DNA of 64,000 nucleotides from Nitrospirales bacterium (GTDB taxonomy: Bacteria; Nitrospirota; Nitrospiria; Nitrospirales; UBA8639), in NCBI GenBank assembly GCA_021603905.1, contig BQIU01000004.1, positions 1 through 64,000 on the forward strand. The letters are read 5' to 3'. The notes beneath the pieces were generated by a model that had not been told where the DNA came from, did no database searches, and saw only the letters and a list, made by a program, of their open reading frames with translations. Shown here in pieces: positions 1 to 64,000 of the stretch (positions within the stretch are counted from its first letter, which is position 1; each line of letters opens with the position of its first letter). A program made the translations under genes and the position numbers.

Positions 1-1
1 A

Positions 2-1870
2 CCGTCGTTCATGCCACCAGCTATTCACCCAGTTGATTTAGTAGACGTTCTTCGCAGAAAACAGCTGACTCCTGCGATAGTCTTTTTAACCTCTCGTCGC
101 GCGTGTGACGATGCGATTACCGCATTCGAGCGAAGCACGACTCACCTTTCTGCCCAGCGAACCCAGACGATTGCCACATTTTTAGAGCAACTCGCCGTCG
201 AGTACCCAAGCATCACGGGACATCCACTCATGCCGACAGTTGCTCGCTGCGGCGTTGCCGCACACCATGCGGGGCATCTCCCTTCGTGGAAAATCGCTAT
301 TGAAGAATTGATGCGCAAGGGGTATTTGGATGCTGTTTTTGCAACCACGACCTTGGCGGCGGGCGTCGATTTCCCCGCACGGACCGTCGTGATTACGCAA
401 TCGAGTGTTCGTAAAGCTCGGGACTTTTCTGATCTGACCATTGGAGAGATTCAACAGCTGGCAGGGCGAGGTGGACGGAGAGGAAAAGACTTGGTTGGGT
501 TCGTTGTCATTACTCCCTCTCCCTATATTGACCTTCAGGTCTTAGGAAAAGGCCTGACAGGTTATCCTGAGCCAATAGAAAGTCAGTTTGTCATTTCCTA
601 TCCCATGGTGCTCAATTTATTAAAAGCGCACCCTCTTGAGCATATCGAAGGAATTTTGGCCAAAAGCTTTGCCCAGTTCCAATTAAACCGAAGAGCGGAA
701 GTTCATCAAAACCATCTTGATACCATCCATAGCGAGATGCAGCCCTACGGTCCGAGAGTCTGTACCGACTGGATCACCCAATGGCAGGTCTATGACCAAG
801 CCAAACGACGGAAAGCCCAACGCCGTCCAGTCACGCATCAAGACTCTCCTGCTACTGCCGCACAATTGCCGTTTCTCACTCCGGGGCGAGTCATACAAGT
901 TTCTAAAGGATTTGCCGTGATTCTTCGTCAATATCGAAGTCGCGGGCAACGACATCCGATGTTGTCGATCTTGCGCGCCAAGGGCACAATCACAGAATGC
1001 CCGATGGTGATGGTGAATCAGCTCTATGACCATGTGCTCGAATTCAAACCTCTTCGAATGTTTCCCTGGTGTCACGCTAATACGCTCTCTCGTCTCGCTC
1101 AGGAACTAAATGCCCTACCCGTTGGCCTCCCCGTGTTACCCGTCCTGGTTGAGAAAGAACAGGAAGAAGACACGAACTTGATGGCAGTCCTCACGGATGA
1201 ATTCTCGTGCCCCAGTTGCCCGTCCCATGCAGCATGCCGAAAAGACCATTCAACGGCATTACGACTTCGCCAAAAGGAGAAAGGGCTGACAAAAACCATT
1301 CAAGCTCTACGGACTGGTCTTTGGCACCGGTTTCAGGAAAAGAGCGATGTGTTACATCACTTTGGCTATTTGACCGCCACATCGGAATTGACCTCTGAAG
1401 GTGAATGGGCTCGGCTAATTCGCATCGATCATTCCCTTCTCATCACGGAACTGATTCGAATGGAAGCGTTTGCGGCCATTGAGCCTGCGCTTTTGGCTGC
1501 CATGATGGCAAGTATTGCTCATGACGATGATCGGCCTGGAACATTCCTTCGAATGAGTTCAGGGCTCAGCACCATGCTGCACCACGTTCGTGCTGTCGCA
1601 AGCTCCCTGGCGTCGTATGAAGAACCTCCGCTTCTCCGGACAGATGTGGCCGCATTAACTGATATGTGGGTTCGTGATCCGAATCTGAAATGGGTATCAC
1701 TTGTTCGCATGACGGCCATGGCTGAAGGTGATGTCTATCGACTATTTGCCAGAACAATCGAATTTCTCTCGCAATTGCAAACACTCAAAGCTTCACATCC
1801 TAGTCTAGCTGAAACCGCCAGCACAGCCATCACCACGATGAGGCGGGAAGTCCTTGAAGAACTTCCGTAA
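2..1870 (+). CDS. Ski2-like superfamily II helicase, C-terminal part (5' partial)
   Basis: C-terminal half of an ATP-dependent RNA/DNA helicase of the Ski2/Mtr4-like group. The frame is open to the window edge, so the first Met (position 11) is probably internal and the DExH half lies outside. Visible motifs: motif IV-like PAIVFLTSRR near residue 22, motif V FATTTLAAGVDFPAR near 110, motif VI QLAGRGGRRG near 150. A cysteine cluster CPSCPSHAAC near residue 398 could bind zinc. The remainder is helical and resembles the accessory C-terminal region of such helicases. The stop is 12 bases before, and in the same frame as, the next helicase gene. Substrate and partners cannot be read from the sequence. 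Confidence 0.8.
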   Translation, partial: PSFMPPAIHPVDLVDVLRRKQLTPAIVFLTSRRACDDAITAFERSTTHLSAQRTQTIATFLEQLAVEYPSITGHPLMPTVARCGVAAHHAGHLPSWKIAIEELMRKGYLDAVFATTTLAAGVDFPARTVVITQSSVRKARDFSDLTIGEIQQLAGRGGRRGKDLVGFVVITPSPYIDLQVLGKGLTGYPEPIESQFVISYPMVLNLLKAHPLEHIEGILAKSFAQFQLNRRAEVHQNHLDTIHSEMQPYGPRVCTDWITQWQVYDQAKRRKAQRRPVTHQDSPATAAQLPFLTPGRVIQVSKGFAVILRQYRSRGQRHPMLSILRAKGTITECPMVMVNQLYDHVLEFKPLRMFPWCHANTLSRLAQELNALPVGLPVLPVLVEKEQEEDTNLMAVLTDEFSCPSCPSHAACRKDHSTALRLRQKEKGLTKTIQALRTGLWHRFQEKSDVLHHFGYLTATSELTSEGEWARLIRIDHSLLITELIRMEAFAAIEPALLAAMMASIAHDDDRPGTFLRMSSGLSTMLHHVRAVASSLASYEEPPLLRTDVAALTDMWVRDPNLKWVSLVRMTAMAEGDVYRLFARTIEFLSQLQTLKASHPSLAETASTAITTMRREVLEELP

Positions 1871-1882
1871 GAGGCTCTATCC

Positions 1883-2938
1883 ATGACGAATGATGAACTC
1901 GTAGGTCTTCTTGAATCACTTCCACTTCGTCATCTTCACAAGCTCGCTCAGGGACGAGTTCATCGTCATTTCCGCCTTGGCAAACATCGGTTAATTGACG
2001 TATTTCTCTCTCTCCCTTCGGAATCACGTGAAGCCTTAGAGACCGATGTCTTACAGTATAAAACCCAAATGTCTGTCCGAGCATCAGACCCTGCACCTTC
2101 TCGTGGACCTGTGAAAAAGAAGCCGTTACCTCAAAAATCGAAAGCGAAACACACGACATCCTCATTGCCTCCACCCGTCACCGTGTCTCAATTGCTTGAG
2201 GGACTTGGCGTACCCCCTCCAACAAAAGAGTTTCATCCGGACCCATGGCAACAAGAGGCCGTGACACAACTGGCCACGACTGATGTGATTGTGAGTGTGC
2301 CAACTGGAAGTGGCAAAACCTTCGTTGCGATCGAAGCGACAAAATATGCCTTCGAACAGGAACGCACGGTGATCTACACTTCACCACTCAAAGCGCTCTC
2401 AAATACAAAATACATGGAATTCTCTCAGCTCTTTGGTTCCGAGAACGTCGGAATTCTTACAGGGGATCGACGAGACAATGCTCAAGCCCCGCTTTTGATT
2501 ATGACCACAGAAATTTTGCGGAATTTGCTCTATGATGCCGCGAGTGGAGAAGTCGATCTTCGACTCAACACGCTTGGCCTTGTGATCTTAGATGAATCAC
2601 AATACCTAGCTGACCCAGAACGTGGAGTGGTTTGGGAAGAAACGATCATTTTTTGTCCGACCCAAGCCCGGCTCCTCTTGTTGTCTGCCTCAATTGGCAA
2701 TCCTCAAGATCTGGCGGCATGGCTCACGAGTATTCGACCTGTGCCGTGCCATCTCATTCATCATCAAAACCGGTCTGTTCCTCTTCGTGGAGGCTATCTA
2801 CACCCAAGCGGCATGTTGAGCCCGCTCTTTCGTACCCGCGATATAGTCAAAGGACAGGGCTATACCCTTCACCCTGAGACCAAACGCCTTTCAAGTCAGT
2901 ACGAAGAGGAAACGGTCGGTCATCGAAATCGTCGATAA
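1883..2938 (+). CDS. Ski2-like helicase, N-terminal DExH domain only (3'-truncated)
   Basis: 351 residues with a basic, proline-rich N-terminal region (about 1-120) followed by a RecA-like ATPase domain: motif I SVPTGSGKT near residue 138, motif Ia YTSPLKALSNTK, motif II DESQ near 237 and motif III LLSASIGNPQDLAAWL. The protein stops about 60 residues after motif III, just before the second RecA domain (motifs IV-VI) should begin. It therefore contains what the upstream ORF lacks in this window, and the reverse. As it stands it could bind ATP but should not work as a helicase alone. It is probably a truncated second copy, since the sequence after the stop is AT-rich and non-coding. It might also form a split enzyme with its neighbour. 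Confidence 0.7.
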   Translation: MTNDELVGLLESLPLRHLHKLAQGRVHRHFRLGKHRLIDVFLSLPSESREALETDVLQYKTQMSVRASDPAPSRGPVKKKPLPQKSKAKHTTSSLPPPVTVSQLLEGLGVPPPTKEFHPDPWQQEAVTQLATTDVIVSVPTGSGKTFVAIEATKYAFEQERTVIYTSPLKALSNTKYMEFSQLFGSENVGILTGDRRDNAQAPLLIMTTEILRNLLYDAASGEVDLRLNTLGLVILDESQYLADPERGVVWEETIIFCPTQARLLLLSASIGNPQDLAAWLTSIRPVPCHLIHHQNRSVPLRGGYLHPSGMLSPLFRTRDIVKGQGYTLHPETKRLSSQYEEETVGHRNRR

Positions 2939-3500
2939 GCCAATTTAATAATTCGTCTACATGGAATCTTATGCCGACAATGTCCGATTGAGCGTACGGA
3001 CGACAATTCATTAATTGCTTGGTCTGAATAATACCTACCTTATTTCGCACAGCCTAGAGCGAGCATATGCGCTCAGCCTACGTAATTTTTTAAACTTTGA
3101 TACGGTTGGGAGTTTCCTCAAAATCGGTGTGTAGTCGCAATCAGTCGTGGATCTAAAGCCCTAAGCTATTTTGGTATACGCCTTGCTTCATGCTCAGAAA
3201 AAGATTTCAGAAACCGTTAATGAATTTGATACTGAGAAGAAAACAGGCTTGACGCACTCAAAGAAAATTCAGCTTAAGCCACCGGGAAATCTCGAGAATT
3301 AGGGAACAAATCACACACCTTCGTTGTATTTAAGCAACACTTCGTTAAGCGCAGACCTAACTAAATTACTATTTTCTTTTATTTTTCAGTATGTTACATT
3401 TAAGTAAATTATGAGCATTAGTATTGCTAAGTAGTAATATAAATCTGTGCGAGTTCATGAAAATAAGTGAGTGGTTAGCAAGATAATTGATATGCATACA
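2939..3500. other. Gene-poor AT-rich stretch
   Basis: About 560 bases with no convincing ORF on either strand. It begins where the truncated helicase stops, so it may be decayed sequence from the lost helicase 3' end, but no helicase motif was recognised in any frame. A weak hairpin near 3057-3074 followed by T6 near 3086-3091 is too short to call a terminator. Confidence 0.4.
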
Positions 3501-3995
3501 ATGAAAAACTTTAAAACCTATACTCTCCTGAGCCTTGCTTTCCTACTATTCTTTTCGGGTTGCCAAAGCCTTCAACCCACGGAAAAGAGTGAGTTAAGTC
3601 TCCAGGACTCAGAATTTATGGATCTATGGACTCTGTACAACGATTGCGTGATCGACCGAAACCCCTTGCAAATGCAGGAGTATGTCGCGCAATTATCAGA
3701 AGCGCCAGGGCCAATCACTATTCATCACTCGCCGATCCCTTTGCCAAAATTTTTGAAAAATTGGACCTCAGCACGGAGTTCTCGTCTTTCCGTTGACCCA
3801 AGAGCTATGGCTGTTTCCTGTGCCTTGCAAGCAGGGCAAGCTGCCTGGCAATCAGGTCGATACCTTCTGGCACAAGACCTCATGCAATCTATCATTGACG
3901 AGTATCCAGAGCCAGAATACGCCTATTATGTGTCAGAAGCCCGCACCGCGATTCTACAAATCCCCTCATTCCGCAACGTAACTCTTATTGAGTGA
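3501..3995 (+). CDS. Putative lipoprotein, unknown function
   Basis: No family recognised. The chosen start is the Met beginning MKNFKTYTLLSLAFLLFF; the longer reading from 3471 only adds residues before a good signal peptide. The charged N-terminus, hydrophobic core and lipobox-like FFSGC predict a type II signal peptide with Cys near residue 22, so a membrane-anchored periplasmic or outer-membrane lipoprotein is likely. The mature part (about 140 residues) is helical. A segment rich in Ala, Gln and Leu near residues 105-140 has the spacing of a TPR-like helix pair. It stands alone, convergent with the DUF971/recO genes. Confidence 0.6.
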   Translation: MKNFKTYTLLSLAFLLFFSGCQSLQPTEKSELSLQDSEFMDLWTLYNDCVIDRNPLQMQEYVAQLSEAPGPITIHHSPIPLPKFLKNWTSARSSRLSVDPRAMAVSCALQAGQAAWQSGRYLLAQDLMQSIIDEYPEPEYAYYVSEARTAILQIPSFRNVTLIE

Positions 3996-4165
3996 CTCTC
4001 TCACGTCTCGTGGACGATCGACCCCCATTTTCATGAGAGTTGAGACTCTTCCCAAGTAAGCTTCTATATGAAGTTAACCTGAACCCACGATTTCTTCATT
4101 GATTGAAGTTCTGCTAAGAACATTCAAGCGCGCGTGATACAAAAATATCTGCGACACGGGAAAAG

Positions 4166-4522
4166 TCAGAGGAGAACTTTCCCTCGAGGCTTTTGAGGTT
4201 TTTCTGGTTGACAGATATCACACTGGCACAAACGTCGTAAAGCAGCATAGGAATAGATCCCAGTATCATGGCCGTCACTCCATTTAAACCGAAGCGCATA
4301 ACGCCCGACGGCTTCAATATCTTGAACCATGATCAGCAAAGGGACGGAGTCTGGCTTGAGTCGTAATTCCCCGGTCCATTCATCAACGCAAGCCGCACAG
4401 GGACAGTGTTGACGGAGATAGCGGACGGGATATACCCCATGATGGCCATCACTCCACTCGATACCCAGCACGCCATTCTCCAGCCAATTCATATCCTTTG
4501 GTTCGAGTGTCTTGTTTGTCAT
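4166..4522 (-). CDS. DUF971 family protein
   Basis: 118 residues matching the DUF971 family, the small domain also found at the N-terminus of gamma-butyrobetaine hydroxylases and next to ApbC/Mrp-type iron-sulfur carriers. Recognisable parts are the WSDGHHGVYPVRYLR strand pair, a CPCAAC cysteine cluster near residues 35-45, the repeated WSDGHDTGIYSYAALRRLC core and a terminal CQCDIC cluster. The cysteines suggest metal or Fe-S binding, though the function in bacteria is unclear. The start overlaps the recO stop by one base (TGATG), so the two genes are translationally coupled. It is the last gene of the recO-era direction block. Confidence 0.8.
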   Translation of the reverse strand: MTNKTLEPKDMNWLENGVLGIEWSDGHHGVYPVRYLRQHCPCAACVDEWTGELRLKPDSVPLLIMVQDIEAVGRYALRFKWSDGHDTGIYSYAALRRLCQCDICQPEKPQKPRGKVLL

Positions 4523-5316
4523 CAGATATACTCCTTTGAGGATCTTGAGAATCGATTAAATTGAGAAGAACTCTGAGAGGAGACGTTCATCGATGGAAGC
4601 GATCTTCCGATTACAACCTCTACATATGTTTCAATAACTTGTTCGATTTCCTGTCGAATTTGTCCGCTAGCTCGAAGACGTGTCACCTTCGCAAACGGCA
4701 GTCTCCTGGCTTGCTGGATGAATGCTAAGCTACCAGGAGAAATGGGGAGGCCACGGTCAGACGATCTCTCGCCACACATCAGGCACATCACTCCACCTGC
4801 CTGCACAAAGAACCTTACGGGGACGCGTCCTGCCGACCGTCCACATTCTGTACAGGAATCAATTTGAGGACGAAACCCTGTATGCCCAAGAACATGAATT
4901 TGAAATAACAGCGCGCACAATTCTGGGTCATCAACGGTTTCCAGAGTCGACAACCCCTCGCTAAGGGCCAGAAAGACAGCATGATTCGGGTCTCGATCTG
5001 GGGTAACGGCTCGGATGAAATTTACGATTCGTGCTGCAGCCGTCATAAGCCGTAAATTCTCACGAAGTCCTTCGAACGAACCAGTGATATCGACTTGGCT
5101 AATACGTGCCAGTGATTCAATGTTTTTTTCAAATAGCGTCAATTCAACAAGTCGAAATGGTTCAAGTGCACTGCCAAACCGACTTTTCATTCGTCTCGCA
5201 CCTCGTGCAATCCCACGAACTTTTCCGACTTGTTCTGTATAGAAAGTCACAATCCTGTCAGCTTCTCCCCAGCGCTGACTTTTAATGACAATCGCTTTCG
5301 TTTTGTAGAGTGGCAT
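4522..5316 (-). CDS. recO: DNA repair protein RecO
   Basis: 264 residues, the usual length. RecO works in the RecFOR pathway: it anneals single strands and helps RecR load RecA on SSB-coated DNA. The N-terminal OB fold starts MPLYKTKAIVIKSQRWGEAD, with the typical GKVRGIARGARR strand. The C-terminal domain carries the zinc-finger cysteines CTECG (about residue 155) and CLMCG (about 180). It precedes DUF971 with a one-base overlap and lies about 105 bases after era, an era-recO neighbourhood seen in many bacteria. Confidence 0.93.
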   Translation of the reverse strand: MPLYKTKAIVIKSQRWGEADRIVTFYTEQVGKVRGIARGARRMKSRFGSALEPFRLVELTLFEKNIESLARISQVDITGSFEGLRENLRLMTAAARIVNFIRAVTPDRDPNHAVFLALSEGLSTLETVDDPELCALLFQIHVLGHTGFRPQIDSCTECGRSAGRVPVRFFVQAGGVMCLMCGERSSDRGLPISPGSLAFIQQARRLPFAKVTRLRASGQIRQEIEQVIETYVEVVIGRSLPSMNVSSQSSSQFNRFSRSSKEYI

Positions 5317-5421
5317 CGTGAGTTATTGTAAAAGTAACAATGTACGGTACAACGTGAATTCTCTCACCGTTGTCTAAAATTTCTCATCGTATACTTTATC
5401 TTTCTCACGTTTTCTTTGTCT

Positions 5422-6312
5422 TTAATATCCTAATTCAAGGAGTAGGTGTTCATTATCTCGCCAATTTTCACGAACTTTGACCCACAGTTCCAAATGCACT
5501 TTCAACCCGAACGCCTTCATCATATCCATTCGAGCTTCTGTTCCAATAGCTTTTAAACGTTGGCCCTGTTTTCCGATAATGATTGGCTTTTGTGACGACT
5601 TTTCGACAAATATGGTTGCTGTGACGTGAGCACGTGAATCCTCTTCAATAAACTCTTCTAGGAGAACAGCGACCGCATATGGAAGTTCAGCATGAGTATG
5701 GAGCAGGACTTTTTCCCGAATCATTTCAGCTGCCATTTGACGCATCGATTGATCAGTAAGAAAGTCTTCTTCATAGTACTGTTGTTCTTCCTCTGGAAGA
5801 TACGAGAGTGTCAGATCAATCAGACGTTCAATATTCTCCCCGTTCTTAGCCGAAATCGGGACAATTTCTGACCATTCACGCATTTGCTGACATTGTTCAA
5901 TCAACGGCAGCAATCGCGACCTTCTGACTTCATCCACCTTATTTAAGATCAAGAATACACCAGCATAGGTCTGGGATTTCGTGGCAGCCTCAACTTGCTC
6001 TACCACAAATCGATCTCCGGCTCCAGGAGGTTTATTGGCATCCATCATCACATAGATCATATCGGCATCAGGAAGCGTGTCTAATGTCGTTCTCACCATT
6101 TTCCGATTCAATTGATGTTTGGGTTTATGAAGTCCCGGTGTATCAAGGACCACCAGTTGCGCGCTCGAGAAATGTCCGACTCCAAGGACTCGCGTCCTCG
6201 TCGTTTGTGGTTTATCCGAGACAATCGCAATTTTTTGTCGTACCAGCGCATTCAGGAGTGTAGATTTTCCAACATTAGGTCGTCCGACAATCACTAAGGT
6301 ACCAAATTTCAT
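5422..6312 (-). CDS. era: GTPase Era
   Basis: Era is a GTPase that binds the 3' end of 16S rRNA and assists 30S subunit maturation, linking it to cell division. 296 residues. G1 GRPNVGKST (residues 10-18), G2 region QTTRTR, G3 DTPG, G4 NKVD and SAK as G5. The C-terminal KH domain carries IIIGKQGQRLKAIG near residue 250. It starts directly at the strand before G1, as expected for the family. It lies between ftsB and recO in a minus-strand block of housekeeping genes. Confidence 0.96.
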   Translation of the reverse strand: MKFGTLVIVGRPNVGKSTLLNALVRQKIAIVSDKPQTTRTRVLGVGHFSSAQLVVLDTPGLHKPKHQLNRKMVRTTLDTLPDADMIYVMMDANKPPGAGDRFVVEQVEAATKSQTYAGVFLILNKVDEVRRSRLLPLIEQCQQMREWSEIVPISAKNGENIERLIDLTLSYLPEEEQQYYEEDFLTDQSMRQMAAEMIREKVLLHTHAELPYAVAVLLEEFIEEDSRAHVTATIFVEKSSQKPIIIGKQGQRLKAIGTEARMDMMKAFGLKVHLELWVKVRENWRDNEHLLLELGY

Positions 6313-6401
6313 CGTCGATATATCCTATACAAAATATGGAAAAACACGTGTCCCCACGTTCAGGAGAAATTCAGATACTGAGAGAAAGGAATAGTAAACG
6401 A

Positions 6402-6758
6402 TTACGGCGTCGATTGGGAATCCATGAGACGAGGTTCAACGAATTGATAGACTTTTTCCCCTTGTCTCACCATCCCTAGCCGATTGCGGGCAAGTTCTTC
6501 AAGTTTCAGCGGATCAGACTTCACTCGACGAATTTCATTCTCTAGCACGGTATTGGTCTTTTCGATATCCTGAATATGCTGCGCCAATTCTTCTGCTGCG
6601 TGAACTTGTTTGAGGTAAAAAGGAATCCCTTCTTCAGTAAAAAAAATGTACCCAAGAAACACTCCACCTAAAATCATTCCGGCAACAACGGGCAATTTGC
6701 TGTTGAGTTCACCCCAAAATCCTGGAGCCCTTTTTTTCCGCTTTCGATTTCTTCCCAT
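6402..6758 (-). CDS. ftsB: FtsB/DivIC-family septum formation initiator
   Basis: 118-residue bitopic membrane protein of the divisome. A very basic N-terminus (MGRNRKRKKR) is cytoplasmic, followed by a single hydrophobic segment at about residues 20-42 (LPVVAGMILGGVFLGYIFF) and a coiled coil from about 50 to 95 with heptad Leu/Ile. The end includes LARNRLGMVRQGEKVYQF, the typical C-terminal signature. Its partner in FtsQLB-like complexes would be FtsL. It begins 9 bases after the eno stop, so the two are probably co-transcribed, an enolase-FtsB pairing common in bacteria. Confidence 0.85.
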   Translation of the reverse strand: MGRNRKRKKRAPGFWGELNSKLPVVAGMILGGVFLGYIFFTEEGIPFYLKQVHAAEELAQHIQDIEKTNTVLENEIRRVKSDPLKLEELARNRLGMVRQGEKVYQFVEPRLMDSQSTP

Positions 6759-6767
6759 TTCCAGTCG

Positions 6768-8063
<1,296 letters not shown>

Positions 8064-8068
8064 CTAGA

Positions 8069-9505
8069 TTAAGATTCTTTTAATAATTCGGCTTTCAATA
8101 ACGAATTGACTTTTCCTGGATTCGCTTTACCTTGCGAGGCTTTCATGACTTGACCAACGAAAAACCCTAAGACTGTTTCCTTGCCGCCCTTGTACTGACT
8201 GACTTGAGTTGGGTTGTTGGAAAGAACCTCACGAATAAATGTCATCAAGGCCTCATCATCAGAAACTTGGCTGAGGCCTTTTTCTTGAATTAAGACCTCT
8301 GGCTCTTTCCCACTAGCATACAGCTCAGAAAAAAATTCCCGTGCCGCCTTCAAGCTAATCGTATCCTGTTCGATTAATCGCAAGAGTTTTACCAATCGCT
8401 CAGGAGGCATGGTCGATTCGTGAGCTGAGACGTCATGGGCATGGAGTTCTCGAAGCAACTCGCCCTTCACCCAATTACAAACCGTCTTCGGTTCTGGAAA
8501 GGTTTCGACACATAATTCGAAGTAGTCAGCCAACGACTTAGACGAGGTGAGAGTTTCAGCATCAGCAACCGGCAATTGATAGTCAGAGATGAAGCGCCGT
8601 TTTCGAGCAGTTGGCAATTCTGGAAGCGTTTCATGAACTTCATCAATTATCGCTTGGTCAAGATGAATTGGAAGGAGATCAGGGTCGGGGAAATATCGAT
8701 AGTCATGGGCTTCTTCTTTACTCCGCATCACCATGGTTTTCCCTTGTGCTTCATCCCACAACCGAGTTTCTTGATGGACGGTTCCGCCTTCCGATAGCAC
8801 AGTCGTCTGACGCTGTACTTCGTAGTCGATCGCTTCTCGAACAAATCGAAACGAATTAATATTTTTTAATTCGACCTTCGTGCCTAATCGCTGCTCCCCC
8901 GATGGTCGCAACGAAATGTTCGGCTCACATCGAAAGTTACCCTGTTCCATATTCCCGTCACAGACGTTCAGATAGATGAGAATATCTCTGAGCATTTTCA
9001 AATAGGCATCCACATCATCGGCTGAATGCATATCCGGTTCCGTGACGATTTCAAGCAATGGCGTTCCTGTTCGATTCAGGTCCACTCGACTCTCAGGTCT
9101 TCCAGGTTGATGGACACTTTTCCCCGCATCCTCTTCCAGATGGGCACGATGAATTCGAATACGTTTGGTCTCACCATTTGGCTGAATCTCAAGCCATCCC
9201 TTTTCACAAATTGGCTCATCGTACTGAGAAATTTGATAGCCCTTGGGAAGATCAGGATAGAAATAATTCTTTCGAGCAAAGTGGTGGTCCCTGCGGATGG
9301 AGCAGTTCAGTGCAAGCCCCACCCGTACAGCCATCTCCACCGCCATACGATTGAGGACCGGCAAAGAGCCAGGCATCCCTAAACAGACAGGGCACGTTTG
9401 AGAATTGGGTGAACGACCGAATGTTGTTCCACAGGAACAAAAGAGTTTCGATCGCGTCCGAAGTTGTGCATGAACTTCGACCCCGATAACCACCTGATAT
9501 GACAT
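8069..9505 (-). CDS. gatB: Asp-tRNA(Asn)/Glu-tRNA(Gln) amidotransferase subunit B
   Basis: Subunit of GatCAB, which transamidates misacylated Glu-tRNA(Gln) or Asp-tRNA(Asn); GatB binds the tRNA and activates the side chain with ATP. 478 residues. The N-terminal catalytic cradle starts YQVVIGVEVHAQLRT, has the Cys pair CSCG and CPVCLGMPG (zinc-type ligands), and contains LEEDAGKS and DLNRTGTPLLEIVTEPD. The C-terminal YqeY/tail domain ends in VGQVMKASQGKANPGKVN. gatB, gatA and gatC are all nearby but are separated by ytxH, DUF948 and panD. Confidence 0.97.
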   Translation of the reverse strand: MSYQVVIGVEVHAQLRTRSKLFCSCGTTFGRSPNSQTCPVCLGMPGSLPVLNRMAVEMAVRVGLALNCSIRRDHHFARKNYFYPDLPKGYQISQYDEPICEKGWLEIQPNGETKRIRIHRAHLEEDAGKSVHQPGRPESRVDLNRTGTPLLEIVTEPDMHSADDVDAYLKMLRDILIYLNVCDGNMEQGNFRCEPNISLRPSGEQRLGTKVELKNINSFRFVREAIDYEVQRQTTVLSEGGTVHQETRLWDEAQGKTMVMRSKEEAHDYRYFPDPDLLPIHLDQAIIDEVHETLPELPTARKRRFISDYQLPVADAETLTSSKSLADYFELCVETFPEPKTVCNWVKGELLRELHAHDVSAHESTMPPERLVKLLRLIEQDTISLKAAREFFSELYASGKEPEVLIQEKGLSQVSDDEALMTFIREVLSNNPTQVSQYKGGKETVLGFFVGQVMKASQGKANPGKVNSLLKAELLKES

Positions 9506-9529
9506 AGGCCTACTGTCGAAGACTACACG

Positions 9530-9850
9530 TTAATGCGTGTAATCATGAGAATGTTGATCACGTTCACGACGCATGGCCTCACGGCCAGCCTCAATTGCCT
9601 CTTTCACCGCTGAAGATGCTTCATCGACAAAGTCGCGACTTTTCAAGACGACGTCATCCAAGGCATCAGTGGCTTTCTCTCGAAGATCACGAATATCTTC
9701 ACCCGTTCGTCGGGCATATCCGACCAATCGTTCACGTGATTCCCGCCCCCCCTGGGGAGCGAGCAAAAAAGCTCCGACGGCACCAACTAAGGCCCCACTT
9801 AAGAATGCTAACGCGACGGATCCGGCAGATGCTGATTGATTATTTCCCAT
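9530..9850 (-). CDS. YtxH domain-containing membrane protein
   Basis: About 106 residues. The start MGNNQSASAG at 9850 is chosen because an AAGGAGGG ribosome site lies 8 bases upstream; the longer reading from 9877 would run through that site. One transmembrane segment (VALAFLSGALVGAVGAFLLAP) with the small-residue pattern and following APQGGRESRERL typical of YtxH proteins, then an amphipathic helical tail. The family includes stress-associated envelope proteins without a defined activity. Its ribosome site sits inside the end of the upstream DUF948 gene (11-base overlap), so the pair is probably translated together. Confidence 0.85.
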   Translation of the reverse strand: MGNNQSASAGSVALAFLSGALVGAVGAFLLAPQGGRESRERLVGYARRTGEDIRDLREKATDALDDVVLKSRDFVDEASSAVKEAIEAGREAMRRERDQHSHDYTH

Positions 9851-10241
9851 ATTCGTTCCCTCCTTCTTTAGAAGCACGATGTTTCATTCTGTTCGATGCT
9901 GCTTTGATTCCAGCCAACACACTCGAGAATCCTAAGAAAATAGAACCGCCTTTTCCCCGAACAGTTTCATGGACTTGATGAACCGTCTGTCCCATCTCCC
10001 CCATTGCCGTAAATAAGGTTGAGGCGCGGTCGACACCAAATTTGGCCTGGTCGGTCAATGCACGCACATTTTCGCTCGTGCCGCGTATCTCTTTTAGCAA
10101 CCCCGGCAGTTCATTGTTCACGCGCGTGAGCACCCGTTCTGATTGCGCCACGGTTCGTTTGATTTGCACGATGGTTGGAATTAAATACGCCACAAGAACA
10201 ACAAACGCGATAGCAATGGCCACTGCAGCCAAATCGATCAT
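9840..10241 (-). CDS. DUF948 domain-containing protein
   Basis: 133 residues with an N-terminal membrane helix (LAAVAIAIAFVVLVAYLIP) followed by a long helical region of apolipoprotein-like character, the DUF948 arrangement. DUF948 and YtxH genes are often found together and are thought to be envelope or stress proteins; no enzymatic role is known. It overlaps the ytxH gene by 11 bases and begins 24 bases after the gatA stop, so it is embedded in the gat operon. Confidence 0.82.
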   Translation of the reverse strand: MIDLAAVAIAIAFVVLVAYLIPTIVQIKRTVAQSERVLTRVNNELPGLLKEIRGTSENVRALTDQAKFGVDRASTLFTAMGEMGQTVHQVHETVRGKGGSIFLGFSSVLAGIKAASNRMKHRASKEGGNEYGK

Positions 10242-10265
10242 AGAAAACGTTTCCTTTCTACTCGG

Positions 10266-11741
10266 TTAACGAATGGGAGGACGTTTCTTTCGCCATTGGG
10301 TCGCTTGTTCATAGGCGTAGGCCGCTCGAAGAATTGTGGATTCTTCAAAGGGACGCCCCATCAATTGCAAGCCAATGGGCAAACCAGCCCGGCTAAACCC
10401 ACAGGGAATCGAGATCGCCGGGAGACCTGCAAGACTCGCTGATATAGTATACATGTCGGATAAGTACATTTGCAGCGGATCTTGAAGCTTTTCGCCTAAT
10501 GGAAATGCCGGAGTTGGCATCACGGGCGTGACTAAAAAATCAACGTCCTGAAAGGCTGAATCAAAATCTCGCGTAATCAGCGTTCTGACGGACTGTGCTT
10601 TGCCGTAGAAGGCATCATAATAGCCAGAACTTAGCGCATAGGTCCCAAGCATGATTCGACGCTTAACTTCGGAGCCAAAGCCTTCAGCACGAGTTTGTCG
10701 ATACATCTCTAAGAGACCTTTGCGCTCCTTTGTTCGATACCCGTACTTCACTCCGTCATACCGCGCAAGGTTCGAACTTGCCTCAGCCGTAGCGATAATA
10801 TAATAGGCGGCAATGGCCCATTCAGTTGTCGGCAAAGAAATCTCTTTGATGGTGCCACCTAACTCCTTAAACTCCTCGATGGCGGCTTGCACATGCTGTT
10901 CAACCTCTGGATCAAGCCCTTCTGAAAAGAATTCCTTGGGGACGCCAATGGTGAGTTTTTTGACGTCTTTTTTCTTAACAAACCTCGTGTAGTCAGGGGT
11001 TGGTTGATCAGAAGAGGTCGAATCTCTCGGATCATGTGCTGCGAGGACATTCAGTAAAATGGCTGCATCGGTCACCGATTTCGTGATTGGGCCAATTTGA
11101 TCCAATGACGAGGCAAATGCCACGAGTCCATATCGCGACACTCTCCCATACGTCGGCTTGAGCCCGACGACCCCGCAACAGGCTGCAGGTTGTCGAATCG
11201 ACCCCCCCGTATCTGTGCCCAAGGCTGCCACGCATTCGTCCGCCGCCACAGCTGCTGCCGATCCTCCGCTTGAGCCCCCGGGAATACATTCAAGATTCCA
11301 GGGATTTCTGCTTGGCCCAAACACCGAATGTTCGGTGGAGGATCCCATGCCAAATTCATCGAGATTGGTTTTCCCCATAAATAAAAATTGCTGTTCTCGA
11401 CATGCTGCCACGACCGTTGCGTTGTACGGAGGAATGAAGTGCTCTAGCATTGTCGATCCACACGTCGTACGAATCCCGGTGGTGCAAATATTATCTTTAA
11501 TAGCTAACGGCATGGCCATTAATGGCTGAGTTTTTCGCCATTGTTTGAGGGAGGCGTCAATTGTGTCGGCTTCCTGAAGCACCTGTTCTCTCTCGGGCAT
11601 AGTGATGTAGGCTTTGACCTTGGATTCAACTTGACTGATTCTCAGAAGATACGAACGCGCAATATCGATGGCACCAACATCGCCACTAGTAAAGAGGCCT
11701 TGAAGTTCTTTCAGGGTAAGTTTAAAGAGTGCGGTTGCCAT
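10266..11741 (-). CDS. gatA: Asp-tRNA(Asn)/Glu-tRNA(Gln) amidotransferase subunit A
   Basis: Glutaminase subunit of GatCAB, releasing ammonia for GatB. 491 residues with the amidase signature: Lys in MPLAIKDNICTTG (about residue 80), the Gly/Ser-rich GGSSGGSAAAVAADE region with the cis-Ser, and the nucleophile Ser in DTGGSIRQPAACCG. The KPTYGRVSRYGL segment is typical of GatA rather than other amidases. It lies downstream of panD and upstream of DUF948. Confidence 0.97.
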   Translation of the reverse strand: MATALFKLTLKELQGLFTSGDVGAIDIARSYLLRISQVESKVKAYITMPEREQVLQEADTIDASLKQWRKTQPLMAMPLAIKDNICTTGIRTTCGSTMLEHFIPPYNATVVAACREQQFLFMGKTNLDEFGMGSSTEHSVFGPSRNPWNLECIPGGSSGGSAAAVAADECVAALGTDTGGSIRQPAACCGVVGLKPTYGRVSRYGLVAFASSLDQIGPITKSVTDAAILLNVLAAHDPRDSTSSDQPTPDYTRFVKKKDVKKLTIGVPKEFFSEGLDPEVEQHVQAAIEEFKELGGTIKEISLPTTEWAIAAYYIIATAEASSNLARYDGVKYGYRTKERKGLLEMYRQTRAEGFGSEVKRRIMLGTYALSSGYYDAFYGKAQSVRTLITRDFDSAFQDVDFLVTPVMPTPAFPLGEKLQDPLQMYLSDMYTISASLAGLPAISIPCGFSRAGLPIGLQLMGRPFEESTILRAAYAYEQATQWRKKRPPIR

Positions 11742-11802
11742 TTAGATCATCACATATTTCTCTAAAATAATTGCACGATGCGTCTAAAATAATGAGTCAT
11801 TC

Positions 11803-12177
11803 TCATGTTTTCGTCTCTTGTGATACGGTCTCAATCATACGATTATGTGCGTCAACTTGGATCACCTTGGGAGAATGCACCTTGGCTTCTTCGTCAAGGA
11901 AATATTCATAACAGAAGATAATTACTTTGTCGCCAAGGACCCCCTTACGAGCCGTTGGACCGTTAAGGATCACTTCGCCTTTCCCACGTGTCCCGGCAAG
12001 CGCATACGTTGAAAACCGCTCGCCGTTATTCAAATTGGAAACCATCACCAGTTCATATGGCAAGATTCCGGCAGCATCCATGAGGTCAGAATCAATCGTC
12101 AAACTCCCTTCGTACTCTAAATTGGAGTCCGTCACTGTTGCACGATGAATCTTCGCTCTCAGCAATTGCCGGTACAT
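11803..12177 (-). CDS. panD: Aspartate 1-decarboxylase
   Basis: Makes beta-alanine from aspartate for pantothenate and coenzyme A; coaD is about 2 kb away on the other strand. 124 residues from MYRQLLRAKIHRATVT, chosen because PanD proteins begin there; the extension to 12252 has no family similarity. The self-processing site Gly-Ser lies in YEGSLTID (about residues 22-25), where Ser becomes the pyruvoyl group. Further marks are VSNLNNGERFSTYAL and LNGPTARKG. It sits between gatC and gatA, which suggests insertion of panD into a gatCA operon. Confidence 0.95.
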   Translation of the reverse strand: MYRQLLRAKIHRATVTDSNLEYEGSLTIDSDLMDAAGILPYELVMVSNLNNGERFSTYALAGTRGKGEVILNGPTARKGVLGDKVIIFCYEYFLDEEAKVHSPKVIQVDAHNRMIETVSQETKT

Positions 12178-12327
12178 GAGTCTATCGCTTAGCCTAGTCG
12201 TGATTGAAGCACGCGAGATGAAGATAGGAGATGAGGGAGGAGATCGTCGCAACCAAATCGTATCGTCATAAGACCATCAGACGGCGAAAACCCTGGCAAG
12301 GCATATTGTTGAAACATAAGGTGCACG

Positions 12328-12630
12328 CTACGAGGTCTCACGATCCGCAATTATTTTGGGGACGACCAAAAATCCATCTTCTGCCTGAGGCGCATTGGCC
12401 GTGGCTTGCTCATCAGTCAAGGATGATATCCGAACATCGTCTCTCAAGACATTCGATTGCTGAGAGGTCGTGGCCGTCAACGGAATGCCCTCAGTATCCA
12501 CATCTCGTAATTGGTTGACAAATGTCAAAATTTGGCTGAGTTGATCGCTCATGAGTTCTTTCTCGCCTTCAGCAATATTTAAGCGAGCTAACAGGGCGAT
12601 ATATTCGACTTCTTCCTGGCTTATTTCCAT
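12328..12630 (-). CDS. gatC: Asp-tRNA(Asn)/Glu-tRNA(Gln) amidotransferase subunit C
   Basis: Small subunit that stabilises the GatA-GatB interface. 100 residues from MEISQEEVEYIALLARLNI; the longer frame to 12693 adds unrelated residues. Family features: the helical N-terminus with LARL, QLSQILTFVNQL and a C-terminal extended tail ending DGFLVVPKII. It is followed by panD and gatA on the same strand. Confidence 0.94.
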   Translation of the reverse strand: MEISQEEVEYIALLARLNIAEGEKELMSDQLSQILTFVNQLRDVDTEGIPLTATTSQQSNVLRDDVRISSLTDEQATANAPQAEDGFLVVPKIIADRETS

Positions 12631-12813
12631 ACCGTGTCGATTCCCGTATGAGAATTCTCTAGCGAGAAAGCTCACAAGAACAGTGCATTTCAAAAAAACC
12701 TTTATTCACAAATATTTCTAGCATGATTCTGGAATAAAATCTACCAGGATTGGGAGATGACGGTGCGAATCTTCTGATGGTAATTAGGTGGGGAGTGACC
12801 GAAATTGGCTTTT

Positions 12814-13536
12814 TTATGATGACGAGATCAACCCTTTGTCGGCAAAACTCATATATGAGCCATCGCCGATGACCAAATGATCGAGGACTCGGATGCCAAG
12901 AATATCGCCGGCAGTTACCAATCGATCTGTTAATGCGTAATCTTCAGGACTTGGCTCAGGATTTCCACTTGGATGATTATGAAGCACGATCACGGCTGCG
13001 GCCGATTCGCGCACGGCGCCATTGAACACTTCTCGTGGATGGACAATACTCACGGTTAAACTGCCTTTTGAAATGGTCATATCGCGAATCACTCGATGCT
13101 TGGCATCTAACAGGACAATCTTGAAGACTTCATGCCGAAGGTCGCGCAACAATGGATAATAATGATGAAAGAGGTCGCGACTGCTCCCAACCCGAACTCC
13201 AGTGCTTAACGGGGCGGCTAGGGTTCGTTTCCCTAATTCAACGGCAGCCAGAATCTGCGCAGCCTTGGCCGGTCCAACACCAGGAATCGCACATAACTCA
13301 TCAAGACTCCGATTGGAGAGTCCCTGCAATCCGTCAAGCCGTTGAAGCAACTCCATGGCGACTTGGACTGCAGAAGAATCCTGCCTCCCCACACGCAGGA
13401 GAATGGCGAGAAGTTGTGCGTCAGACACGGCCTCTGGACCTTGTTGTAAGAGACGTTCGCGTGGGCGTTCAGACTTTGGCCAAGTTTGAATGCCCATTTT
13501 TGTCTTTATATTATTCATAGGCATGCCCGAAGACAC
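12814..13536 (-). CDS. radC: RadC-family JAB/MPN-domain protein
   Basis: 240 residues (start may instead be the Met at 13497, just before IQTWPKSERPRERLL). The N-terminal UPF0758 helical part includes a helix-hairpin-helix-like IPGVGPAKAAQI near residue 85. The C-terminal MPN(+)/JAB fold carries the metal motif HNHPSGNPEPSPED with an upstream Glu region. It was historically called a DNA repair protein, but that role is doubtful; JAB domains are metal-dependent isopeptidase-like folds. It is the first gene of the minus-strand block and divergent from rsmD. Confidence 0.92.
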   Translation of the reverse strand: MSSGMPMNNIKTKMGIQTWPKSERPRERLLQQGPEAVSDAQLLAILLRVGRQDSSAVQVAMELLQRLDGLQGLSNRSLDELCAIPGVGPAKAAQILAAVELGKRTLAAPLSTGVRVGSSRDLFHHYYPLLRDLRHEVFKIVLLDAKHRVIRDMTISKGSLTVSIVHPREVFNGAVRESAAAVIVLHNHPSGNPEPSPEDYALTDRLVTAGDILGIRVLDHLVIGDGSYMSFADKGLISSS

Positions 13537-13697
13537 ATTTCACCACTACAAATTCTTGTCATTTTCACATCCTCACCCACTATAGGCAGGTTCAAAGAAA
13601 CACGTCAAAGTCTCTAGCAATATCATGAGTTGTGATAATCTAAAATGGTGTGGTACGGTACAAAGCCCTAGGGCAATGACTTATAGCGATACACGTC

Positions 13698-14291
13698 ATG
13701 AGAGTGATAGCTGGGACACAAAAGGGCCGTCGACTCAAGGCTCCGGTAGGCAATCGAATCAGACCGACCTCTGCGCGAGTTCGGGAAGCGTTGTTCTCTA
13801 TCCTCAACACTCGGGTATCCGAAGCGAAAGTTCTTGATCTTTGTTGTGGGGCTGGAACCATTGGATTGGAAGCACTTAGTCGAGGAGCCTCACGCGTGGT
13901 GTTCGTCGACAACCATCTCGACTCCTTGCAACTATTAAAAGATAATTTGAAACGATGTGGAAATCCCAACCATACGGTTATTGTATCGAGTGACGCCTGG
14001 AACAGTGTGCGTCAGCCACAAATACTTCAGGAGGCTCCCTATGACATTATTTATGTGGATCCTCCCTATCAGCACCAGGAGCTTGAATCTCTCTTGTCGA
14101 AGGTAGGCACACAACACCTTCTTTCTGACGAGGGGATCATGGTGGTAGAACATTTTTGGAAAACAGCATTGCTCCGAGAAGTGAATTCCCTTGAGCAAGT
14201 TCGACAAGCTCGGTATGGGGACACCATCTTGACATTTTTTCAACATATACGTGAGTCTCATGCGAATCGGCGTTTACCCGGGAACATTTGA
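13698..14291 (+). CDS. rsmD: 16S rRNA (guanine(966)-N(2))-methyltransferase RsmD
   Basis: SAM-dependent rRNA methyltransferase, 197 residues. It begins MRVIAGTQKGRRLKAP and contains RPTSARVREALFSIL, the SAM-binding VLDLCCGAGTIGLEALSRGA (motif I) and the catalytic DPPY motif (IIYVDPPYQ, about residue 122). It overlaps coaD at its 3' end, a frequent rsmD-coaD pairing. Confidence 0.94.
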   Translation: MRVIAGTQKGRRLKAPVGNRIRPTSARVREALFSILNTRVSEAKVLDLCCGAGTIGLEALSRGASRVVFVDNHLDSLQLLKDNLKRCGNPNHTVIVSSDAWNSVRQPQILQEAPYDIIYVDPPYQHQELESLLSKVGTQHLLSDEGIMVVEHFWKTALLREVNSLEQVRQARYGDTILTFFQHIRESHANRRLPGNI

Positions 14292-14745
14292 CCCCATCAC
14301 CTTGGGCCACGCGAATGTGATTGCGCGAAGCCTTCGGATGGTTGACCGCGTGGTGGTCGCTGTCGCACCCAATCCTCAAAAAGGTCCACTCTTTGATCTA
14401 CGAGAACGGATTGAACTGGCGAAAATCGCCACCAAGCATTTGCCGCATGTCGACGTGGAATCCTTCGATGGCCTCCTGGTTAATTATGTTCGAGAACGCG
14501 GCGCCCAAGCGATCATTCGAGGAATGCGAGCCGTCTCTGATTTTGAACACGAATTCCAAATGGCTCTCTTGAACCGAAAGCTTGATGAAGGTGTCGAGAC
14601 GGTCTTTCTCATGGCGAGCGAAGAGTATTCATACCTGACCTCTAGTATGGTCAAAGAGGTCGCTTCGCTTGGTGGTCCGTTGCAGGACTTTTTGCATCCA
14701 GATGTTGCCAAACGCTTGGAAGCATGTTTCCAAGCCGATTCATAA
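14260..14745 (+). CDS. coaD: Phosphopantetheine adenylyltransferase
   Basis: Fourth step from pantothenate to coenzyme A: transfers AMP from ATP to 4'-phosphopantetheine. 161 residues. MRIGVYPGTFDPITLGH carries the nucleotidyltransferase T/HxGH-like motif; RGMRAVSDFEHE and the SSSMVKE-like end (YSYLTSSMVKEVA) are typical of CoaD. The ATG at 14260 is preferred, but an in-frame GTG at 14251 is possible. It overlaps rsmD by about 32 bases, which implies coupling. Confidence 0.95.
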   Translation: MRIGVYPGTFDPITLGHANVIARSLRMVDRVVVAVAPNPQKGPLFDLRERIELAKIATKHLPHVDVESFDGLLVNYVRERGAQAIIRGMRAVSDFEHEFQMALLNRKLDEGVETVFLMASEEYSYLTSSMVKEVASLGGPLQDFLHPDVAKRLEACFQADS

Positions 14746-14755
14746 ATCTTCTGAA

Positions 14756-15949
14756 ATGAAACTCGCGACTCGTACCACAAAAATTGCCGCCTCGCCTACC
14801 TTACAGATGGTGGCCACGGTCAAGGCCCTCAAAGCCCAAGGCATCAAAATTTTTGATTTTGCTGCAGGAGAACCCGCGCAAGATACGCCAGACTGCGTGA
14901 AGCAGGCAGCACACAATGCCATCCAGGAAAATTTCACAAAGTACACGGCTGTGACAGGAATTGATGAATTGAAAGATGCCATTATTGAGACCTTTCAGCG
15001 CACCCATCAGTTGGACTATGAGAAATCGCAAATCTTAGTGTCGTGTGGGGCCAAGCACACGCTCTACAATTTTACGCAAGCCGCCTTGGAGGCTGGAGAT
15101 GAAGTGATTATTCCTAGTCCTTATTGGGTGTCGTATCCTGATCAAATCGCACTCACGGAAGCGACTCCCGTCATACTCAAGACAGAGGAATCCTCGCACT
15201 ATGCCATTGATGCCTCCCTGCTAGATTCACTGATTACTCCGAAAACGAAAGCGATTATCCTCAATAGTCCCTGCAATCCGACGGGAAGTATGTATGACCG
15301 AAAAACGTTGGAAAGTGTGGCTGAACTGGCGCTCCGACATAATTTACTTGTGGTCTCTGATGAAATTTATGAACATTTGGTCTATGACGGACATCGACAC
15401 ACAAGCATTGCTTCACTGGGTCCAGAAATCGCTAAACGCACGCTTGTCGTCAATGGGGTATCAAAATCCTATTCAATGACAGGATGGCGAATCGGGTATG
15501 CCGCAGGGCCAAAAGACCTCATTACGGCCATGGGACATATTCAAAGTCAAAGCACGTCGAATCCCATGTCGATTTCGCAAAAGGCATCCGTTGCCGCGTT
15601 GCGCGAGGGGCAACAGTTTATTAAGGATATGGTACAGGAATTGAGTGCACAACGAACGCTGATGGTCAATCGACTGAATGGCATTTCCGGGATCACGTGT
15701 CCGATGCCACGTGGGGCCTTTTACGCCCTGCCCAATGTTTCATCTTTATTTGGACGACGACATGCGCAAGGGACGATCGCCTCCCCGTCTGATTTAGCAC
15801 ACTATCTGTTGACCGAGGCCAAGGTGGCCTGTGTCGCAGGAGAACCATTTGGTGCCCCTGAACACATTCGACTCTCCTATACGCCACCTCTCTCCGTGAT
15901 CGAGCAAGGGATGGACAGCCTGGCGAGCGCCATTCAGGTCTTACAGTAA
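14756..15949 (+). CDS. Pyridoxal-phosphate aminotransferase, aspartate aminotransferase type
   Basis: Class I/II aminotransferase of the thermophilic-type AspAT group, 397 residues; probably aspartate plus 2-oxoglutarate to oxaloacetate plus glutamate, possibly also a prephenate or aromatic substrate. Landmarks: FAAGEPAQDTP (residues about 40-50), KYTAVTGIDELKDAI, SPYWVSYPDQ, NSPCNPTGSMY, SDEIYEHLVYDG and the PLP lysine in VNGVSKSYSMTGWRIGYAAG, followed by the carboxylate-binding Arg near the end (EHIRLSYTP). The start at 14756 is 11 bases after coaD; the frame open back to 14669 overlaps coaD and adds no homology. Confidence 0.92.
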   Translation: MKLATRTTKIAASPTLQMVATVKALKAQGIKIFDFAAGEPAQDTPDCVKQAAHNAIQENFTKYTAVTGIDELKDAIIETFQRTHQLDYEKSQILVSCGAKHTLYNFTQAALEAGDEVIIPSPYWVSYPDQIALTEATPVILKTEESSHYAIDASLLDSLITPKTKAIILNSPCNPTGSMYDRKTLESVAELALRHNLLVVSDEIYEHLVYDGHRHTSIASLGPEIAKRTLVVNGVSKSYSMTGWRIGYAAGPKDLITAMGHIQSQSTSNPMSISQKASVAALREGQQFIKDMVQELSAQRTLMVNRLNGISGITCPMPRGAFYALPNVSSLFGRRHAQGTIASPSDLAHYLLTEAKVACVAGEPFGAPEHIRLSYTPPLSVIEQGMDSLASAIQVLQ

Positions 15950-16043
15950 AAGGTTTTTGAGAATTCCCGCCTTGACTTTTGTAAATAAAGAGTTACCTAA
16001 GAACGACAAGCTCGATAGTAAATGTTTATGAGGAGGAGGCATC

Positions 16044-16481
16044 GTGCCAATCTACGAATATATTTGTACTGCCTGTAAAGAAAAGTTTGAAGTTCAACGA
16101 AAATTTTCAGACCCGCCTATCACCACCTGCACAGAATTTTCATGTCCAAAAGGCGAGCCCGTTGAAAAGCTTATCTCCTCCCCGGCCATTATGTTTAAAG
16201 GGTCAGGCTGGTATGTCACCGATTACTCAGACAAACTCAAAGAACCCAAACGACCGGGAGAGGATGGAAAACCGCAGGGAAAAACCGCGGAGACAAAAGC
16301 TGAAGGAAAATCCGAGAGCGGCTCCTCATCGACTCCAGCAAGTGACAGCAGTTCAAGTTCATCAAGCTCGCCTGGATCCACACCATCGTCAGGATCATCT
16401 GGAAGCGCTTCTTCAGGCTCATCCAGCGGGTCGTCCTCTTCTACTTCATCACCAAGTTCATCCGGTGGGAAAAAAGAGTAA
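16044..16481 (+). CDS. FmdB-family zinc ribbon protein with Ser-rich tail
   Basis: 145 residues, GTG start with a strong GAGGAGGAG site upstream. Residues 1-55 form the FmdB/CxxC_CxxC_SSSS regulatory domain: MPIYEYICTACKEKFE, a second cysteine pair in TCTEFSCPKG, then KLISSPAIMFKGSGWYVTDY. FmdB proteins are putative regulators. From about residue 85 the protein is almost only Ser, Gly, Pro and Thr, an unusually long low-complexity tail for this family. It stands alone, with a terminator overlapping its stop. Confidence 0.88.
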   Translation: MPIYEYICTACKEKFEVQRKFSDPPITTCTEFSCPKGEPVEKLISSPAIMFKGSGWYVTDYSDKLKEPKRPGEDGKPQGKTAETKAEGKSESGSSSTPASDSSSSSSSSPGSTPSSGSSGSASSGSSSGSSSSTSSPSSSGGKKE

Positions 16482-16508
16482 GCCTTTTGTCCAAAAGACT
16501 CTTTTTTC
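16471..16508. terminator. Bidirectional intrinsic terminator
   Basis: An A-rich arm (AAAAAGAGT) pairs with ACTCTTTTT around an inner CTTTT-gtcc-AAAAG helix. T-runs on either strand follow the stem, as expected between the convergent fmdB and SGNH-esterase genes, whose stops lie at 16481 and 16529. Confidence 0.75.
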
Positions 16509-16528
16509 TGCTACTTCCTTGACGCACA

Positions 16529-17149
16529 TTAGGTCTGTCTGGATTTACGATACTGTTTTGCCCATAGATGGTCCCATAACAGTTGTGCCAACATCTGATA
16601 GCCTTGACTCGAAAGATGAAGGCCATCGTTTGAATACTTGGAAGCAAGTAAATGACTCTCCGGTTCACTCGTTCTTGTGAATAGATCAATACAGGGCATG
16701 TTTGACGCCTGACAAAAGTTCATGAGCCATTGGTTGAGTTCCATACGGCATTCAATATAAGTACTCAGAAAATCATGGTCATCATCGTGTATGGCGCTCC
16801 GCAGCGATGGAACCGTGATCGCCACAGGAGAAATTAATGCGTTCCTTGCCTGATCATACAATGTCACCAAATTGTTAAAAATACGCTCAGGCTCTATGTC
16901 GGCTCCAAGGTCATTGGTCCCTCCAAGAATAATCACCATATCAGGTTGGGACTCGAGGACATCCCAAGAAAATCGCCTGACCATCTCACTCGTCATTTCA
17001 CCATTCACACCTCGAATTGAAACCGTCCCTTTTTCGCCAAGCCATGCTTGCAGCAGTTCACCATATGGTGTTGCATGATAATACGGAACCTCAGACGTCG
17101 GAGATTGATATCCCACCGTCAAACTATCCCCAAAACAGATAATGTTCAT
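16529..17149 (-). CDS. SGNH/GDSL-family lipase/esterase
   Basis: About 206 residues. The SGNH blocks are clear: FGDSLTVG (block I, nucleophile Ser), a Gly region near NGEMTSEM (block II), GGTNDLG (block III, Asn) and DGLHLSSQGY (block V, Asp/His). No signal peptide is evident, so a cytoplasmic enzyme resembling TAP-type lysophospholipases or acyl esterases is likely; the substrate is unknown. The start is placed at MNIICFGDS; a Met two codons upstream (17155) and an open frame to 17209 are alternatives. Confidence 0.85.
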   Translation of the reverse strand: MNIICFGDSLTVGYQSPTSEVPYYHATPYGELLQAWLGEKGTVSIRGVNGEMTSEMVRRFSWDVLESQPDMVIILGGTNDLGADIEPERIFNNLVTLYDQARNALISPVAITVPSLRSAIHDDDHDFLSTYIECRMELNQWLMNFCQASNMPCIDLFTRTSEPESHLLASKYSNDGLHLSSQGYQMLAQLLWDHLWAKQYRKSRQT

Positions 17150-17432
17150 TGTCATAGACAATCTTGTCTTACGCGGAGAATAATTTCCCCAAGACTGGGA
17201 AACGGTCATTCAAAATGTAAGGGTATGTGGTGAATTCTAACAGCTCTTGACACGAACGATTGCCCTAGTTACTCTCATCAAAGTTCACGACAATACAGGC
17301 TGTTTGTTATATTAATGCTCGCTCCGTCAAACACTCTCGAGACAACGAGTTTCACCTCTCAGACATACCGATAATCGTATTTCAATCCACATGACCTTGG
17401 AGCATACAACCATGAGGAGGCTAAGACCGTCA

Positions 17433-17984
17433 ATGCAATCTATACGTCCAACCACAGCAACCATCGGTGTTTTGATCAGTGCGTGTCTGTTATTCTTTGG
17501 GTCCGGTACGCTGGCTCTTGCCAAAGACTTTAAGATTGCCATCGTTGATCCACAGTCCGTTATTGAAAAATCCAAAGCTGGCAGTCGAGCCCTTGCTACG
17601 CTTAAAGAACATGCTCAAGCTCGAGAAAATGTGTTGAAGGCTGATCAAAAGGAACTGGAAGATCTTCAAAACGAATTAAAAAAGTCAGAAGCTTCGGCGG
17701 ATAAAGGCTTCAAGCAAAAACAAGACGTGTTTACTCGCAAGTTTCAAGAGTTTCAGAAACGCGGACAAGAATATCAACAAGAACTGGGGATGAAGCAAAA
17801 AGAACTGGTTCAAGAATATATGAAGAAAATCGAAACTGCGACAGCGGCTGTAGCACAACGCCACGGATTCGCAATAGTCATTGATAAAGGAAGTGAAACC
17901 ACGTTAAAAATTGTCCTCTATAGCCAACGTGGCCTGGATATCACGAATGAGGTGGTAAAAGAATTCGACAAACGCTATAAATAG
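17433..17984 (+). CDS. OmpH/Skp-family periplasmic chaperone
   Basis: Skp-like trimeric chaperones carry unfolded outer-membrane proteins through the periplasm. About 183 residues from MQSIRPTTATIGV, preceded by AGGAGG 12 bases upstream; 17412 and 17391 are alternative starts. A signal peptide ends at LALAKDF. The first strand is KIAIVDPQSVIEKSKAG, then a long charged coiled coil (about residues 60-130), and a return strand GFAIVIDKGSETTLKIVLY, the canonical Skp layout. No bamA or lpx genes adjoin. Confidence 0.88.
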   Translation: MQSIRPTTATIGVLISACLLFFGSGTLALAKDFKIAIVDPQSVIEKSKAGSRALATLKEHAQARENVLKADQKELEDLQNELKKSEASADKGFKQKQDVFTRKFQEFQKRGQEYQQELGMKQKELVQEYMKKIETATAAVAQRHGFAIVIDKGSETTLKIVLYSQRGLDITNEVVKEFDKRYK

Positions 17985-18086
17985 TCAGCACGACGCGTAC
18001 TCGAAAAACTCGACACAGATGATGAGGCAGGGTTGACTCTCTTCGGCGTTCTGATACGACCAAACACTCGATGCGTGATTATTGCG

Positions 18087-18467
18087 TCATGGCCGCGCGA
18101 CTTCTTTGAGTGGATACCCTGCCCATTTCCAAGCCTTAAAGCCTCCAGCCATTGATCGTACCTGGGTATACCCCATTTCTACCAAATTCATCGCCGCTAA
18201 CGCAGAACGATATCCCCCTCCGCAATACAGGACGATGAGTGTGTCTTTCTCAAATGGTTTCCGTTCAATATCCCGTTCAAGAATCCCCCGACCAATATGG
18301 ATCGAACCTTCCGCATAGCCTTTTTGACGTTCGTGATCTTCTCGTATGTCAATGAATGCAAACGGCTCTTTTCGCATTAATTGTTCCCTCACTTTGTCGA
18401 CCGATATTTCCTGGATGTGTCCTTTGGCACGTTGCACAAGTCTTTCAAATGCAGGATTATGAGCCAT
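18087..18467 (-). CDS. Rhodanese-like domain protein
   Basis: 126 residues, a single rhodanese domain. The active-site loop is YCGGGYRSA with Cys near residue 83, which would carry a persulfide; also present are FIDIREDHERQKGYAEGSIHIGRGILE and GGFKAWKWAGYPL at the end. It has no signal peptide. It probably acts as a sulfur carrier or sulfurtransferase; the acceptor is unknown. It lies 21 bases after the membrane hydrolase gene, so the two are probably co-transcribed. Confidence 0.9.
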   Translation of the reverse strand: MAHNPAFERLVQRAKGHIQEISVDKVREQLMRKEPFAFIDIREDHERQKGYAEGSIHIGRGILERDIERKPFEKDTLIVLYCGGGYRSALAAMNLVEMGYTQVRSMAGGFKAWKWAGYPLKEVARP

Positions 18468-18488
18468 ATGACCTCCTCTGTGCTGATA

Positions 18489-19403
18489 TTACTCAAGCGG
18501 CTTTTCCCTGTCGGAAGACTGATAATATCGCCAACCAGCCATTGCCCACATGCCAACGAGAGCAAGTAGCCCAATGTAACTACTCCCATTCCGAAACCAC
18601 GGATCATGCTCATGCACATCTAAGAACTCAATCGTATCGAGTTCCACGAAACGCCCTCGAATGGATACAGTCGACTGATGATTTAACGTCTGTCCACGAA
18701 CATGAAAGTCTTCTCCAAAGCCTTTCACGACATCACCATTCGAACTCTTCAGGTAAAGCTTACGATCAAATTCTACTGGACGTCCAATCCGTTCACTTGA
18801 AGTCTTCAATGTGTTCACGAAGTGATTGTTCGCAATCAACGGACCATCAAGAAATACCAGCGGTAAGACCATATATACGACAACTAAGCTGAGGCAGAGA
18901 CTATTCTTGCGAAAGGAAAGTGGCAAGCAATACGGTTTCACGTGGACCGCTGTCTTCCACGACCAGACCACATACCCCAATCCGAATCCGGTTAGAAGAT
19001 AGGTCGGCCAACTTTCTGGCCAAAACCACCCTACATTAAACAATTCCCAGGAAATAGGAGCAAAGAAATGGACTCCATTCGCCCACTTGATTTGCAATGC
19101 GTCAAGCCCTAAATGAAGAACCGCGCTTACTGCGAGAATGCCAAATATTGGCCCTGGAGTCCTTGATAGGCAAGCAAAGGCTCCACACAATAACAAGGTC
19201 ATGAACAATGAGGCTTGAACAATCACATAGAGACGGAGCGTATAGGGATCAATACCGGGAACGAGGCCAAGTACAACCCGTTGAAGAATCCAAGGGACAT
19301 CAGGCAGGACACATCCGAGGAATATGAGTTTCGGATCAGCGCTTGGAATGACTGACCGGGTCAGCACCCCTTGAATTCCAAAATGGGCTAGCGCATTCGG
19401 CAT
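18489..19403 (-). CDS. YdjM-like membrane-bound metal-dependent hydrolase
   Basis: 304 residues with about six hydrophobic segments. Conserved acidic and His positions seen: LAHFGIQG near residue 5, CVLPDVPW near 32, and LHLGLDALQ near 96, the His/Asp pattern of the DUF457/YdjM inner-membrane hydrolase group (related to phospholipase C-like folds). The C-terminal third, after a further membrane segment at about residue 180-195, is an external beta-rich domain ending in another TM and a short tail. Substrate unknown. Confidence 0.7.
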   Translation of the reverse strand: MPNALAHFGIQGVLTRSVIPSADPKLIFLGCVLPDVPWILQRVVLGLVPGIDPYTLRLYVIVQASLFMTLLLCGAFACLSRTPGPIFGILAVSAVLHLGLDALQIKWANGVHFFAPISWELFNVGWFWPESWPTYLLTGFGLGYVVWSWKTAVHVKPYCLPLSFRKNSLCLSLVVVYMVLPLVFLDGPLIANNHFVNTLKTSSERIGRPVEFDRKLYLKSSNGDVVKGFGEDFHVRGQTLNHQSTVSIRGRFVELDTIEFLDVHEHDPWFRNGSSYIGLLALVGMWAMAGWRYYQSSDREKPLE

Positions 19404-19538
19404 CAGTATGAAGAAAACGCGAGGGGGAGATTGTTGATGACCTGTCTATCAGAAATCAAACACCGAAGGTTGAACGTCAGAAATAGAGAAAATACCGATG
19501 GTCAAACAATTCTATAGGTGAGAACACCCGCCTTCAAC

Positions 19539-20015
19539 TCACTCTTCGCCTTGAGAGTTCGTAATGGTATAGAGTATTCCTTCATACCCAGATGGGCCCC
19601 GTGCAGGAGTTGCAGCAACGACATACTGAAGACCAACATCTTGTTGTGCTTGCGTTTCACGATCCGGCAAATAGTTGTCGGTCTGATAATCTTTCTCCCA
19701 ACCAACCGGAAAAAATACACCGATGACGACAAATATTGGATCTTTCTTGGGATCCGCATAATTTGGGAAAATCGATGTTAACCGATTGACAACCTGATCA
19801 TGTATCATCATGCCTGTGCCTGCCTCGGTCTCAATAAATCGTACATCGCAATTTGGACAAGCATAAAATGCGGGGCCTTTCTCTTTCCATTGGGCTTCGG
19901 GAAGGGAGAAGGCAAAATCAACGGCGTCTTTTTTCAAAACGGTCTCAGCCAGTATTGAAACTGGAGAGAACAAAAGAAGGGAAAATACAATGATGCACGT
20001 GTAGAAGGCCTTCAT
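19539..20015 (-). CDS. Hypothetical secreted protein
   Basis: Not recognised. 158 residues with a signal peptide (MKAFYTCIIVFSLLLFSPVSILAE, cleaved near residue 23). The mature protein has a CPNC pair near residue 53, a MMIHDQVVNRL helix, and a TDNYLPDRETQAQQD segment. The Cys pair could be a disulfide or bind metal. It is followed at some distance by the membrane hydrolase gene and preceded by tRNA-Arg on the same strand. Confidence 0.55.
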   Translation of the reverse strand: MKAFYTCIIVFSLLLFSPVSILAETVLKKDAVDFAFSLPEAQWKEKGPAFYACPNCDVRFIETEAGTGMMIHDQVVNRLTSIFPNYADPKKDPIFVVIGVFFPVGWEKDYQTDNYLPDRETQAQQDVGLQYVVAATPARGPSGYEGILYTITNSQGEE

Positions 20016-20099
20016 ACAAACCTTTGTGGGGTTAAGATTGGTAAACGGTCCGTGATGATGAAACCGGTCGAGAGACTCATCAACAAAAACAAGGGAAAG

Positions 20100-20176
20100 T
20101 GGTGCGCCCGGCAGGAATCGAACCTGCGACCCTCGGCTTAGAAGGCCGATGCTCTATCCGACTGAGCTACGGGCGC
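20100..20176 (-). tRNA. tRNA-Arg (TCT)
   Basis: Full cloverleaf on the minus strand: acceptor GCGCCCG pairs with CGGGCGC, D arm AGCTC, anticodon loop CTTCTAA (anticodon TCT, reads AGA), T arm with GGTTCGATTCC, discriminator A and a genomically encoded CCA. Confidence 0.96.
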
Positions 20177-20634
20177 GTGAAACATTGATACTTAGAATGA
20201 ATGTCTGTTTAAGGAAATTACTCAATCATAACTTTTGCTGTTTCCAACATCTTTTTTACTTTAGACTTCACAGAACCCCTGATCATAGCAAAATATCCTG
20301 TCAGTAAAAAGAGAAGGAATTGCAAACTTTGTCAATGAGGCGTTGTCTGGAATGTGTACATGAAGTCTCGAGCCGAATTGAAGGAATGCGTTACACTAAA
20401 TTAAGAAAATCAATAGACTATAGCCTCACTACCAATTGTCAGTGAGTCGGCAGCAGGCAATCGGCAACAAGACGGATGTGCGTTTGTTCATACACCTCCT
20501 GGAGAATCCTCTTAACGGCCATATAGTCGGCAAGATTCTCAAACAGTGGGTGTCGCCCCCCACACCACAGCGCTTGATAGTATGAGGCTTCAGATGCAAT
20601 TTTGAGGAAACATGAGAAAGTTTCTTTTGTGTTA
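20177..20634. other. Intergenic region with a possible decayed small reading frame
   Basis: No gene with a proper start was found. On the minus strand, directly after nirA and shifted by one frame, a stretch of about 60 codons reads like real protein (contains HPLFENLADYMAVKRILQEV, then a stop near 20452). It has no ATG, GTG or TTG at its beginning. It may be the remnant or frameshifted end of a small gene co-transcribed with nirA. Confidence 0.3.
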
Positions 20635-22224
20635 CTACTTGCATAACACTGTGGATTGTGAAGAGTGATTCTGGTGACATTTCACCAATTCAGATTTCCC
20701 TGATGCTTTAGGAACGCGAAGTTTACTTTGATGCATTTTGTGCCTGGCATGATACGGTAAAATGCCGCTCAACACATCCGGGAGGACATCACAAGGAACA
20801 TCTTCCAGTAACTTCGTGGATGGTTTTGGGTCCGGCCCTGAACGCCCCCCCACATAAATATCGACGGCTTCGATAATCTCACCTTTCACTTTCACTTTTT
20901 TGCCAATCAACCCAACGTCTGCAACCAAATGATTGCCGCAACTGGCAGGACACCCAGACCAATGCATCGTAATAGGCTTGAGATCGGTACCGAGCTTGGC
21001 TTCAATTTTTTTCGCCGTTTCGATCGCTCGACTCTTGGTTTCAATCACTGCCAAGTTACAGTAGTCATTTCCAACACAGCTCACTAAGCCTTTTTGGATT
21101 GGGGTAGGATTATAGACATACCGTTGCAACAATGGCTCCTCGGTTAGGTCCCCAATTTTTCTATCAGCGACATTCGGGATGACAATGGCTTGATTATGAG
21201 CCAGTCGTAATTCCCCTGTTCCGTACGTCTCGGATAGTTGAGCGATCTTCAGAAGATCGCCTGCGTTGATACGACCCACTGGAATTTTCAACCCGATATA
21301 ATTTAACCCTAACGACTTTTGTCGAAAGACACCCATATGATCATTCACGGACTTCTTTCTTGCATCGTTTCCTGCATGAGCATAGGGACGCCCTAACCGA
21401 TTTTCCACTTCGATTCGAAATCGTTCCTCTCCCCATCGATCAACCAAAAATGCCAACCGTGCGGTATTGCGCGACTCTCGAAAACCATGATCTCTATAAA
21501 TTTCAAGTATGGCACACGTCACCCTCAGAACCTCTGATGGTTTCACAAACATATCCAACGATGAAGCAATGCGATACCCCCCAGACCCTAACTTTCCACC
21601 CACGAACACATTGAAGCCTGTGGTCATGCCCCCTTTGTCCTGAACCGTTGCTGGCACAAAAGCCAAATCTTGAGTTTCCAGATGCAGACAGTTTTCAAGA
21701 CATCCCGTAATCGCCATATTAAATTTTCTCGGGAGATTGGAATAGGCCCGGTTTCCAACAATTTCCTCCGTCAAGCTTCGAACCAGTGGCGCCGTGTCAA
21801 TGAGTTCTGAAGACGTTAATCCCGTTGCTGGACAGGTCATAATATTACGCACGTTATCCATGCCGGTCTGAAGGCTCCATAATCCCACCTCATCCAACCG
21901 CTTGAATACCTCTGGCACATCTTCAATAGTCAAATGACGAAGCTGAATTTGTTGCCGCGTCGTCACATCGATCACCCCATTGCCAAAGCTGCTCGAGACC
22001 TCTGCAAGAGTTCGGAGCTGGGCTGAAGTTGCACTCCCTCCAGGTATTCGAACGCGTACCATGAAGTGTCCCGGCGTTGGACTACGAAGAAACAACCCCA
22101 TCCACTTTAATCGTTGAATATCTGCATCCTCAATGGACTCCCATCCTGTCTTGGCAAACCGGTCAATGTCCTCACGAACATCCAACCCATCCTTCTCCAG
22201 CTTAAGAACCTCTACCTTATTCAT
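20635..22224 (-). CDS. nirA: Ferredoxin-type nitrite reductase (siroheme, 4Fe-4S)
   Basis: Six-electron reduction of nitrite to ammonium in the cytoplasm. 529 residues with two ferrodoxin-like halves: MVRVRIPGGSATSAQLRTLAE (about 55-75) and IPVGRINAGDLLKIA (about 315). The siroheme/4Fe-4S cysteines are the C-x5-C in SCVGNDYC and C-x3-C in SGCPASCGNH near residues 395-440. Sulfite reductase is the main alternative; the nitrite-channel gene 34 bases upstream favours nitrite. Probably used for assimilation. A long low-similarity tail (after HARHKM) ends the protein. Confidence 0.92.
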   Translation of the reverse strand: MNKVEVLKLEKDGLDVREDIDRFAKTGWESIEDADIQRLKWMGLFLRSPTPGHFMVRVRIPGGSATSAQLRTLAEVSSSFGNGVIDVTTRQQIQLRHLTIEDVPEVFKRLDEVGLWSLQTGMDNVRNIMTCPATGLTSSELIDTAPLVRSLTEEIVGNRAYSNLPRKFNMAITGCLENCLHLETQDLAFVPATVQDKGGMTTGFNVFVGGKLGSGGYRIASSLDMFVKPSEVLRVTCAILEIYRDHGFRESRNTARLAFLVDRWGEERFRIEVENRLGRPYAHAGNDARKKSVNDHMGVFRQKSLGLNYIGLKIPVGRINAGDLLKIAQLSETYGTGELRLAHNQAIVIPNVADRKIGDLTEEPLLQRYVYNPTPIQKGLVSCVGNDYCNLAVIETKSRAIETAKKIEAKLGTDLKPITMHWSGCPASCGNHLVADVGLIGKKVKVKGEIIEAVDIYVGGRSGPDPKPSTKLLEDVPCDVLPDVLSGILPYHARHKMHQSKLRVPKASGKSELVKCHQNHSSQSTVLCK

Positions 22225-22258
22225 GCCTTATTACCTTGTCCTTTCATATATTGCGTGT

Positions 22259-23104
22259 TCACCCACGAACCCCGTCAGACTCAAATGTTGAGGGCACAGG
22301 GGGACAATTCATTATTGGTACCGGCGTCACCGGCAAGGGAACTCGACTCGTAAACCAATAGGCGCCACCAACACAGACTGCCCCGCCGACGAGATTCCCC
22401 AACCCGACCCAGACTTGATTCCACAGAAACCCATACAGGGTGATGTCGTGTCCATGGGGGAGAAGTAATGCCATGCTGAAGATTGATTGATTGGCGATAC
22501 TATGTTCAAACCCACTTCCCACAAAAGCCAAAAGACACCAAAAAATCAACATTACCTTCGCGGCATCATTCGTGGTTCGTGCTGACATCCAAACTGCTAA
22601 ACAAACCAGCCAATTGCACAAGATTCCTCGAATGAACAATTCCCAACCGGATAGCGACATTTTCATAGAGGCCACATTCATCAGCAGATCAACGTGCGGA
22701 GTCTTCGACAAGACGCCTGATTGCACAATCAGCCAGGCAATGCCAAACGACCCAATCATATTGCCGAGAAAGGACCAGAAAAAAATTTGCCCGACCTGGT
22801 TCCAGGTAATCACCTTCGACAAACCACCAATAGTGCAGACCATGTTATTGCCAGTGAACAATTCCGAACCGGCAAAAATCACGAGCGTCAGCGCGATCCC
22901 AAACGCCGCTCCCATGACTAACTTGACGGCCCCTGAACCCTCTGCGGCAAACGGGGCTCCAACACTAAAGATTAATGTAATTCCGAATCCCAAATAGACG
23001 CCGGCCAATACTGATAGCATGACATAGCCAAAAGGAGAAGATTGCTGATACGCCACCTTTGTGCTTGCCACTTGAGCCATTCTTTCGATATCCGTTTCGT
23101 ACAT
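22259..23104 (-). CDS. Formate/nitrite transporter family channel
   Basis: 281 residues from MYETDIERMAQVASTK, with an AAAGG site 7 bases upstream; the longer frame to 23164 runs into the terminator of the leader. FNT proteins are pentameric channels for formate or nitrite with six TM helices. FNT marks include GVYLGFGITLIF, AGSELFTGNNM (about residue 80), NWLVCLAVWMS and SGFEHSIANQSIFSMALL near residue 200. With nirA directly downstream (34-base gap), it is best read as a nitrite importer of the NirC kind. Expression is probably from the sigma-54 promoter and leader just upstream. Confidence 0.93.
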   Translation of the reverse strand: MYETDIERMAQVASTKVAYQQSSPFGYVMLSVLAGVYLGFGITLIFSVGAPFAAEGSGAVKLVMGAAFGIALTLVIFAGSELFTGNNMVCTIGGLSKVITWNQVGQIFFWSFLGNMIGSFGIAWLIVQSGVLSKTPHVDLLMNVASMKMSLSGWELFIRGILCNWLVCLAVWMSARTTNDAAKVMLIFWCLLAFVGSGFEHSIANQSIFSMALLLPHGHDITLYGFLWNQVWVGLGNLVGGAVCVGGAYWFTSRVPLPVTPVPIMNCPPVPSTFESDGVRG

Positions 23105-23148
23105 GTGATGCCTTTCATGAATTGTTTGCGTACCGTGGATATTGTGCC

Positions 23149-23260
23149 AAAAAAAAGACGCCACCTGCCTGATTGGGGAGATATTGCCTCCCCCTCATCA
23201 GCAGTGGCGCCTTTGCCAGCTGTTCTTCCACTCACGTTGACCAATGACTAACTATGTCAT
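23149..23260 (-). promoter_or_regulatory. Nitrite-channel leader: hexaloop antiterminator hairpins and terminator
   Basis: Read on the minus strand between the predicted start (about 23265) and the FNT gene. P1: ATGAC/GTCAT stem with loop ATAGTTA (23260-23244). P2: TGGC/GCCA stem with six-base loop AAAGGC (23218-23205). Then a long terminator: GGCGCCAC (23211-23204) pairs with GTGGCGTC (23164-23157), with an inner GGGGAG/CTCCCC helix and T8 (23156-23149). P2 and the terminator share bases 23211-23205, so they exclude each other. Both loops have A at position 1 and G at position 4, the known hallmark of ANTAR-protein targets in nitrate/nitrite operons, although P1 has seven loop bases instead of six. 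No ANTAR gene is in the window. Confidence 0.65.
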
Positions 23261-23275
23261 CTTAATACATGCATA

Positions 23276-23291
23276 AGCGATTATTGTGCCA
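23276..23291 (-). promoter_or_regulatory. Sigma-54 (-24/-12) promoter of the nitrite operon
   Basis: On the minus strand: TGGCAC-N5-TCGCT, matching TGGCAC-N5-TTGCW at every position but one, with the required 10 bases between the GG and GC. It predicts transcription from about 23265, a few bases before hairpin P1 of the leader. An enhancer-type activator gene is next door. Confidence 0.75.
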
Positions 23292-23378
23292 ACTGTCCTC
23301 AATAGAAAAATAATGAACAATCACGCAGTTTTGCTCCCACAAAGTGGGCCGAGCACATCAATATTTTTCAGACAATCC

Positions 23379-23412
23379 GACAATTTTGTCCGTTTCATCC
23401 GACAATTTTGTC
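23379..23412. promoter_or_regulatory. Two identical palindromic activator sites (UAS)
   Basis: GACAATTTTGTC occurs at 23379-23390 and 23401-23412, each a perfect 5-bp inverted repeat (GACAA-TT-TTGTC). The centres are 22 bp apart, two helical turns, so both face the same side. A half-site GACAA lies at 23371. They sit about 115-145 bp upstream of the predicted sigma-54 start, the usual distance for enhancer sites. The adjacent activator is the obvious binder. Confidence 0.7.
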
Positions 23413-23474
23413 ATAGATGCTTGTTTCATACAGTGAACTCAGGGAGGTCATTAATGAATGGGGGATTAAGGCGA

Positions 23475-24695
23475 TTAGGAAGAACGGTCAATCTTATACT
23501 TTTTCATTTTATACGCGACTTGTCTCGGGGTAAGTCCCAGCTTCCGAGCGGCCTTGGCTTTAATCCAGCCAACGTCTTGCAACACCTGCACTAACCGATC
23601 ACGTTCAAGATTTCGAACATCTTTCGGTAAGGTATCGAGAGCGTTCAAGGAAGCCATTTTTTGAGCTGAAAGGGTGACGGCTCGTATATGATGCATATAG
23701 GACTGTAATGGTTTAGGAATTGCTGAGATTGTCACATTTGGTGAATCTGCCAAAACCACAATTCGTTCTATACAATTCTGTAATTCACGAATATTTCCAG
23801 GCCAGTGGTAGCGAGATAACATAGCGACCACGTCAGCATCTAATTTGATGTGACGATGATTGTCACGATTGAACCGCTCAAGAAAATGCTCTGCTAATGG
23901 GGTGATATCTTCTTGACGTTCACGAAGCGGCGGCAAGACCATTGGAACCACATTTAATCGATAGTAGAGATCCTCTCTAAATGTTCCAGAGTACACCATG
24001 GCTTCCAGGTCACGATGTGTGGCCGCAATAATTCGAATATCAGCAGGAAGCAGCTGTGTGCCTCCGACTCGTTCATACTCCCGCTCCTGAAGGACTCGAA
24101 GAAGTTTTACCTGCATACTCAACGGAATATCCCCAACTTCATCGAGAAAGAGTGTTCCTCCTGAAGCCTGTTCCAACTTTCCTCGGCGGGTCTTACTCGC
24201 ACCCGTAAACGCCCCGCGTTCATAGCCAAACATCGTCGACTCAATTAATGAGTCTGGAACCGCAGCGCAATGCAGAGGAATAAAGGGACGGCCTTTTCTG
24301 GGACTTGATTCGTGAATAGCCTTGGCGACCAGCTCTTTCCCCGTTCCACTTTCTCCACGAATCAAGACTGTAGCCTGACTGTGGCCTGCTCGCACAATGG
24401 ATTCATAAACATATTGCATGACCGAACTGTTCCCAATCAGACTCAATGAACCTGCTTCAACATTCGTCATGTGCCGGTTGGAACTGCTCTCTGGTTTAAA
24501 CTCTACCTGCTGCCGCTTCAAGGGAGCGCTATTTTTTGATTTTTGTTTTGGCTTTTTTTCATGACAAGCGAGTATCTCTAAAAGTCCTAATGCTTCATGT
24601 ATGCGAACATCAGGACTAGCCTTTCCTGTCAGAATCGCTTTGAGTTGCCTCACGACCCCGGGAAGATCATCTTTGAGTGATTCTGGAACTTTCAT
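23475..24695 (-). CDS. Sigma-54-dependent transcriptional activator (Fis-type HTH)
   Basis: 406 residues. N-terminal 100 residues match no receiver, GAF or PAS domain that I can see. The AAA+ domain (about 105-330) has Walker A GESGTGKE, the sigma-54 contact loop GAFTGA, Walker [12 protein letters not shown] and the sensor [22 protein letters not shown]. The C-terminal Fis-like HTH is in [20 protein letters not shown]. Being without a receiver, it may be controlled by its own expression, by effector binding or by a partner. It is encoded just upstream of the nitrite channel and nirA on the same strand, with its probable binding sites and a -24/-12 promoter between. Start ATG with AAGG 8 bases upstream. 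Confidence 0.92.
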
Positions 24696-24923
24696 ACATG
24701 ATTACCTTAATAGGGTGATGAATGAATCTCGGATTAATATTCATCTCTCTTAAAGCCGTATCAAATAATTTCCGCATGTTTGAAGTGAATAGCTGCGCGG
24801 AGTTAGTTGATATGCCTCAGCTGGAAAACTTATTGGGATTCGCTATAATCATTCCACATGCGCCTGCCATACACTCAAACACTGCTATCTCTCCCCGCTC
24901 CTGACACTTGCCTAAAGGGTGGC

Positions 24924-24962
24924 AAAAAAAAACGCCCATTCCCAAATTGGAGAATGGACGTT
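24924..24962 (-). terminator. Intrinsic terminator upstream of the activator gene
   Basis: Eleven-pair stem AACGTCCATTC with GAATGGGCGTT (one G-U pair) on the minus strand, followed directly by nine T. Its position, 230 bases before the activator start and about 235 bases after the DUF5615 stop, allows either a conditional terminator or the end of a small RNA. Confidence 0.85.
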
Positions 24963-25026
24963 CGTTGTCCTTCGGCTAAGCTTTGTACGTATGTGAGAAT
25001 CAACGACCTTGTTGCTTCTCCTTAGC
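24924..25026 (-). promoter_or_regulatory. Structured leader or small RNA ahead of the sigma-54 activator gene
   Basis: About 100-base structured RNA on the minus strand. An outer GCTAAG/CTTAGC pair encloses a strong hairpin P1, GAGAAgCAAC-[AAGGTC]-GTTGaTTCTC (25020-24995). Next comes P2, GGAC-[AACGAAC]-GTCC (24970-24956), then a terminator whose 5' arm (24962-24952) overlaps P2. P1 has a six-base loop and P2 a seven-base loop; each has A at position 1 and G at 4, as in ANTAR antiterminator targets, and the layout mirrors the leader of the nitrite channel. The activator gene starts 230 bases further on. It could instead be an independent small RNA. Confidence 0.55.
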
Positions 25027-25029
25027 TAT

Positions 25030-25058
25030 TAGGTATCAGACACCAATACGCATGTCAA
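25030..25058 (-). promoter_or_regulatory. Sigma-70-like promoter for the structured leader
   Basis: Minus strand: a perfect -35 TTGACA (25058-25053), 17-base spacer, and a weak -10 TACCTA (25035-25030) with an extended TGA before it. Predicted start near 25023, at the first base pairs of the structured RNA. Confidence 0.5.
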
Positions 25059-25201
25059 ATTTCTTATGATTCCCAATTAATACATCACGCTGCGTTACTC
25101 GCATCATATTCTAACGTGTAAGAGGACTCGTTCTAACATCGAGAGATGATATATCCCAAAGAAATTTACGTGCAATCATTTGGCAATTCTTGGAAATGGT
25201 C

Positions 25202-25522
25202 TTAGAAAATACTCACTTTGTGAAGCTTTCCAGGGGTTGAGGTTTCGATAGCTTGGAGGATCGATGCGATGGTTGCTTGGATTTTGGGCCAACTTGTGGA
25301 GGAGAGGACGACAATTGCGATGTTCTGTTCAAAAAAAGTTTCACAAATGCCATGATTTTGATCAGTGGTCAGTAACACATCCACGCCCTCTTCCTGAGCT
25401 TTGGTCAGTAACTCACTATTCGTGCAAAGGCCCCATCCATGTTCAAAAACGGTTTCCACTTGATGCGGAAGCAGGAGCTTGCGCAGCGGAACCGGTATGC
25501 CTTGGTCAAAGAGAATTCGCAC
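25202..25522 (-). CDS. DUF5615 family PIN-like protein (probable toxin)
   Basis: 106 residues. MRILFDQGIPVPLRKLL with the first Asp of the PIN-like fold, GWGLCTNSELLTKAQEEGVDVLLTTD with the second acidic group (TTDQNHG), then IAIVVLSST. DUF5615 proteins are PIN-related predicted RNases and nearly always pair with DUF433 antitoxins. The DUF433 gene is immediately upstream (1-base gap), which supports a type II toxin-antitoxin pair. Confidence 0.85.
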   Translation of the reverse strand: MRILFDQGIPVPLRKLLLPHQVETVFEHGWGLCTNSELLTKAQEEGVDVLLTTDQNHGICETFFEQNIAIVVLSSTSWPKIQATIASILQAIETSTPGKLHKVSIF

Positions 25523-25523
25523 G

Positions 25524-25751
25524 TTACATCGCTTGAGGAGAGGCTAGACTTTTAGCCGCATGGGAAAGAACCGTCCGTACCTGCTCAGGAGTAACCCCCG
25601 GAAACAATTCAACAAACTCGACGATCTCCACCCCATCTTCAAGATTTTCAAAGAGTGCGAGAACGGGGATACGGGTCCCGCGAAACACCCACCCGCCACT
25701 GACTCGCAGAGGATCACGCTCAACCACTGAACAGGCAGACCAACCTAGCAT
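25524..25751 (-). CDS. DUF433 domain protein (probable antitoxin)
   Basis: 75 residues. DUF433 core RVSGGWVFRGTRIPVLALFENLEDG, then VEFVELFPGVTPEQVRTVL, a short HTH-like fold found in antitoxins of DUF5615 toxins. It precedes its toxin gene and is probably autoregulated with it; no operator was identified. Confidence 0.85.
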   Translation of the reverse strand: MLGWSACSVVERDPLRVSGGWVFRGTRIPVLALFENLEDGVEIVEFVELFPGVTPEQVRTVLSHAAKSLASPQAM

Positions 25752-25918
25752 AATTGTATCCTATCTCGAGTCGCTTCATGTTTCAATGAATTCGCAAAAG
25801 AGGATATTTTAAACTCCTCTTCCCTGACTTTGTCTAGATCATCTCACGATTAATCGTATTATAATCCTAAAAGATTTCTACTGGCATTCACTTTAATCTG
25901 CTCATGTGAGGAATAAGG

Positions 25919-26929
25919 ATGAGAAAGAATCGTCAGAGGGAAGTCGTCGTGATCACTGGCGCTTCAGCTGGTATCGGGCGGGCAACAGCACGAGCCTTTG
26001 CACAACGTGGGGCCTATCTGGGCTTGCTCGCTCGTGGCCAAGAAGGTCTAAGCGGCGCTCAGCAAGAGATTGAAATGCTCGGAGGAAAGGCATTAATTAT
26101 TCCTACAGATGTTGCCGACCATCAACAGGTTGAGGCCGCAGCAGTGCAAATAGAGAAAGAATTTGGGCCGATAGATATTTGGATTAATAATGCCATGGTT
26201 TCTGTGCTATCGCCGATTAAAGACATGACGGCAGAAGAATTTCGGCGTGTAACCGAGGTGACGTATTTAGGGTTTGTCCACGGAACATTATCAGCTTTGC
26301 GTCGCATGATTCCTCGAAATCGCGGGGTCATTCTTCAGGTAGGCTCAGCCTTGTCCTATCGAGCGATTCCGCTTCAATCAGCCTATTGTGCAGCCAAGCA
26401 TGCTGTGAAAGGGTTTACTGAATCTCTCCGATCGGAATTAATTCACGATGAAAGCCGCGTGCGCGTAACGATGGTGCATTTGCCAGGGGTCAATACAACT
26501 CAATTTGGATGGATCAAAAGTCGATTGCCTTACCACCCTCAGCCAGTACCCCCTATCTATCAACCTGAGGTAATGGCGAAGGGTATTGTCTGGGCAGCCT
26601 TCCATAATCGACGAGAATTATGGATCGGAATACCAACAGTCAAAACTATTGTAGGAGAGAAATTTATACCAGGATTGCTTGATCACTATTTAGCTGATGT
26701 GGCCTACTCCGGCCAACAGACTACTATTCCCATTGAACCAGATCGTCCTAACAATCTATGGACTCCAGTGGCAGAGGACAGAGGTGCCCATGGCCTGTTC
26801 GATCAACAGGCTCGGTCCATGAGTGTCCAATTGTGGGCGTCCATGAACCGAGGGATGCTCGCTGTGGCAGGATTCGGACTACTGCTTTCGCTCGCATACG
26901 CGGGAAAACGGAAAAAGCGGGTCAAGTAA
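25919..26929 (+). CDS. SDR-family oxidoreductase with C-terminal membrane anchor
   Basis: 336 residues, longer than a classical SDR (about 250). Rossmann motif TGASAGIGRATA (residues 13-24), NNA motif INNAMVSVL, catalytic Ser/Tyr/Lys in VGSALSYRAIPLQSAYCAAKHA. From about 225 there is an extension, ending in a hydrophobic helix (MLAVAGFGLLLSLAYAG) followed by KRKKRVK, so it is probably tethered to the inner face of the membrane. The substrate is unknown. It stands alone, next to the tRNA-Pro/integrase boundary. Confidence 0.85.
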   Translation: MRKNRQREVVVITGASAGIGRATARAFAQRGAYLGLLARGQEGLSGAQQEIEMLGGKALIIPTDVADHQQVEAAAVQIEKEFGPIDIWINNAMVSVLSPIKDMTAEEFRRVTEVTYLGFVHGTLSALRRMIPRNRGVILQVGSALSYRAIPLQSAYCAAKHAVKGFTESLRSELIHDESRVRVTMVHLPGVNTTQFGWIKSRLPYHPQPVPPIYQPEVMAKGIVWAAFHNRRELWIGIPTVKTIVGEKFIPGLLDHYLADVAYSGQQTTIPIEPDRPNNLWTPVAEDRGAHGLFDQQARSMSVQLWASMNRGMLAVAGFGLLLSLAYAGKRKKRVK

Positions 26930-26998
26930 TGAGAAGTTCAACTGAACGTTCGAGTGGTAAAGAAGGAGAAGTACGAGAAGAAAGTCAGAGGTCGAAAG

Positions 26999-27076
<78 letters not shown>

Positions 27077-27087
27077 ATCCTTTATTT

Positions 27088-28284
27088 TCAATGACTTACG
27101 GAAGGACCCGATGCACGTTTTACATCAGGTGTTATTACGGTGTTAGCCGCATATTTCTCAAGCATGGCGGCCGCCTTGTGAAGATCCGCTGGCTTAATTG
27201 AATTATAGCGCCTATGCATTTGTTCAGACTTGTGGCCGACAATCTTCATTGCCGTCATGGTGTCCACTCCTGCTCGCCTCAGGTTCGTCGTGGCCGTGTG
27301 GCGAAAGTCATGGAGCCGCAGATCACGAATCCCCGCTCGCCGACATGCAGCGGCAAATGCCGTGCGCGGATTTTTCCACGGTTTTCCTTTATACAGGAAA
27401 ACCCGATTGGTGTCTAGGCGACGCTGGTTCCATAATTCCAAAAAGACGGCATACACATCCCGCGTCATTGGGACGATTCGCGTTTCCCCATTTTTGGTTT
27501 GACGAAGAGTAAATTCTCGCCGTCTCAAGTCGACATCCGACCATTCGAGCTTGAGCAATTCTCCTCTTCTTGGGCCAAGGTCTCGCGCAATGATCAAGAA
27601 TCGAAGTAGATGGGAAGCAGCGGCAGTTTTTAACCGTTCCCACTCTTCTACACTGGCAATTCGGTCACGCTCATTCTTGGGGTTGGGCTTCTCGACATGG
27701 GCAGCGGGGTTATCATGAATCAACTTAAACCGGGCCGATCGAGCGACATTCAACATACGAGTCAAAGCCGTATGATCGTGATTGATCGTCTGCATCGACG
27801 CCGCTTGTGGCCGATCGGTGCGCTTCCACCCGCAGGCTGGGCAGACCGCTCGCCCAAAGGATTGGCCACAGTTGAGGCAGGTGATGCGTGTATACCGGGC
27901 ACGCTGATTGCGGTAGGCCGCGACATCATCGGGCGTAATGGATGCAAGCTGCTGATCTCCAAAGAAGTCCACCAAATGACTGACTTTCAGCTTTCGATCC
28001 TCATAGGTGGTCAATTTTCGTACTTCCTCTAAACCCAAGTACGTGTCAGCCCACTCCCGAAACGTCACTGCTTGTGCTCGCTCGAACGCGGGACTCACAA
28101 TCTGCCCCGCCAGGAGCTTCGTCCTAATGATGGCTTCTTGATCCTTGGCATACCCTCGATGACGAGAACCTACTTTCCATCGCTTCAGTTTCCCCATCCC
28201 CTTCGGAGCAAGCCGAAGATGCTTCCCATCATCTAGTACAACAAACTCCACATAATAGCTGTCGTGTCGTTTGGTCAATCCCAT
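27088..28284 (-). CDS. Tyrosine recombinase/integrase with zinc ribbon
   Basis: 398 residues. The N-terminal SAM-like/arm-binding part contains an unusual zinc ribbon, [18 protein letters not shown] near residue 140. Catalytic residues: Arg in [15 protein letters not shown] (about 240), Lys in the following beta strands, HDFRH (HxxR, about 330) and [12 protein letters not shown] with the tyrosine nucleophile near 360. It resembles site-specific recombinases of genomic islands. It lies directly next to tRNA-Pro, and 1 kb from a tRNA-Lys 3' fragment. Its intact ORF suggests it could be active. Confidence 0.92.
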
Positions 28285-29267
28285 GACTTACTCCTTTCTC
28301 TGATTTTCAAAACCGGAGGCGTTTGGTGATGGGTCGCGTAGAAACGACAATGTGCCTCACTGTTGACCAGAACGTGGGTCGCGAAGTCGATTTAAATCGT
28401 CTTCTCATTACGTCAAAACTTTCCTATATATGTATATAAACGTTTGTATCTATATTACGTTCCAGGCTACTCTTTGATGAAGGCTCATTTCATCCCTAGC
28501 ATTCGCAACATATAATATAAGCTATTACATGAATTTTCACTATTCGCGACTCGTCTATTCCCACGGGCTGTAGGGTCTGTACGGGTTAAAAATCAATCGT
28601 TTTCGGTGTGGTGTCTGGCGCAAGTTTATCTATCTGCACTTTCAAGGCCTTGACCACTCTGACGAGCTCAGGACGGTAATCGACTTTACTTCACTTAGAA
28701 TTCGCACGTTTCAAGCTGACGTTGAGAAATTCAACAGTCTTTGAGGAGTGCGCCATTTCATCGTGGCAGTTGATTGTCCTTTAACATTCTCCTGAAACTT
28801 AAAGTCAAACCTGAAGTATACAAGACTGAAACGATGTGAACGATTCAAAATAAACGTTAAAAGGAAGGTAACACGAAGGCCAAGGGCAAAGGCCAGAAAA
28901 CTCCTGCTTTTCCGCAAGCCAACAGAATGGAGTTATAGGAACGGTATCAGAACGGGAGGGTGTGGGGTGTGTACATAAAACGAGGAGGCTTTGTGATTAG
29001 AGGACGACATTATGAGTCGAGTCTTTCGTATAGCCACATCTCATCGTTTTGGTCAATGAAAGAAGCAGATTTGTAAACCACCCCTCCCCCATTTTTACTC
29101 CTCCAGAAATCCCTTCACCAAACGCTAAAAGACCTTGTTTTTATTCAAGAAAACCATGTTTACACCTTCCTATTTCTTCCGATCAGACACGCTCATAATT
29201 GGCCTTTTCAGACCGTACCGTGGACGTTTGGTGGACCCCTAAAGTTATACTTGAAGAAATTTCGAGT
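28285..29267. other. Gene-poor stretch beside the integrase
   Basis: No convincing gene. AT-rich with no good ribosome sites. On the minus strand near 28588-28690 a fragment reads VDYRPELVRVVKALKVQID before a stop, with a stop upstream, so it is at most the tail of a lost gene. Probably decayed island sequence between the recombinase and the tRNA-Lys fragment. Confidence 0.35.
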
Positions 29268-29318
29268 AGCTGGCTCTTAACCAGCGGGCCGCAGGTTCGA
29301 TCCCTGTACGACCCACCA
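29268..29318 (+). repeat. 3' half of tRNA-Lys (CTT): integration-site (att) scar
   Basis: From the anticodon arm onward this is a perfect tRNA half: GCTGG-CTCTTAA-CCAGC (anticodon CTT), variable loop, T arm GGTTCGATCCC, ACGACCC and ACCA. No D arm or 5' acceptor strand precedes it. Such fragments arise when an island integrates into a tRNA gene, leaving the displaced 3' end at the far side. The intact tRNA-Lys is not in this window. Confidence 0.75.
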
Positions 29319-29369
29319 TACTTTTCGAGCACTTACGAGTGCATCACCTCAGGTTCTTGAGCCAGCTGT

Positions 29370-30251
29370 GGCGTTGTTGCACAATTGGCCCGTGCTGGTG
29401 GGTCCGGTACAATGGCGAATGACACACAACGCCTCGGTGGTCGTCAAGAGCATTTACCGCCTGAGCCTTCGAGCCGCTCAAGGTTTTGTGTCCTCGGTGA
29501 TGAGTCTCATGCGGCTTGACCTGCAGGTTCCAAACTATAGCCCCATTTGTCGGCGACAAGGATCCCTCGCAGCTCCGATCTGTTCATCTCCCACTAACAA
29601 GCGGCCTCGTCACATTGTCATTGATGCCACTGGGCTTCGGGTCTGCGGAGCCGGGGAGTGGCACATCCACAAGCATCGAGGCTGTCGACGATGGAGCTGG
29701 CGCAAACTCCATCTGGGCGTCGACGAACAGACGAACGAGATTGTTGCCGTTGAGGTGACCGCGAACCACGATCATGATAGTCAGGCCCTCCCTCGGCTGT
29801 TGACGCAGATTCCCGGTCAAGAGTGTCAGGTCTCCGGGGATGGGGCCTATGACACGAAGGCCTGCTATGCAGCCATTGGCCAGCCCGGGGCGAAAGCCAC
29901 AATTCCCCCACGGCGAAACGCGAAGCGAATGAGGTGTGTCAACGCCCATGATACGCTTGCCATCCGGGATGCCAATCTTCGTCAGATTCAACAGAAAGGT
30001 CGGTATGCCTGGCGCGTCGCGAATGGGTGTACACGACAGAGCGTGCCAGAGTATGCTGTGTTTCGGTTTAAGTCTATTTTTGCTTCTCGGTTCAGGGCGC
30101 GTCGGTTCGAGAATCAGCGGGTTGAAGGATGAATCAAGTGCGACATCTTAAATCGAATGGCGAGTTTAGGGATGCCGGTGTCAGAGAGAATGCTCTAAGC
30201 CGACACATGAGGGTGGAAAGGCGGTTGGGTTTTGGATTATGCAACAACGCC
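29370..30251 (+). mobile_element. IS5-family insertion sequence remnant
   Basis: Ends GGCGTTGTTGCA at 29370 and its inverted copy at 30240-30251. The length, 882 bp, is shorter than usual for this group (about 1.0-1.05 kb), and the transposase lacks its N-terminus, so there was an internal deletion near the left end. No target duplication was seen. It lies 50 bases after the tRNA-Lys fragment. Confidence 0.8.
29406..30220 (+). pseudogene. IS5-family transposase, broken
   Basis: DDE transposase remnants: YRLSLRAAQGFVSSVMSLM, first Asp in HIVIDATGLRVCG, second Asp in SGDGAYDTKA, and a Glu in SVPEYAVFRFK. The beginning (about 60 residues) is missing. The reading frame breaks after FENQRVEG near 30130: the expected ending DILNRMASLGMPV is found in another frame at about 30140-30180. 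The gene is not functional. Confidence 0.85.
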
Positions 30252-30393
30252 GGCGAAAACAGTTAATTCTGATCACCTGTTTTAAGTGATGAAAGGTAAT
30301 TCAAATTCAACAACTTTGTGTTTCAGTTTGTTAGAGGTTTTTGAACTACCAGAGTAAGCGTTAGTTTGTCGTTGCGATGTAGGGACGAGGTTT

Positions 30394-32553
30394 ATGAGTC
30401 TAACCATTACCCGTCGGGCAGCAAGTTGTCTTTTTCTAGTCGTTGCCACACTTGTTTGCTGCACGACGTCATGGGCTCAATCCCATGAGCAAGCTACTGA
30501 TCATTCGCGGTTCATTACAGATCGAAGTGCCAAGCGTGTCATCGTGTTCATTCATGGGATATTTGGGGATGCCAACAAGGCCTGGCTCAATTCTGACACC
30601 CAGGCCTATTGGCCAGATCTCTTTGACCAAGATCCAGATCTTCGAGAGAAATATGCGGTGTATGTGGTTGATTACGGGAGCCCCTTTGTCAGCCGGGCAT
30701 CCACCATAGAGGAAGTGGCCATCCGCATTCATCAGCAACTAGTTGATCGGCAATTTTTTGAGCGATTCAAAGAGATATATTTTGTCACTCACAGTATGGG
30801 TGGGTTGATTGCTAAGCGAATTCTTGTTGAGCTGAATCGGCCGAGTGAGAACCAGAGACTCCGTCAAGTGCGGACTGTTCTCTTTCTTTCCACACCCGCA
30901 CAGGGAGCAGAACTCGCAGACATCGGGGAGTGGTTGAGCTCGAACCCCCAAGTGGAGGATCTTAAGCCCGCTGATCTCAAGGCGTTTCTCCAGTCGCTCG
31001 AAAATCAGTGGCAAAATCTTCTTCGAGACCGTGATCAAGCCAGACATCTGTTCCCCAGGTCCTACTGTGCCTACGAAACCCAAGCTACGTTTGGCATGAT
31101 GGTGGTCAATCGTATATACGCCACCAGTCAGTGTGACTTGAATCCCATTGCAATTGACCGCAATCACTCGGACATTGTGAAGCCCAAAGACCGGGAGGAT
31201 GATACCTATCGGTGGACCAAAGCAAGGATTCAGGAAGCGGCCAACCTGATTGAGATTGATGTAGAAGCGGCACTCGAAGCCTACAAGCGAAAACGTCAAC
31301 AAGAGTTGGCGATGCTTCGTGATAAAAAACAGGCTGAGTTGTTTGAGAAAGAGACCTGGAAGAAGGCCTACAAAGAAGCCATTCAGACTCTAGGGCAGAA
31401 GCAGGTAGAACCTGACAAGCCGCCTGGGGTAAGCGAGGCAGTTAGGAAATTAGCGGATGGCAACACGGCCGATGCCGCAGAGATTTTCCGGAAAAGCCTG
31501 GCCCGCAAAAAAGCTGAAGGGCACGGCGCTAATCAGGAAGCCGCGGAGGCCGGCCGCCATCTCGGTGCATTAGCATTTCTTCATGATACCCAAACTGCGT
31601 TGGAAGCGTATCGCGAAGCTGTTTCCTTGGATCCCAATCATTGGGGAGGGTGGATTCAGCTTGGCCGATTATTAGTGCGTGTCGGTGATTTAGAGGATGC
31701 CAAGTTAGCATTTGAGAAAGTAATGGAACTTGGGGAAGCACAAAATGATCCGACATTAACGGCTATGAGCAAAATTGGCCTTGGTAACGTACATTTGATA
31801 CGGGGCGACTTTGAGGAGGCCGAGACAATGTTCCAGCAGAGTGTGGCGTTATTTCAGGAACTTGGCGACAAGGAAGGGCTGGCCGCCAACTACGCCAACC
31901 TTGGCAATCTCTATCGTAGTCGCGGGGCACTTGAGCAGGCGGAGGCCATGTATCTGCAGAGTGTGGCGCTGCACCAGGCGTTGGGGTCCAAGGAGGGGCT
32001 GGCCGCCAACTACACCAACCTTGGTAATCTCTATGCAGTCCGCGGGGCGCTTGACCAGGCGAAGGCCATGTATCTGCAAAGTGTGGGGTTATATCAGGAA
32101 CTTGGCCACAAGGAAGGGTTAGCCAGCCAATACACCAACCTCGGCAATCTCTATCAGATCCGCGGGGCGCTTGAGCAGGCGGAGGCCATGTATCTGCAGA
32201 GTGTGGTGCTGAACAAGGCGTTGGGGCATAAGGAGGGGCTGGCCCAAAACTATAGTAACCTCGGTCTTCTCTATCAGACTCGCGGGGAGCTTGAGCAAGC
32301 CAAGGAGATGCATCAACAAAGTTTGACGCTGCACCAGGCACTGGGCATCAAGGTAAGGATGGCCAAAAACTACCAAAACCTCGGCAATGTCTATTACATT
32401 CGTGGGGAACTCGAGCAAGCCGAGACGATGTATCAAGAAAGTTTGGACTTATTTATCAAAGTAGGCGCTACTCGGAGGGTTGAGCACGTTCGGCGTTTAC
32501 TCAGCGATCTCAATAATCTTCAGTTAGAAAATTCCGAGCCTGTCAAAAAGTAA
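30394..32553 (+). CDS. Secreted alpha/beta-hydrolase (lipase-like) fused to TPR repeats
   Basis: 719 residues. A signal peptide (to about SWAQ, residue 29) directs it outside the cytoplasm. Residues 45-290: alpha/beta hydrolase, with FIHGIFGDA as oxyanion strand, nucleophile Ser in VTHSMGGLIAKRI, and a likely catalytic His in NHSDIVKP. It resembles DUF676/SERAC1-type lipases. Then a charged helical linker (about 290-345) and tetratricopeptide repeats to about 700, most of them 40-residue units of the type NYANLGNLYRSRGALEQAEA. TPRs usually mediate protein binding. The gene lies alone in the island; its combination of lipase and TPR looks like an effector or envelope enzyme, but no target is evident. 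Confidence 0.82.
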   Translation: MSLTITRRAASCLFLVVATLVCCTTSWAQSHEQATDHSRFITDRSAKRVIVFIHGIFGDANKAWLNSDTQAYWPDLFDQDPDLREKYAVYVVDYGSPFVSRASTIEEVAIRIHQQLVDRQFFERFKEIYFVTHSMGGLIAKRILVELNRPSENQRLRQVRTVLFLSTPAQGAELADIGEWLSSNPQVEDLKPADLKAFLQSLENQWQNLLRDRDQARHLFPRSYCAYETQATFGMMVVNRIYATSQCDLNPIAIDRNHSDIVKPKDREDDTYRWTKARIQEAANLIEIDVEAALEAYKRKRQQELAMLRDKKQAELFEKETWKKAYKEAIQTLGQKQVEPDKPPGVSEAVRKLADGNTADAAEIFRKSLARKKAEGHGANQEAAEAGRHLGALAFLHDTQTALEAYREAVSLDPNHWGGWIQLGRLLVRVGDLEDAKLAFEKVMELGEAQNDPTLTAMSKIGLGNVHLIRGDFEEAETMFQQSVALFQELGDKEGLAANYANLGNLYRSRGALEQAEAMYLQSVALHQALGSKEGLAANYTNLGNLYAVRGALDQAKAMYLQSVGLYQELGHKEGLASQYTNLGNLYQIRGALEQAEAMYLQSVVLNKALGHKEGLAQNYSNLGLLYQTRGELEQAKEMHQQSLTLHQALGIKVRMAKNYQNLGNVYYIRGELEQAETMYQESLDLFIKVGATRRVEHVRRLLSDLNNLQLENSEPVKK
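31811..32470 (+). repeat. Near-identical 120-bp tandem repeats inside the TPR region
   Basis: The segment AAGGAAGGGCTGGCC and variants recurs at 31871, 31991, 32111, 32231 and 32351, exactly 120 bp apart, each copy encoding one 40-residue TPR unit. Units 1-4 are most similar, which suggests recent duplication. Confidence 0.9.
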
Positions 32554-33063
32554 GCCTCGGCAATTTCCCGCCTGAATGAATGCAAGACGAATTGTGCTCA
32601 TTTTGTGCTCAAACCTACAACAATTCGGCCTATTCAGGCCTACTCTAACCAAACTTCCCATTGGCTAAAACCTTTGCTAGGGTTTCCTATAGTGAGTTGA
32701 GGCAGACTATAGCAATGTAATCTTCTGGCATTCGTAAACCGTAGGTCTCGGATATGCCTAAACTGTTTTTAAGAGGTGAATAATTGTCCTTCTTAATGAA
32801 AAAGACTCAGATTTTTTCCGAGAAAAAAATTGAATGCCCAGCCTGGGAGAGAAGGTTCCTTTATGGAAATGTCAACTTAAATTTCTGTACACCCCATGGA
32901 ACACGCTATGCAGAGCGGGCACATCCCCTTCTTAAGCCCACACCACGTTCTTCCAAATCTGAAAGGCCTGGGTGCGTAACAGGCGGTAGTGTACTGCCCG
33001 CATGAGGTGGCAGCAAAGGGGAAACAGAATTTAGATGAGTCCGTGTAGTGTTGTAAGAAAGCA
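32554..33063. other. Gene-free stretch between lipase-TPR and IS6 remnant
   Basis: About 510 bases without a supportable gene on either strand. Short ORFs lack ribosome sites and do not resemble proteins. No terminator was clear after the lipase-TPR gene. Confidence 0.4.
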
Positions 33064-33651
33064 TTATGCCTGGGTAGAAAATGAAAAGCCGCGCATGTGA
33101 TATTCGCGCTGTCGAGTCGGTGGATGGGAGACTTCAGCGCGGTTATTCGTATAGGGTTTATTGATATGTTTGACGGTTGGCATCACGGTTCGATGCGCCA
33201 CGCCATAACTTTTCAGTTGGTCGGTGATGAGCCAGCGTGGTTCGCGGCTCTGGCCTTTGAGTACCCGGCGAAAGAACCGTACAGTCGCTTCGATATTGCG
33301 GCGACGTTCCACCAAAACATCAAGGGTATCACCGTCTTGATCCACCGCTCGATACCGATACTGGCGTTGTCCATTTACGGTGATAAAGAATTCGTCGATA
33401 TGCCACGTATCGCCTAAGCGGCCTTGGTGATTCTTAAGCTATCTGGCATACGCTGGGGCAAGCTTACGACACCAGTGATGAATCGTTTCATACGTGACAG
33501 TGATATCCCGTTCGGCAAGGAGCTCTTCCACTTCACGAAAGCTCAGGCAGAAGCGATGGTACAGCCAGACGGCATGACTGATAATTTCGGAAGGAAAACG
33601 GTGACGGTGATAGCTTGGTGTTTTTGTTTTCATGCGCCCCAAGCCTGGCAA
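33064..33651 (-). pseudogene. IS6-family transposase, frameshifted and truncated
   Basis: Minus strand. Start piece (33651-33439) has FPSEIISHAVWLYHRFCLS and REVEELLAERDITVTYET, the N-terminus of IS6/IS26-like transposases. The frame then shifts; between 33439 and 33345 another frame reads WHIDEFFITVNGQRQYRYR, and the third piece (33345-33064) MDQDGDTLDVLVERRRN and NRAEVSHPPTRQRE. The final helix is missing after FSFSTQA. Inverted repeats were not located. Inactive. Confidence 0.88.
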
Positions 33652-33891
33652 ATGCGGGTTAACTTGACAATACCATTTTAGATTTTACCTATTAATCTTT
33701 CCCCTTCTATGAAATCTTAAGCAGTTCAGTAAAGTTTCATGATGTTGCCTCCGATAAATACCAAGCAGATAAACAGACATGATGCTATGACCCGCGAGAC
33801 GATCCTCAACCCGCAACTTTGGCCAATTCGGTCTAATAAGGATCGGTAACTTTTCGTCTCATCTCGGTCAAGCTCTACCCGTAGGAGTCAA

Positions 33892-35553
33892 ATGGCAGGG
33901 ATTAGTGATATCTTCAATATTGCACGTTCGGGCATTCGAGCCAACCAGCAGGGCCTCGCCACGACTTCCCAAAATATTTCCAACATCAATACCAAGGGCT
34001 ACTCTCGTCAAGAAGTTGTGGTTGAAACGGCCTCTCCGGCCAATGGGCAGGAAGCCTCCGGCGTTCGAGTCAACGAGATTCGACGGAATGTCGATGTCTT
34101 CTTGGAAGAACAAATTACAAAACTCAATGAAGATGTAGGACGACTTGATGCACGGCATAATTTTTTAGTGCAAGCCGATGGAGTGTTTACTGAAGGTGAG
34201 AATAATGGGATTAGCTATGGTCTGACAGAGTTCTTTAATGCTGTCCGGGATGTCGCGACTAATCCAGAGGGGACGGTGCAACGAACCGTTTTACTAGGAA
34301 AAGGGAACTCCTTGGTTGATGAAGTGAATCGGGCCGCTGTGTCGTTAGATCAAATCCGTCGCGATGCCGATGGGGAAATTGGTCGGCATCTCACGACGAT
34401 TAATAGCCTGGCCACCGAGATTGCCACGCTGAATGACTCCATTTTTCGTACGGAAGCGAGTGGTGGAGCCGCACATGATTTGCGCGATCAACGTCAACTA
34501 CGTGTCAACGAGATGGCAGAGCTTGTGGATGTTTCACCGATAGAAATGCGAGATGGCTTAGCCATCAATGTTGGTGGGCAGTTATTGGTAGGAGGCAATC
34601 AGGCCAGTACGCTTGTTCAAACTCCAGATGCCGATAATCCTCCTCTCAATGACGTGGCGTTTGTGCGGAGTGATGGGACGCAATTGGTAGTGACCTCAAG
34701 GATTAACGATGGAAGGGTGAATGGTCTCTTGACTCTTCGCGATACTGATGTTGTGGGGTTTCAAGATCGTTTGGATCGAACTGTTGCGGTTCTCGTGAAT
34801 GAGTTTAATCAACAACACGAAGCCGGTTATGACTTAAATGGTGCTACTGGGAATAGTTTTTTTACCGCACTCAGTCCTGAGGCTCCGCTAGCGGGTGATA
34901 ACAATTCTGGTGGGGCAGATGGAACCTCCGTTTCGGTTTCGACCGCGAGTTCTCTGACAATGAGTAACTATCAAATTTCATTTACTAATTCCTCTACCTT
35001 CGATGTTCTAGATACGACGAACGGAACGACTGTCTTGAGTGCTCAAGCCTATACATCAGGCAACAACATCGTGTTTGATGGTCTAACTGTGGTGATTACC
35101 AACAATACTGGAGCTCCTGCGGCTAATGATGTGTTCACGGTGAGTGCGCATAAAGGGGCAGCTGCCGATCTTTCTGTCTCATTCACCGATACAGACGATA
35201 TCGCAGCCTCTTCGACCTCAACGGGCGTACCTGGCAATAATGTCAATGCGCTGGCCTTAATAGATATTCATACGACTCGGCAGAGTACTCTTGGAAGCAT
35301 CACGCTCAATGACTATCAAACCATTACTGCTGGGAATGTTGGAAGTACGACAAGAGAAGTGAGTTTATCGCTTATTGCCAAAGAAGCCGAGACGGAACAG
35401 GTGGAAACATTCCGTGAGGGCGTTTCCGGTGTCTCGTTGGATGAAGAACTGACGAATCTTTTGAGGTTTCAGCGTGCCTTTGAAGCTTCGGCACGATTGC
35501 TTACCGTGGCCGATGAATTATTACAGACTATCTTGTCGATAGGTCGTCGGTGA
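33892..35553 (+). CDS. flgK: Flagellar hook-associated protein FlgK, orphan copy
   Basis: 553 residues. FlgK links the hook to the filament (HAP1). N-terminal flagellar rod/hook signature: SDIFNIARSGIRANQQGL and SQNISNINTKGYSRQEV. It continues with TEFFNAVRDVATNPEG and DLRDQRQLRVNEMAELV; the middle is a variable beta-rich part (about 320-430). C-terminus: VSLDEELTNLLRFQRAFEASARLL, the canonical helix. A good TAGGAG site precedes ATG. No other flagellar gene is present within the window; flgK normally precedes flgL. Confidence 0.93.
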   Translation: MAGISDIFNIARSGIRANQQGLATTSQNISNINTKGYSRQEVVVETASPANGQEASGVRVNEIRRNVDVFLEEQITKLNEDVGRLDARHNFLVQADGVFTEGENNGISYGLTEFFNAVRDVATNPEGTVQRTVLLGKGNSLVDEVNRAAVSLDQIRRDADGEIGRHLTTINSLATEIATLNDSIFRTEASGGAAHDLRDQRQLRVNEMAELVDVSPIEMRDGLAINVGGQLLVGGNQASTLVQTPDADNPPLNDVAFVRSDGTQLVVTSRINDGRVNGLLTLRDTDVVGFQDRLDRTVAVLVNEFNQQHEAGYDLNGATGNSFFTALSPEAPLAGDNNSGGADGTSVSVSTASSLTMSNYQISFTNSSTFDVLDTTNGTTVLSAQAYTSGNNIVFDGLTVVITNNTGAPAANDVFTVSAHKGAAADLSVSFTDTDDIAASSTSTGVPGNNVNALALIDIHTTRQSTLGSITLNDYQTITAGNVGSTTREVSLSLIAKEAETEQVETFREGVSGVSLDEELTNLLRFQRAFEASARLLTVADELLQTILSIGRR

Positions 35554-36008
35554 GGGGGCGAATGATAAAGAGACCCTTCACGAATCCTTGGGTCATACCT
35601 TCCAGCAGATGTACCAATTGAACTCTCAGAATTTCGTGGAAATAATGGCCGAGTAAGATATTTCGCTGGCCCATACAAACGATCCTTCGTCGGTTCCCTC
35701 CGTATATTCCCAAATTCGAGACACTGTGGCACAAAACTAACCGAGTGGCTGGCGAGTCCTGGTATCTTGATAAAACGGATTTTAAGACCTACCTCTAAAA
35801 GATCACCAACCCATCAAACAACGTGTGCGAGCCATGCAGACCTTTCAGGTGTTTCGGAGAAAAAGGGGACAGATAAATTTGTGGGGAGCCGTCAGAGAAC
35901 ACCCCCTTTTTGGCGAGGTCAAGAAACTTTCGAATAATTCAACAGTCCCTTCGCAAAAATTGCTGTTTGGAATCAAAGACAAATAGGTAACACCCTTTCA
36001 CAAACAAT
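35554..36008. other. Gene-free stretch after flgK
   Basis: No flgL or other gene was found. Short minus-strand ORFs (35469-35734) read poorly. The motif AAAAAGGGGACAGATAAATTT near 35868-35880 resembles the border motif often seen near degenerate mobile elements, but alone it is not enough for a call. Confidence 0.35.
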
Positions 36009-36042
36009 ATGAGGGGAGCAAGAAACATCTGGCTCCCCTCAT
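36009..36042 (-). terminator. Hairpin after the metalloprotease-like gene
   Basis: A perfect 11-bp stem, ATGAGGGGAGC with GCTCCCCTCAT, about 48 bases past the stop at 36091 on the minus strand. The following sequence is moderately T-rich (ATTGTTTG), so it may be a weak intrinsic terminator. Confidence 0.5.
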
Positions 36043-36090
36043 TATCAGCGCAGGAGCAATGCCCCGAATACATGCTCCTGACATAACAAC

Positions 36091-38409
36091 TTACGATGTG
36101 CGGCTCAACCTATAGATTCCCATCCCTTTTTCTGGGTGAGGGCTCAAATCAATTCCAAGTCTGACCTTGGACACTAAGGTCGACAGCATGGGATATCCGC
36201 ATTCTCGTGCCACAACTTCCGCGGGAAGATTGACACAGGCAATGGAACACAGTGGATCAGGGTCCATTGCGAAATCAATATAGTCAGGTCCCGTTTCCAC
36301 GATGCTAACATTGCTTTCGAGGCGACTGCCCAGCATCTCTATCGCGGCATAACTCGCTTCGAGATCGTCATCAGGCAATGAGGCTGATTTGGCAATTTGG
36401 GCTAGTTCTTGCTCTCCTACATTCAAAATGAGCTGGCTTGTTTGTTCGATCGCCTTTGCTCTATCCCCGGTCTCTACCGCGGAGTTCACACTTGCTAGCC
36501 AATTTTCGATATCGGTCTGAGTGGTTCCCTCCAACATGAGGCGGGCCACAGCGGGTATCGTGACACGATAATAGGTGTTCCCGTTATTATCATGGGTGAC
36601 ATTCCCTGCCGCATCACGACTCTCGACGCAGACATAGTACGTCTTTCCGGCGGTTAACCCTGTTAAGGTAAAGTTGTGACTCGTGGTCGGATAAGGGTCA
36701 TATTTTTGCTTGGCAGGAGGAATGCTGGTCCCATACCTGACACGGGAATCGGAGAGTTCATCGGTTTTCCAACTCACCGATATTTTATTCCGGCCAAACC
36801 CAAGTCGAACGGAAACATTATTAATGTCCGGTGGACAGTTGTCGGGAGTTTTTCGGGTACAGAATTTCTCGACACCTTTTCGATCAACTAGTCCCTCACC
36901 CGTTTCTGCAATCACTTCAAAATAATAGGTGTCATTCGGCGTAAGCCCTGTGAGAACCACGCCATGCGAAGTACCAAATGAACTTTCTTCTACGGTCATA
37001 AACGGTTCGGTGTGGGCTTGGTCTCTTCGGAATGCAGCGGATGTTGTGGCATAGTTGACTCTGCCTTTTGCCTGAAGATTCGTTTTCCATCCTACGATTG
37101 CCCGATTATCATCAATGGAGACCGAGATATCTCGAATAACCGGGAAGGAGGTGAACGAACGGAGTGTTGTATCGACTTTCCCTAAGTAACGCGTGGCCTT
37201 GTAAAACTGCCATGTGAATTCCCGGCGTTTTTCAGCCACCTGCTCGGCAAAGGTCCGAGAGGAGCGAGTGTCTTTAGTCAGGACGACAAACGCTTGCCTC
37301 CAGACTTTTTGGGTATTGGGATAGGCTGGATTGCGTTCGCCCTCAGCCCAGATCACATTTTGAACAGCCATGTTCTTGCGAGTCCCAGTGATGGTCCCGT
37401 TATTGGCGGATGGGGTCTGGATCACGTAGTACGACCCCACTTGCGATTTCGAAATGAGGCCCATCAAATACAAATCAAGTGGACAAAAGTGAAAATAGTC
37501 GTCACCAATGCTATGTGAACTAAATTGATTTCCCCCTAATGGTGTCCAATCAATCCCATCATAGTCCATCGGAGAATGGTCGTTATCAAAGAACCGCCCC
37601 CAATGAAATTTTCCTTGCCCAGTTGGACCGATGAGCAGATCGTATTTGTTTGCCCCCCCTTGCGTATCGCGGTTACGAACAAAAGCTCCCCACATATGTC
37701 CGGTCTCTTGGAGAAGGACGTAGTTGCCAAAGCCACTAATCGAGTGGAAGGCCAGAAGCTTATTGGTATCAAAATCACTTCGTCTATCAAGATTTGAGCC
37801 GGCATAATAATTCAAACCGCTTGTTTTATTGTAAATGCCCGAGTGAAACGAGCCCTGACCTGGCAAGCCCGTCGATGTATCGACGTAAAACGTAATAAAA
37901 TCAAACGCGTCGGGATGATTGTTTAAAAATCGTTTTGTGGCTTTGGCAAAATCAATGTTACTGCCTGTAACAAAGGAGTCATCGATTTCGAGAACCGCCA
38001 CATGATCGAGATCAAAATCAGCTTGTGGCTCTATATGAATTTCGTGCTGGGGGTTTTCTCGATGAATTTTTCCCCAGTCCATCCATCGCTTGTCATAGTC
38101 GTTATAGAAAGGATGCAAACGATGTCCGGGTTCCACAACGTCTGTTGGGATACCTCGGAATTCAGCAGGGGCGAGTTGTTTAGGGTCTAGATCGTGCTCT
38201 ACCTTTTTCTCCTGGACGTAGATGATAAAGCTTGGGTTGTCTTCGTTAATGCGGCCCTCTTGTTCTTTAGGTCCATAGCCCACACCGATCACGCCTTCAA
38301 GTTGCATGAAGGCCGCCTGTGCGTCTTCTAGATGCTCGATACAATGATCATACTTCCTATTGAGTTCGTCTTCACTGCTTTTGTGTAGTCTTGTGTGCTT
38401 TGTCCGCAT
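36091..38409 (-). CDS. Metalloprotease-like protein with two FN3-type domains, damaged zinc motif
   Basis: 772 residues, AAGGAG ribosome site before ATG. Residues about 35-100 match the GVGYG...IPTDVVE domain that often precedes trypsin-like or other peptidases. Residues about 150-400 are metallopeptidase-like; the place of a HExGHxWG zinc motif is occupied by QETGHMWGAF (about residue 235), so the first His is Gln. Then two fibronectin type III-like modules (about 420-520 and 530-625, with VVLTGLTPNDTYYFEV and TLTGLTAGKTYYVCVE). The C-terminal 140 residues are helical and then beta. No signal peptide is visible. The catalytic role is doubtful: a loss-of-function peptidase or a binding protein. 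Not matched with certainty to a named family. Confidence 0.6.
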   Translation of the reverse strand: MRTKHTRLHKSSEDELNRKYDHCIEHLEDAQAAFMQLEGVIGVGYGPKEQEGRINEDNPSFIIYVQEKKVEHDLDPKQLAPAEFRGIPTDVVEPGHRLHPFYNDYDKRWMDWGKIHRENPQHEIHIEPQADFDLDHVAVLEIDDSFVTGSNIDFAKATKRFLNNHPDAFDFITFYVDTSTGLPGQGSFHSGIYNKTSGLNYYAGSNLDRRSDFDTNKLLAFHSISGFGNYVLLQETGHMWGAFVRNRDTQGGANKYDLLIGPTGQGKFHWGRFFDNDHSPMDYDGIDWTPLGGNQFSSHSIGDDYFHFCPLDLYLMGLISKSQVGSYYVIQTPSANNGTITGTRKNMAVQNVIWAEGERNPAYPNTQKVWRQAFVVLTKDTRSSRTFAEQVAEKRREFTWQFYKATRYLGKVDTTLRSFTSFPVIRDISVSIDDNRAIVGWKTNLQAKGRVNYATTSAAFRRDQAHTEPFMTVEESSFGTSHGVVLTGLTPNDTYYFEVIAETGEGLVDRKGVEKFCTRKTPDNCPPDINNVSVRLGFGRNKISVSWKTDELSDSRVRYGTSIPPAKQKYDPYPTTSHNFTLTGLTAGKTYYVCVESRDAAGNVTHDNNGNTYYRVTIPAVARLMLEGTTQTDIENWLASVNSAVETGDRAKAIEQTSQLILNVGEQELAQIAKSASLPDDDLEASYAAIEMLGSRLESNVSIVETGPDYIDFAMDPDPLCSIACVNLPAEVVARECGYPMLSTLVSKVRLGIDLSPHPEKGMGIYRLSRTS

Positions 38410-39231
38410 GGTTAGCTCCTTATTGTTTTTTTGGGAAAATGTGTAGTTAATTGAGATTGATCAATGTCAACTGCGCGCCGTTGCATTGACTCATTGATTA
38501 AAACGAGCAAAGGCGGTGCCACCAAACCTGATGAGCAATCCAGCAGTTGTCGAGATATAAGCTTCCCCTTTAATTTCGGGCAGTTGCCTGAGAACAAATG
38601 CTTGAACGGACGAAGTGGAATTTTTGGTTAATACACCAAGGGTATCGATTCAGATAAACAAGATATCCATAGAGATACAGGCACGTTCAAAAATTTTCTC
38701 AAGATGGTATCTCTCAAGAAATCGAACATGGTTGGCAGTGGAGTGGAAAGGTGATTGATGAATGAATCGAATTTGAGAGCAGGAAGAAAAACCAGCGGCG
38801 CGAACTTCCTGAAACCAACTCGGAAGTTCAACATTACCTAAAAAGGCAAGAAAAGTTCTTATGTTTTCAATTTCTGATAAGCGATGGAGTCAGAACGGGT
38901 TGGGATAGGGCAGATTCCATCCGACCTTATTCATTCTATAAACGGTAGTCCGATGAAAAGTAATAGGCTCAGAAGTCATTGAAATGGTTAGTAGAGTTCC
39001 CACAGTTCTTCACTACGAAGTAGATGAAAGGCTCAACCTACAGGTGAATCGAGAAGAAGTCATTTTTCATTATATGTATATGTCAAGACATCATCTCACA
39101 GTCACTTGGAGTCAATGTAAACTAAGCTACGTACAATGCTCTCGTTACGCAGCCAGCATTTTGTCCTTTGCCATCCGGACACTACCTCGAAACGTCTGCA
39201 GCTGCGCTTTCCCTTGAGTTATTCTTTGAGG
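38410..39231. other. Gene-poor stretch
   Basis: About 820 bases with stop codons in all frames and no ribosome-site-preceded ORF of note. Probably decayed island DNA. It adjoins a PAS-domain remnant. Confidence 0.35.
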
Positions 39232-39342
39232 CAGCGATGTTCCGAGATGTCTCGAAAGATCACCACCCCTTCCGCTAAGCCATAACCATCAAACAACAAG
39301 GACGTTGTCACCGCCACGCACGCGTCGTTCCATCTCTTCTGA
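39232..39342 (-). pseudogene. PAS-domain remnant of a sensor protein
   Basis: One minus-strand frame reads TTSLLFDGYGLAEGVVIFRD followed by ISEH, the typical end of a PAS domain (G...G.V..FRDI.E). There is no start and only about 35 codons. It is probably a leftover of a two-component sensor or GGDEF-type protein. Confidence 0.4.
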
Positions 39343-39611
39343 TAATTTCGACTTCCACGTCCTTTGCGGCTTATCCATTCTGTAAATTAGCCATGAAACA
39401 GTGGCGTTCACACAGCGACCCTCGTATCCCGCTAGGAAGATTGACCTTCTTAGATTGAGGCGGACCTAGACAATTCATCGCATCTATATTTGGAGGTATG
39501 ACATGCAGAGCTTTGTCAAATGACGAGTCTATTCAATTCACCATTAATTTGTGGTCACTTACTAAAAAACCGTCTTTCCTGACTTTTTTCCTTAATAACA
39601 GTGTTTCTTTT

Positions 39612-40436
39612 CTACTTAACGCTATAGGGAAGGTCATACAATTTCATAGTACAGTATTCTTCAAACCCCATATTTCGGTAAATCTGGTATCCTATTTCCG
39701 TAGCGAATAGAACCGCGACTCGGTAGCCTTTCTTTTGAGCTTCCGATAATGCTGCTAGTGTCATCGCTCTGCCAATACCTTTTCCGCGGTGAGACTTTCT
39801 CACAGAAACAAAGAAAATTCCTGCGACACCTTCAGCCAGAAAAAGGCTCGAGGTACTTATTGGTTCACTTTCGACCCACCCTACATAGTGGAAAAATGTC
39901 GGAGAATCGCAAATCGTATTCGGAAGTAGGGCTTGCTTGAGCGGATCTGCACAAAATTCACACGACTCGAAACCTGCAATACAGGTTGATGCAAAGGCAT
40001 TCAAATCTTTCTCACTCGCAACACTCTTTAACGTTAGCTCAATAGACTCAGAGGAAGATTCCTTTATCGTATCCAGGTTTGCAGCCATACCAACTTGCGT
40101 CTCCTCGTGGACTAACCCGTGTCTTTCTAGGCATAATCCTAAATCCGCTGGTGTAGTGGAAGGAGCAACCCACCACCAAATCGGTACGTCTCTGTACTTG
40201 TAGTTCGAAAGAACTTGATCCGTACGCCTGTCCTGATGATCAGCCGAAAATTTGGCTTGAAGAATTGAATTAAAGAAAGGAAATTTCACATCGCTGCTCG
40301 TAAACAATATATCTTGCTCTTGTATGACATCCATGACTGGAGACTTTCCAAGTGCCTTCCAAAAAGCGATTCTATTCGCTTCGATGAATTTCGACATTTC
40401 TTTAGGATCTTCGTTCGGACTCACAAGAACGCTCAT
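39612..40436 (-). CDS. GNAT-family N-acetyltransferase
   Basis: 274 residues. The acetyl-CoA motif A is in the C-terminal half: VSVRKSHRGKGIGRAMTLAAL (residues about 212-232, R/Q-x-x-G-x-G/A), and the last helix IYRNMGFEEY is also typical. The N-terminal half is a second, degenerate GNAT-like module, as in two-domain GNATs. The acyl acceptor is unknown. It stands alone between gene remnants. Confidence 0.82.
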   Translation of the reverse strand: MSVLVSPNEDPKEMSKFIEANRIAFWKALGKSPVMDVIQEQDILFTSSDVKFPFFNSILQAKFSADHQDRRTDQVLSNYKYRDVPIWWWVAPSTTPADLGLCLERHGLVHEETQVGMAANLDTIKESSSESIELTLKSVASEKDLNAFASTCIAGFESCEFCADPLKQALLPNTICDSPTFFHYVGWVESEPISTSSLFLAEGVAGIFFVSVRKSHRGKGIGRAMTLAALSEAQKKGYRVAVLFATEIGYQIYRNMGFEEYCTMKLYDLPYSVK

Positions 40437-40618
40437 CTTTGCTCTCCTTCGATGCCAGGAATTGCTGCAAACTCTCGTGACCTCCTTGAGATGATAGACG
40501 AACGCGCCATTTCACTCGCACATACCACCATCCTCTGGTGCATCCAACATTATGTCCTCATGTTTAAAAAACAGTGGAGAAAGCCCAACGGACCGTAGGG
40601 AATTCTTGATATTATGAC
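40437..40618. other. Gene-free stretch
   Basis: Nothing convincing between the GNAT gene and a transposase remnant. Confidence 0.35.
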
Positions 40619-40750
40619 GAGACGCATTTGAAGGTAAGAGAGAAGTGGCCGTATCTCTATCGAGCCGTGGATCAGGTCGGGAATACCGTCGACATTCTAT
40701 TGAGCATGAAACGTGATCAGGCTGCGGCCACGCAGCTTTTTCGGACATGG
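40619..40750 (+). pseudogene. IS6-like transposase fragment
   Basis: The plus strand reads HLKVREKWPYLYRAVDQVGN followed by TVDILLSMKRDQAAATQLF, the central DDE part of IS6-group transposases (VKGKW.YLYRAVD..G.TLDF.LS). Only about 40 codons remain, without start or C-terminus. It is distinct in sequence from the IS6 remnant at 33 kb. Confidence 0.65.
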
Positions 40751-40765
40751 TGAGGTGTATTAGGT

Positions 40766-41185
40766 TCAATAGCCCACTTTGGTTAGAAATGACCGGCCAC
40801 TCTCAGAATACAAAAGCCAGGAATACAGAAAGCTACTCAAGAACGCGGGTATTAAACCCCCAGTTATTATGAATAAGGTAGGATGGGCCTGGGCACCAAA
40901 AAATCCCATGGCCAAGTCGATTCGGTAACACAGGATTGTGCAGGAGGCCAAAACAAGAAAATAAATTAAGCCAGCCGTTATGGCCGCAATACCTCCTTTT
41001 AATCGACCACTGACAATTATGGTGACTAAAGCTCCAATGGTTGCTCCCATGGCAATTCCACAGCTCATGGTCCACCCTAATTTTTTCCAATGATCACCAT
41101 TTGGAAAAAGGTGGACACCCCAAATTAAAAATAAAAGCAACTCGCCCAACAAAGTAAAGGTAATTCCTACGGTAATGGGACGCAT
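40766..41185 (-). CDS. Hypothetical membrane protein, four TM helices
   Basis: Not recognised. 139 residues with four predicted membrane segments: about 5-25 (VGITFTLLGELLLFLIWGVH), 38-60, 65-90 (GLIYFLVLASCTILC) and 108-128. No conserved motif is visible. Starts at an ATG after ACTACCAG with a weak ribosome site. It could be a small permease or signalling anchor, or a gene in decay, since it sits among remnants. Confidence 0.5.
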   Translation of the reverse strand: MRPITVGITFTLLGELLLFLIWGVHLFPNGDHWKKLGWTMSCGIAMGATIGALVTIIVSGRLKGGIAAITAGLIYFLVLASCTILCYRIDLAMGFFGAQAHPTLFIITGGLIPAFLSSFLYSWLLYSESGRSFLTKVGY

Positions 41186-41327
41186 GTAATCTACTCTGGT
41201 AGTAATGGTATTCCTCCACCGAAAAACAGCCTTTAGCTAATCCGAAAATCTATTATTCATTATATGTAGATAATAGGTAGTGGGGAACCTTGTTGTGGTT
41301 TTGGATGTGTTAAAGGGTGAGCCCTCG

Positions 41328-41537
41328 TCAGTGGGATGTGTTTGGAGCCTGGATTTGTTTGGGAGGACATGGCATGGTCGCGTAGGAGCAGAACACACAA
41401 CAATTTCCGTTCTGAGGGCGAAGGGTTGCACGGCACCCCCCGCACTCGTAATAAATCTGGCAGGCATCAGTGGGCATCATTTCCGTCTTTTGAAACCCGC
41501 AATGTGGACAGGTCATGGTGGTGTGCAACGTGATCAT
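41328..41537 (-). CDS. GDCCVxC-domain small protein of the mer locus
   Basis: 69 residues from MITLHTTMTCPHCGFQKTE, chosen because the start overlaps the merT stop (ATGA). The family has cysteine pairs CPHCG, CGGC and the motif GDCCVFCSYG.xPCPP; here it is NCCVFCSYATMPCPP, so Gly-Asp is replaced by Gly-Asn. Some family members have selenocysteine; here both codons are TGT/TGC, so Cys is used. Frequently found next to MerT in mer clusters; it may bind mercury or copper. Function not established. Confidence 0.8.
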   Translation of the reverse strand: MITLHTTMTCPHCGFQKTEMMPTDACQIYYECGGCRATLRPQNGNCCVFCSYATMPCPPKQIQAPNTSH

Positions 41538-41869
41538 GTTGAATTCTTCAGGTACTCGAAAATAATGGCTTGGAGAAAATCCCAGATGGCCGATAGACCG
41601 ACAAGCACTGTGGCAAGACCGAGCATCGTGAATGTCGGCCATCCTGCCTTGGAAGTAATACATGGGGCATCTGTTTGGCACGTGGCCCTGCTCCGGCGGA
41701 TGACCAGAAACCACCCTATCAACAGGGTCAATAGAGCGGCTGTTAGGAAATAGGGCCTGAACCCGGCCAGTTCACGGCTCAGCCACGCGCTGCCGATTCC
41801 TGATGAAGCCAGCAGGAAAGGCAGGATGCAACAAGACTTGGCGACAAGAGCGCCAAGTCCTGAAAACAC
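41534..41869 (-). CDS. merT: Mercuric ion transporter MerT (N-terminus frameshifted)
   Basis: 111 residues from a GTG. Inner-membrane MerT imports Hg(II) handed over by periplasmic carriers. Cys pair in LVAKSCCILPFLLASSGIGS (first TM), second TM LTALL-type, cytoplasmic CQTDAPC, third TM. Upstream, in the same frame, PSPKPGFFAGISVFSG reads like the true N-terminus but has no start; an ATG at 41925 (MKKTK) is one frame off. A single missing A near 41915 would join them, so the true gene is about 41534-41925. Downstream gene overlaps by 4 bases. Confidence 0.85.
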   Translation of the reverse strand: MFSGLGALVAKSCCILPFLLASSGIGSAWLSRELAGFRPYFLTAALLTLLIGWFLVIRRSRATCQTDAPCITSKAGWPTFTMLGLATVLVGLSAIWDFLQAIIFEYLKNST

Positions 41870-41949
41870 ACTGATCCCTGCGAAAAATCCTGGCTTCGGT
41901 GAGGGAATATTTTAGTTTTTTTCATTTCCATAGGAAAACCGCTGTAGGT

Positions 41950-42219
41950 TTAAGATAAGGCCTGACCCACACCTGCCCAGCGTAGCTCTTCTTCTGTAGG
42001 CCCCCTATCTGCACAGCAAGAGGCAAGCTGGCCATCGATGACCACCGCAGGGATGCGATGAATACCAAGTTCCTTCGCGCGGATTGCGACAGTCTGATCT
42101 TTCGTGTCCAGAACTTTGACTTCGCATGAGGGGCAGGCAATGCGGTTCACAAGCGCAATGGCCTCTTCACAGACCTGACACCCGGCACTGAAAATTTCGA
42201 TTTGACGTGTAGCAGTCAT
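41950..42219 (-). CDS. Thioredoxin/glutaredoxin-like protein of the mer locus
   Basis: 89 residues. Thioredoxin-like fold with IEIFSAGCQVCEEAIALVNR (CxxC near the N-terminus, residues 15-18), a second CPSC pair (about 29-32), RIPAVVIDG cis-Pro loop, and LASCCADRGPTEEELR near the end. This cysteine-rich form is found in mer operons, where it may pass Hg(II) or reduce thiols. Two bases separate it from merR. Confidence 0.82.
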   Translation of the reverse strand: MTATRQIEIFSAGCQVCEEAIALVNRIACPSCEVKVLDTKDQTVAIRAKELGIHRIPAVVIDGQLASCCADRGPTEEELRWAGVGQALS

Positions 42220-42221
42220 AG

Positions 42222-42629
42222 TTATTCCTCCTTTTCTTTATTGGTTTCAAAACAATCAATAATCGGACAGTCATCAAGAGGGCCGCTTCCCTTACAGGAA
42301 GCAGCCAATTTTTCAAGCGAACGTTTCATCTTCTGAAGGTCTTTAATGCGCTCATGTATTGTGGAAATTTTGTCTTCGGCCCGGCTTTTCACATCGGCGC
42401 AGGTTGCCCTGGGATTGACTTGCAAAGACAGAAGGTCCGCTATTTCCGTTAAAGAGAACCCAAGTTCCTTGGCACGTTTGATGAAACGAATTCTGGCTAT
42501 GGCATGGCGCGGATACTGCCGGTATCCTCCGGCGTTGCGCGGCGGTTGCGTGAGCAACCCTTTCCGTTCATAAAAGCGGATGGTTTCAACATTCACTCCA
42601 GCGCGTTTGGCAATTTGACCGATCCTCAT
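42222..42629 (-). CDS. merR: Mercury-responsive regulator MerR
   Basis: 135 residues. Winged HTH MRIGQIAKRAGVNVETIRFY, dimerisation helix to about 115, and mercury-binding cysteines at residues 77, 112 and 121. Their spacing (35 and 9) equals that of Tn501 MerR C82/C117/C126, so Hg(II) is the likely inducer. It is first in its operon, same strand as the transport genes, unlike divergent classical loci. The promoter ends right at the start codon. Confidence 0.95.
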   Translation of the reverse strand: MRIGQIAKRAGVNVETIRFYERKGLLTQPPRNAGGYRQYPRHAIARIRFIKRAKELGFSLTEIADLLSLQVNPRATCADVKSRAEDKISTIHERIKDLQKMKRSLEKLAASCKGSGPLDDCPIIDCFETNKEKEE

Positions 42630-42635
42630 AACAAT

Positions 42636-42667
42636 AGGATAAACCCCGTACTATGGTACGGAGTCAA
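42636..42667 (-). promoter_or_regulatory. mer promoter/operator
   Basis: On the minus strand: -35 TTGACT (42667-42662), palindrome CCGTAC-CATA-GTACGG (42661-42646) filling the spacer, and -10 TATCCT (42641-42636). The 20-base spacer (19 if TTATCC is used) is the over-long MerR-type spacing. This closely matches the classical mer operator. The predicted start coincides with the merR ATG at 42629, suggesting a leaderless or nearly leaderless mRNA. Confidence 0.85.
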
Positions 42668-42739
42668 GAGGGAGAACTGCCTGAAAGAAAGGAGTATGTG
42701 GGATTATTCTTTTTCGGTATAGAGTAACCGGCTGCGGCA

Positions 42740-43144
42740 GTGGGCAGGTTTGGTGAAGCGGGATGTTTATGTTGGCTATCTGGATCGCGTGATCCGCGTG
42801 TGCCATGGTATGCAAAATGTGTGGCCGTACTGGTCGCAGCTTATGCGTTAAGCCCCATTGACCTGATTCGTGATTTTATCCCTGTTATTGGCTATCTTGA
42901 CGATCTGGTCCTTTTGCCGCTTGGTATCTTGCTGGTCATTCGCCTGGTGCCTCGTGGATTAATGGCTGAGCATCAGGCCACAGCGGAGAAGCATGGCGGT
43001 CTGCCAAAGAATTGGGTAGCGGAAGTTATCATTATTTTTTTGTGGGTGGCTGGAATTACATTTCTGGCGTGGTTGTTCTATATCATCTTTTCAAATGGAG
43101 TTTTTCATGAAAGGTTCTCATCATTCTCAGATTGTTTTGGGTAG
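42740..43144 (+). CDS. DUF1232 (YkvA-type) membrane protein, N-terminus frameshifted
   Basis: DUF1232 core RDPRVPWYAKCVAVLVAAYA LSPIDL with SPIDLIRDFIPVIGYLDD and LGILLVIRLVP, then a C-terminal TM. Family members are small predicted membrane proteins of unknown function. The first 20 residues of this frame do not fit; another frame reads RLRQWAGLVKRDVYVGYLD, as expected for the family, just before. A single missing base near 42790 separates them. Divergent from merR. Confidence 0.72.
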   Translation: MGRFGEAGCLCWLSGSRDPRVPWYAKCVAVLVAAYALSPIDLIRDFIPVIGYLDDLVLLPLGILLVIRLVPRGLMAEHQATAEKHGGLPKNWVAEVIIIFLWVAGITFLAWLFYIIFSNGVFHERFSSFSDCFG

Positions 43145-43298
43145 TGAATTGAATGCAAAGAATTCGCTTTAACAGATCGAAGTGTTTGGCGATAAATCCA
43201 GAATTAGGATTTAACCCAGAACGGAGGATCTCCGTCGTGAGTTTTGTGGAATTCTCAGCCCCATCAATCGTCACGAGAATCTTCTCGTTCTGTTCCAT
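43083..43298 (-). pseudogene. Possible universal-stress-protein (UspA) N-terminal fragment
   Basis: The first strand, EKILVTIDGAENSTK, resembles the start of UspA proteins (KILVAIDGSENS.KA). After about 35 residues the match ends, and the frame overlaps the DUF1232 gene end-on. Probably a decayed remnant rather than a gene. Confidence 0.35.
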
Positions 43299-43389
43299 TA
43301 ATCTCCTCTCCTCAATTTCTCAGTTCATCTACCCTGTTCAATTTCAGGAACCCTCGAAGAACAACATTTCGCATTTTCTAGACCCTGCA

Positions 43390-44391
43390 TCAGAGTTGTA
43401 GACGTTCAAACACGTCCAGCAAGCGACGAGCATAGCCACATTCGTTGTCATACCAAACAAGAACCTTGGCGACGTGCCCTTGTACGACCCGCGTCGAAAG
43501 CGCATCCACAATACCGGAATGTGGGTCTCCAAGAATGTCCGCTGAGACTAATTCCTCTTCACTATAGCCCAAGATGCCGTTCAGTGACCCTTCGGCCGCG
43601 GCCTTGAACGCTCCGTTCACTTTCTCAACACTACATTCTTGGCGAAGATGCACGACGATGTCGGTAATGGCGCCATCAACGACTGGCGCGCGGATTGAAA
43701 TGGCGTCCATGCGCCCTTCCAGTTCTGGCAGCACTTGCGTGGTGGCCACAGCTGCGCCAGTAGTCGTAGGAATCAGGGATAGCGCCGCCGCTCGGCCTCG
43801 TCGTAGTTTCTTGGCCGGACCATCTACCAGCGCTTGGGAGACCGTATACGCGTGCACGGTGGTGACCATGGCATAGTCAATTCCAAAATCGTCTTGAAGC
43901 ACTTTCAGGGGCGGCGCCAAAGAATTGGTCGTGCAAGAGGCCAACGAGATCACGTGATGCGTTGCTGGATCGAACTGGCGATCGTTGACCCCTGGGACAA
44001 TGGTGACATCCGCTGTCGGGGATGGCGCACTGATGATGACCCGCTTAGCGCCGGCGTCCAAATGCTTGGCGGCGAGGTCGCGCTTGGTAAACAATCCAGT
44101 ACATTCAAGCACCACATCCACCTCCAATTCCTTCCAAGGCAATTGGCCTGGATCCTTTTCAGCATAGACTTTCATGCGGTGTTCTTTCATCTGAATCTCG
44201 TCGCCCTGAAACGTCACAGGGTATGGCGTGCGCCCATGCACTGAATCAAACTGGAGGAGATAAGCTAAATTCTCCGGTGAGACCAAATCATTGGCTGCGA
44301 CGATTTCCACCCCCTTGGGTCTCTCATCACAATACTGTCGTAATAGTAATCGTCCGATCCGCCCAAGTCCGTTGATCGCAAGCTTTTTCAT
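43390..44391 (-). CDS. gap: Glyceraldehyde-3-phosphate dehydrogenase, type I
   Basis: 333 residues. NAD(P)-binding INGLGRIGRLLLRQY, catalytic Cys in SLASCTTNSLAP (about residue 153), catalytic His in TVHAYTVSQ, and the C-terminal WYDNECGYARRLLD. Position 33 region is VEIVAANDL, with Asn-Asp, fitting NAD preference (inferred). Last gene of ppsA-pgk-gap, and with these probably gluconeogenic as well as glycolytic. Good GGAGAGG site. Confidence 0.96.
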   Translation of the reverse strand: MKKLAINGLGRIGRLLLRQYCDERPKGVEIVAANDLVSPENLAYLLQFDSVHGRTPYPVTFQGDEIQMKEHRMKVYAEKDPGQLPWKELEVDVVLECTGLFTKRDLAAKHLDAGAKRVIISAPSPTADVTIVPGVNDRQFDPATHHVISLASCTTNSLAPPLKVLQDDFGIDYAMVTTVHAYTVSQALVDGPAKKLRRGRAAALSLIPTTTGAAVATTQVLPELEGRMDAISIRAPVVDGAITDIVVHLRQECSVEKVNGAFKAAAEGSLNGILGYSEEELVSADILGDPHSGIVDALSTRVVQGHVAKVLVWYDNECGYARRLLDVFERLQL

Positions 44392-44545
44392 AACATCCTC
44401 TCCCTCTCAAATAAGTGAATATCGTCTAGGCTCATCACTGGACGGGTAAAGGTCTCTTTCACAGAAACGTGCGCCGCCTCGCCAAGTTACTGAGTTTTCT
44501 CGGTGAGCACCGAAAGGCCGGGCAAGTTTTCGCCGCCAATGTATT

Positions 44546-45688
44546 TCAGGGAGGCCCTCCACCGGTCGACACATGGCTCACCTCGGTCTCAAACACATCT
44601 GCCTTTCGCAACGTCGCCACGGTGTCCCCGCCGCCGATGACTGTCATGGCGCCACGCCAATGAGCCAAAGCCATGGCACGGGCAATACTGACTGTCCCTT
44701 CCGCGAATTCATCCTCCTCAAACGCACCAAGAGGGCCATTCCAGAAAATGGTGCCGCCTCCCCGCATAAGTTCATGGGTATAGGCGAGGGTCGCCTCTGG
44801 GCCGATATCAAACCCCCTCGCGCCCTTCGGGATGGGCCCTTGGACCACTTGCACTCCCGTACGATCGTCTAATGCTCTGGCGATGACATGGTCTTTGGGA
44901 AGAAGAAGTTTGTCGCCATAGTGAGTCAGCATCTCCTGGACCCATGGCACGTAATCGTGTTCGACTGGCGAATCTCCGGTCACCTTCCCTTGGGCTACTA
45001 AAAAGGTAAAGGCGATCCCGCCTCCAAGCAGAATGCGATCTGCTTTTGGGATCAAGGCTTTGAGAGCCGAGAGTTTGTCTTTAATCTTGATACCACCCAC
45101 GACGACGAGAGGACGCGTGGCGTGGTCACGTCCCTGCGTTAAGACATCCATCTCTTTCTCGACCAGATATCCAGTGAGCCGCTCCTGAAAGAGTTGAGCG
45201 GCTCCGTAGGTGGAGGCATGGGCGCGATGCATCGTGCCAAATGCCTCGTTGACATAGATCTCAGCCAATGTCGCCAGTTGTTGACAAAACGCCGGATCAT
45301 TCGCCTCTTCTCCCGGGTGAAACCGCAGATTCTCGAGGAGAAATACCTCGCCAGGGTTCATCGCTTCCACCGTTTTGGTCACGGACGCACTCACAACGTC
45401 CCCGACAAATTTCACGGCTGGCACCATCAACATTGAAGACAGGCGATCAGCCACCGGCTTTAATGACAGGTCGGGAACGGGTTTCCCTTTGGGCTTGCCG
45501 AGATGGGACGCCACGATGACCTTGGCGCCCTGTCGGGAAAGGTATTCGATGGTGGGAATGGTACGTCGAAGGCGATAATCCTCCCGAATCTTTCCATTCT
45601 GAATGGAAACGTTGAAATCGACTCGGACAAAGACAGGTGTTCCTGCATACCGATCATCGGGAAGATCTGTAATGGATTTTTTTGTCAT
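44546..45688 (-). CDS. pgk: Phosphoglycerate kinase, C-terminus lost by frameshift
   Basis: Interconverts 1,3-bisphosphoglycerate and 3-phosphoglycerate with ADP/ATP. 380 residues: VFVRVDFNVSIQNG, HLGKPKG, LENLRFHPGEEAND, GGIKIKDKLSAL and FWNGPLGAFE are all present. The ORF ends VSTGGGPP; adding one G in the GGAGGGCC run restores the usual end, GGGASLKYIGGENLPGLSVL and a stop at 44487. So about 20 residues are missing in this reading. A homopolymer error is likelier than a real mutation for an essential gene. AAGGAG start site. Confidence 0.93.
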   Translation of the reverse strand: MTKKSITDLPDDRYAGTPVFVRVDFNVSIQNGKIREDYRLRRTIPTIEYLSRQGAKVIVASHLGKPKGKPVPDLSLKPVADRLSSMLMVPAVKFVGDVVSASVTKTVEAMNPGEVFLLENLRFHPGEEANDPAFCQQLATLAEIYVNEAFGTMHRAHASTYGAAQLFQERLTGYLVEKEMDVLTQGRDHATRPLVVVGGIKIKDKLSALKALIPKADRILLGGGIAFTFLVAQGKVTGDSPVEHDYVPWVQEMLTHYGDKLLLPKDHVIARALDDRTGVQVVQGPIPKGARGFDIGPEATLAYTHELMRGGGTIFWNGPLGAFEEDEFAEGTVSIARAMALAHWRGAMTVIGGGDTVATLRKADVFETEVSHVSTGGGPP

Positions 45689-45782
45689 CTCGTACTCCTT
45701 CCCCTATCTACCGATCAGGGCGGGAAGCTTGTCTTCCGCGTATCATATGAAGGTGCGCGTCGTGTTTGCCCAGCCTTCCCCT

Positions 45783-48200
45783 CTAGCGCCCTAGCGACTG
45801 TTCCATTTCGAGAATTTTCACGGTTGTCTTTAATACGGCATCGGGATTGAGGGAGATGCTGTCGATGCCTTGTTCGACCAGAAATTGGGCAAACTCGGGG
45901 TAGTCACTGGGTGCCTGACCGCAAATGCCAATTTTTCGCCCCTTGGCTTTTGCAACCTTGATGACATGGCCGATGAAGGTTTTCACGGCCGCATTGCGTT
46001 CATCAAAAATATGCGCCACGATTTCAGAATCCCGATCCACGCCAAGGGTAAGTTGGGTCAGGTCGTTAGAACCGATGGAAAAACCATCGAACACGTCGGC
46101 AAAGGCATCCGCCAGAATCACGTTGCTGGGGATCTCGCACATGACGTAGATCTCAAGTCCCTTCTCACCCCTTTTCAGTCCATATTTGGCCATCTCGGTC
46201 TGAACAAGCCGCCCCTCCTCGACGGTCCGACAAAACGGAATCATCAGCTTCACGTTTGTGAGTCCCATTTCCTCCCGGACTTTCTTCATGGCTCGACATT
46301 CCAACGCGAAGCCTGCCCGATACCGCGTATCGTAGTAACGCGAAGCCCCGCGAAATCCGAGCATCGGGTTTTCCTCAGTTGGTTCGTACAGCTGACCGCC
46401 AACGAGGTTAGCGTATTCGTTGGATTTAAAGTCACTGAGTCGCACGATTACATCTTTGGGATAAAAGGCCGCAGCAATCATGGCCACGCCTTGAGCCAGC
46501 TTGTCCACAAAAAACTGTGGCTTGTCGGTATAACCAGCTGTGAGCTGATCGATTTCGGTCTTCACCGTTGTATCATCCAGATGGTCGTAGTCCAGCAAGG
46601 CCAGCGGATGAATTTTGATATAGGTACTGATGATAAACTCCTCTCGTGCGAGCCCTACCCCGTCATTGGGAATGAATGAGAGCCCGAACGCCTCCTCTGG
46701 ATTCCCCACGTTCATCATGACCTTGGTCTTGGGGTGCTCCAGGCCCTTGAGGTTGATACGATCGACCTCGAACGGAAGTGATCCTTCATACACAAAGCCG
46801 GTATCACCTTCCGCACAAGACACCGTGACCAGTTGGCCGTCTTTCAGCACGTCGGTTCCCTTGTCGGTCCCCACGATTGCGGGCACGCCCATCTCGCGGC
46901 TCACGATCGCCGCATGACAGGTGCGCCCCCCACGATTGGTCACGATTGCCGAGGCCTTCTTCATAATCGGTTCCCAGTCCGGGTCGGTCTTGTCGGTCAC
47001 GAGAACCTCACCAGCTTTGAATTGCTGCAGATGTTGGACATGTTTGATGACGTGTACCGGACCTTGACTGATCTTTTCGCCCACGCTCCGGCCTACCACC
47101 AAGATGGATCCCTTTTGCTTGAGGTGATAACTTTCAAGCGAGTCTCGCATCTTCTGAGACTGAACAGTCTCCGGTCGCGCCTGCACGATGAAGAGCTCAC
47201 CGGTCAACCCATCCTTGGCCCATTCTATGTCCATCGGACTGCGCTGTCCTTTCTTGGTACTGTAGTGGTCTTCAATCACACAGGCCCATCGGGCGAGGGT
47301 CAGAATATCCTCATCCGTGATGGCAAATCGTACTCGGTCGTAAAGTGGCACCGGCACATTTTTGACCATCTTGCCACCACCGACGTCGTACACCAGTTTG
47401 AATTCTTTGCTCCCCAGAATTTTTTGCAAAATAGGATGGAAGCCTTGCTTAAGCGTTGGCTTGAACACGTAATACTCGTCCGGATTAACGGAGCCTTGGA
47501 CCACATTTTCTCCCAGGCCGTAAGCAGCATTAATCAGGACGGCTTCGCGAAAGCCAGACTCCGTATCAATGGAGAACATGACGCCGGACGCGGACAAATC
47601 GGAGCGCACCATCCGTTGCACACCGATCGAAAGCGCAATTGTAAAATGATCGAACCCTTTATCTGCGCGGTACGAGATCGCCCGGTCGGTAAATAGCGAA
47701 GCAAAGCAGCGTTTACAGGCATCCAGCAACGCCTGATGGCCTTGGACATTTAAGTAGGTTTCCTGTTGCCCGGCGAAACTGGCATCTGGCAGATCCTCGG
47801 CCGTGGCACTACTCCGCACGGCCACATCCACCAGGCTGGGAATGCCTTCGCCCAAGCGGTCATAGGACTCCATGATGACTTGTTCAAGATCCCGAGGGAG
47901 GGTGACTGCAAGGATCGCGTGGCGGACCTGGAGCCCTCGCTGACGGAGATTCGCGAGGTCGTGAGTGTTCAAGTCTTTGAGAATGTCCTTGATTTTTTTA
48001 TCGAGTTTGGCCTCTTGCAGGAAGATCCGATAGGCCTCAGCTGTGATGGCAAACCCATTCGGAACCTTGACGCCTTGGCTAGCTAACTCGCGGTACATTT
48101 CACCTAGTGAGGCGTTCTTTCCCCCCACATGCGGAATGTCTTCGATGCTGATCTCTTCAAACCAGCGGATAGCAGATACGGTTCGGGCTATTTTTGTCAT
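45783..48200 (-). CDS. ppsA: Phosphoenolpyruvate synthase
   Basis: Converts pyruvate and ATP to PEP, AMP and phosphate. 805 residues. N-terminal ATP-grasp part with VGGKNASLGEMYREL and VAVRSSATAEDLPDASFAGQ; the swivelling phospho-His domain has GGRTCHAAIVSREMG (catalytic His about residue 430); the C-terminal PEP/pyruvate barrel carries MLGFRGASRYYD, GSNDLTQLTLGVDRD and GICGQAPSDYP with catalytic Cys. Pyruvate phosphate dikinase is less likely because the domain set and spacing are those of PpsA. It would feed PEP to enolase, pgk and gap; in autotrophs with the reductive TCA cycle this is the entry to gluconeogenesis. Confidence 0.95.
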   Translation of the reverse strand: MTKIARTVSAIRWFEEISIEDIPHVGGKNASLGEMYRELASQGVKVPNGFAITAEAYRIFLQEAKLDKKIKDILKDLNTHDLANLRQRGLQVRHAILAVTLPRDLEQVIMESYDRLGEGIPSLVDVAVRSSATAEDLPDASFAGQQETYLNVQGHQALLDACKRCFASLFTDRAISYRADKGFDHFTIALSIGVQRMVRSDLSASGVMFSIDTESGFREAVLINAAYGLGENVVQGSVNPDEYYVFKPTLKQGFHPILQKILGSKEFKLVYDVGGGKMVKNVPVPLYDRVRFAITDEDILTLARWACVIEDHYSTKKGQRSPMDIEWAKDGLTGELFIVQARPETVQSQKMRDSLESYHLKQKGSILVVGRSVGEKISQGPVHVIKHVQHLQQFKAGEVLVTDKTDPDWEPIMKKASAIVTNRGGRTCHAAIVSREMGVPAIVGTDKGTDVLKDGQLVTVSCAEGDTGFVYEGSLPFEVDRINLKGLEHPKTKVMMNVGNPEEAFGLSFIPNDGVGLAREEFIISTYIKIHPLALLDYDHLDDTTVKTEIDQLTAGYTDKPQFFVDKLAQGVAMIAAAFYPKDVIVRLSDFKSNEYANLVGGQLYEPTEENPMLGFRGASRYYDTRYRAGFALECRAMKKVREEMGLTNVKLMIPFCRTVEEGRLVQTEMAKYGLKRGEKGLEIYVMCEIPSNVILADAFADVFDGFSIGSNDLTQLTLGVDRDSEIVAHIFDERNAAVKTFIGHVIKVAKAKGRKIGICGQAPSDYPEFAQFLVEQGIDSISLNPDAVLKTTVKILEMEQSLGR

Positions 48201-48294
48201 GAGGGCTCTCCTGTTTAGAAACCTGGTTACGTCAGAACATCTTGTGGTGTGAGATCAGCCTTAAAGGCTTCAGAATCTCCACGTTAACCTTCAG

Positions 48295-48485
48295 TCGAAG
48301 AGGAGCAAAGGCTTGAGCATGCCATCCTCTGTATTGTTGCCTTGATGCAGCCTTCAAAACTTGCCTGTAGTCCCAATACCTCAATGACGGAATCCATGCC
48401 CTGGTCATCGGATGCGTCCAGGATCGCCTCGACAGGATCTTGACCTTCGAAATCGATCACCACACCTTTATCCTTTTCAAAGCGT
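48295..48485 (-). pseudogene. Zinc-type alcohol dehydrogenase remnant
   Basis: The minus strand between ppsA and the copper ATPase reads KGVVIDFEGQDPVEAILDAS, then MDSVIEVLGLQASFEGCIKA, the Rossmann part of zinc-containing alcohol dehydrogenases (VID...DP.EA...GAD.VIEA.G...TFE). No start, catalytic domain or C-terminus is present. Confidence 0.55.
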
Positions 48486-48590
48486 ATTGGGGAAAAGGGA
48501 AGGTATTGAGAGACACATGTTGTGTTGAATATCCCATGAAGGTGTACATGGTTGTCTTTTTAAGAAACAGGAAACAGGTGGATGGCCAAT

Positions 48591-51083
48591 CTAAATTGTA
48601 GCTCCTCGCAATCTAAGCGCATTTGTAATGACCGACACTGAGCTAAGAGTCATCGCTGCGGCAGCTATTATTGGGCTAAGGAGAATTCCAAAGATTGGGT
48701 ACAGGATTCCGGCTGCCACTGGGACTCCAACGCTGTTGTATATGAAGGCAAAGAACATGTTTTGGCGAATATTCCGCATCGTGGCTTGGCTTAAACGTCT
48801 GGCACGTGCAATGCCTCTCAGGTCCCCTTTAATTAAAGTGACTCCTGCGCTTTCCATAGCCACATCTGTTCCTGTGCCCATGGCGATCCCGACATTTGCT
48901 TGAGCCAAGGCCGGAGCATCATTTATTCCGTCGCCGGCCATGGCGACTACCTGACCTTGGTTTTGGAGTTTTTTGACCTCCTGTCCTTTATCTTCGGGAA
49001 GAACCTCTGCAATCACCTCATCGATCCCAAGTTTGCGCGCCACAACTTCTGCAGTTTTCCTATTATCGCCCGTTAGCATCACCACGCGAATCCTGTTGGC
49101 GTGGAGCATTTGAACAGCTTCTGATGTGGAAGGCTTTATTGGGTCTGAAACGCCAATTAAGCCTGCAGGCTCACCATTAGCAGCGACAAACATCACTGTT
49201 TGCCCTTCCTCGCGGAGACGATCAACCTGCTCACTAATCCTTTGAAGTTTGTCGGGTGCTACTCCAATGTCCTCTTCAAGAAATCGCCGGGTCCCAAGAA
49301 CCACGTCTTTATCATGCACTCTTCCCAAAACTCCTTTTCCCGTAACGGAACGGAAATTTCTGACCTCGAATAATTCCAGTTCCTTCTCTTGTGCCCCAGC
49401 CAGAATGGCTGCAGCCAAGGGGTGCTCACTACTCCGCTCCAAACTGGCTCCCAGCTGTAGAACTTTGTTCTCATCCCACCCGTTGAGAGGAATGAGGGAT
49501 GTTAACCGGGGTTTGCCCTCGGTCAGCGTTCCGGTTTTATCGACCACCAAAGTGGTCACCTTTTCTAAGATTTCCAATGCCTCAGCGTTTTTTATCAAGA
49601 CACCCGCTGTTGCTCCACGTCCCGTTCCCACCATGATGGACATGGGCGTGGCTAATCCTAAGGCACACGGGCATGCGATGATTAAGACGGCGACTGCGTT
49701 GACGAGGGCAAAGGTCATCCGAGGCTCTGGGCCAAACACGGACCAAATGATGAAGGTCAGGATGGCGATGAACAGGACGGCAGGAACAAAGTAACTGGAG
49801 ACCACATCTGCCAATCGTTGGATTGGGGCTCGGCTTCTTTGCGCTTCGCTGACCATTCGTACTATTTGGGCTAGCATTGTTTCACTACCAACACGTTCGG
49901 CCTTCATGAGCAATGAGCCCGTCCCATTTACCGTCCCGCCAGTCACCTTATTTCCTTGTATTTTTTCTACAGGGATTGGTTCTCCCGTAATCATTGATTC
50001 ATCTATGGAGCTTTGCCCTTCCAACACCACTCCATCCACTGGAATTTTTTCTCCTGGCCGGATTCTCAATATATCTCCTAGCTTGACTCGATCGATTGGA
50101 ATATCTTCTTCTCTCCCATCTTCGAACACTATGCGTGCTATTTTTGGTGCGAGGCCCAGAAGGGCTTTGATGGCACTACTCGTTTGACTCCGGGCTTTCA
50201 ATTCCATGACTTGGCCTAACAAGACCAATACTATAATGATAGCGGCCGCTTCGAAGTACACCGCGACTTCGCCACTTGGGCCACGAAATGTTGCAGGGAA
50301 AAGCTCTGGGAAGAGAGTGGCCACCACGCTGTACACATAGGCCGTGCCAGTTCCTATGGCGATAAGGGTAAACATGTTGAGGCTTCGATTGACGAGGGAC
50401 GCCCATCCTCGTTGGAAGAATGGCCAGCCAGCCCACAACACAACCGGGGTAGAAAATACCAGCTGAGCCCAGCCAAGCCATGTTCCGTTTATGAAACGCT
50501 CTATATTGAGTCCCGGAACCATGTCGGACATGGCGAGGAATAAAACGGGAGTAGCCAACACGAGGCCAATCCAAAACCGGCGGGTCATGTCGGCCAGTTC
50601 AGGATTGTCTTCTTCTTCTAACGAAACAGTTCGAGGTTCGAGTGCCATGCCACATTTTGGACAGGAGCCAGGCTGGTCCTGCACCACCTCTGGGTGCATG
50701 GGACAAACATATTCTGTCTTGGTGGCTGGTGTGGCAGCGATCTCCGGTTCAAGGGCCATCCTGCATTTGGAACATGCGCTCGGTTTGTCAGCTTCGACGC
50801 CTGGACACATCGGGCAAATATATTTGGTGGTTCCCACGGGTGCCTCTTTCATCATGGACGGCTGGTATTGACCCGTCAGGAATCCCCCTGGATCAGAACC
50901 AAATCGCTTCACGCAATGCGTACTACAAAAGTAGTAGGTCTGTTCGTTGTGTTCGTACGTTTCTGCCGCATTGAGCGGATCCACCATCATGCCGCAGACG
51001 GGGTCCTTTACCTGTTCCACTTTGGCCATGCTCAATTCTCGACGTGGTAGTTTGATGTCTTGGGGGTGAGGATCATGCTCCAT
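48591..51083 (-). CDS. copA: Copper-translocating P-type ATPase with YHS and heavy-metal-binding domains
   Basis: 830 residues, a P1B ATPase exporting Cu+. N-terminus: YHS domain [20 protein letters not shown] (about 25-70), then two HMBD modules, [20 protein letters not shown] (degenerate: CPMCP for CPMHP) and [20 protein letters not shown]. Six-to-eight TM helices; CPC motif [11 protein letters not shown], phosphorylation site [13 protein letters not shown]-type loop TGEPIPVEK, and hinge [13 protein letters not shown]. Cu+ selectivity residues YN (FIYNSVGVP) and M..SS ([15 protein letters not shown]) fit P1B-1. It lacks HMA domains. The sugar genes beside it share no obvious function. Confidence 0.93.
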
Positions 51084-51101
51084 CTCAAGACCTTTTCAAA
51101 T

Positions 51102-54100
51102 CTAATGAATTTGAAACACGCGGGTCGTCCCGCTCACGAAGGTTTCGATTGTGTCGTTGATGGACAAGGTTATCGGGAATGTCCCGCGATCCCGCCCACG
51201 CACCGTGAGGGAGTCGTGCGTCAGGCGTAAATCAAGCGAATGCCCTCGATAGCGGACTCTCATATCAAGGCGCCCTATTTCTTGAGGCAACTCCGGATTG
51301 ATCCGCAATACATTGTTTTTAACCTCGATGCCTGTCGAGACGCGCTGCACCAGATCGACCGTTCCCGCCATGGCACCCAAATGGATACCTTCGGCAGTAG
51401 AGCCCTGCTGGATATCATGCACGTCGCTCTGTAGCGCCTCGGCAAAGAGATTCATGGCGCGTGGTCGGTCGGAACGCGCGTGGACCCAAGCACACACGAC
51501 CCGGCACAGCGTTGAGCCATGAGACACACGAGCGGCATAGTAGGCAACGTTGTGTGGAATCGTGTGATATTCGAACGGGTAGTCCAGGCGCTCGAACAGC
51601 TCGCCCAGTTCCTCGGCGGAAAACAGATAAAACAACATGAGCACGTCGGCCTGCTTCGAAAGTTGGTAGCGATTGGGACTGTCATTCTCTGCCTCGAGAA
51701 TGAGGTCGAGGCGCTGAATGTTGCCATAACGGATTTGGTAGTCCTCCCAATCGAACTCGCGCAATGTTTCATAGCCCTCGAACTGGCTGATGATCCCATC
51801 TTTCTGTACCGGTAGGTACATCCTGCGACTGATGTCGTCCCAGCGCGCGACTTCTTCTCTAGACAAGCCTAATTTCGTGGTGAGTTCCGCCCGGCGCAGG
51901 TCGGGAAGGAGGTCGAGCACCTCCAGCGCCCGACACAGCACCCACACGGCCATCAAGTTGGTATAAGCGTTGTTGTTGAGGCCGGGTGTTGGGGAATCCG
52001 GATAGCTGTCATGGAACTCGTCTGGACCCATCACACCGCGAATTTCGTAGCGTCCACGATCGTCATTCCAGCTCGCGATGCTTGACCAGAAGTAAGCGAT
52101 CTCGAGAATTAGTTCGGCGCCGTAGAATTGTAGAAACTCCATGTCGTGCGTGACTTGGAAGTATTGCCACACATTGTAGGCAATGGCGCTACCCACATGG
52201 CGCTGCAAGTAGGTGTTGTCGCGCATCCACCGCTGGGAACGCGAGTTCAGGTTGAAAACCTGTGTCTCCTCCTGTCCGTCGCTTCCACTTTGCCACGGGT
52301 ACATGGCCCCCTTGTAGCCGGCCTTTTGAGCGGCCGCACGAGCCTCACCCAGACGTCGATACCGGTACATCAAAAGCGCGCGGGTGATTTCGGGCATGCG
52401 CATGTTGAAGAATGGGAAAATAAACAATTCATCCCAGAAAATATGGCCTTGATAGGCCTCCCCAGTCCAGCCCCGCGGAGGTACGCCAATATCGAGTCCG
52501 ATGGAATTGGGTGAAACCGTCTGCAGTAAGTGGAACATGTTCAACCGCAGCAGCATGGGGATGTTCAATTTAAACTCGGAAGCGGCTGGTTGGAGATGAA
52601 TGTCGAAATGACGCCACACGTGCTTCCAGGCCAGAGTATGATCCGCCATCACGGCGGCAAAGTTCCCGGCACGCGCTAGGGCCTTACGGGCTTCCAGCCC
52701 GCACTCTGAAATGGCCTGATCGCGGGAGGTATACATGGAAGCCAGTTTTTCCAGGACCAGCGTATTGCCTGCCTGCAGATCGGTTTCCAGCTCTTGCCCA
52801 ATATATCCTGGTTCCTCAATGCTGTGGCGTGGGACTTCCAGAAGTTTCCCCTGGAGAAATATTTGCGTGCGCGCTGCCTCTGCAATATGGAGATGTGACT
52901 GGGCGGTGCGCACCAGCAGAGAAACGGTGTCCTTGCTCACGACCTCACCTGCCAGCGGCTCTAGATGTTTCTTGTTAAAGTTTCCGTACAACTTGGCGCC
53001 GTTGTTGACGACACGCCCCTCAATCGCGGAACGGACGGTGACGCGTTCGGACCAATTTTCGGCAGTCAGTGCCAACTCTAGTGCACCCAGGTGCATGTCC
53101 CGCATCGAGACCAGTCGCCGCTCTTGCAACCGACTTCGCCGCCCTTGGTCGTCCTCAAAGCATATGGTCCGCAATAGCACACCGTGCCTCAGATCAAGTT
53201 CCTGGCGGTAGGACAGTATCTGCACTGCTTTCAAAGTGAACCAAGGCTGATCGGCAATACGAAACTCCATTGCGAGCCAGTTGGGAAAATTCACAAGATC
53301 CTCGTTCTCAACCACTCGTCCATTGATCTTGGACTGCAGACGATTGTAGCCGCCAGCCAGGTACGTTCCCGGATAATGAATGTCATCCGCCACTGCCCAT
53401 GGTGCGGCCCCACGAGTCGTGAAATAGCCATTCCCCAAGGAACATAGGGCTTCGCGGGTTCCCTCTTCTGGCGGATTAAAACCTTCGAATACCAAAGACC
53501 ACGCGGAAGGAGGCTCTACCGACACCTGAACCTGGCCCAAATTGGTCACGACGACATCGGCCCCGGCTTCGCGTAGCGCATGCGAGTGCCCGCTTCGGTC
53601 GACTCCGATGACACAGCCGAATTGGCCTGCGCGCCCAGCCTCAACTCCAGCCATTGCGTCTTCCACGACAACGGCCCGCGAGGGTTCGGTCCCGAGGCGC
53701 CGTGCGGCTTCAAGGAATGCATCCGGTGCCGGCTTGCCTTTAAGCTTGAGTCGCGTAGTGTCTATCCCGTCCACTCGAGTGTCGAATAGCTGGGCGATAC
53801 CCGCCACTTCGAGTACTTCTGCGCAGTTGTTGCTGGAGGAGACGACAGCCGTTTTCATCTCTTGAGCCCGAAGCGTTCGCACCAACGCGATGGCTGCCTC
53901 ATAAGACTCGACGCCGTTTTGTTTCAGGTGTTCGAGGAAATACTGGTCTTTCAAATTTCCCAGTCCTCGAATGGTTTGGACTTCTGGACCGTCATTAGAT
54001 GTGCCCTCTGGCAGTTCGACCCCTCGCGACATGAGGAAGGCTGTCACGCCATCATACCGGGGCTTACCATCGACATAGCGTCGGTAGTCCGCATCGAGAT

Positions 54101-54281
54101 CGAAGGGAGTGAATGGTTCGCCTATCTCTGCCGACCATTGCTCGAGAAACCTATCGAACAGCTTTTTCCAGGCCATGGCATGGACGCGGGCTGTCTTCGT
54201 CAGAACGCCGTCCAGATCGAATAAAATCGCGTCAAAATCCCTCGGGGAGAGTGTAATAACGGGGCACTCACAGGTCATCAT
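51102..54281 (-). CDS. Beta-phosphoglucomutase-GH65 phosphorylase fusion
   Basis: 1059 residues. Residues 15-245: HAD-type beta-PGM, with nucleophile Asp in FDAILFDLDGVLTKTAR, VVSSSNNCAEVLEVAGI and the Asp/Asp metal site VVEDAMAGVEAGRAG. Residues 270-1050: glycoside hydrolase family 65, with general acid Glu in MGPDEFHDSYPD and HGSTLC near the end; disaccharides such as trehalose, maltose or kojibiose are cleaved by phosphate to beta-glucose-1-phosphate, which the mutase converts to glucose-6-phosphate. The exact sugar cannot be read. The fusion makes a channelled two-step enzyme. It lies between phosphoketolase and the copper ATPase. Confidence 0.92.
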   Translation of the reverse strand: MMTCECPVITLSPRDFDAILFDLDGVLTKTARVHAMAWKKLFDRFLEQWSAEIGEPFTPFDLDADYRRYVDGKPRYDGVTAFLMSRGVELPEGTSNDGPEVQTIRGLGNLKDQYFLEHLKQNGVESYEAAIALVRTLRAQEMKTAVVSSSNNCAEVLEVAGIAQLFDTRVDGIDTTRLKLKGKPAPDAFLEAARRLGTEPSRAVVVEDAMAGVEAGRAGQFGCVIGVDRSGHSHALREAGADVVVTNLGQVQVSVEPPSAWSLVFEGFNPPEEGTREALCSLGNGYFTTRGAAPWAVADDIHYPGTYLAGGYNRLQSKINGRVVENEDLVNFPNWLAMEFRIADQPWFTLKAVQILSYRQELDLRHGVLLRTICFEDDQGRRSRLQERRLVSMRDMHLGALELALTAENWSERVTVRSAIEGRVVNNGAKLYGNFNKKHLEPLAGEVVSKDTVSLLVRTAQSHLHIAEAARTQIFLQGKLLEVPRHSIEEPGYIGQELETDLQAGNTLVLEKLASMYTSRDQAISECGLEARKALARAGNFAAVMADHTLAWKHVWRHFDIHLQPAASEFKLNIPMLLRLNMFHLLQTVSPNSIGLDIGVPPRGWTGEAYQGHIFWDELFIFPFFNMRMPEITRALLMYRYRRLGEARAAAQKAGYKGAMYPWQSGSDGQEETQVFNLNSRSQRWMRDNTYLQRHVGSAIAYNVWQYFQVTHDMEFLQFYGAELILEIAYFWSSIASWNDDRGRYEIRGVMGPDEFHDSYPDSPTPGLNNNAYTNLMAVWVLCRALEVLDLLPDLRRAELTTKLGLSREEVARWDDISRRMYLPVQKDGIISQFEGYETLREFDWEDYQIRYGNIQRLDLILEAENDSPNRYQLSKQADVLMLFYLFSAEELGELFERLDYPFEYHTIPHNVAYYAARVSHGSTLCRVVCAWVHARSDRPRAMNLFAEALQSDVHDIQQGSTAEGIHLGAMAGTVDLVQRVSTGIEVKNNVLRINPELPQEIGRLDMRVRYRGHSLDLRLTHDSLTVRGRDRGTFPITLSINDTIETFVSGTTRVFQIH

Positions 54282-54325
54282 GTTATGAATCCTTGATCAT
54301 GTCATGAACTGTTTTCGAAAAAATC

Positions 54326-54370
54326 CTGTCAGGGGGTTTAATAAAATGGGACATTATTACCCCCTGTCAG
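54326..54370 (-). terminator. Hairpin between phosphoketolase and GH65 fusion genes
   Basis: Inverted repeat CTGTCAGGGGGT with ACCCCCTGTCAG (one mismatch), 22-base AT-rich loop. It lies just after the phosphoketolase stop and 45 bases before the start of the fusion gene on the minus strand. Strong stem but no T-run, so it may be a partial terminator or an mRNA-stabilising element. Confidence 0.5.
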
Positions 54371-54408
54371 TTCCTTTGCGGAAACTCCGCAAGGACAGAA
54401 ATCCATTC

Positions 54409-56772
54409 CTAATAGGGCCACTTCCAATTTTTAATTTCCGCCATATCGTCACCATATTTAGCAATGTACATTTTATGATCAATTTTTTTATCGCGAATGG
54501 CCTGCTTGGCATAGGCGGCCAGATACCCGAGCTTCGGCACACGATCAATCACATCGGCCACCAGATGAAAGCGATCAAGATCGTTCAACACCACCATATC
54601 GAAAGGCGTGGTGGTTGTCCCTTCCTCTTTATACCCTCGAACGTGAAGATTCCTATGATTGGTTCGGCGATACGTCAACCGATGAATGAGCCACGGATAC
54701 CCATGAAAGGCAAAAATGATCGGTTTATCCGTCGTAAAGAGCGTATCGAACTCCTTGTCGGACAGCCCATGCGGATGCTCATTTTGCGGTTGCAGCTTCA
54801 TCAGATTCACCACATTCACTACGCGCACTTTCAGATTGGGAACCTGCTGGCGGAGAAGGTCTACCGCCGCCAAGGTCTCCAGTGTTGGAGTATCTCCGGC
54901 ACAGGCCATCACCACATCGGGTTCTCCGCCAATGTCGTTACTGGCCCATTCCCAAATACCGATACCAGCCGTGCAGTGTTTGATCGCCGCATCCATGCTG
55001 AGATACTGCAAACCCGGTTGCTTCCCGGCCACAATGACATTGACAAGATTCCGACTTCGGAGACATTTATCGGCAACAAATAACAAGCTATTGGCATCAG
55101 GGGGCAAATAAATTCGGATCACTTCGGCTTTCTTGTTGGCCACATGATCAATAAACCCCGGGTCTTGGTGAGAAAAGCCATTGTGATCTTGTCGCCAGAC
55201 ATGGGAGGTCAACAAATAGTTCAAGGACGCAATAGGTCTTCGCCACGGGATCTCACTCCCCGTGACCTTCAACCACTTGGCATGTTGGTTGAACATCGAA
55301 TCGATCAAATGAATGAACGCTTCATAGCAGGAGAAAAACCCGTGGCGACCAGTCAACAAATACCCTTCCAGCCAACCCTGGCAGGTATGTTCACTGAGCA
55401 TTTCAAAGACACGGCCATCCGTTGAGAGATTGTCGTCTTCCGAATTGGTTTCGGCCACCCATCGACGCTTCGTGACCTCAAAGAGTGCACTCAACCGGTT
55501 CGAGGCGGTTTCATCCGGTCCAAATACCAGAAAATTCCGATGATCCATATTGCGCTTCACTACATCTCGCAGGAAATTTCCCAACACTCGCGTGGCTTCA
55601 GCAACGACCGTTCCCGGCTTAGAGACCTCCACCGCATAGTCCTGAAAATCGGGCATCCGGAGATCGTTGAGCAGCAAACCTCCGTTGGTATGAGGATTCG
55701 CGCCCATTCGCCGTTCACCCTTGGGCGCCAGCTCTGCCAGTTCTGGAATAAGTTGGCCATTCTCGTCAAACAATTCTCCAGGCTTGTAACTCTTCATCCA
55801 CTTTTCCAGCAATTGAATATGATCCTTTTTGGTCACCATCTCGGCAAAGGGGACCTGATGCGAACGCCAGGAATCCTCGGTTTTTTCCCCATCAACTTCC
55901 TTGGGACCGGTCCAACCCTTGGGGCTTCGCAAAACGATCATTGGCCAACACGGACGGGTGGTCTCCCCCTCTTCCCTGGCGCGATGCTGAATGGCATGAA
56001 TCTCCGTCATCACCTCGTCCAGGGTGTCTGCCATGACCTGATGCATGGTCTCAGGATCGGACCCTTCAACAAAAAACGGCTTATAACCATAGCCCATAAA
56101 TAAGCTGTTCAATTCGTCATGGCTGATTCGAGCCAACACAGTGGGGTTGGCGATTTTGTACCCGTTCAGATGCAAAATGGGCAGCACGGCTCCGTCCAAT
56201 TTCGGATTCAGAAATTTATTGGAATGCCAGGCGGTGGCCAAGGGACCGGTTTCCGCTTCACCATCCCCCACCACACAGGCCACAAATAAATCGGGATTAT
56301 CAAAAGCCGCACCAAAGGCATGCGACAATGCATACCCCAGTTCCCCTCCCTCGTGGATGGATCCGGGGGTTTCAGGAGCAACATGACTGGGGATTCCCCC
56401 AGGGAAAGAAAACTGCTTGAAGAGTTTTTTCATCCCTTCAGCATCCTGGGAGATGTTGGGATACACTTCGCTGTACGTCCCCTCCAAATAAGTGTTGGCC
56501 ACCAAACCCGGACCGCCATGCCCGGGACCGGCAATATACATCATGTTGAGATCATGCTTCTTAATGACCCGATTCAGATGGACGTAGAGAAAATTTAACC
56601 CTGGCGTCGTTCCCCAATGTCCAAGCAGCCGCGATTTAATATGCTCAAGGGTCAACGGTTTTTTGAGTAGAGGATTATCGAGGAGATAGATCTGCCCCAC
56701 GGATAAATAATTGGCTGCACGCCAATAGGCGTCTATTGTCTGTAACTCTTTTTTTGAACAGGTCGTAGACAT
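54409..56772 (-). CDS. xfp: Xylulose-5-phosphate/fructose-6-phosphate phosphoketolase
   Basis: 787 residues from [11 protein letters not shown], chosen for the AAGGAGG site 6 bases upstream; the open frame to 56886 adds nothing. Splits xylulose-5-P (or fructose-6-P) with phosphate to acetyl phosphate plus GAP (or erythrose-4-P). TPP-binding motifs [20 protein letters not shown] (about 100) and [14 protein letters not shown] (about 175), and a transketolase-like middle. Last residues ...NWKWPY typical of the family. Its neighbours supply glucose-6-P and use GAP. Whether acetate kinase or a phosphotransacetylase follows cannot be seen here. Confidence 0.95.
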
Positions 56773-56800
56773 GAAGCCCTCCTTGTATCCACTTTTACTC

Positions 56801-58018
56801 TCAATTTGATACGCCAGAATAACCATACCCAGCGAGATCGTAACTAAACCGTGGGTCCACGGTACTAAGCTGGTGAAAAAAATCACCAGGGTTTACCAGC
56901 TGCTCAAGGTGAAAAACACCTTTAGCCAACCCCCCTCGCATCACGAGTTGGGCTGCCTCTGCAGCAACGAATCCAGTCAGCTTAGCTTCACCATGTCCAG
57001 TGACATTGTATTCCCGAAGAGTTTGCTCGCCATTAATAGGCCCATGAGCTTGCACCATGACCGTACAGATATCTGAACCCATTCGAAACTTTGAGAGCAG
57101 ATTTATCGTCAACACCCGCAAGATTTTAAGGCGCGCCAATCTCCCAAGTCCTCTCTTTGCCAACATAGAAATACGTCGTGTGACAAATGAAGAATCAAAA
57201 CATAGCCATGTCGATACGGATGGAATCCTCAGTGTTTGAGGAATGACGTGTTGATCGGAGAAATTAAACCGAAAAGCCGTCTGCTTCTCTGAAATTCCCG
57301 GAAAGTGACATGCTCTGCTCTCATGAAAGCTTTTCACCCTCAATGGCACTCCACCATCATGCACAAAGAATTCCGCATCCAGATTGTCAATAAGCCAGGC
57401 AATCGCGGCATGGCCATGAACGTCCCCAAGCCCAAGCATAATGAAAATGTCTAAGTGAGTGAGGTCGTCAAACTGCCTCTTAGCATATGCCGCTAACAAA
57501 TTTGACAATCCCGGGGCTAAGCCGACACTAAGGAGGGCAGTTGCGCCGTGTTCTTTAGCAGTCGTATCTAGACTTCCAACTTTTTTTAAGAAGTCATACT
57601 GGGCAGAGAGGTCAATATAATTGATGCCCAATTCCAGACAAGTCCTGACAAAAGATATCTCCCGTTGATCCAAACACATAATGACAAGACAAACATCGTC
57701 TAGAATTTCATCCAACATTCCAGAGTCATAGACATTGATCTGACTTGCTTGAGTCCCATGACCAAGTTCGGTTGCTAAAGCTTCAGCGTTGGCTCGACTC
57801 CGACCCGCGACAATCACCTGGCCAGGGAATTGAGAGGAAAGCTCATGCGCAATCACACGACCAACCTGACCATAGCCTCCCGCGACCAGAATTTTGTCTT
57901 GTTCACTAGGCACACCAAAACCTCGGTTCCTGTTTGTAATAAAGAATAAGTTGAGTGTTGAGTGGGGTTTGCCTTTGCCATTATTCCCGGACTTTAATAA
58001 GGCGTTCAATCTTTTCAA
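56801..58018 (-). CDS. Saccharopine dehydrogenase-family protein
   Basis: 405 residues from a TTG; a GTG at 57913 just before [18 protein letters not shown] is an equally good start. Rossmann motif [17 protein letters not shown], then [20 protein letters not shown] and [16 protein letters not shown], as in the saccharopine dehydrogenase-like (Lys9/trans-enoyl type) proteins. Reaction unknown; several members act on polyketide or sugar-derived keto acids. It follows the V-ATPase A gene with a 33-base gap and precedes phosphoketolase with 28, so is part of the same long transcript. Confidence 0.75.
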
Positions 58019-58051
58019 ATTTTCTGCTCGATAGCGATGGTCACTGACTGA

Positions 58052-59893
58052 TTATTCTTTGGTCCTTAAGAATAAGAATTGATTAGCAAGCGTTTCGATA
58101 GCTTGCTGGTAACGCGTGTACTCATCTGAAGTCGGGTGGCTGTAATTTAAATTCTTGTAGAGGTCGGTCAATCGTGTAAAAAAGTCTCGGGCTTCATCCC
58201 GACCTGCAAATTGATAGTCTTTTTCGAGCAGCGACCTAATGAATTGAAAGCTTCCTTTTTGTCGATCAAGGGGGGTGGAGCTATCCACTTCGTCGAAGGC
58301 ATCCTGTTGCACATACACCATGTCGAGGAATTTGGCCTTTTGCCAAGTTACATAATCCTCCAGCGTAATGCCTTCTTCCCCTGTCACCTGCATCATCTGA
58401 TACACCGCATCTCCCCGTTTCAGAAGGTCCAGGCTGGCCTGAACGTGGTCGGACCACGCTGCATCCAAGTGAGCCTCATACCAAGGTTGAAGTTGTTTTG
58501 AATAACGTGACCAAGAAATGAGAGGATCGACGGCTGGGTAAAAACGGCGGTAGGCACGATCGGAAGATAACCCCAAAAAAGTTTTGACGGTAGAAAGGGT
58601 TGATTGGGTGACAGGTTCTTCGAAATTTCCACCGGCCGGTGAGACTGTTCCTATCATGGTTAAACTCCCAATTGACCCATCTGGGCATCTGATGACGCCG
58701 GCTCGCTCATAAATCGCTTTTATGTTTGAGTCTAGATATGCCGGGAACGCTTCTTCCCCCGGAATTTCTTCCATTCGGCCCGACGTTTCACGTATAGCTT
58801 GTGCCCACCGCGATGTTGAATCTGCAATGACCAGGACGTGGTATCCCATCTGCCGAAAATACTCTCCTAATGTCATTCCCGTATAAATGGAAGATTCTCT
58901 TGCGGCAACGGGCATGGATGAGGTGTTACAAATAATAATGGTCCGATCCATGAGGGATCCGCCGGTTCGGGGGTCCACCAAGTTCGGGAATTCCGTAATC
59001 GTTTCGACAACCTCACCGGCTCGCTCACCACAGGCAACGATAATGACGATGTCAATATTAGAAAATCGAGCAATTAAGCTTTGCAAGACGGTTTTGCCTG
59101 CACCAAAAGGACCTGGAATACAGGCCGTTCCTCCACGAGCTACTGGGAAAAAAGTGTCGATTAGACGAATGCTTGTCATAAGAGGTTCGGATGGATACAG
59201 GCGCTCCACTAATTGTTTTCGGAGTAGGGCTTCTGGCAGAGACTTGCGAATAGGCCATCGCTGAATCATTGTGACATCATGATTCCTGCCATCAATTCTG
59301 GAGATTTGAGCTACCGGAGTGTTCGCGGTGAAATTACCTTCATGGATCCAAGTCACGGTCACAGGGCCCATCTCGTTAAAGGGAACCATGATTTTATGGG
59401 TGAATCGCCCTTCTTGAACGGTTCCGATCACCTCCCCTGCCCGAAGGGTGTCACCAATATTGGCCATGGGCGTGAACGTCCATTTTCGGTGAAGATCAAC
59501 GGGGTGGGCATAGATTCCACGAGGTAGAAAAAACCCATGCTGTTGCGCAAGCACCGGCAGGGGATTTTGAAGTCCATCAAATACTTGTCCGAGGAGGCCT
59601 GGGCTCAACGTGACAGACAACATTTCGCCTGTGAGTTCAACACGTTGACCAACGGCAATGCCCCGAGTTTCTTCGTACACTTGCAAATCCGCCGTCGTAC
59701 CATGAACTCGTAGGACTTCGGCTTTGAGACGCTCGTCCCTTACGCAGACATAAGCGACCTCGTTTTTCATGATGTGGCTTGCTTGGGCCTCAATGGTCAC
59801 GAGGTTTTCTCGAACACTGATAACCTCAGCATGACGAGTAAGAGGACTGGGGTGCTTGGCGGCCAAATCAGGCAAAAACCCGGTTGTATTCAC
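58052..59893 (-). CDS. ntpA: V-type ATP synthase/ATPase catalytic subunit A
   Basis: 613 residues. Catalytic subunit of the V1/A1 head. Walker A GPFGAGKTVLQ (about residue 230), the A-subunit-specific non-homologous region (about 110-190), CGERAGEVVETITEFPNL, Walker B region YHVLVIADSTSRWAQA, and REASIYTG-type variant RESSIYTGMTLGEY. The start region (HAEVISVRENLVTIEAQ) is the beta barrel; it overlaps the DUF2764 gene by 26 bases. The neighbouring subunit B is not in the window. Confidence 0.95.
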   Translation of the reverse strand: MNTTGFLPDLAAKHPSPLTRHAEVISVRENLVTIEAQASHIMKNEVAYVCVRDERLKAEVLRVHGTTADLQVYEETRGIAVGQRVELTGEMLSVTLSPGLLGQVFDGLQNPLPVLAQQHGFFLPRGIYAHPVDLHRKWTFTPMANIGDTLRAGEVIGTVQEGRFTHKIMVPFNEMGPVTVTWIHEGNFTANTPVAQISRIDGRNHDVTMIQRWPIRKSLPEALLRKQLVERLYPSEPLMTSIRLIDTFFPVARGGTACIPGPFGAGKTVLQSLIARFSNIDIVIIVACGERAGEVVETITEFPNLVDPRTGGSLMDRTIIICNTSSMPVAARESSIYTGMTLGEYFRQMGYHVLVIADSTSRWAQAIRETSGRMEEIPGEEAFPAYLDSNIKAIYERAGVIRCPDGSIGSLTMIGTVSPAGGNFEEPVTQSTLSTVKTFLGLSSDRAYRRFYPAVDPLISWSRYSKQLQPWYEAHLDAAWSDHVQASLDLLKRGDAVYQMMQVTGEEGITLEDYVTWQKAKFLDMVYVQQDAFDEVDSSTPLDRQKGSFQFIRSLLEKDYQFAGRDEARDFFTRLTDLYKNLNYSHPTSDEYTRYQQAIETLANQFLFLRTKE

Positions 59894-60554
59894 CGAGAGT
59901 CTCCATCGTTAATTTTTCGAAGCGACTGATGGCGTTGTGTTTGTTATACAGTACCCATCGGTTTAGGAGATCCCATTTGAATAAATAGGTCAGGAACACA
60001 TCGAAGGTAAAGTATTGTCCCTCTGTTAACTGGTCCAAATAATTCCAAGACAAGTGCATAATGCATTTTTGCAACTCCAGCGTTTCTTCAGTTTCGAGAA
60101 GGTGCCGTACTTCAGTAACCCAGGGGAACAGGGGCGGAAGTTTGAAATTTTCGTCATTCCAGTTTCGTTCAATATGGCCCACCCACGGTGCAATTCCCCA
60201 CGGCGTTCCTCTCGAAGGGATAGAAAAATTTCGATGGCGCCGGCGCAAGGCAGCAAGAATGGTTCGTAAAGTCATTTGAAACTCGATAATGTTTCTCAGG
60301 GTGGGTTGGTGAACGAAAGTCATGATGTGTTTGTAAAAAGAAATGACTTCTTTGTCCGTTCGATCAACAGGCTGCCGCTCCCACCACAAAAAGTTCATTG
60401 CAACCCTGGCGGCTTCAGCATCTTCCTGAACCAACATACTCATTCGAGCCTCCAAGCGTTCCAAGGTTATTGGCAACCTTCTGGCCTTATCAAAGCGTGG
60501 CAAAAATGGAAGACTCGCAATGAGTGTATAGTATGTGTGTTGTCTCGGATTCAC
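59868..60554 (-). CDS. DUF2764 family protein of the V-ATPase operon
   Basis: 228 residues. The beginning, YYTLIASLPFLPRFDKARRL, matches DUF2764, found between V-ATPase E and A genes of Bacteroidetes, spirochaetes and relatives. Conserved features: FLWWERQPV, RNIIEFQMTLRTILAALRRR and a helical C-terminus. It is thought to substitute for subunit C, linking stalk and head; this is inferred. Overlaps ntpA by 26 bases and follows ntpE closely. Confidence 0.85.
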   Translation of the reverse strand: MNPRQHTYYTLIASLPFLPRFDKARRLPITLERLEARMSMLVQEDAEAARVAMNFLWWERQPVDRTDKEVISFYKHIMTFVHQPTLRNIIEFQMTLRTILAALRRRHRNFSIPSRGTPWGIAPWVGHIERNWNDENFKLPPLFPWVTEVRHLLETEETLELQKCIMHLSWNYLDQLTEGQYFTFDVFLTYLFKWDLLNRWVLYNKHNAISRFEKLTMETLGEYNRVFA

Positions 60555-60566
60555 TTTTCCGTCCTC

Positions 60567-61244
60567 TTATCTCACCAATCCCTCAAGCCTCGCCCGAAAT
60601 CGTGGGAGTACATGTCTTAAAAGAAGGTCAGAGATGGTCTGTTCAGTCAGTTCAATTTCTAAATCTTTGTCGATGAGCCGAATTCGGATTCCCTTTTCTT
60701 GGTCACCACTAGGCTTTATCTCAATTTCTTGGCGCAGCATGTCGCTTGAGAGTTGTCGGATAAGGTTGGAAAGAGGGTCTGTTTGAGATTCATCAGACTG
60801 TTGAGAGACTTCATCACCACTCAATAACTCTGGGGAAATCAAAATCTCCATTGGTTGGTTTTCAGTTTTCTTTGTCAGGATGTGGCGGACTACTTCTAAA
60901 ATAAGCTCACGAAGATTTTCTCTGTTGTGCATTGTCTCATGCACCAAATTTTTGACTTGGGCTGCAAATCGGGACGTGATTTCTGATTTCAGACGCAACA
61001 CCGTGTCCCGAAACGCGAGTTGCAACGCTGCTTCAGCAGACGCTTTGTCTTGTTCAACATCCTTTTTGATCTCGCCTTTAATTTCGTCTGCTTCACGGTT
61101 GGCCTTTTCGACAATCTCTAAAGCCATCTTCCGCGCTTCGTCTAAGAGTCGGTCAGCTTCTCGCTGGCCAGCTTCGACACCTTCGTCTCGCAATTGTTGA
61201 ATAAATTGCTCGACCCCTTGAGCCGATTGTGGTTCTTCAGACAT
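60567..61244 (-). CDS. ntpE: V-type ATPase subunit E (peripheral stalk)
   Basis: 225 residues. Long N-terminal coiled coil (about 15-105) rich in Glu, Lys and Ala (ADRLLDEARKMALEIVEKAN), then a globular C-terminal domain (about 110-225), as in stalk E subunits. Begins MSEEPQSAQGVEQFIQQL. It would pair with a G/H-type partner, not seen. 21 bases after ntpK. Confidence 0.85.
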   Translation of the reverse strand: MSEEPQSAQGVEQFIQQLRDEGVEAGQREADRLLDEARKMALEIVEKANREADEIKGEIKKDVEQDKASAEAALQLAFRDTVLRLKSEITSRFAAQVKNLVHETMHNRENLRELILEVVRHILTKKTENQPMEILISPELLSGDEVSQQSDESQTDPLSNLIRQLSSDMLRQEIEIKPSGDQEKGIRIRLIDKDLEIELTEQTISDLLLRHVLPRFRARLEGLVR

Positions 61245-61265
61245 CCTTGACCTCTAATCCTTCCT

Positions 61266-61715
61266 TCAGCTTAACGGCACTCCAGCACCTAATAGTAAAG
61301 CAAACACAAAGGCAAAGACTGCAAATCCCTCTACCACTGCTGCCGGTGCGATGGAAATTCCAAAGATTTCGGATTTCGTCTTTGCCACATTGATGGAGGA
61401 GGCACAGCAGTTCCCCTGATGGATGGCGCTCATCATTAATGCGAGCCCGGCGAGAACCCCAATTCCAAAGAGACCTGGCGCAGTTTCAACGGTGACCGTT
61501 CGGTTGAGAGAAAGCATCACCACAATTCCATAAACAGTTTGAGACGATGGCATGGCCGATACCCCTATGAAGCGGCCATGGCCACTTTCTGTTTCCAGGA
61601 GTGCTCCGCACGCAGCCTGTCCCGCATGAGCGCATCCAACAATGCTGCCAATCGCTCCAAGGGCCATTGGGCTATAAATGCCAATCCAGCCTAGAATGAG
61701 GATGATTTGCTCCAC
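61266..61715 (-). CDS. ntpK: V-type ATPase rotor subunit K (c ring), Na+-type residues
   Basis: 149 residues from GTG at 61715 with a GGAGGAG site; the Met at 61775 would run through the end of the I subunit gene. Four TM helices, two hairpins. The binding Glu is E129 in APAAVVEGFAVF, with Gln in IHQGNCC (Q100) and SSQ in MPSSQTVYGIVV (S58, Q59). In Enterococcus hirae NtpK, Na+ is bound by L61, T64, Q65, Q110 and E139; the spacing Q to E is 29 in both. So Na+ coupling is likely (inferred). Overlaps the I gene by 25 bases. Confidence 0.9.
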   Translation of the reverse strand: MEQIILILGWIGIYSPMALGAIGSIVGCAHAGQAACGALLETESGHGRFIGVSAMPSSQTVYGIVVMLSLNRTVTVETAPGLFGIGVLAGLALMMSAIHQGNCCASSINVAKTKSEIFGISIAPAAVVEGFAVFAFVFALLLGAGVPLS

Positions 61716-63490
61716 CTTGGCTCCTCCTTTTTTGCAAAGGCTCGAAAAGGATAACCTTCTTCCGAAAGGCTCCAATTAAAAAATTCAATAAAGTTCAAGC
61801 GTAATCCGTGAACAAAGCCACTGACGATGGCAAGTGAAAAATTCAGCCCATGACCCAAAACTAATATAAAAAGGGCTATCAGCATCCCAAAGCCATGAAA
61901 AGTTCTGGCAGCCTCGACCGCCAGATTGTTAAAGGCCATGGCTAACGATGCACTCGCTAATCCTAGGGCGAAGAGGCGGAGGTAGCTGAGGATATCTCCA
62001 AAGGCATTTGGCAGACGGGCTAGTTCTAAAAGACCACCCCAAAGACGTTTCGAAAGTTTCGGGTGAGGGTTTTTAAACAGGAGAATGCTGAGACCTCCTC
62101 CCGCCATGATCCAAGGACTTATGGCTTCCCAATTTGGGGGAAGCACTTTTTGGGAACTTAACCAAAAGCCGGTAGCCCCCAAAATGAGAAGGACCCAACC
62201 AACCCGTGAGAAGGCTTCCTGACTCCTTCTGTTGCGATAGGCCTCTACGAGGTTAGCCATCAGGACATGAACGACGCCCATCAATATGGATAAGAGGATC
62301 ATATTTTCGGAGTTACTGACATCGAATATTTTTAGCTTAGCCAACAATGTTTCAGGACCAGGCTGGATTCCAAAGTAGCTGCCGGCCAAAATCCCCCAAA
62401 CTGTCGAGGTGAGAACTAATGCCAAAAATAAGTTGCGATATTTGAGACTTGTTGGCGTTCGGGTGAGACTTCTCCACATAAAAAGAAGAAATAATCCCAG
62501 TAAAGCGGCATATCCTGCATCAGAAAGGATCATGGCAAAAAAGACTGCAAACGAAATAAAAACAATCGTGGATGGATCCCATGAGCGATATCCAGGAGTT
62601 ATGTAAAAGGAGACCAAATCTTTTCCGGCACTGACCAGTTCCGGGTTTGCAATGAACGTCGGAGGGGTGTCACGAGAGTCTGGATTTTTGACGACCATCG
62701 CCAGACTATGGGTACGGGCATAGGCTTGAAGTCGGGAAAGGTCAGATTGAGGCGTCCATGCTTGGCATACAAAAATTGGGTCTGCATCGTAGGTTTGCTT
62801 GAGAGCGCTCTCAAGCAACGCTTTGTCCTCAAGCTGATTCAGATTTTGGACAAACAAATCAAGCCATCGAGTAAGACTCAATCGTTGAGCCCACAGGTCA
62901 TCTAATTCCACTTCGATTTCTTCAAGTCTGGTTTCTAAGTTCAATAACGACTGCTCCCCAAGATCAGCTCGACTGCCAGGTAGATTGAGTGGTTCCTCTT
63001 TCGCCACCACTACCACATAGCTAAAACGGTTATCATGGTTAACCTCTTGCCAAATATGGGTGGTGTCTTGCATCTGTTTCATTTGATAGTGGGGAATGAC
63101 GTAAAACCACATTCTGAAATTCCCAAGGCTGTCCGGCGGGGGGATAGAGAAGTTCCCCCAAGGTTGAAGAGTTCGAATCTTAGGGACGAGGGAATCCCGC
63201 TCTGCCTGTAAGGATTGCATTTGAGCCTGAATATCTAAAGCTTCCCCTTCTATACGGGAGGCGTCGAATTCAGCAGGGTTGTGGACCTGTCTCCGTCGCT
63301 CAGGACACGAAAGAAGAAATTTTAAGGTATTTCGAGCTTGTAGAGAGGAATACACAAATTCTTCTTTATCCCCTCTGGGCTCTAAGGGGATTAGGTGAAG
63401 ACATCCATGCTCCTGGAGTTCAGCCAGACGGCACACCTTTTCCTTAAGCAGGCCGTAAAATGTGACTTTTTTTAAAGAGACAATGCTCAA
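61691..63490 (-). CDS. ntpI: V-type ATPase subunit I (a-type stator)
   Basis: 599 residues. Cytoplasmic N-terminal half (about 1-320) with coiled-coil helices, and a C-terminal membrane half of about seven TM helices. It forms the ion half-channels against the K ring. In the membrane part are FFAMILSDAGYAALLGLFLL, DILSYLRLFALGLASASLAM (with the important Arg) and ALFILVLGHGLNFSLAIVSG, plus FVHGLRLNFIEFFNWSLSEE near the end. Overlaps ntpK by 25 bases, suggesting coupling. Confidence 0.93.
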   Translation of the reverse strand: MSIVSLKKVTFYGLLKEKVCRLAELQEHGCLHLIPLEPRGDKEEFVYSSLQARNTLKFLLSCPERRRQVHNPAEFDASRIEGEALDIQAQMQSLQAERDSLVPKIRTLQPWGNFSIPPPDSLGNFRMWFYVIPHYQMKQMQDTTHIWQEVNHDNRFSYVVVVAKEEPLNLPGSRADLGEQSLLNLETRLEEIEVELDDLWAQRLSLTRWLDLFVQNLNQLEDKALLESALKQTYDADPIFVCQAWTPQSDLSRLQAYARTHSLAMVVKNPDSRDTPPTFIANPELVSAGKDLVSFYITPGYRSWDPSTIVFISFAVFFAMILSDAGYAALLGLFLLFMWRSLTRTPTSLKYRNLFLALVLTSTVWGILAGSYFGIQPGPETLLAKLKIFDVSNSENMILLSILMGVVHVLMANLVEAYRNRRSQEAFSRVGWVLLILGATGFWLSSQKVLPPNWEAISPWIMAGGGLSILLFKNPHPKLSKRLWGGLLELARLPNAFGDILSYLRLFALGLASASLAMAFNNLAVEAARTFHGFGMLIALFILVLGHGLNFSLAIVSGFVHGLRLNFIEFFNWSLSEEGYPFRAFAKKEEPRWSKSSSF

Positions 63491-63510
63491 GGTTACCCGC
63501 CTCCACCGCG

Positions 63511-64000
63511 TTATATGTATCCTTTTCGAAGATGCTTTCCTTTGGCGATCTTGGAGCGAACAACATTCCCACGCTCGGTGTCTGCCAAAAAGATTTGTAT
63601 TTTCTTTATATGATGCCTCGTGTAAGGGATCATCACTTTCTCAAACAGGTTTACCCGCTGGGCAGTTCGTCGGGTCGCACTATCGAGACGCCGTCTTCGT
63701 TCTTCTTCTACTTGAATTTGGATCTTTAATTCGGCTACCTGACGAAGCTGCACAACCAACACATCCACCCAATGAGGTTTCGCCAGTAAAGCATATTCTC
63801 GGAAGTGCCAATCCACGTTCAGGAGGACTGGCAGTTTCACGCCCAATATATTTTCTTCCCCAAGCGTAATGTCCTGAACTTTCAATAACCCCGATAAATC
63901 AATTTCCTGATTGGCCACCATGGGAAGGAGTTCACCTGATTTGGTAATGAAATTTGCGAGTTGCGCCTTTTTCTCTCCTATCAAGTCCTTGCTAGCGGCG
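63511..64000 (-). CDS. ntpD: V-type ATPase subunit D (5' partial)
   Basis: Frame open to the window edge; the TTG counted at 63984 is probably internal. Central rotor shaft of V1. The C-terminal part shows RRRRLDSATRRTAQRVNLFE and KVMIPYTRHHIKKIQIFLAD, typical of subunit D. Followed 20 bases later by ntpI. Subunit B is presumably just beyond the window. Confidence 0.88.
   Translation of the reverse strand, partial: AASKDLIGEKKAQLANFITKSGELLPMVANQEIDLSGLLKVQDITLGEENILGVKLPVLLNVDWHFREYALLAKPHWVDVLVVQLRQVAELKIQIQVEEERRRRLDSATRRTAQRVNLFEKVMIPYTRHHIKKIQIFLADTERGNVVRSKIAKGKHLRKGYI

Follow-up and report, generated by a model that had tools for sequence, protein, structure and literature searches.

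The leader in front of the nitrite channel-nirA genes in a Nitrospirales bacterium related to the nitrite-oxidizing Nitrospira is probably an attenuator of the ANTAR kind, and a single GAF-GAF-ANTAR protein would license both this message and that of a neighboring activator gene when nitrogen is short. The analyzed stretch (the window) comprises 64,000 nucleotides, positions 1 to 64,000 of contig BQIU01000004.1 (assembly GCA_021603905.1), and the leader region lies at 23149–23260. The window genome (G000) was 90.8% complete with 7.5% contamination. Judged from sequence, the second hairpin (P2) and the terminator are mutually exclusive, leaders of this design recur before nitrogen genes, each family genome has one ANTAR match, and most RNA-contact residues of the protein are kept. 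We infer that the protein binds and causes read-through, that its signal is nitrogen status, and in which direction the system responds. The elements of the leader and its genes were as follows.

23277–23292, minus strand: sigma-54-like promoter TTGGCACAATAATCGC (TTGGCAC-N5-TCGC), from the sequence and an rpoN domain in G000
23243–23261, minus strand: P1 hairpin GATGAC-ATAGTTA-GTCATT, 6 bp, 7-nt loop with A1 and G4
23205–23218, minus strand: P2 hairpin TGGC-AAAGGC-GCCA, 4 bp, hexaloop with A1 and G4, overlapping the terminator
23149–23213, minus strand: intrinsic terminator (hairpin 23213–23155) with T8 (23156–23149)
22259–23104, minus strand: channel gene of the formate/nitrite transporter family (FNT; Pfam Form_Nir_trans, 5.6e-65)
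20635–22224, minus strand: nirA, ferredoxin-type nitrite reductase (Pfam NIR_SIR, 1.4e-55)

In the proposed mechanism, RNA polymerase from the sigma-54 promoter would, without the protein, halt at the terminator (23213–23149) before reaching FNT-nirA. Upon nitrogen shortage, reported by the GAF domains, the GAF-GAF-ANTAR protein would bind P1 and then keep P2 closed, so that P2 would take bases from the 5' arm of the terminator and allow read-through. The activator gene has a similar leader of its own, and the ANTAR protein would therefore act as a double gate that licenses both messages. Two further units are probably under the control of this protein: nadE-glnD, just downstream of the ANTAR gene, and a porin-amt cluster. 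Binding and terminator prevention are presumed by analogy with EutV and NasR, where the protein is described as binding the hairpins and thereby preventing the terminator (PMC8934654 for EutV).

The FNT start codon is probably ATG 23104, as judged from relatives, and transcription probably starts near 23266. The nirA product matched the NCBIfam ferredoxin-nitrite reductase model at 4.5e-172 and 573 bits, below its cut-off of 594. The terminator and P2 have GCGCCA in common. The fold of 23105–23270 had an energy of -55.5 kcal/mol (z = -4.3), and its minimum-energy structure contained the terminator and not P2, which fits an attenuator that is off by default. The promoter has GG and GC at -24 and -12, and G000 carries an rpoN gene (Sigma54_DBD, 6.2e-59). 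The usual -12 element of sigma-54 promoters is TTGC, from which TCGC in the window is one departure. A sigma-54-type promoter was present in all nine single-leader sequences, the window's included. Two hairpins whose loops carry A1 and G4, and a T8 terminator that overlaps P2, all below a sigma-54 promoter, had been reported in the preliminary description. Each of these was confirmed on the minus strand, the promoter as sigma-54-like, as were the remarks there that P2 fits exactly and that P1 has one loop base too many. An ANTAR-type attenuator behind a sigma-54-like promoter is likewise supported, and initiation and elongation are both likely to be regulated, as the preliminary description proposed.

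Chance levels were estimated with dinucleotide shuffles for P1 and shuffles for P2. An A1/G4 loop of 6 or 7 nt on at least 6 bp appeared in the 47-nt P1 region in 2.3% of 5000 shuffles. For a P2-like hairpin (A1/G4 hexaloop, stem of 4 bp or more) anywhere in the 125-nt leader, the figure was 21% of 2000 shuffles. The single sequence is therefore suggestive only, and the case rests on conservation.

Among the 48 family genomes, an FNT protein was found in 25 and the P2 plus terminator pattern in 18, at one place each; the reversed-pattern control gave none. Seventeen of these 18 places precede FNT (in G019 the gene is interrupted by assembly Ns), and the remaining one (G025) follows an activator gene, with no FNT after it on that contig. 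The pattern had no match in genomes of genus g2, though several carry FNT. At two loci of that genus (L014 and L025), two consecutive FNT genes precede nirA; the P2-terminator element is missing there, and activator-like pieces lie either upstream of the FNT genes or between them. At L099 (G084), no gene was recognized by eye downstream of P2 and the terminator.

GGCAA, the loop G4, CGCCA and also A1 were invariant in 19 of 19 aligned leaders. P2 showed no covariation in this alignment because it hardly varies. In the terminator, 94.7% of cells were paired, and nine cells were changed on both sides versus 2.5 in shuffles; three pairs had both-side changes, a number reached by 78 of 500 shuffles. 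The preliminary description had made its reading depend on conservation of the hairpins and their loops in relatives. On this point P2 with its A1 and G4, together with the terminator, is conserved, but in most leaders no P1 was found by the rule applied.

P1 was clear only in two closely related species. It is identical in the closest species (L003), where two bases differ immediately on either side of it. No P1 was found by the same rule in the transcribed leaders of L004 and L005 (the other genus members with FNT), L013 and L078. These leaders favor an alternative in which ANTAR control of FNT works through P2 alone, P1 having decayed or never been present. EutV is also described as contacting one hexaloop at a time, a single hexaloop being the minimal binding motif (PMC8934654). 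We regard P2-only control as unlikely, because P1 has stayed unchanged in L003 despite the changes beside it, and because of its spacing and the similar hairpins upstream of P2 in other leaders. The 4-bp core of P1 ends 27 nt upstream of the P2 core, a spacing shared with the nadE leader of G000, and P1 lies about 5 nt from the probable transcription start; this equal spacing and this closeness favor a real P1 in the window. In the 60 nt upstream of P2 in 22 GGC-type leaders, A1/G4 hairpins with 7-nt loops occurred in five versus 0.37 expected, where the window and L003 count as two and that of L097 adjoins a canonical P1. A1/G4 hexaloop P1 hairpins occurred in two of the 22 versus 0.42 expected, and most showed neither hairpin by this rule. 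The P1-like 7-nt loops in some leaders of other genera read AAAGGAT and AAGGTAT, and an A1/G4 hexaloop hairpin lies farther upstream in L012, L032 and L085.

Compared with the dual-hexaloop rule, the FNT leader has two stem-loops of at least 3 bp each (P1 6 bp, P2 4 bp) and an A1/G4 hexaloop in P2 over the terminator. The P1 loop has seven bases instead of six, with A1 and G4 retained, and the linker of 24 nt exceeds the 5–12 nt of the rule. With its seven-base P1 loop, the FNT leader is taken as a variant that would act like a dual-hexaloop leader. The linker also measures 24 nt in the nadE leader and 17–31 nt in many relatives, and 5 and 4 nt in L097 and L098. Linkers of eut leaders are given as 5–12 nt, and an extra 20 nt abolished antitermination there (PMC3369931, PMC8934654). 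True A1/G4 hexaloop P1 hairpins exist in the nadE and activator leaders of G000, the latter with a P2 loop of seven bases. An alignment that joined P1 and P2 of leaders with short and long linkers was misaligned and was excluded from the counts.

A genome-wide search for ANTAR proteins, which the preliminary description had proposed, found one match in G000, so the leader does not lack a possible partner. The match lies on another contig (G000:C22), in keeping with the earlier statement that no ANTAR gene occurs in the window. The protein has 418 amino acids with the domains GAF, GAF and ANTAR, and neither a NIT nor a receiver domain was found in it. Exactly one ANTAR match was present in each of the 48 family genomes, and among 18 further chosen genomes of the order, 15 had one and three had none. 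The GAF-GAF-ANTAR arrangement was found in all 11 proteins scanned from three families (f1, f2, f3), that of G000 and ten others. These ten came from 15 ANTAR loci, one of which (L130) had no reading frame by the motif; 10 of the remaining 14 were scanned. The first GAF region resembles, among others in PDB, the GAF domains of PEP-protein phosphotransferases and of the NifA-like nlh1.

In EutV numbering, the G000 protein keeps the contacts R142, K143, K149, E160, M172, N173 and R175. It has F at 164, where the aromatic character is kept, and R for K147, and it differs at two contacts (R168 to Q, R177 to S). The EutV residues were taken from PMC8934654, and the chain numbers of the alignment run 2 higher. 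In EutV, R142, K149 and E160 are described as holding G4, and Y164 as stacking on it (PMC8934654). F164, Q168 and S177 were constant in 37 of 45 ANTAR loci, those fitting the residue motif; the eight off-motif loci were excluded, and R142, K149 and M172 are fixed by the motif itself.

The preliminary description had likened the leader to the design used by NasR/NasT-type ANTAR proteins on nitrate and nitrite operons. A switch of that type answering to nitrate or nitrite would suit targets that take up and reduce nitrite, and NasR is described as acting so on the nasF leader of Klebsiella oxytoca, and NasS-NasT on nitrate-assimilation genes. However, NasR is a NIT-ANTAR fusion, to which the only ANTAR protein of G000 does not correspond, and the further leaders before nadE-glnD and porin-amt point to nitrogen status. 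For known Nitrospira, nitrite is the energy substrate. If this holds here, nitrite would serve poorly as a signal for nitrogen assimilation. An answer to nitrate or nitrite itself is therefore improbable, and neither the NasR/NasT type nor such a signal is supported. Taken together, the candidate targets nadE-glnD, amt, an nrtA-like gene and nirA point to nitrogen shortage, not nitrite. Expression of nirA in Nitrospira tepida in the absence of ammonium is reported (PMC12342949), which agrees with a shortage signal and is no test of the leader.

The FNT leader is nevertheless like nasF in its two A1/G4-loop hairpins, with P2 in the terminator, before nitrite/nitrate assimilation genes. Unlike the nasF/NasR system, it is paired with a GAF-GAF sensor, a wider predicted regulon, a 7-nt P1 loop and a 24-nt linker. 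nasF is under sigma-54/Ntr control. NasT is a receiver-ANTAR protein, and the sole ANTAR protein of G000 has no receiver domain. The NasS-NasT leaders described in Paracoccus, Bradyrhizobium and Azotobacter resemble the present case as ANTAR antitermination of nitrate/nitrite genes, and differ from it in that the 11 proteins here are GAF-GAF-ANTAR. The eut/EutV system of Enterococcus faecalis shares the dual-loop design, and most of its RNA-contact residues are kept here; it differs in its short linkers, in EutV being a response regulator and in its ethanolamine genes.

The gene upstream of the FNT leader encodes a sigma-54 activator and is preceded by a second leader, which was absent from the preliminary description. 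It was matched by the covariance model R1, which was built from 26 leaders.

23475–24695, minus strand: sigma-54 activator gene, AAA+ domain and Fis-type HTH (Pfam Sigma54_activat 3.5e-71, HTH_8 6.5e-13)
23379–23412, minus strand: near-palindrome GACAAAATTGTC in two identical copies (23412–23401 and 23390–23379), possible activator sites
24924–25058, minus strand: second leader, before the activator gene (R1 match 24926–24972, E 0.13)
25058–25028, minus strand: sigma-70-like promoter of the activator leader, TTGACA...TGATACCTAAT
25020–24995, minus strand: P1 of the activator leader, GAGAAgCAAC-AAGGTC-GTTGaTTCTC, hexaloop with A1 and G4
24970–24956, minus strand: P2 of the activator leader, GGAC-AACGAAC-GTCC, 7-nt loop
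24960–24933, minus strand: terminator of the activator leader, T9 to 24924

No receiver domain was found in the activator protein. Its best NCBIfam model was NifA, with 431 bits, below the cut-off of 528.85. From its position and type, the activator probably acts on the FNT promoter, and the GACAAAATTGTC copies may be its sites. Comparable palindrome pairs were seen by eye upstream of the promoter in L004, L005, L013 and L078.

The second leader lies about 230 nt before the activator gene, and its existence means that the activator is probably itself gated. R1 also matched the corresponding place in G001, G002 and G003 (E 0.32, 0.036 and 0.13). The same kind of leader precedes the activator gene in L010, L011, L012 and L013. 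In G001 (L195), the P2 and terminator of the activator leader were present and P1 had no match by the rule. A small ORF with a DUF5615 match is located upstream of the activator leader (25202–25522, minus strand).

The wider set of leaders was assessed with a GAC-AARGNC-GTC stem plus terminator, which occurred at 51 places in 43 of 196 genomes of the order; the reversed control gave one place. Forty-two of the 51 GAC-type places were analyzed as sequence, 41 of them distinct. In 18 of these 41, the 60 nt upstream contained an A1/G4 hexaloop hairpin with a stem of 4 bp or more, versus 1.33 expected from shuffles, and 23 had no P1 by the rule. The 7-nt-loop form of P1 occurred in none of the 41 versus 1.19 expected. 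In the sister family f3, leaders precede FNT and genes resembling nrtA, ammonium transporter and nadE genes, some in tandem, with identities assigned by eye. At L096, glnA is followed by the first-pattern element (P2 plus terminator) and then by an NMT1-like (NrtA-type) binding protein gene. The same element precedes an ammonium transporter gene at L097 and has an activator homologue downstream at L098, and both of these loci show a canonical A1/G4 hexaloop P1.

One leader of G000 sits directly downstream of the ANTAR gene and upstream of the gene for glutamine-dependent NAD synthetase (nadE) and glnD. The locus (L175:3694-10088 on G000:C22) contains the ANTAR gene, repeated DNA recognized by eye, the leader, nadE and glnD in order, and the contig also carries an rpoN domain match about 9 kb away. 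With E values up to 5 allowed, R1 had 17 matches in five genomes of the genus. Fourteen of them had E below 0.4: five were leaders of nadE, five of porin-amt and four of the activator gene. The other three, at E above 3, look like noise. The FNT leader itself was not listed by R1. Because R1 scored 150 of the roughly 1300–1475 first-look candidates in each genome, there may be further leaders.

The P2 loop of the amt leaders begins with G, and the porin was identified as BBP2 in the one genome checked. A leader detector applied to 30 amt loci with 1.5-kb flanks, from 20 family genomes of which 18 had a match, gave nothing convincing. This reflects the flank limit, since R1 later placed the leader of G000 about 1.6 kb upstream, before the porin gene. 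A loosened detector, checked on known loci, also gave chance-like matches inside genes.

Two tandem leaders precede FNT in 10 genomes (genera g5, g7 and g10), and no activator homologue was found in these genomes within 1.5–3 kb upstream of FNT (0.3 kb in L019). The upstream leader of the pair, leader A, aligns with the activator leader of the window in promoter, P1, P2 and terminator. In genera g1, g3, g4 and g9, the activator gene adjoins FNT (in G025, the FNT leader), with a promoter of sigma-54 type. The simplest reading would be that the activator gene was lost and two leaders were fused.

P1 of leader A was the best-supported hairpin, with 40 of 40 cells paired among eight distinct sequences and three of five pairs changed on both sides, all at one homologous place. 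Its loop had G4 in 10 of 10, and position 1 was G, not A, in 4 of 10. The P2 loop of leader A had seven bases in 10 of 10 and G4 in 6 of 10. The rows of this P1 alignment (A3) were located by eye. Another alignment (A6; 30 hairpins, 29 distinct) was assembled from selected hairpins, which biases its covariation, and was not relied on; the cleaner evidence is A3 together with the shuffle test of the upstream hairpins.

These tandem copies also bear on the possibility that the element is a plain terminator or insulator against read-through from the activator gene, with an incidental P2-like hairpin. The terminator hairpin begins about 260 nt past the end of the activator gene, and a P2-like hairpin can be fortuitous, as the 21% of shuffles indicates. 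Yet the terminator lies downstream of the sigma-54-like promoter and within the probable FNT transcript, the invariant GGCAA and loop G4 fall outside the core terminator arms, and the design recurs before other nitrogen genes, including the tandem copies with no adjoining activator gene. A mere insulator is accordingly very improbable.

Within the window, only two tRNAs reached the gathering score of an Rfam family, and all matches at the two leaders stayed below threshold. Neither narK RNA (RF03032; 17.5 bits versus a gathering score of 43.2) nor Pseudomonas P11 (RF00625; 15.5 versus 70) includes the FNT leader as a member; their sub-threshold alignments extend over both the P2-like hairpin and the sigma-54-like promoter. 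Control of the terminator by a metabolite-binding riboswitch, or by some unrelated RNA-binding protein, is highly unlikely: the linker is long enough to hide another structure, but no Rfam family reached its gathering score, the aligned leaders show no larger conserved domain beyond the hairpins and a variable linker, and the loop rule matches ANTAR. No relative was found among viral contigs.

Attenuation overridden by the GAF-GAF-ANTAR protein would be part of what looks like a nitrogen-supply switch common to the order Nitrospirales. A more extended reading, to which we give an even chance, is that this protein is a Nitrospirales-wide nitrogen-shortage regulator acting largely at the RNA level. 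It would license nadE-glnD, amt, nrtA-like genes and FNT-nirA together with the activator, as a feed-forward double gate. Where the activator and the sigma-54 promoter were lost, both leaders would have been kept and fused in tandem, attenuation replacing a DNA-binding activator, and the linkers of about 17–31 nt and 7-nt loops would be a new ANTAR geometry.

We know of no described nitrogen-assimilation regulator in Nitrospirales. Literature searches on Nitrospira with ANTAR or antitermination gave nothing relevant by title or abstract opening, and those on the narK motif or narK RNA found nothing. NasR does not occur in a 2025 comparative genome paper on Nitrospirales, whose passages with the word regulator concern other topics. 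GAF-ANTAR was the title subject of none of the matches listed, and a 2012 paper states that no PAS- or GAF-ANTAR protein had yet been characterized (PMC3369931). The same source describes a predicted nitrogen ANTAR regulon in Desulfotomaculum acetoxidans, with at least 13 hits in six units. The resemblance lies in one genome carrying numerous predicted leaders ahead of nitrogen genes, and the difference in that the passage on it mentions no activator cascade or contrast between tandem leaders and activator (PMC3369931).

The present analysis offers a candidate nitrogen regulator of Nitrospirales with predicted RNA targets, and a prediction open to in vitro testing that needs no host genetics. 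It also supplies predicted targets for a GAF-ANTAR protein. The genomes with the activator beside FNT and those with tandem leaders form a natural experiment, in which activator control appears to be swapped for RNA control. At L012:720-925, tandem leaders precede the activator gene, followed by a sigma-54-like promoter and FNT-nirA; with two leaders already before the activator, this locus bears on which leaders were fused.
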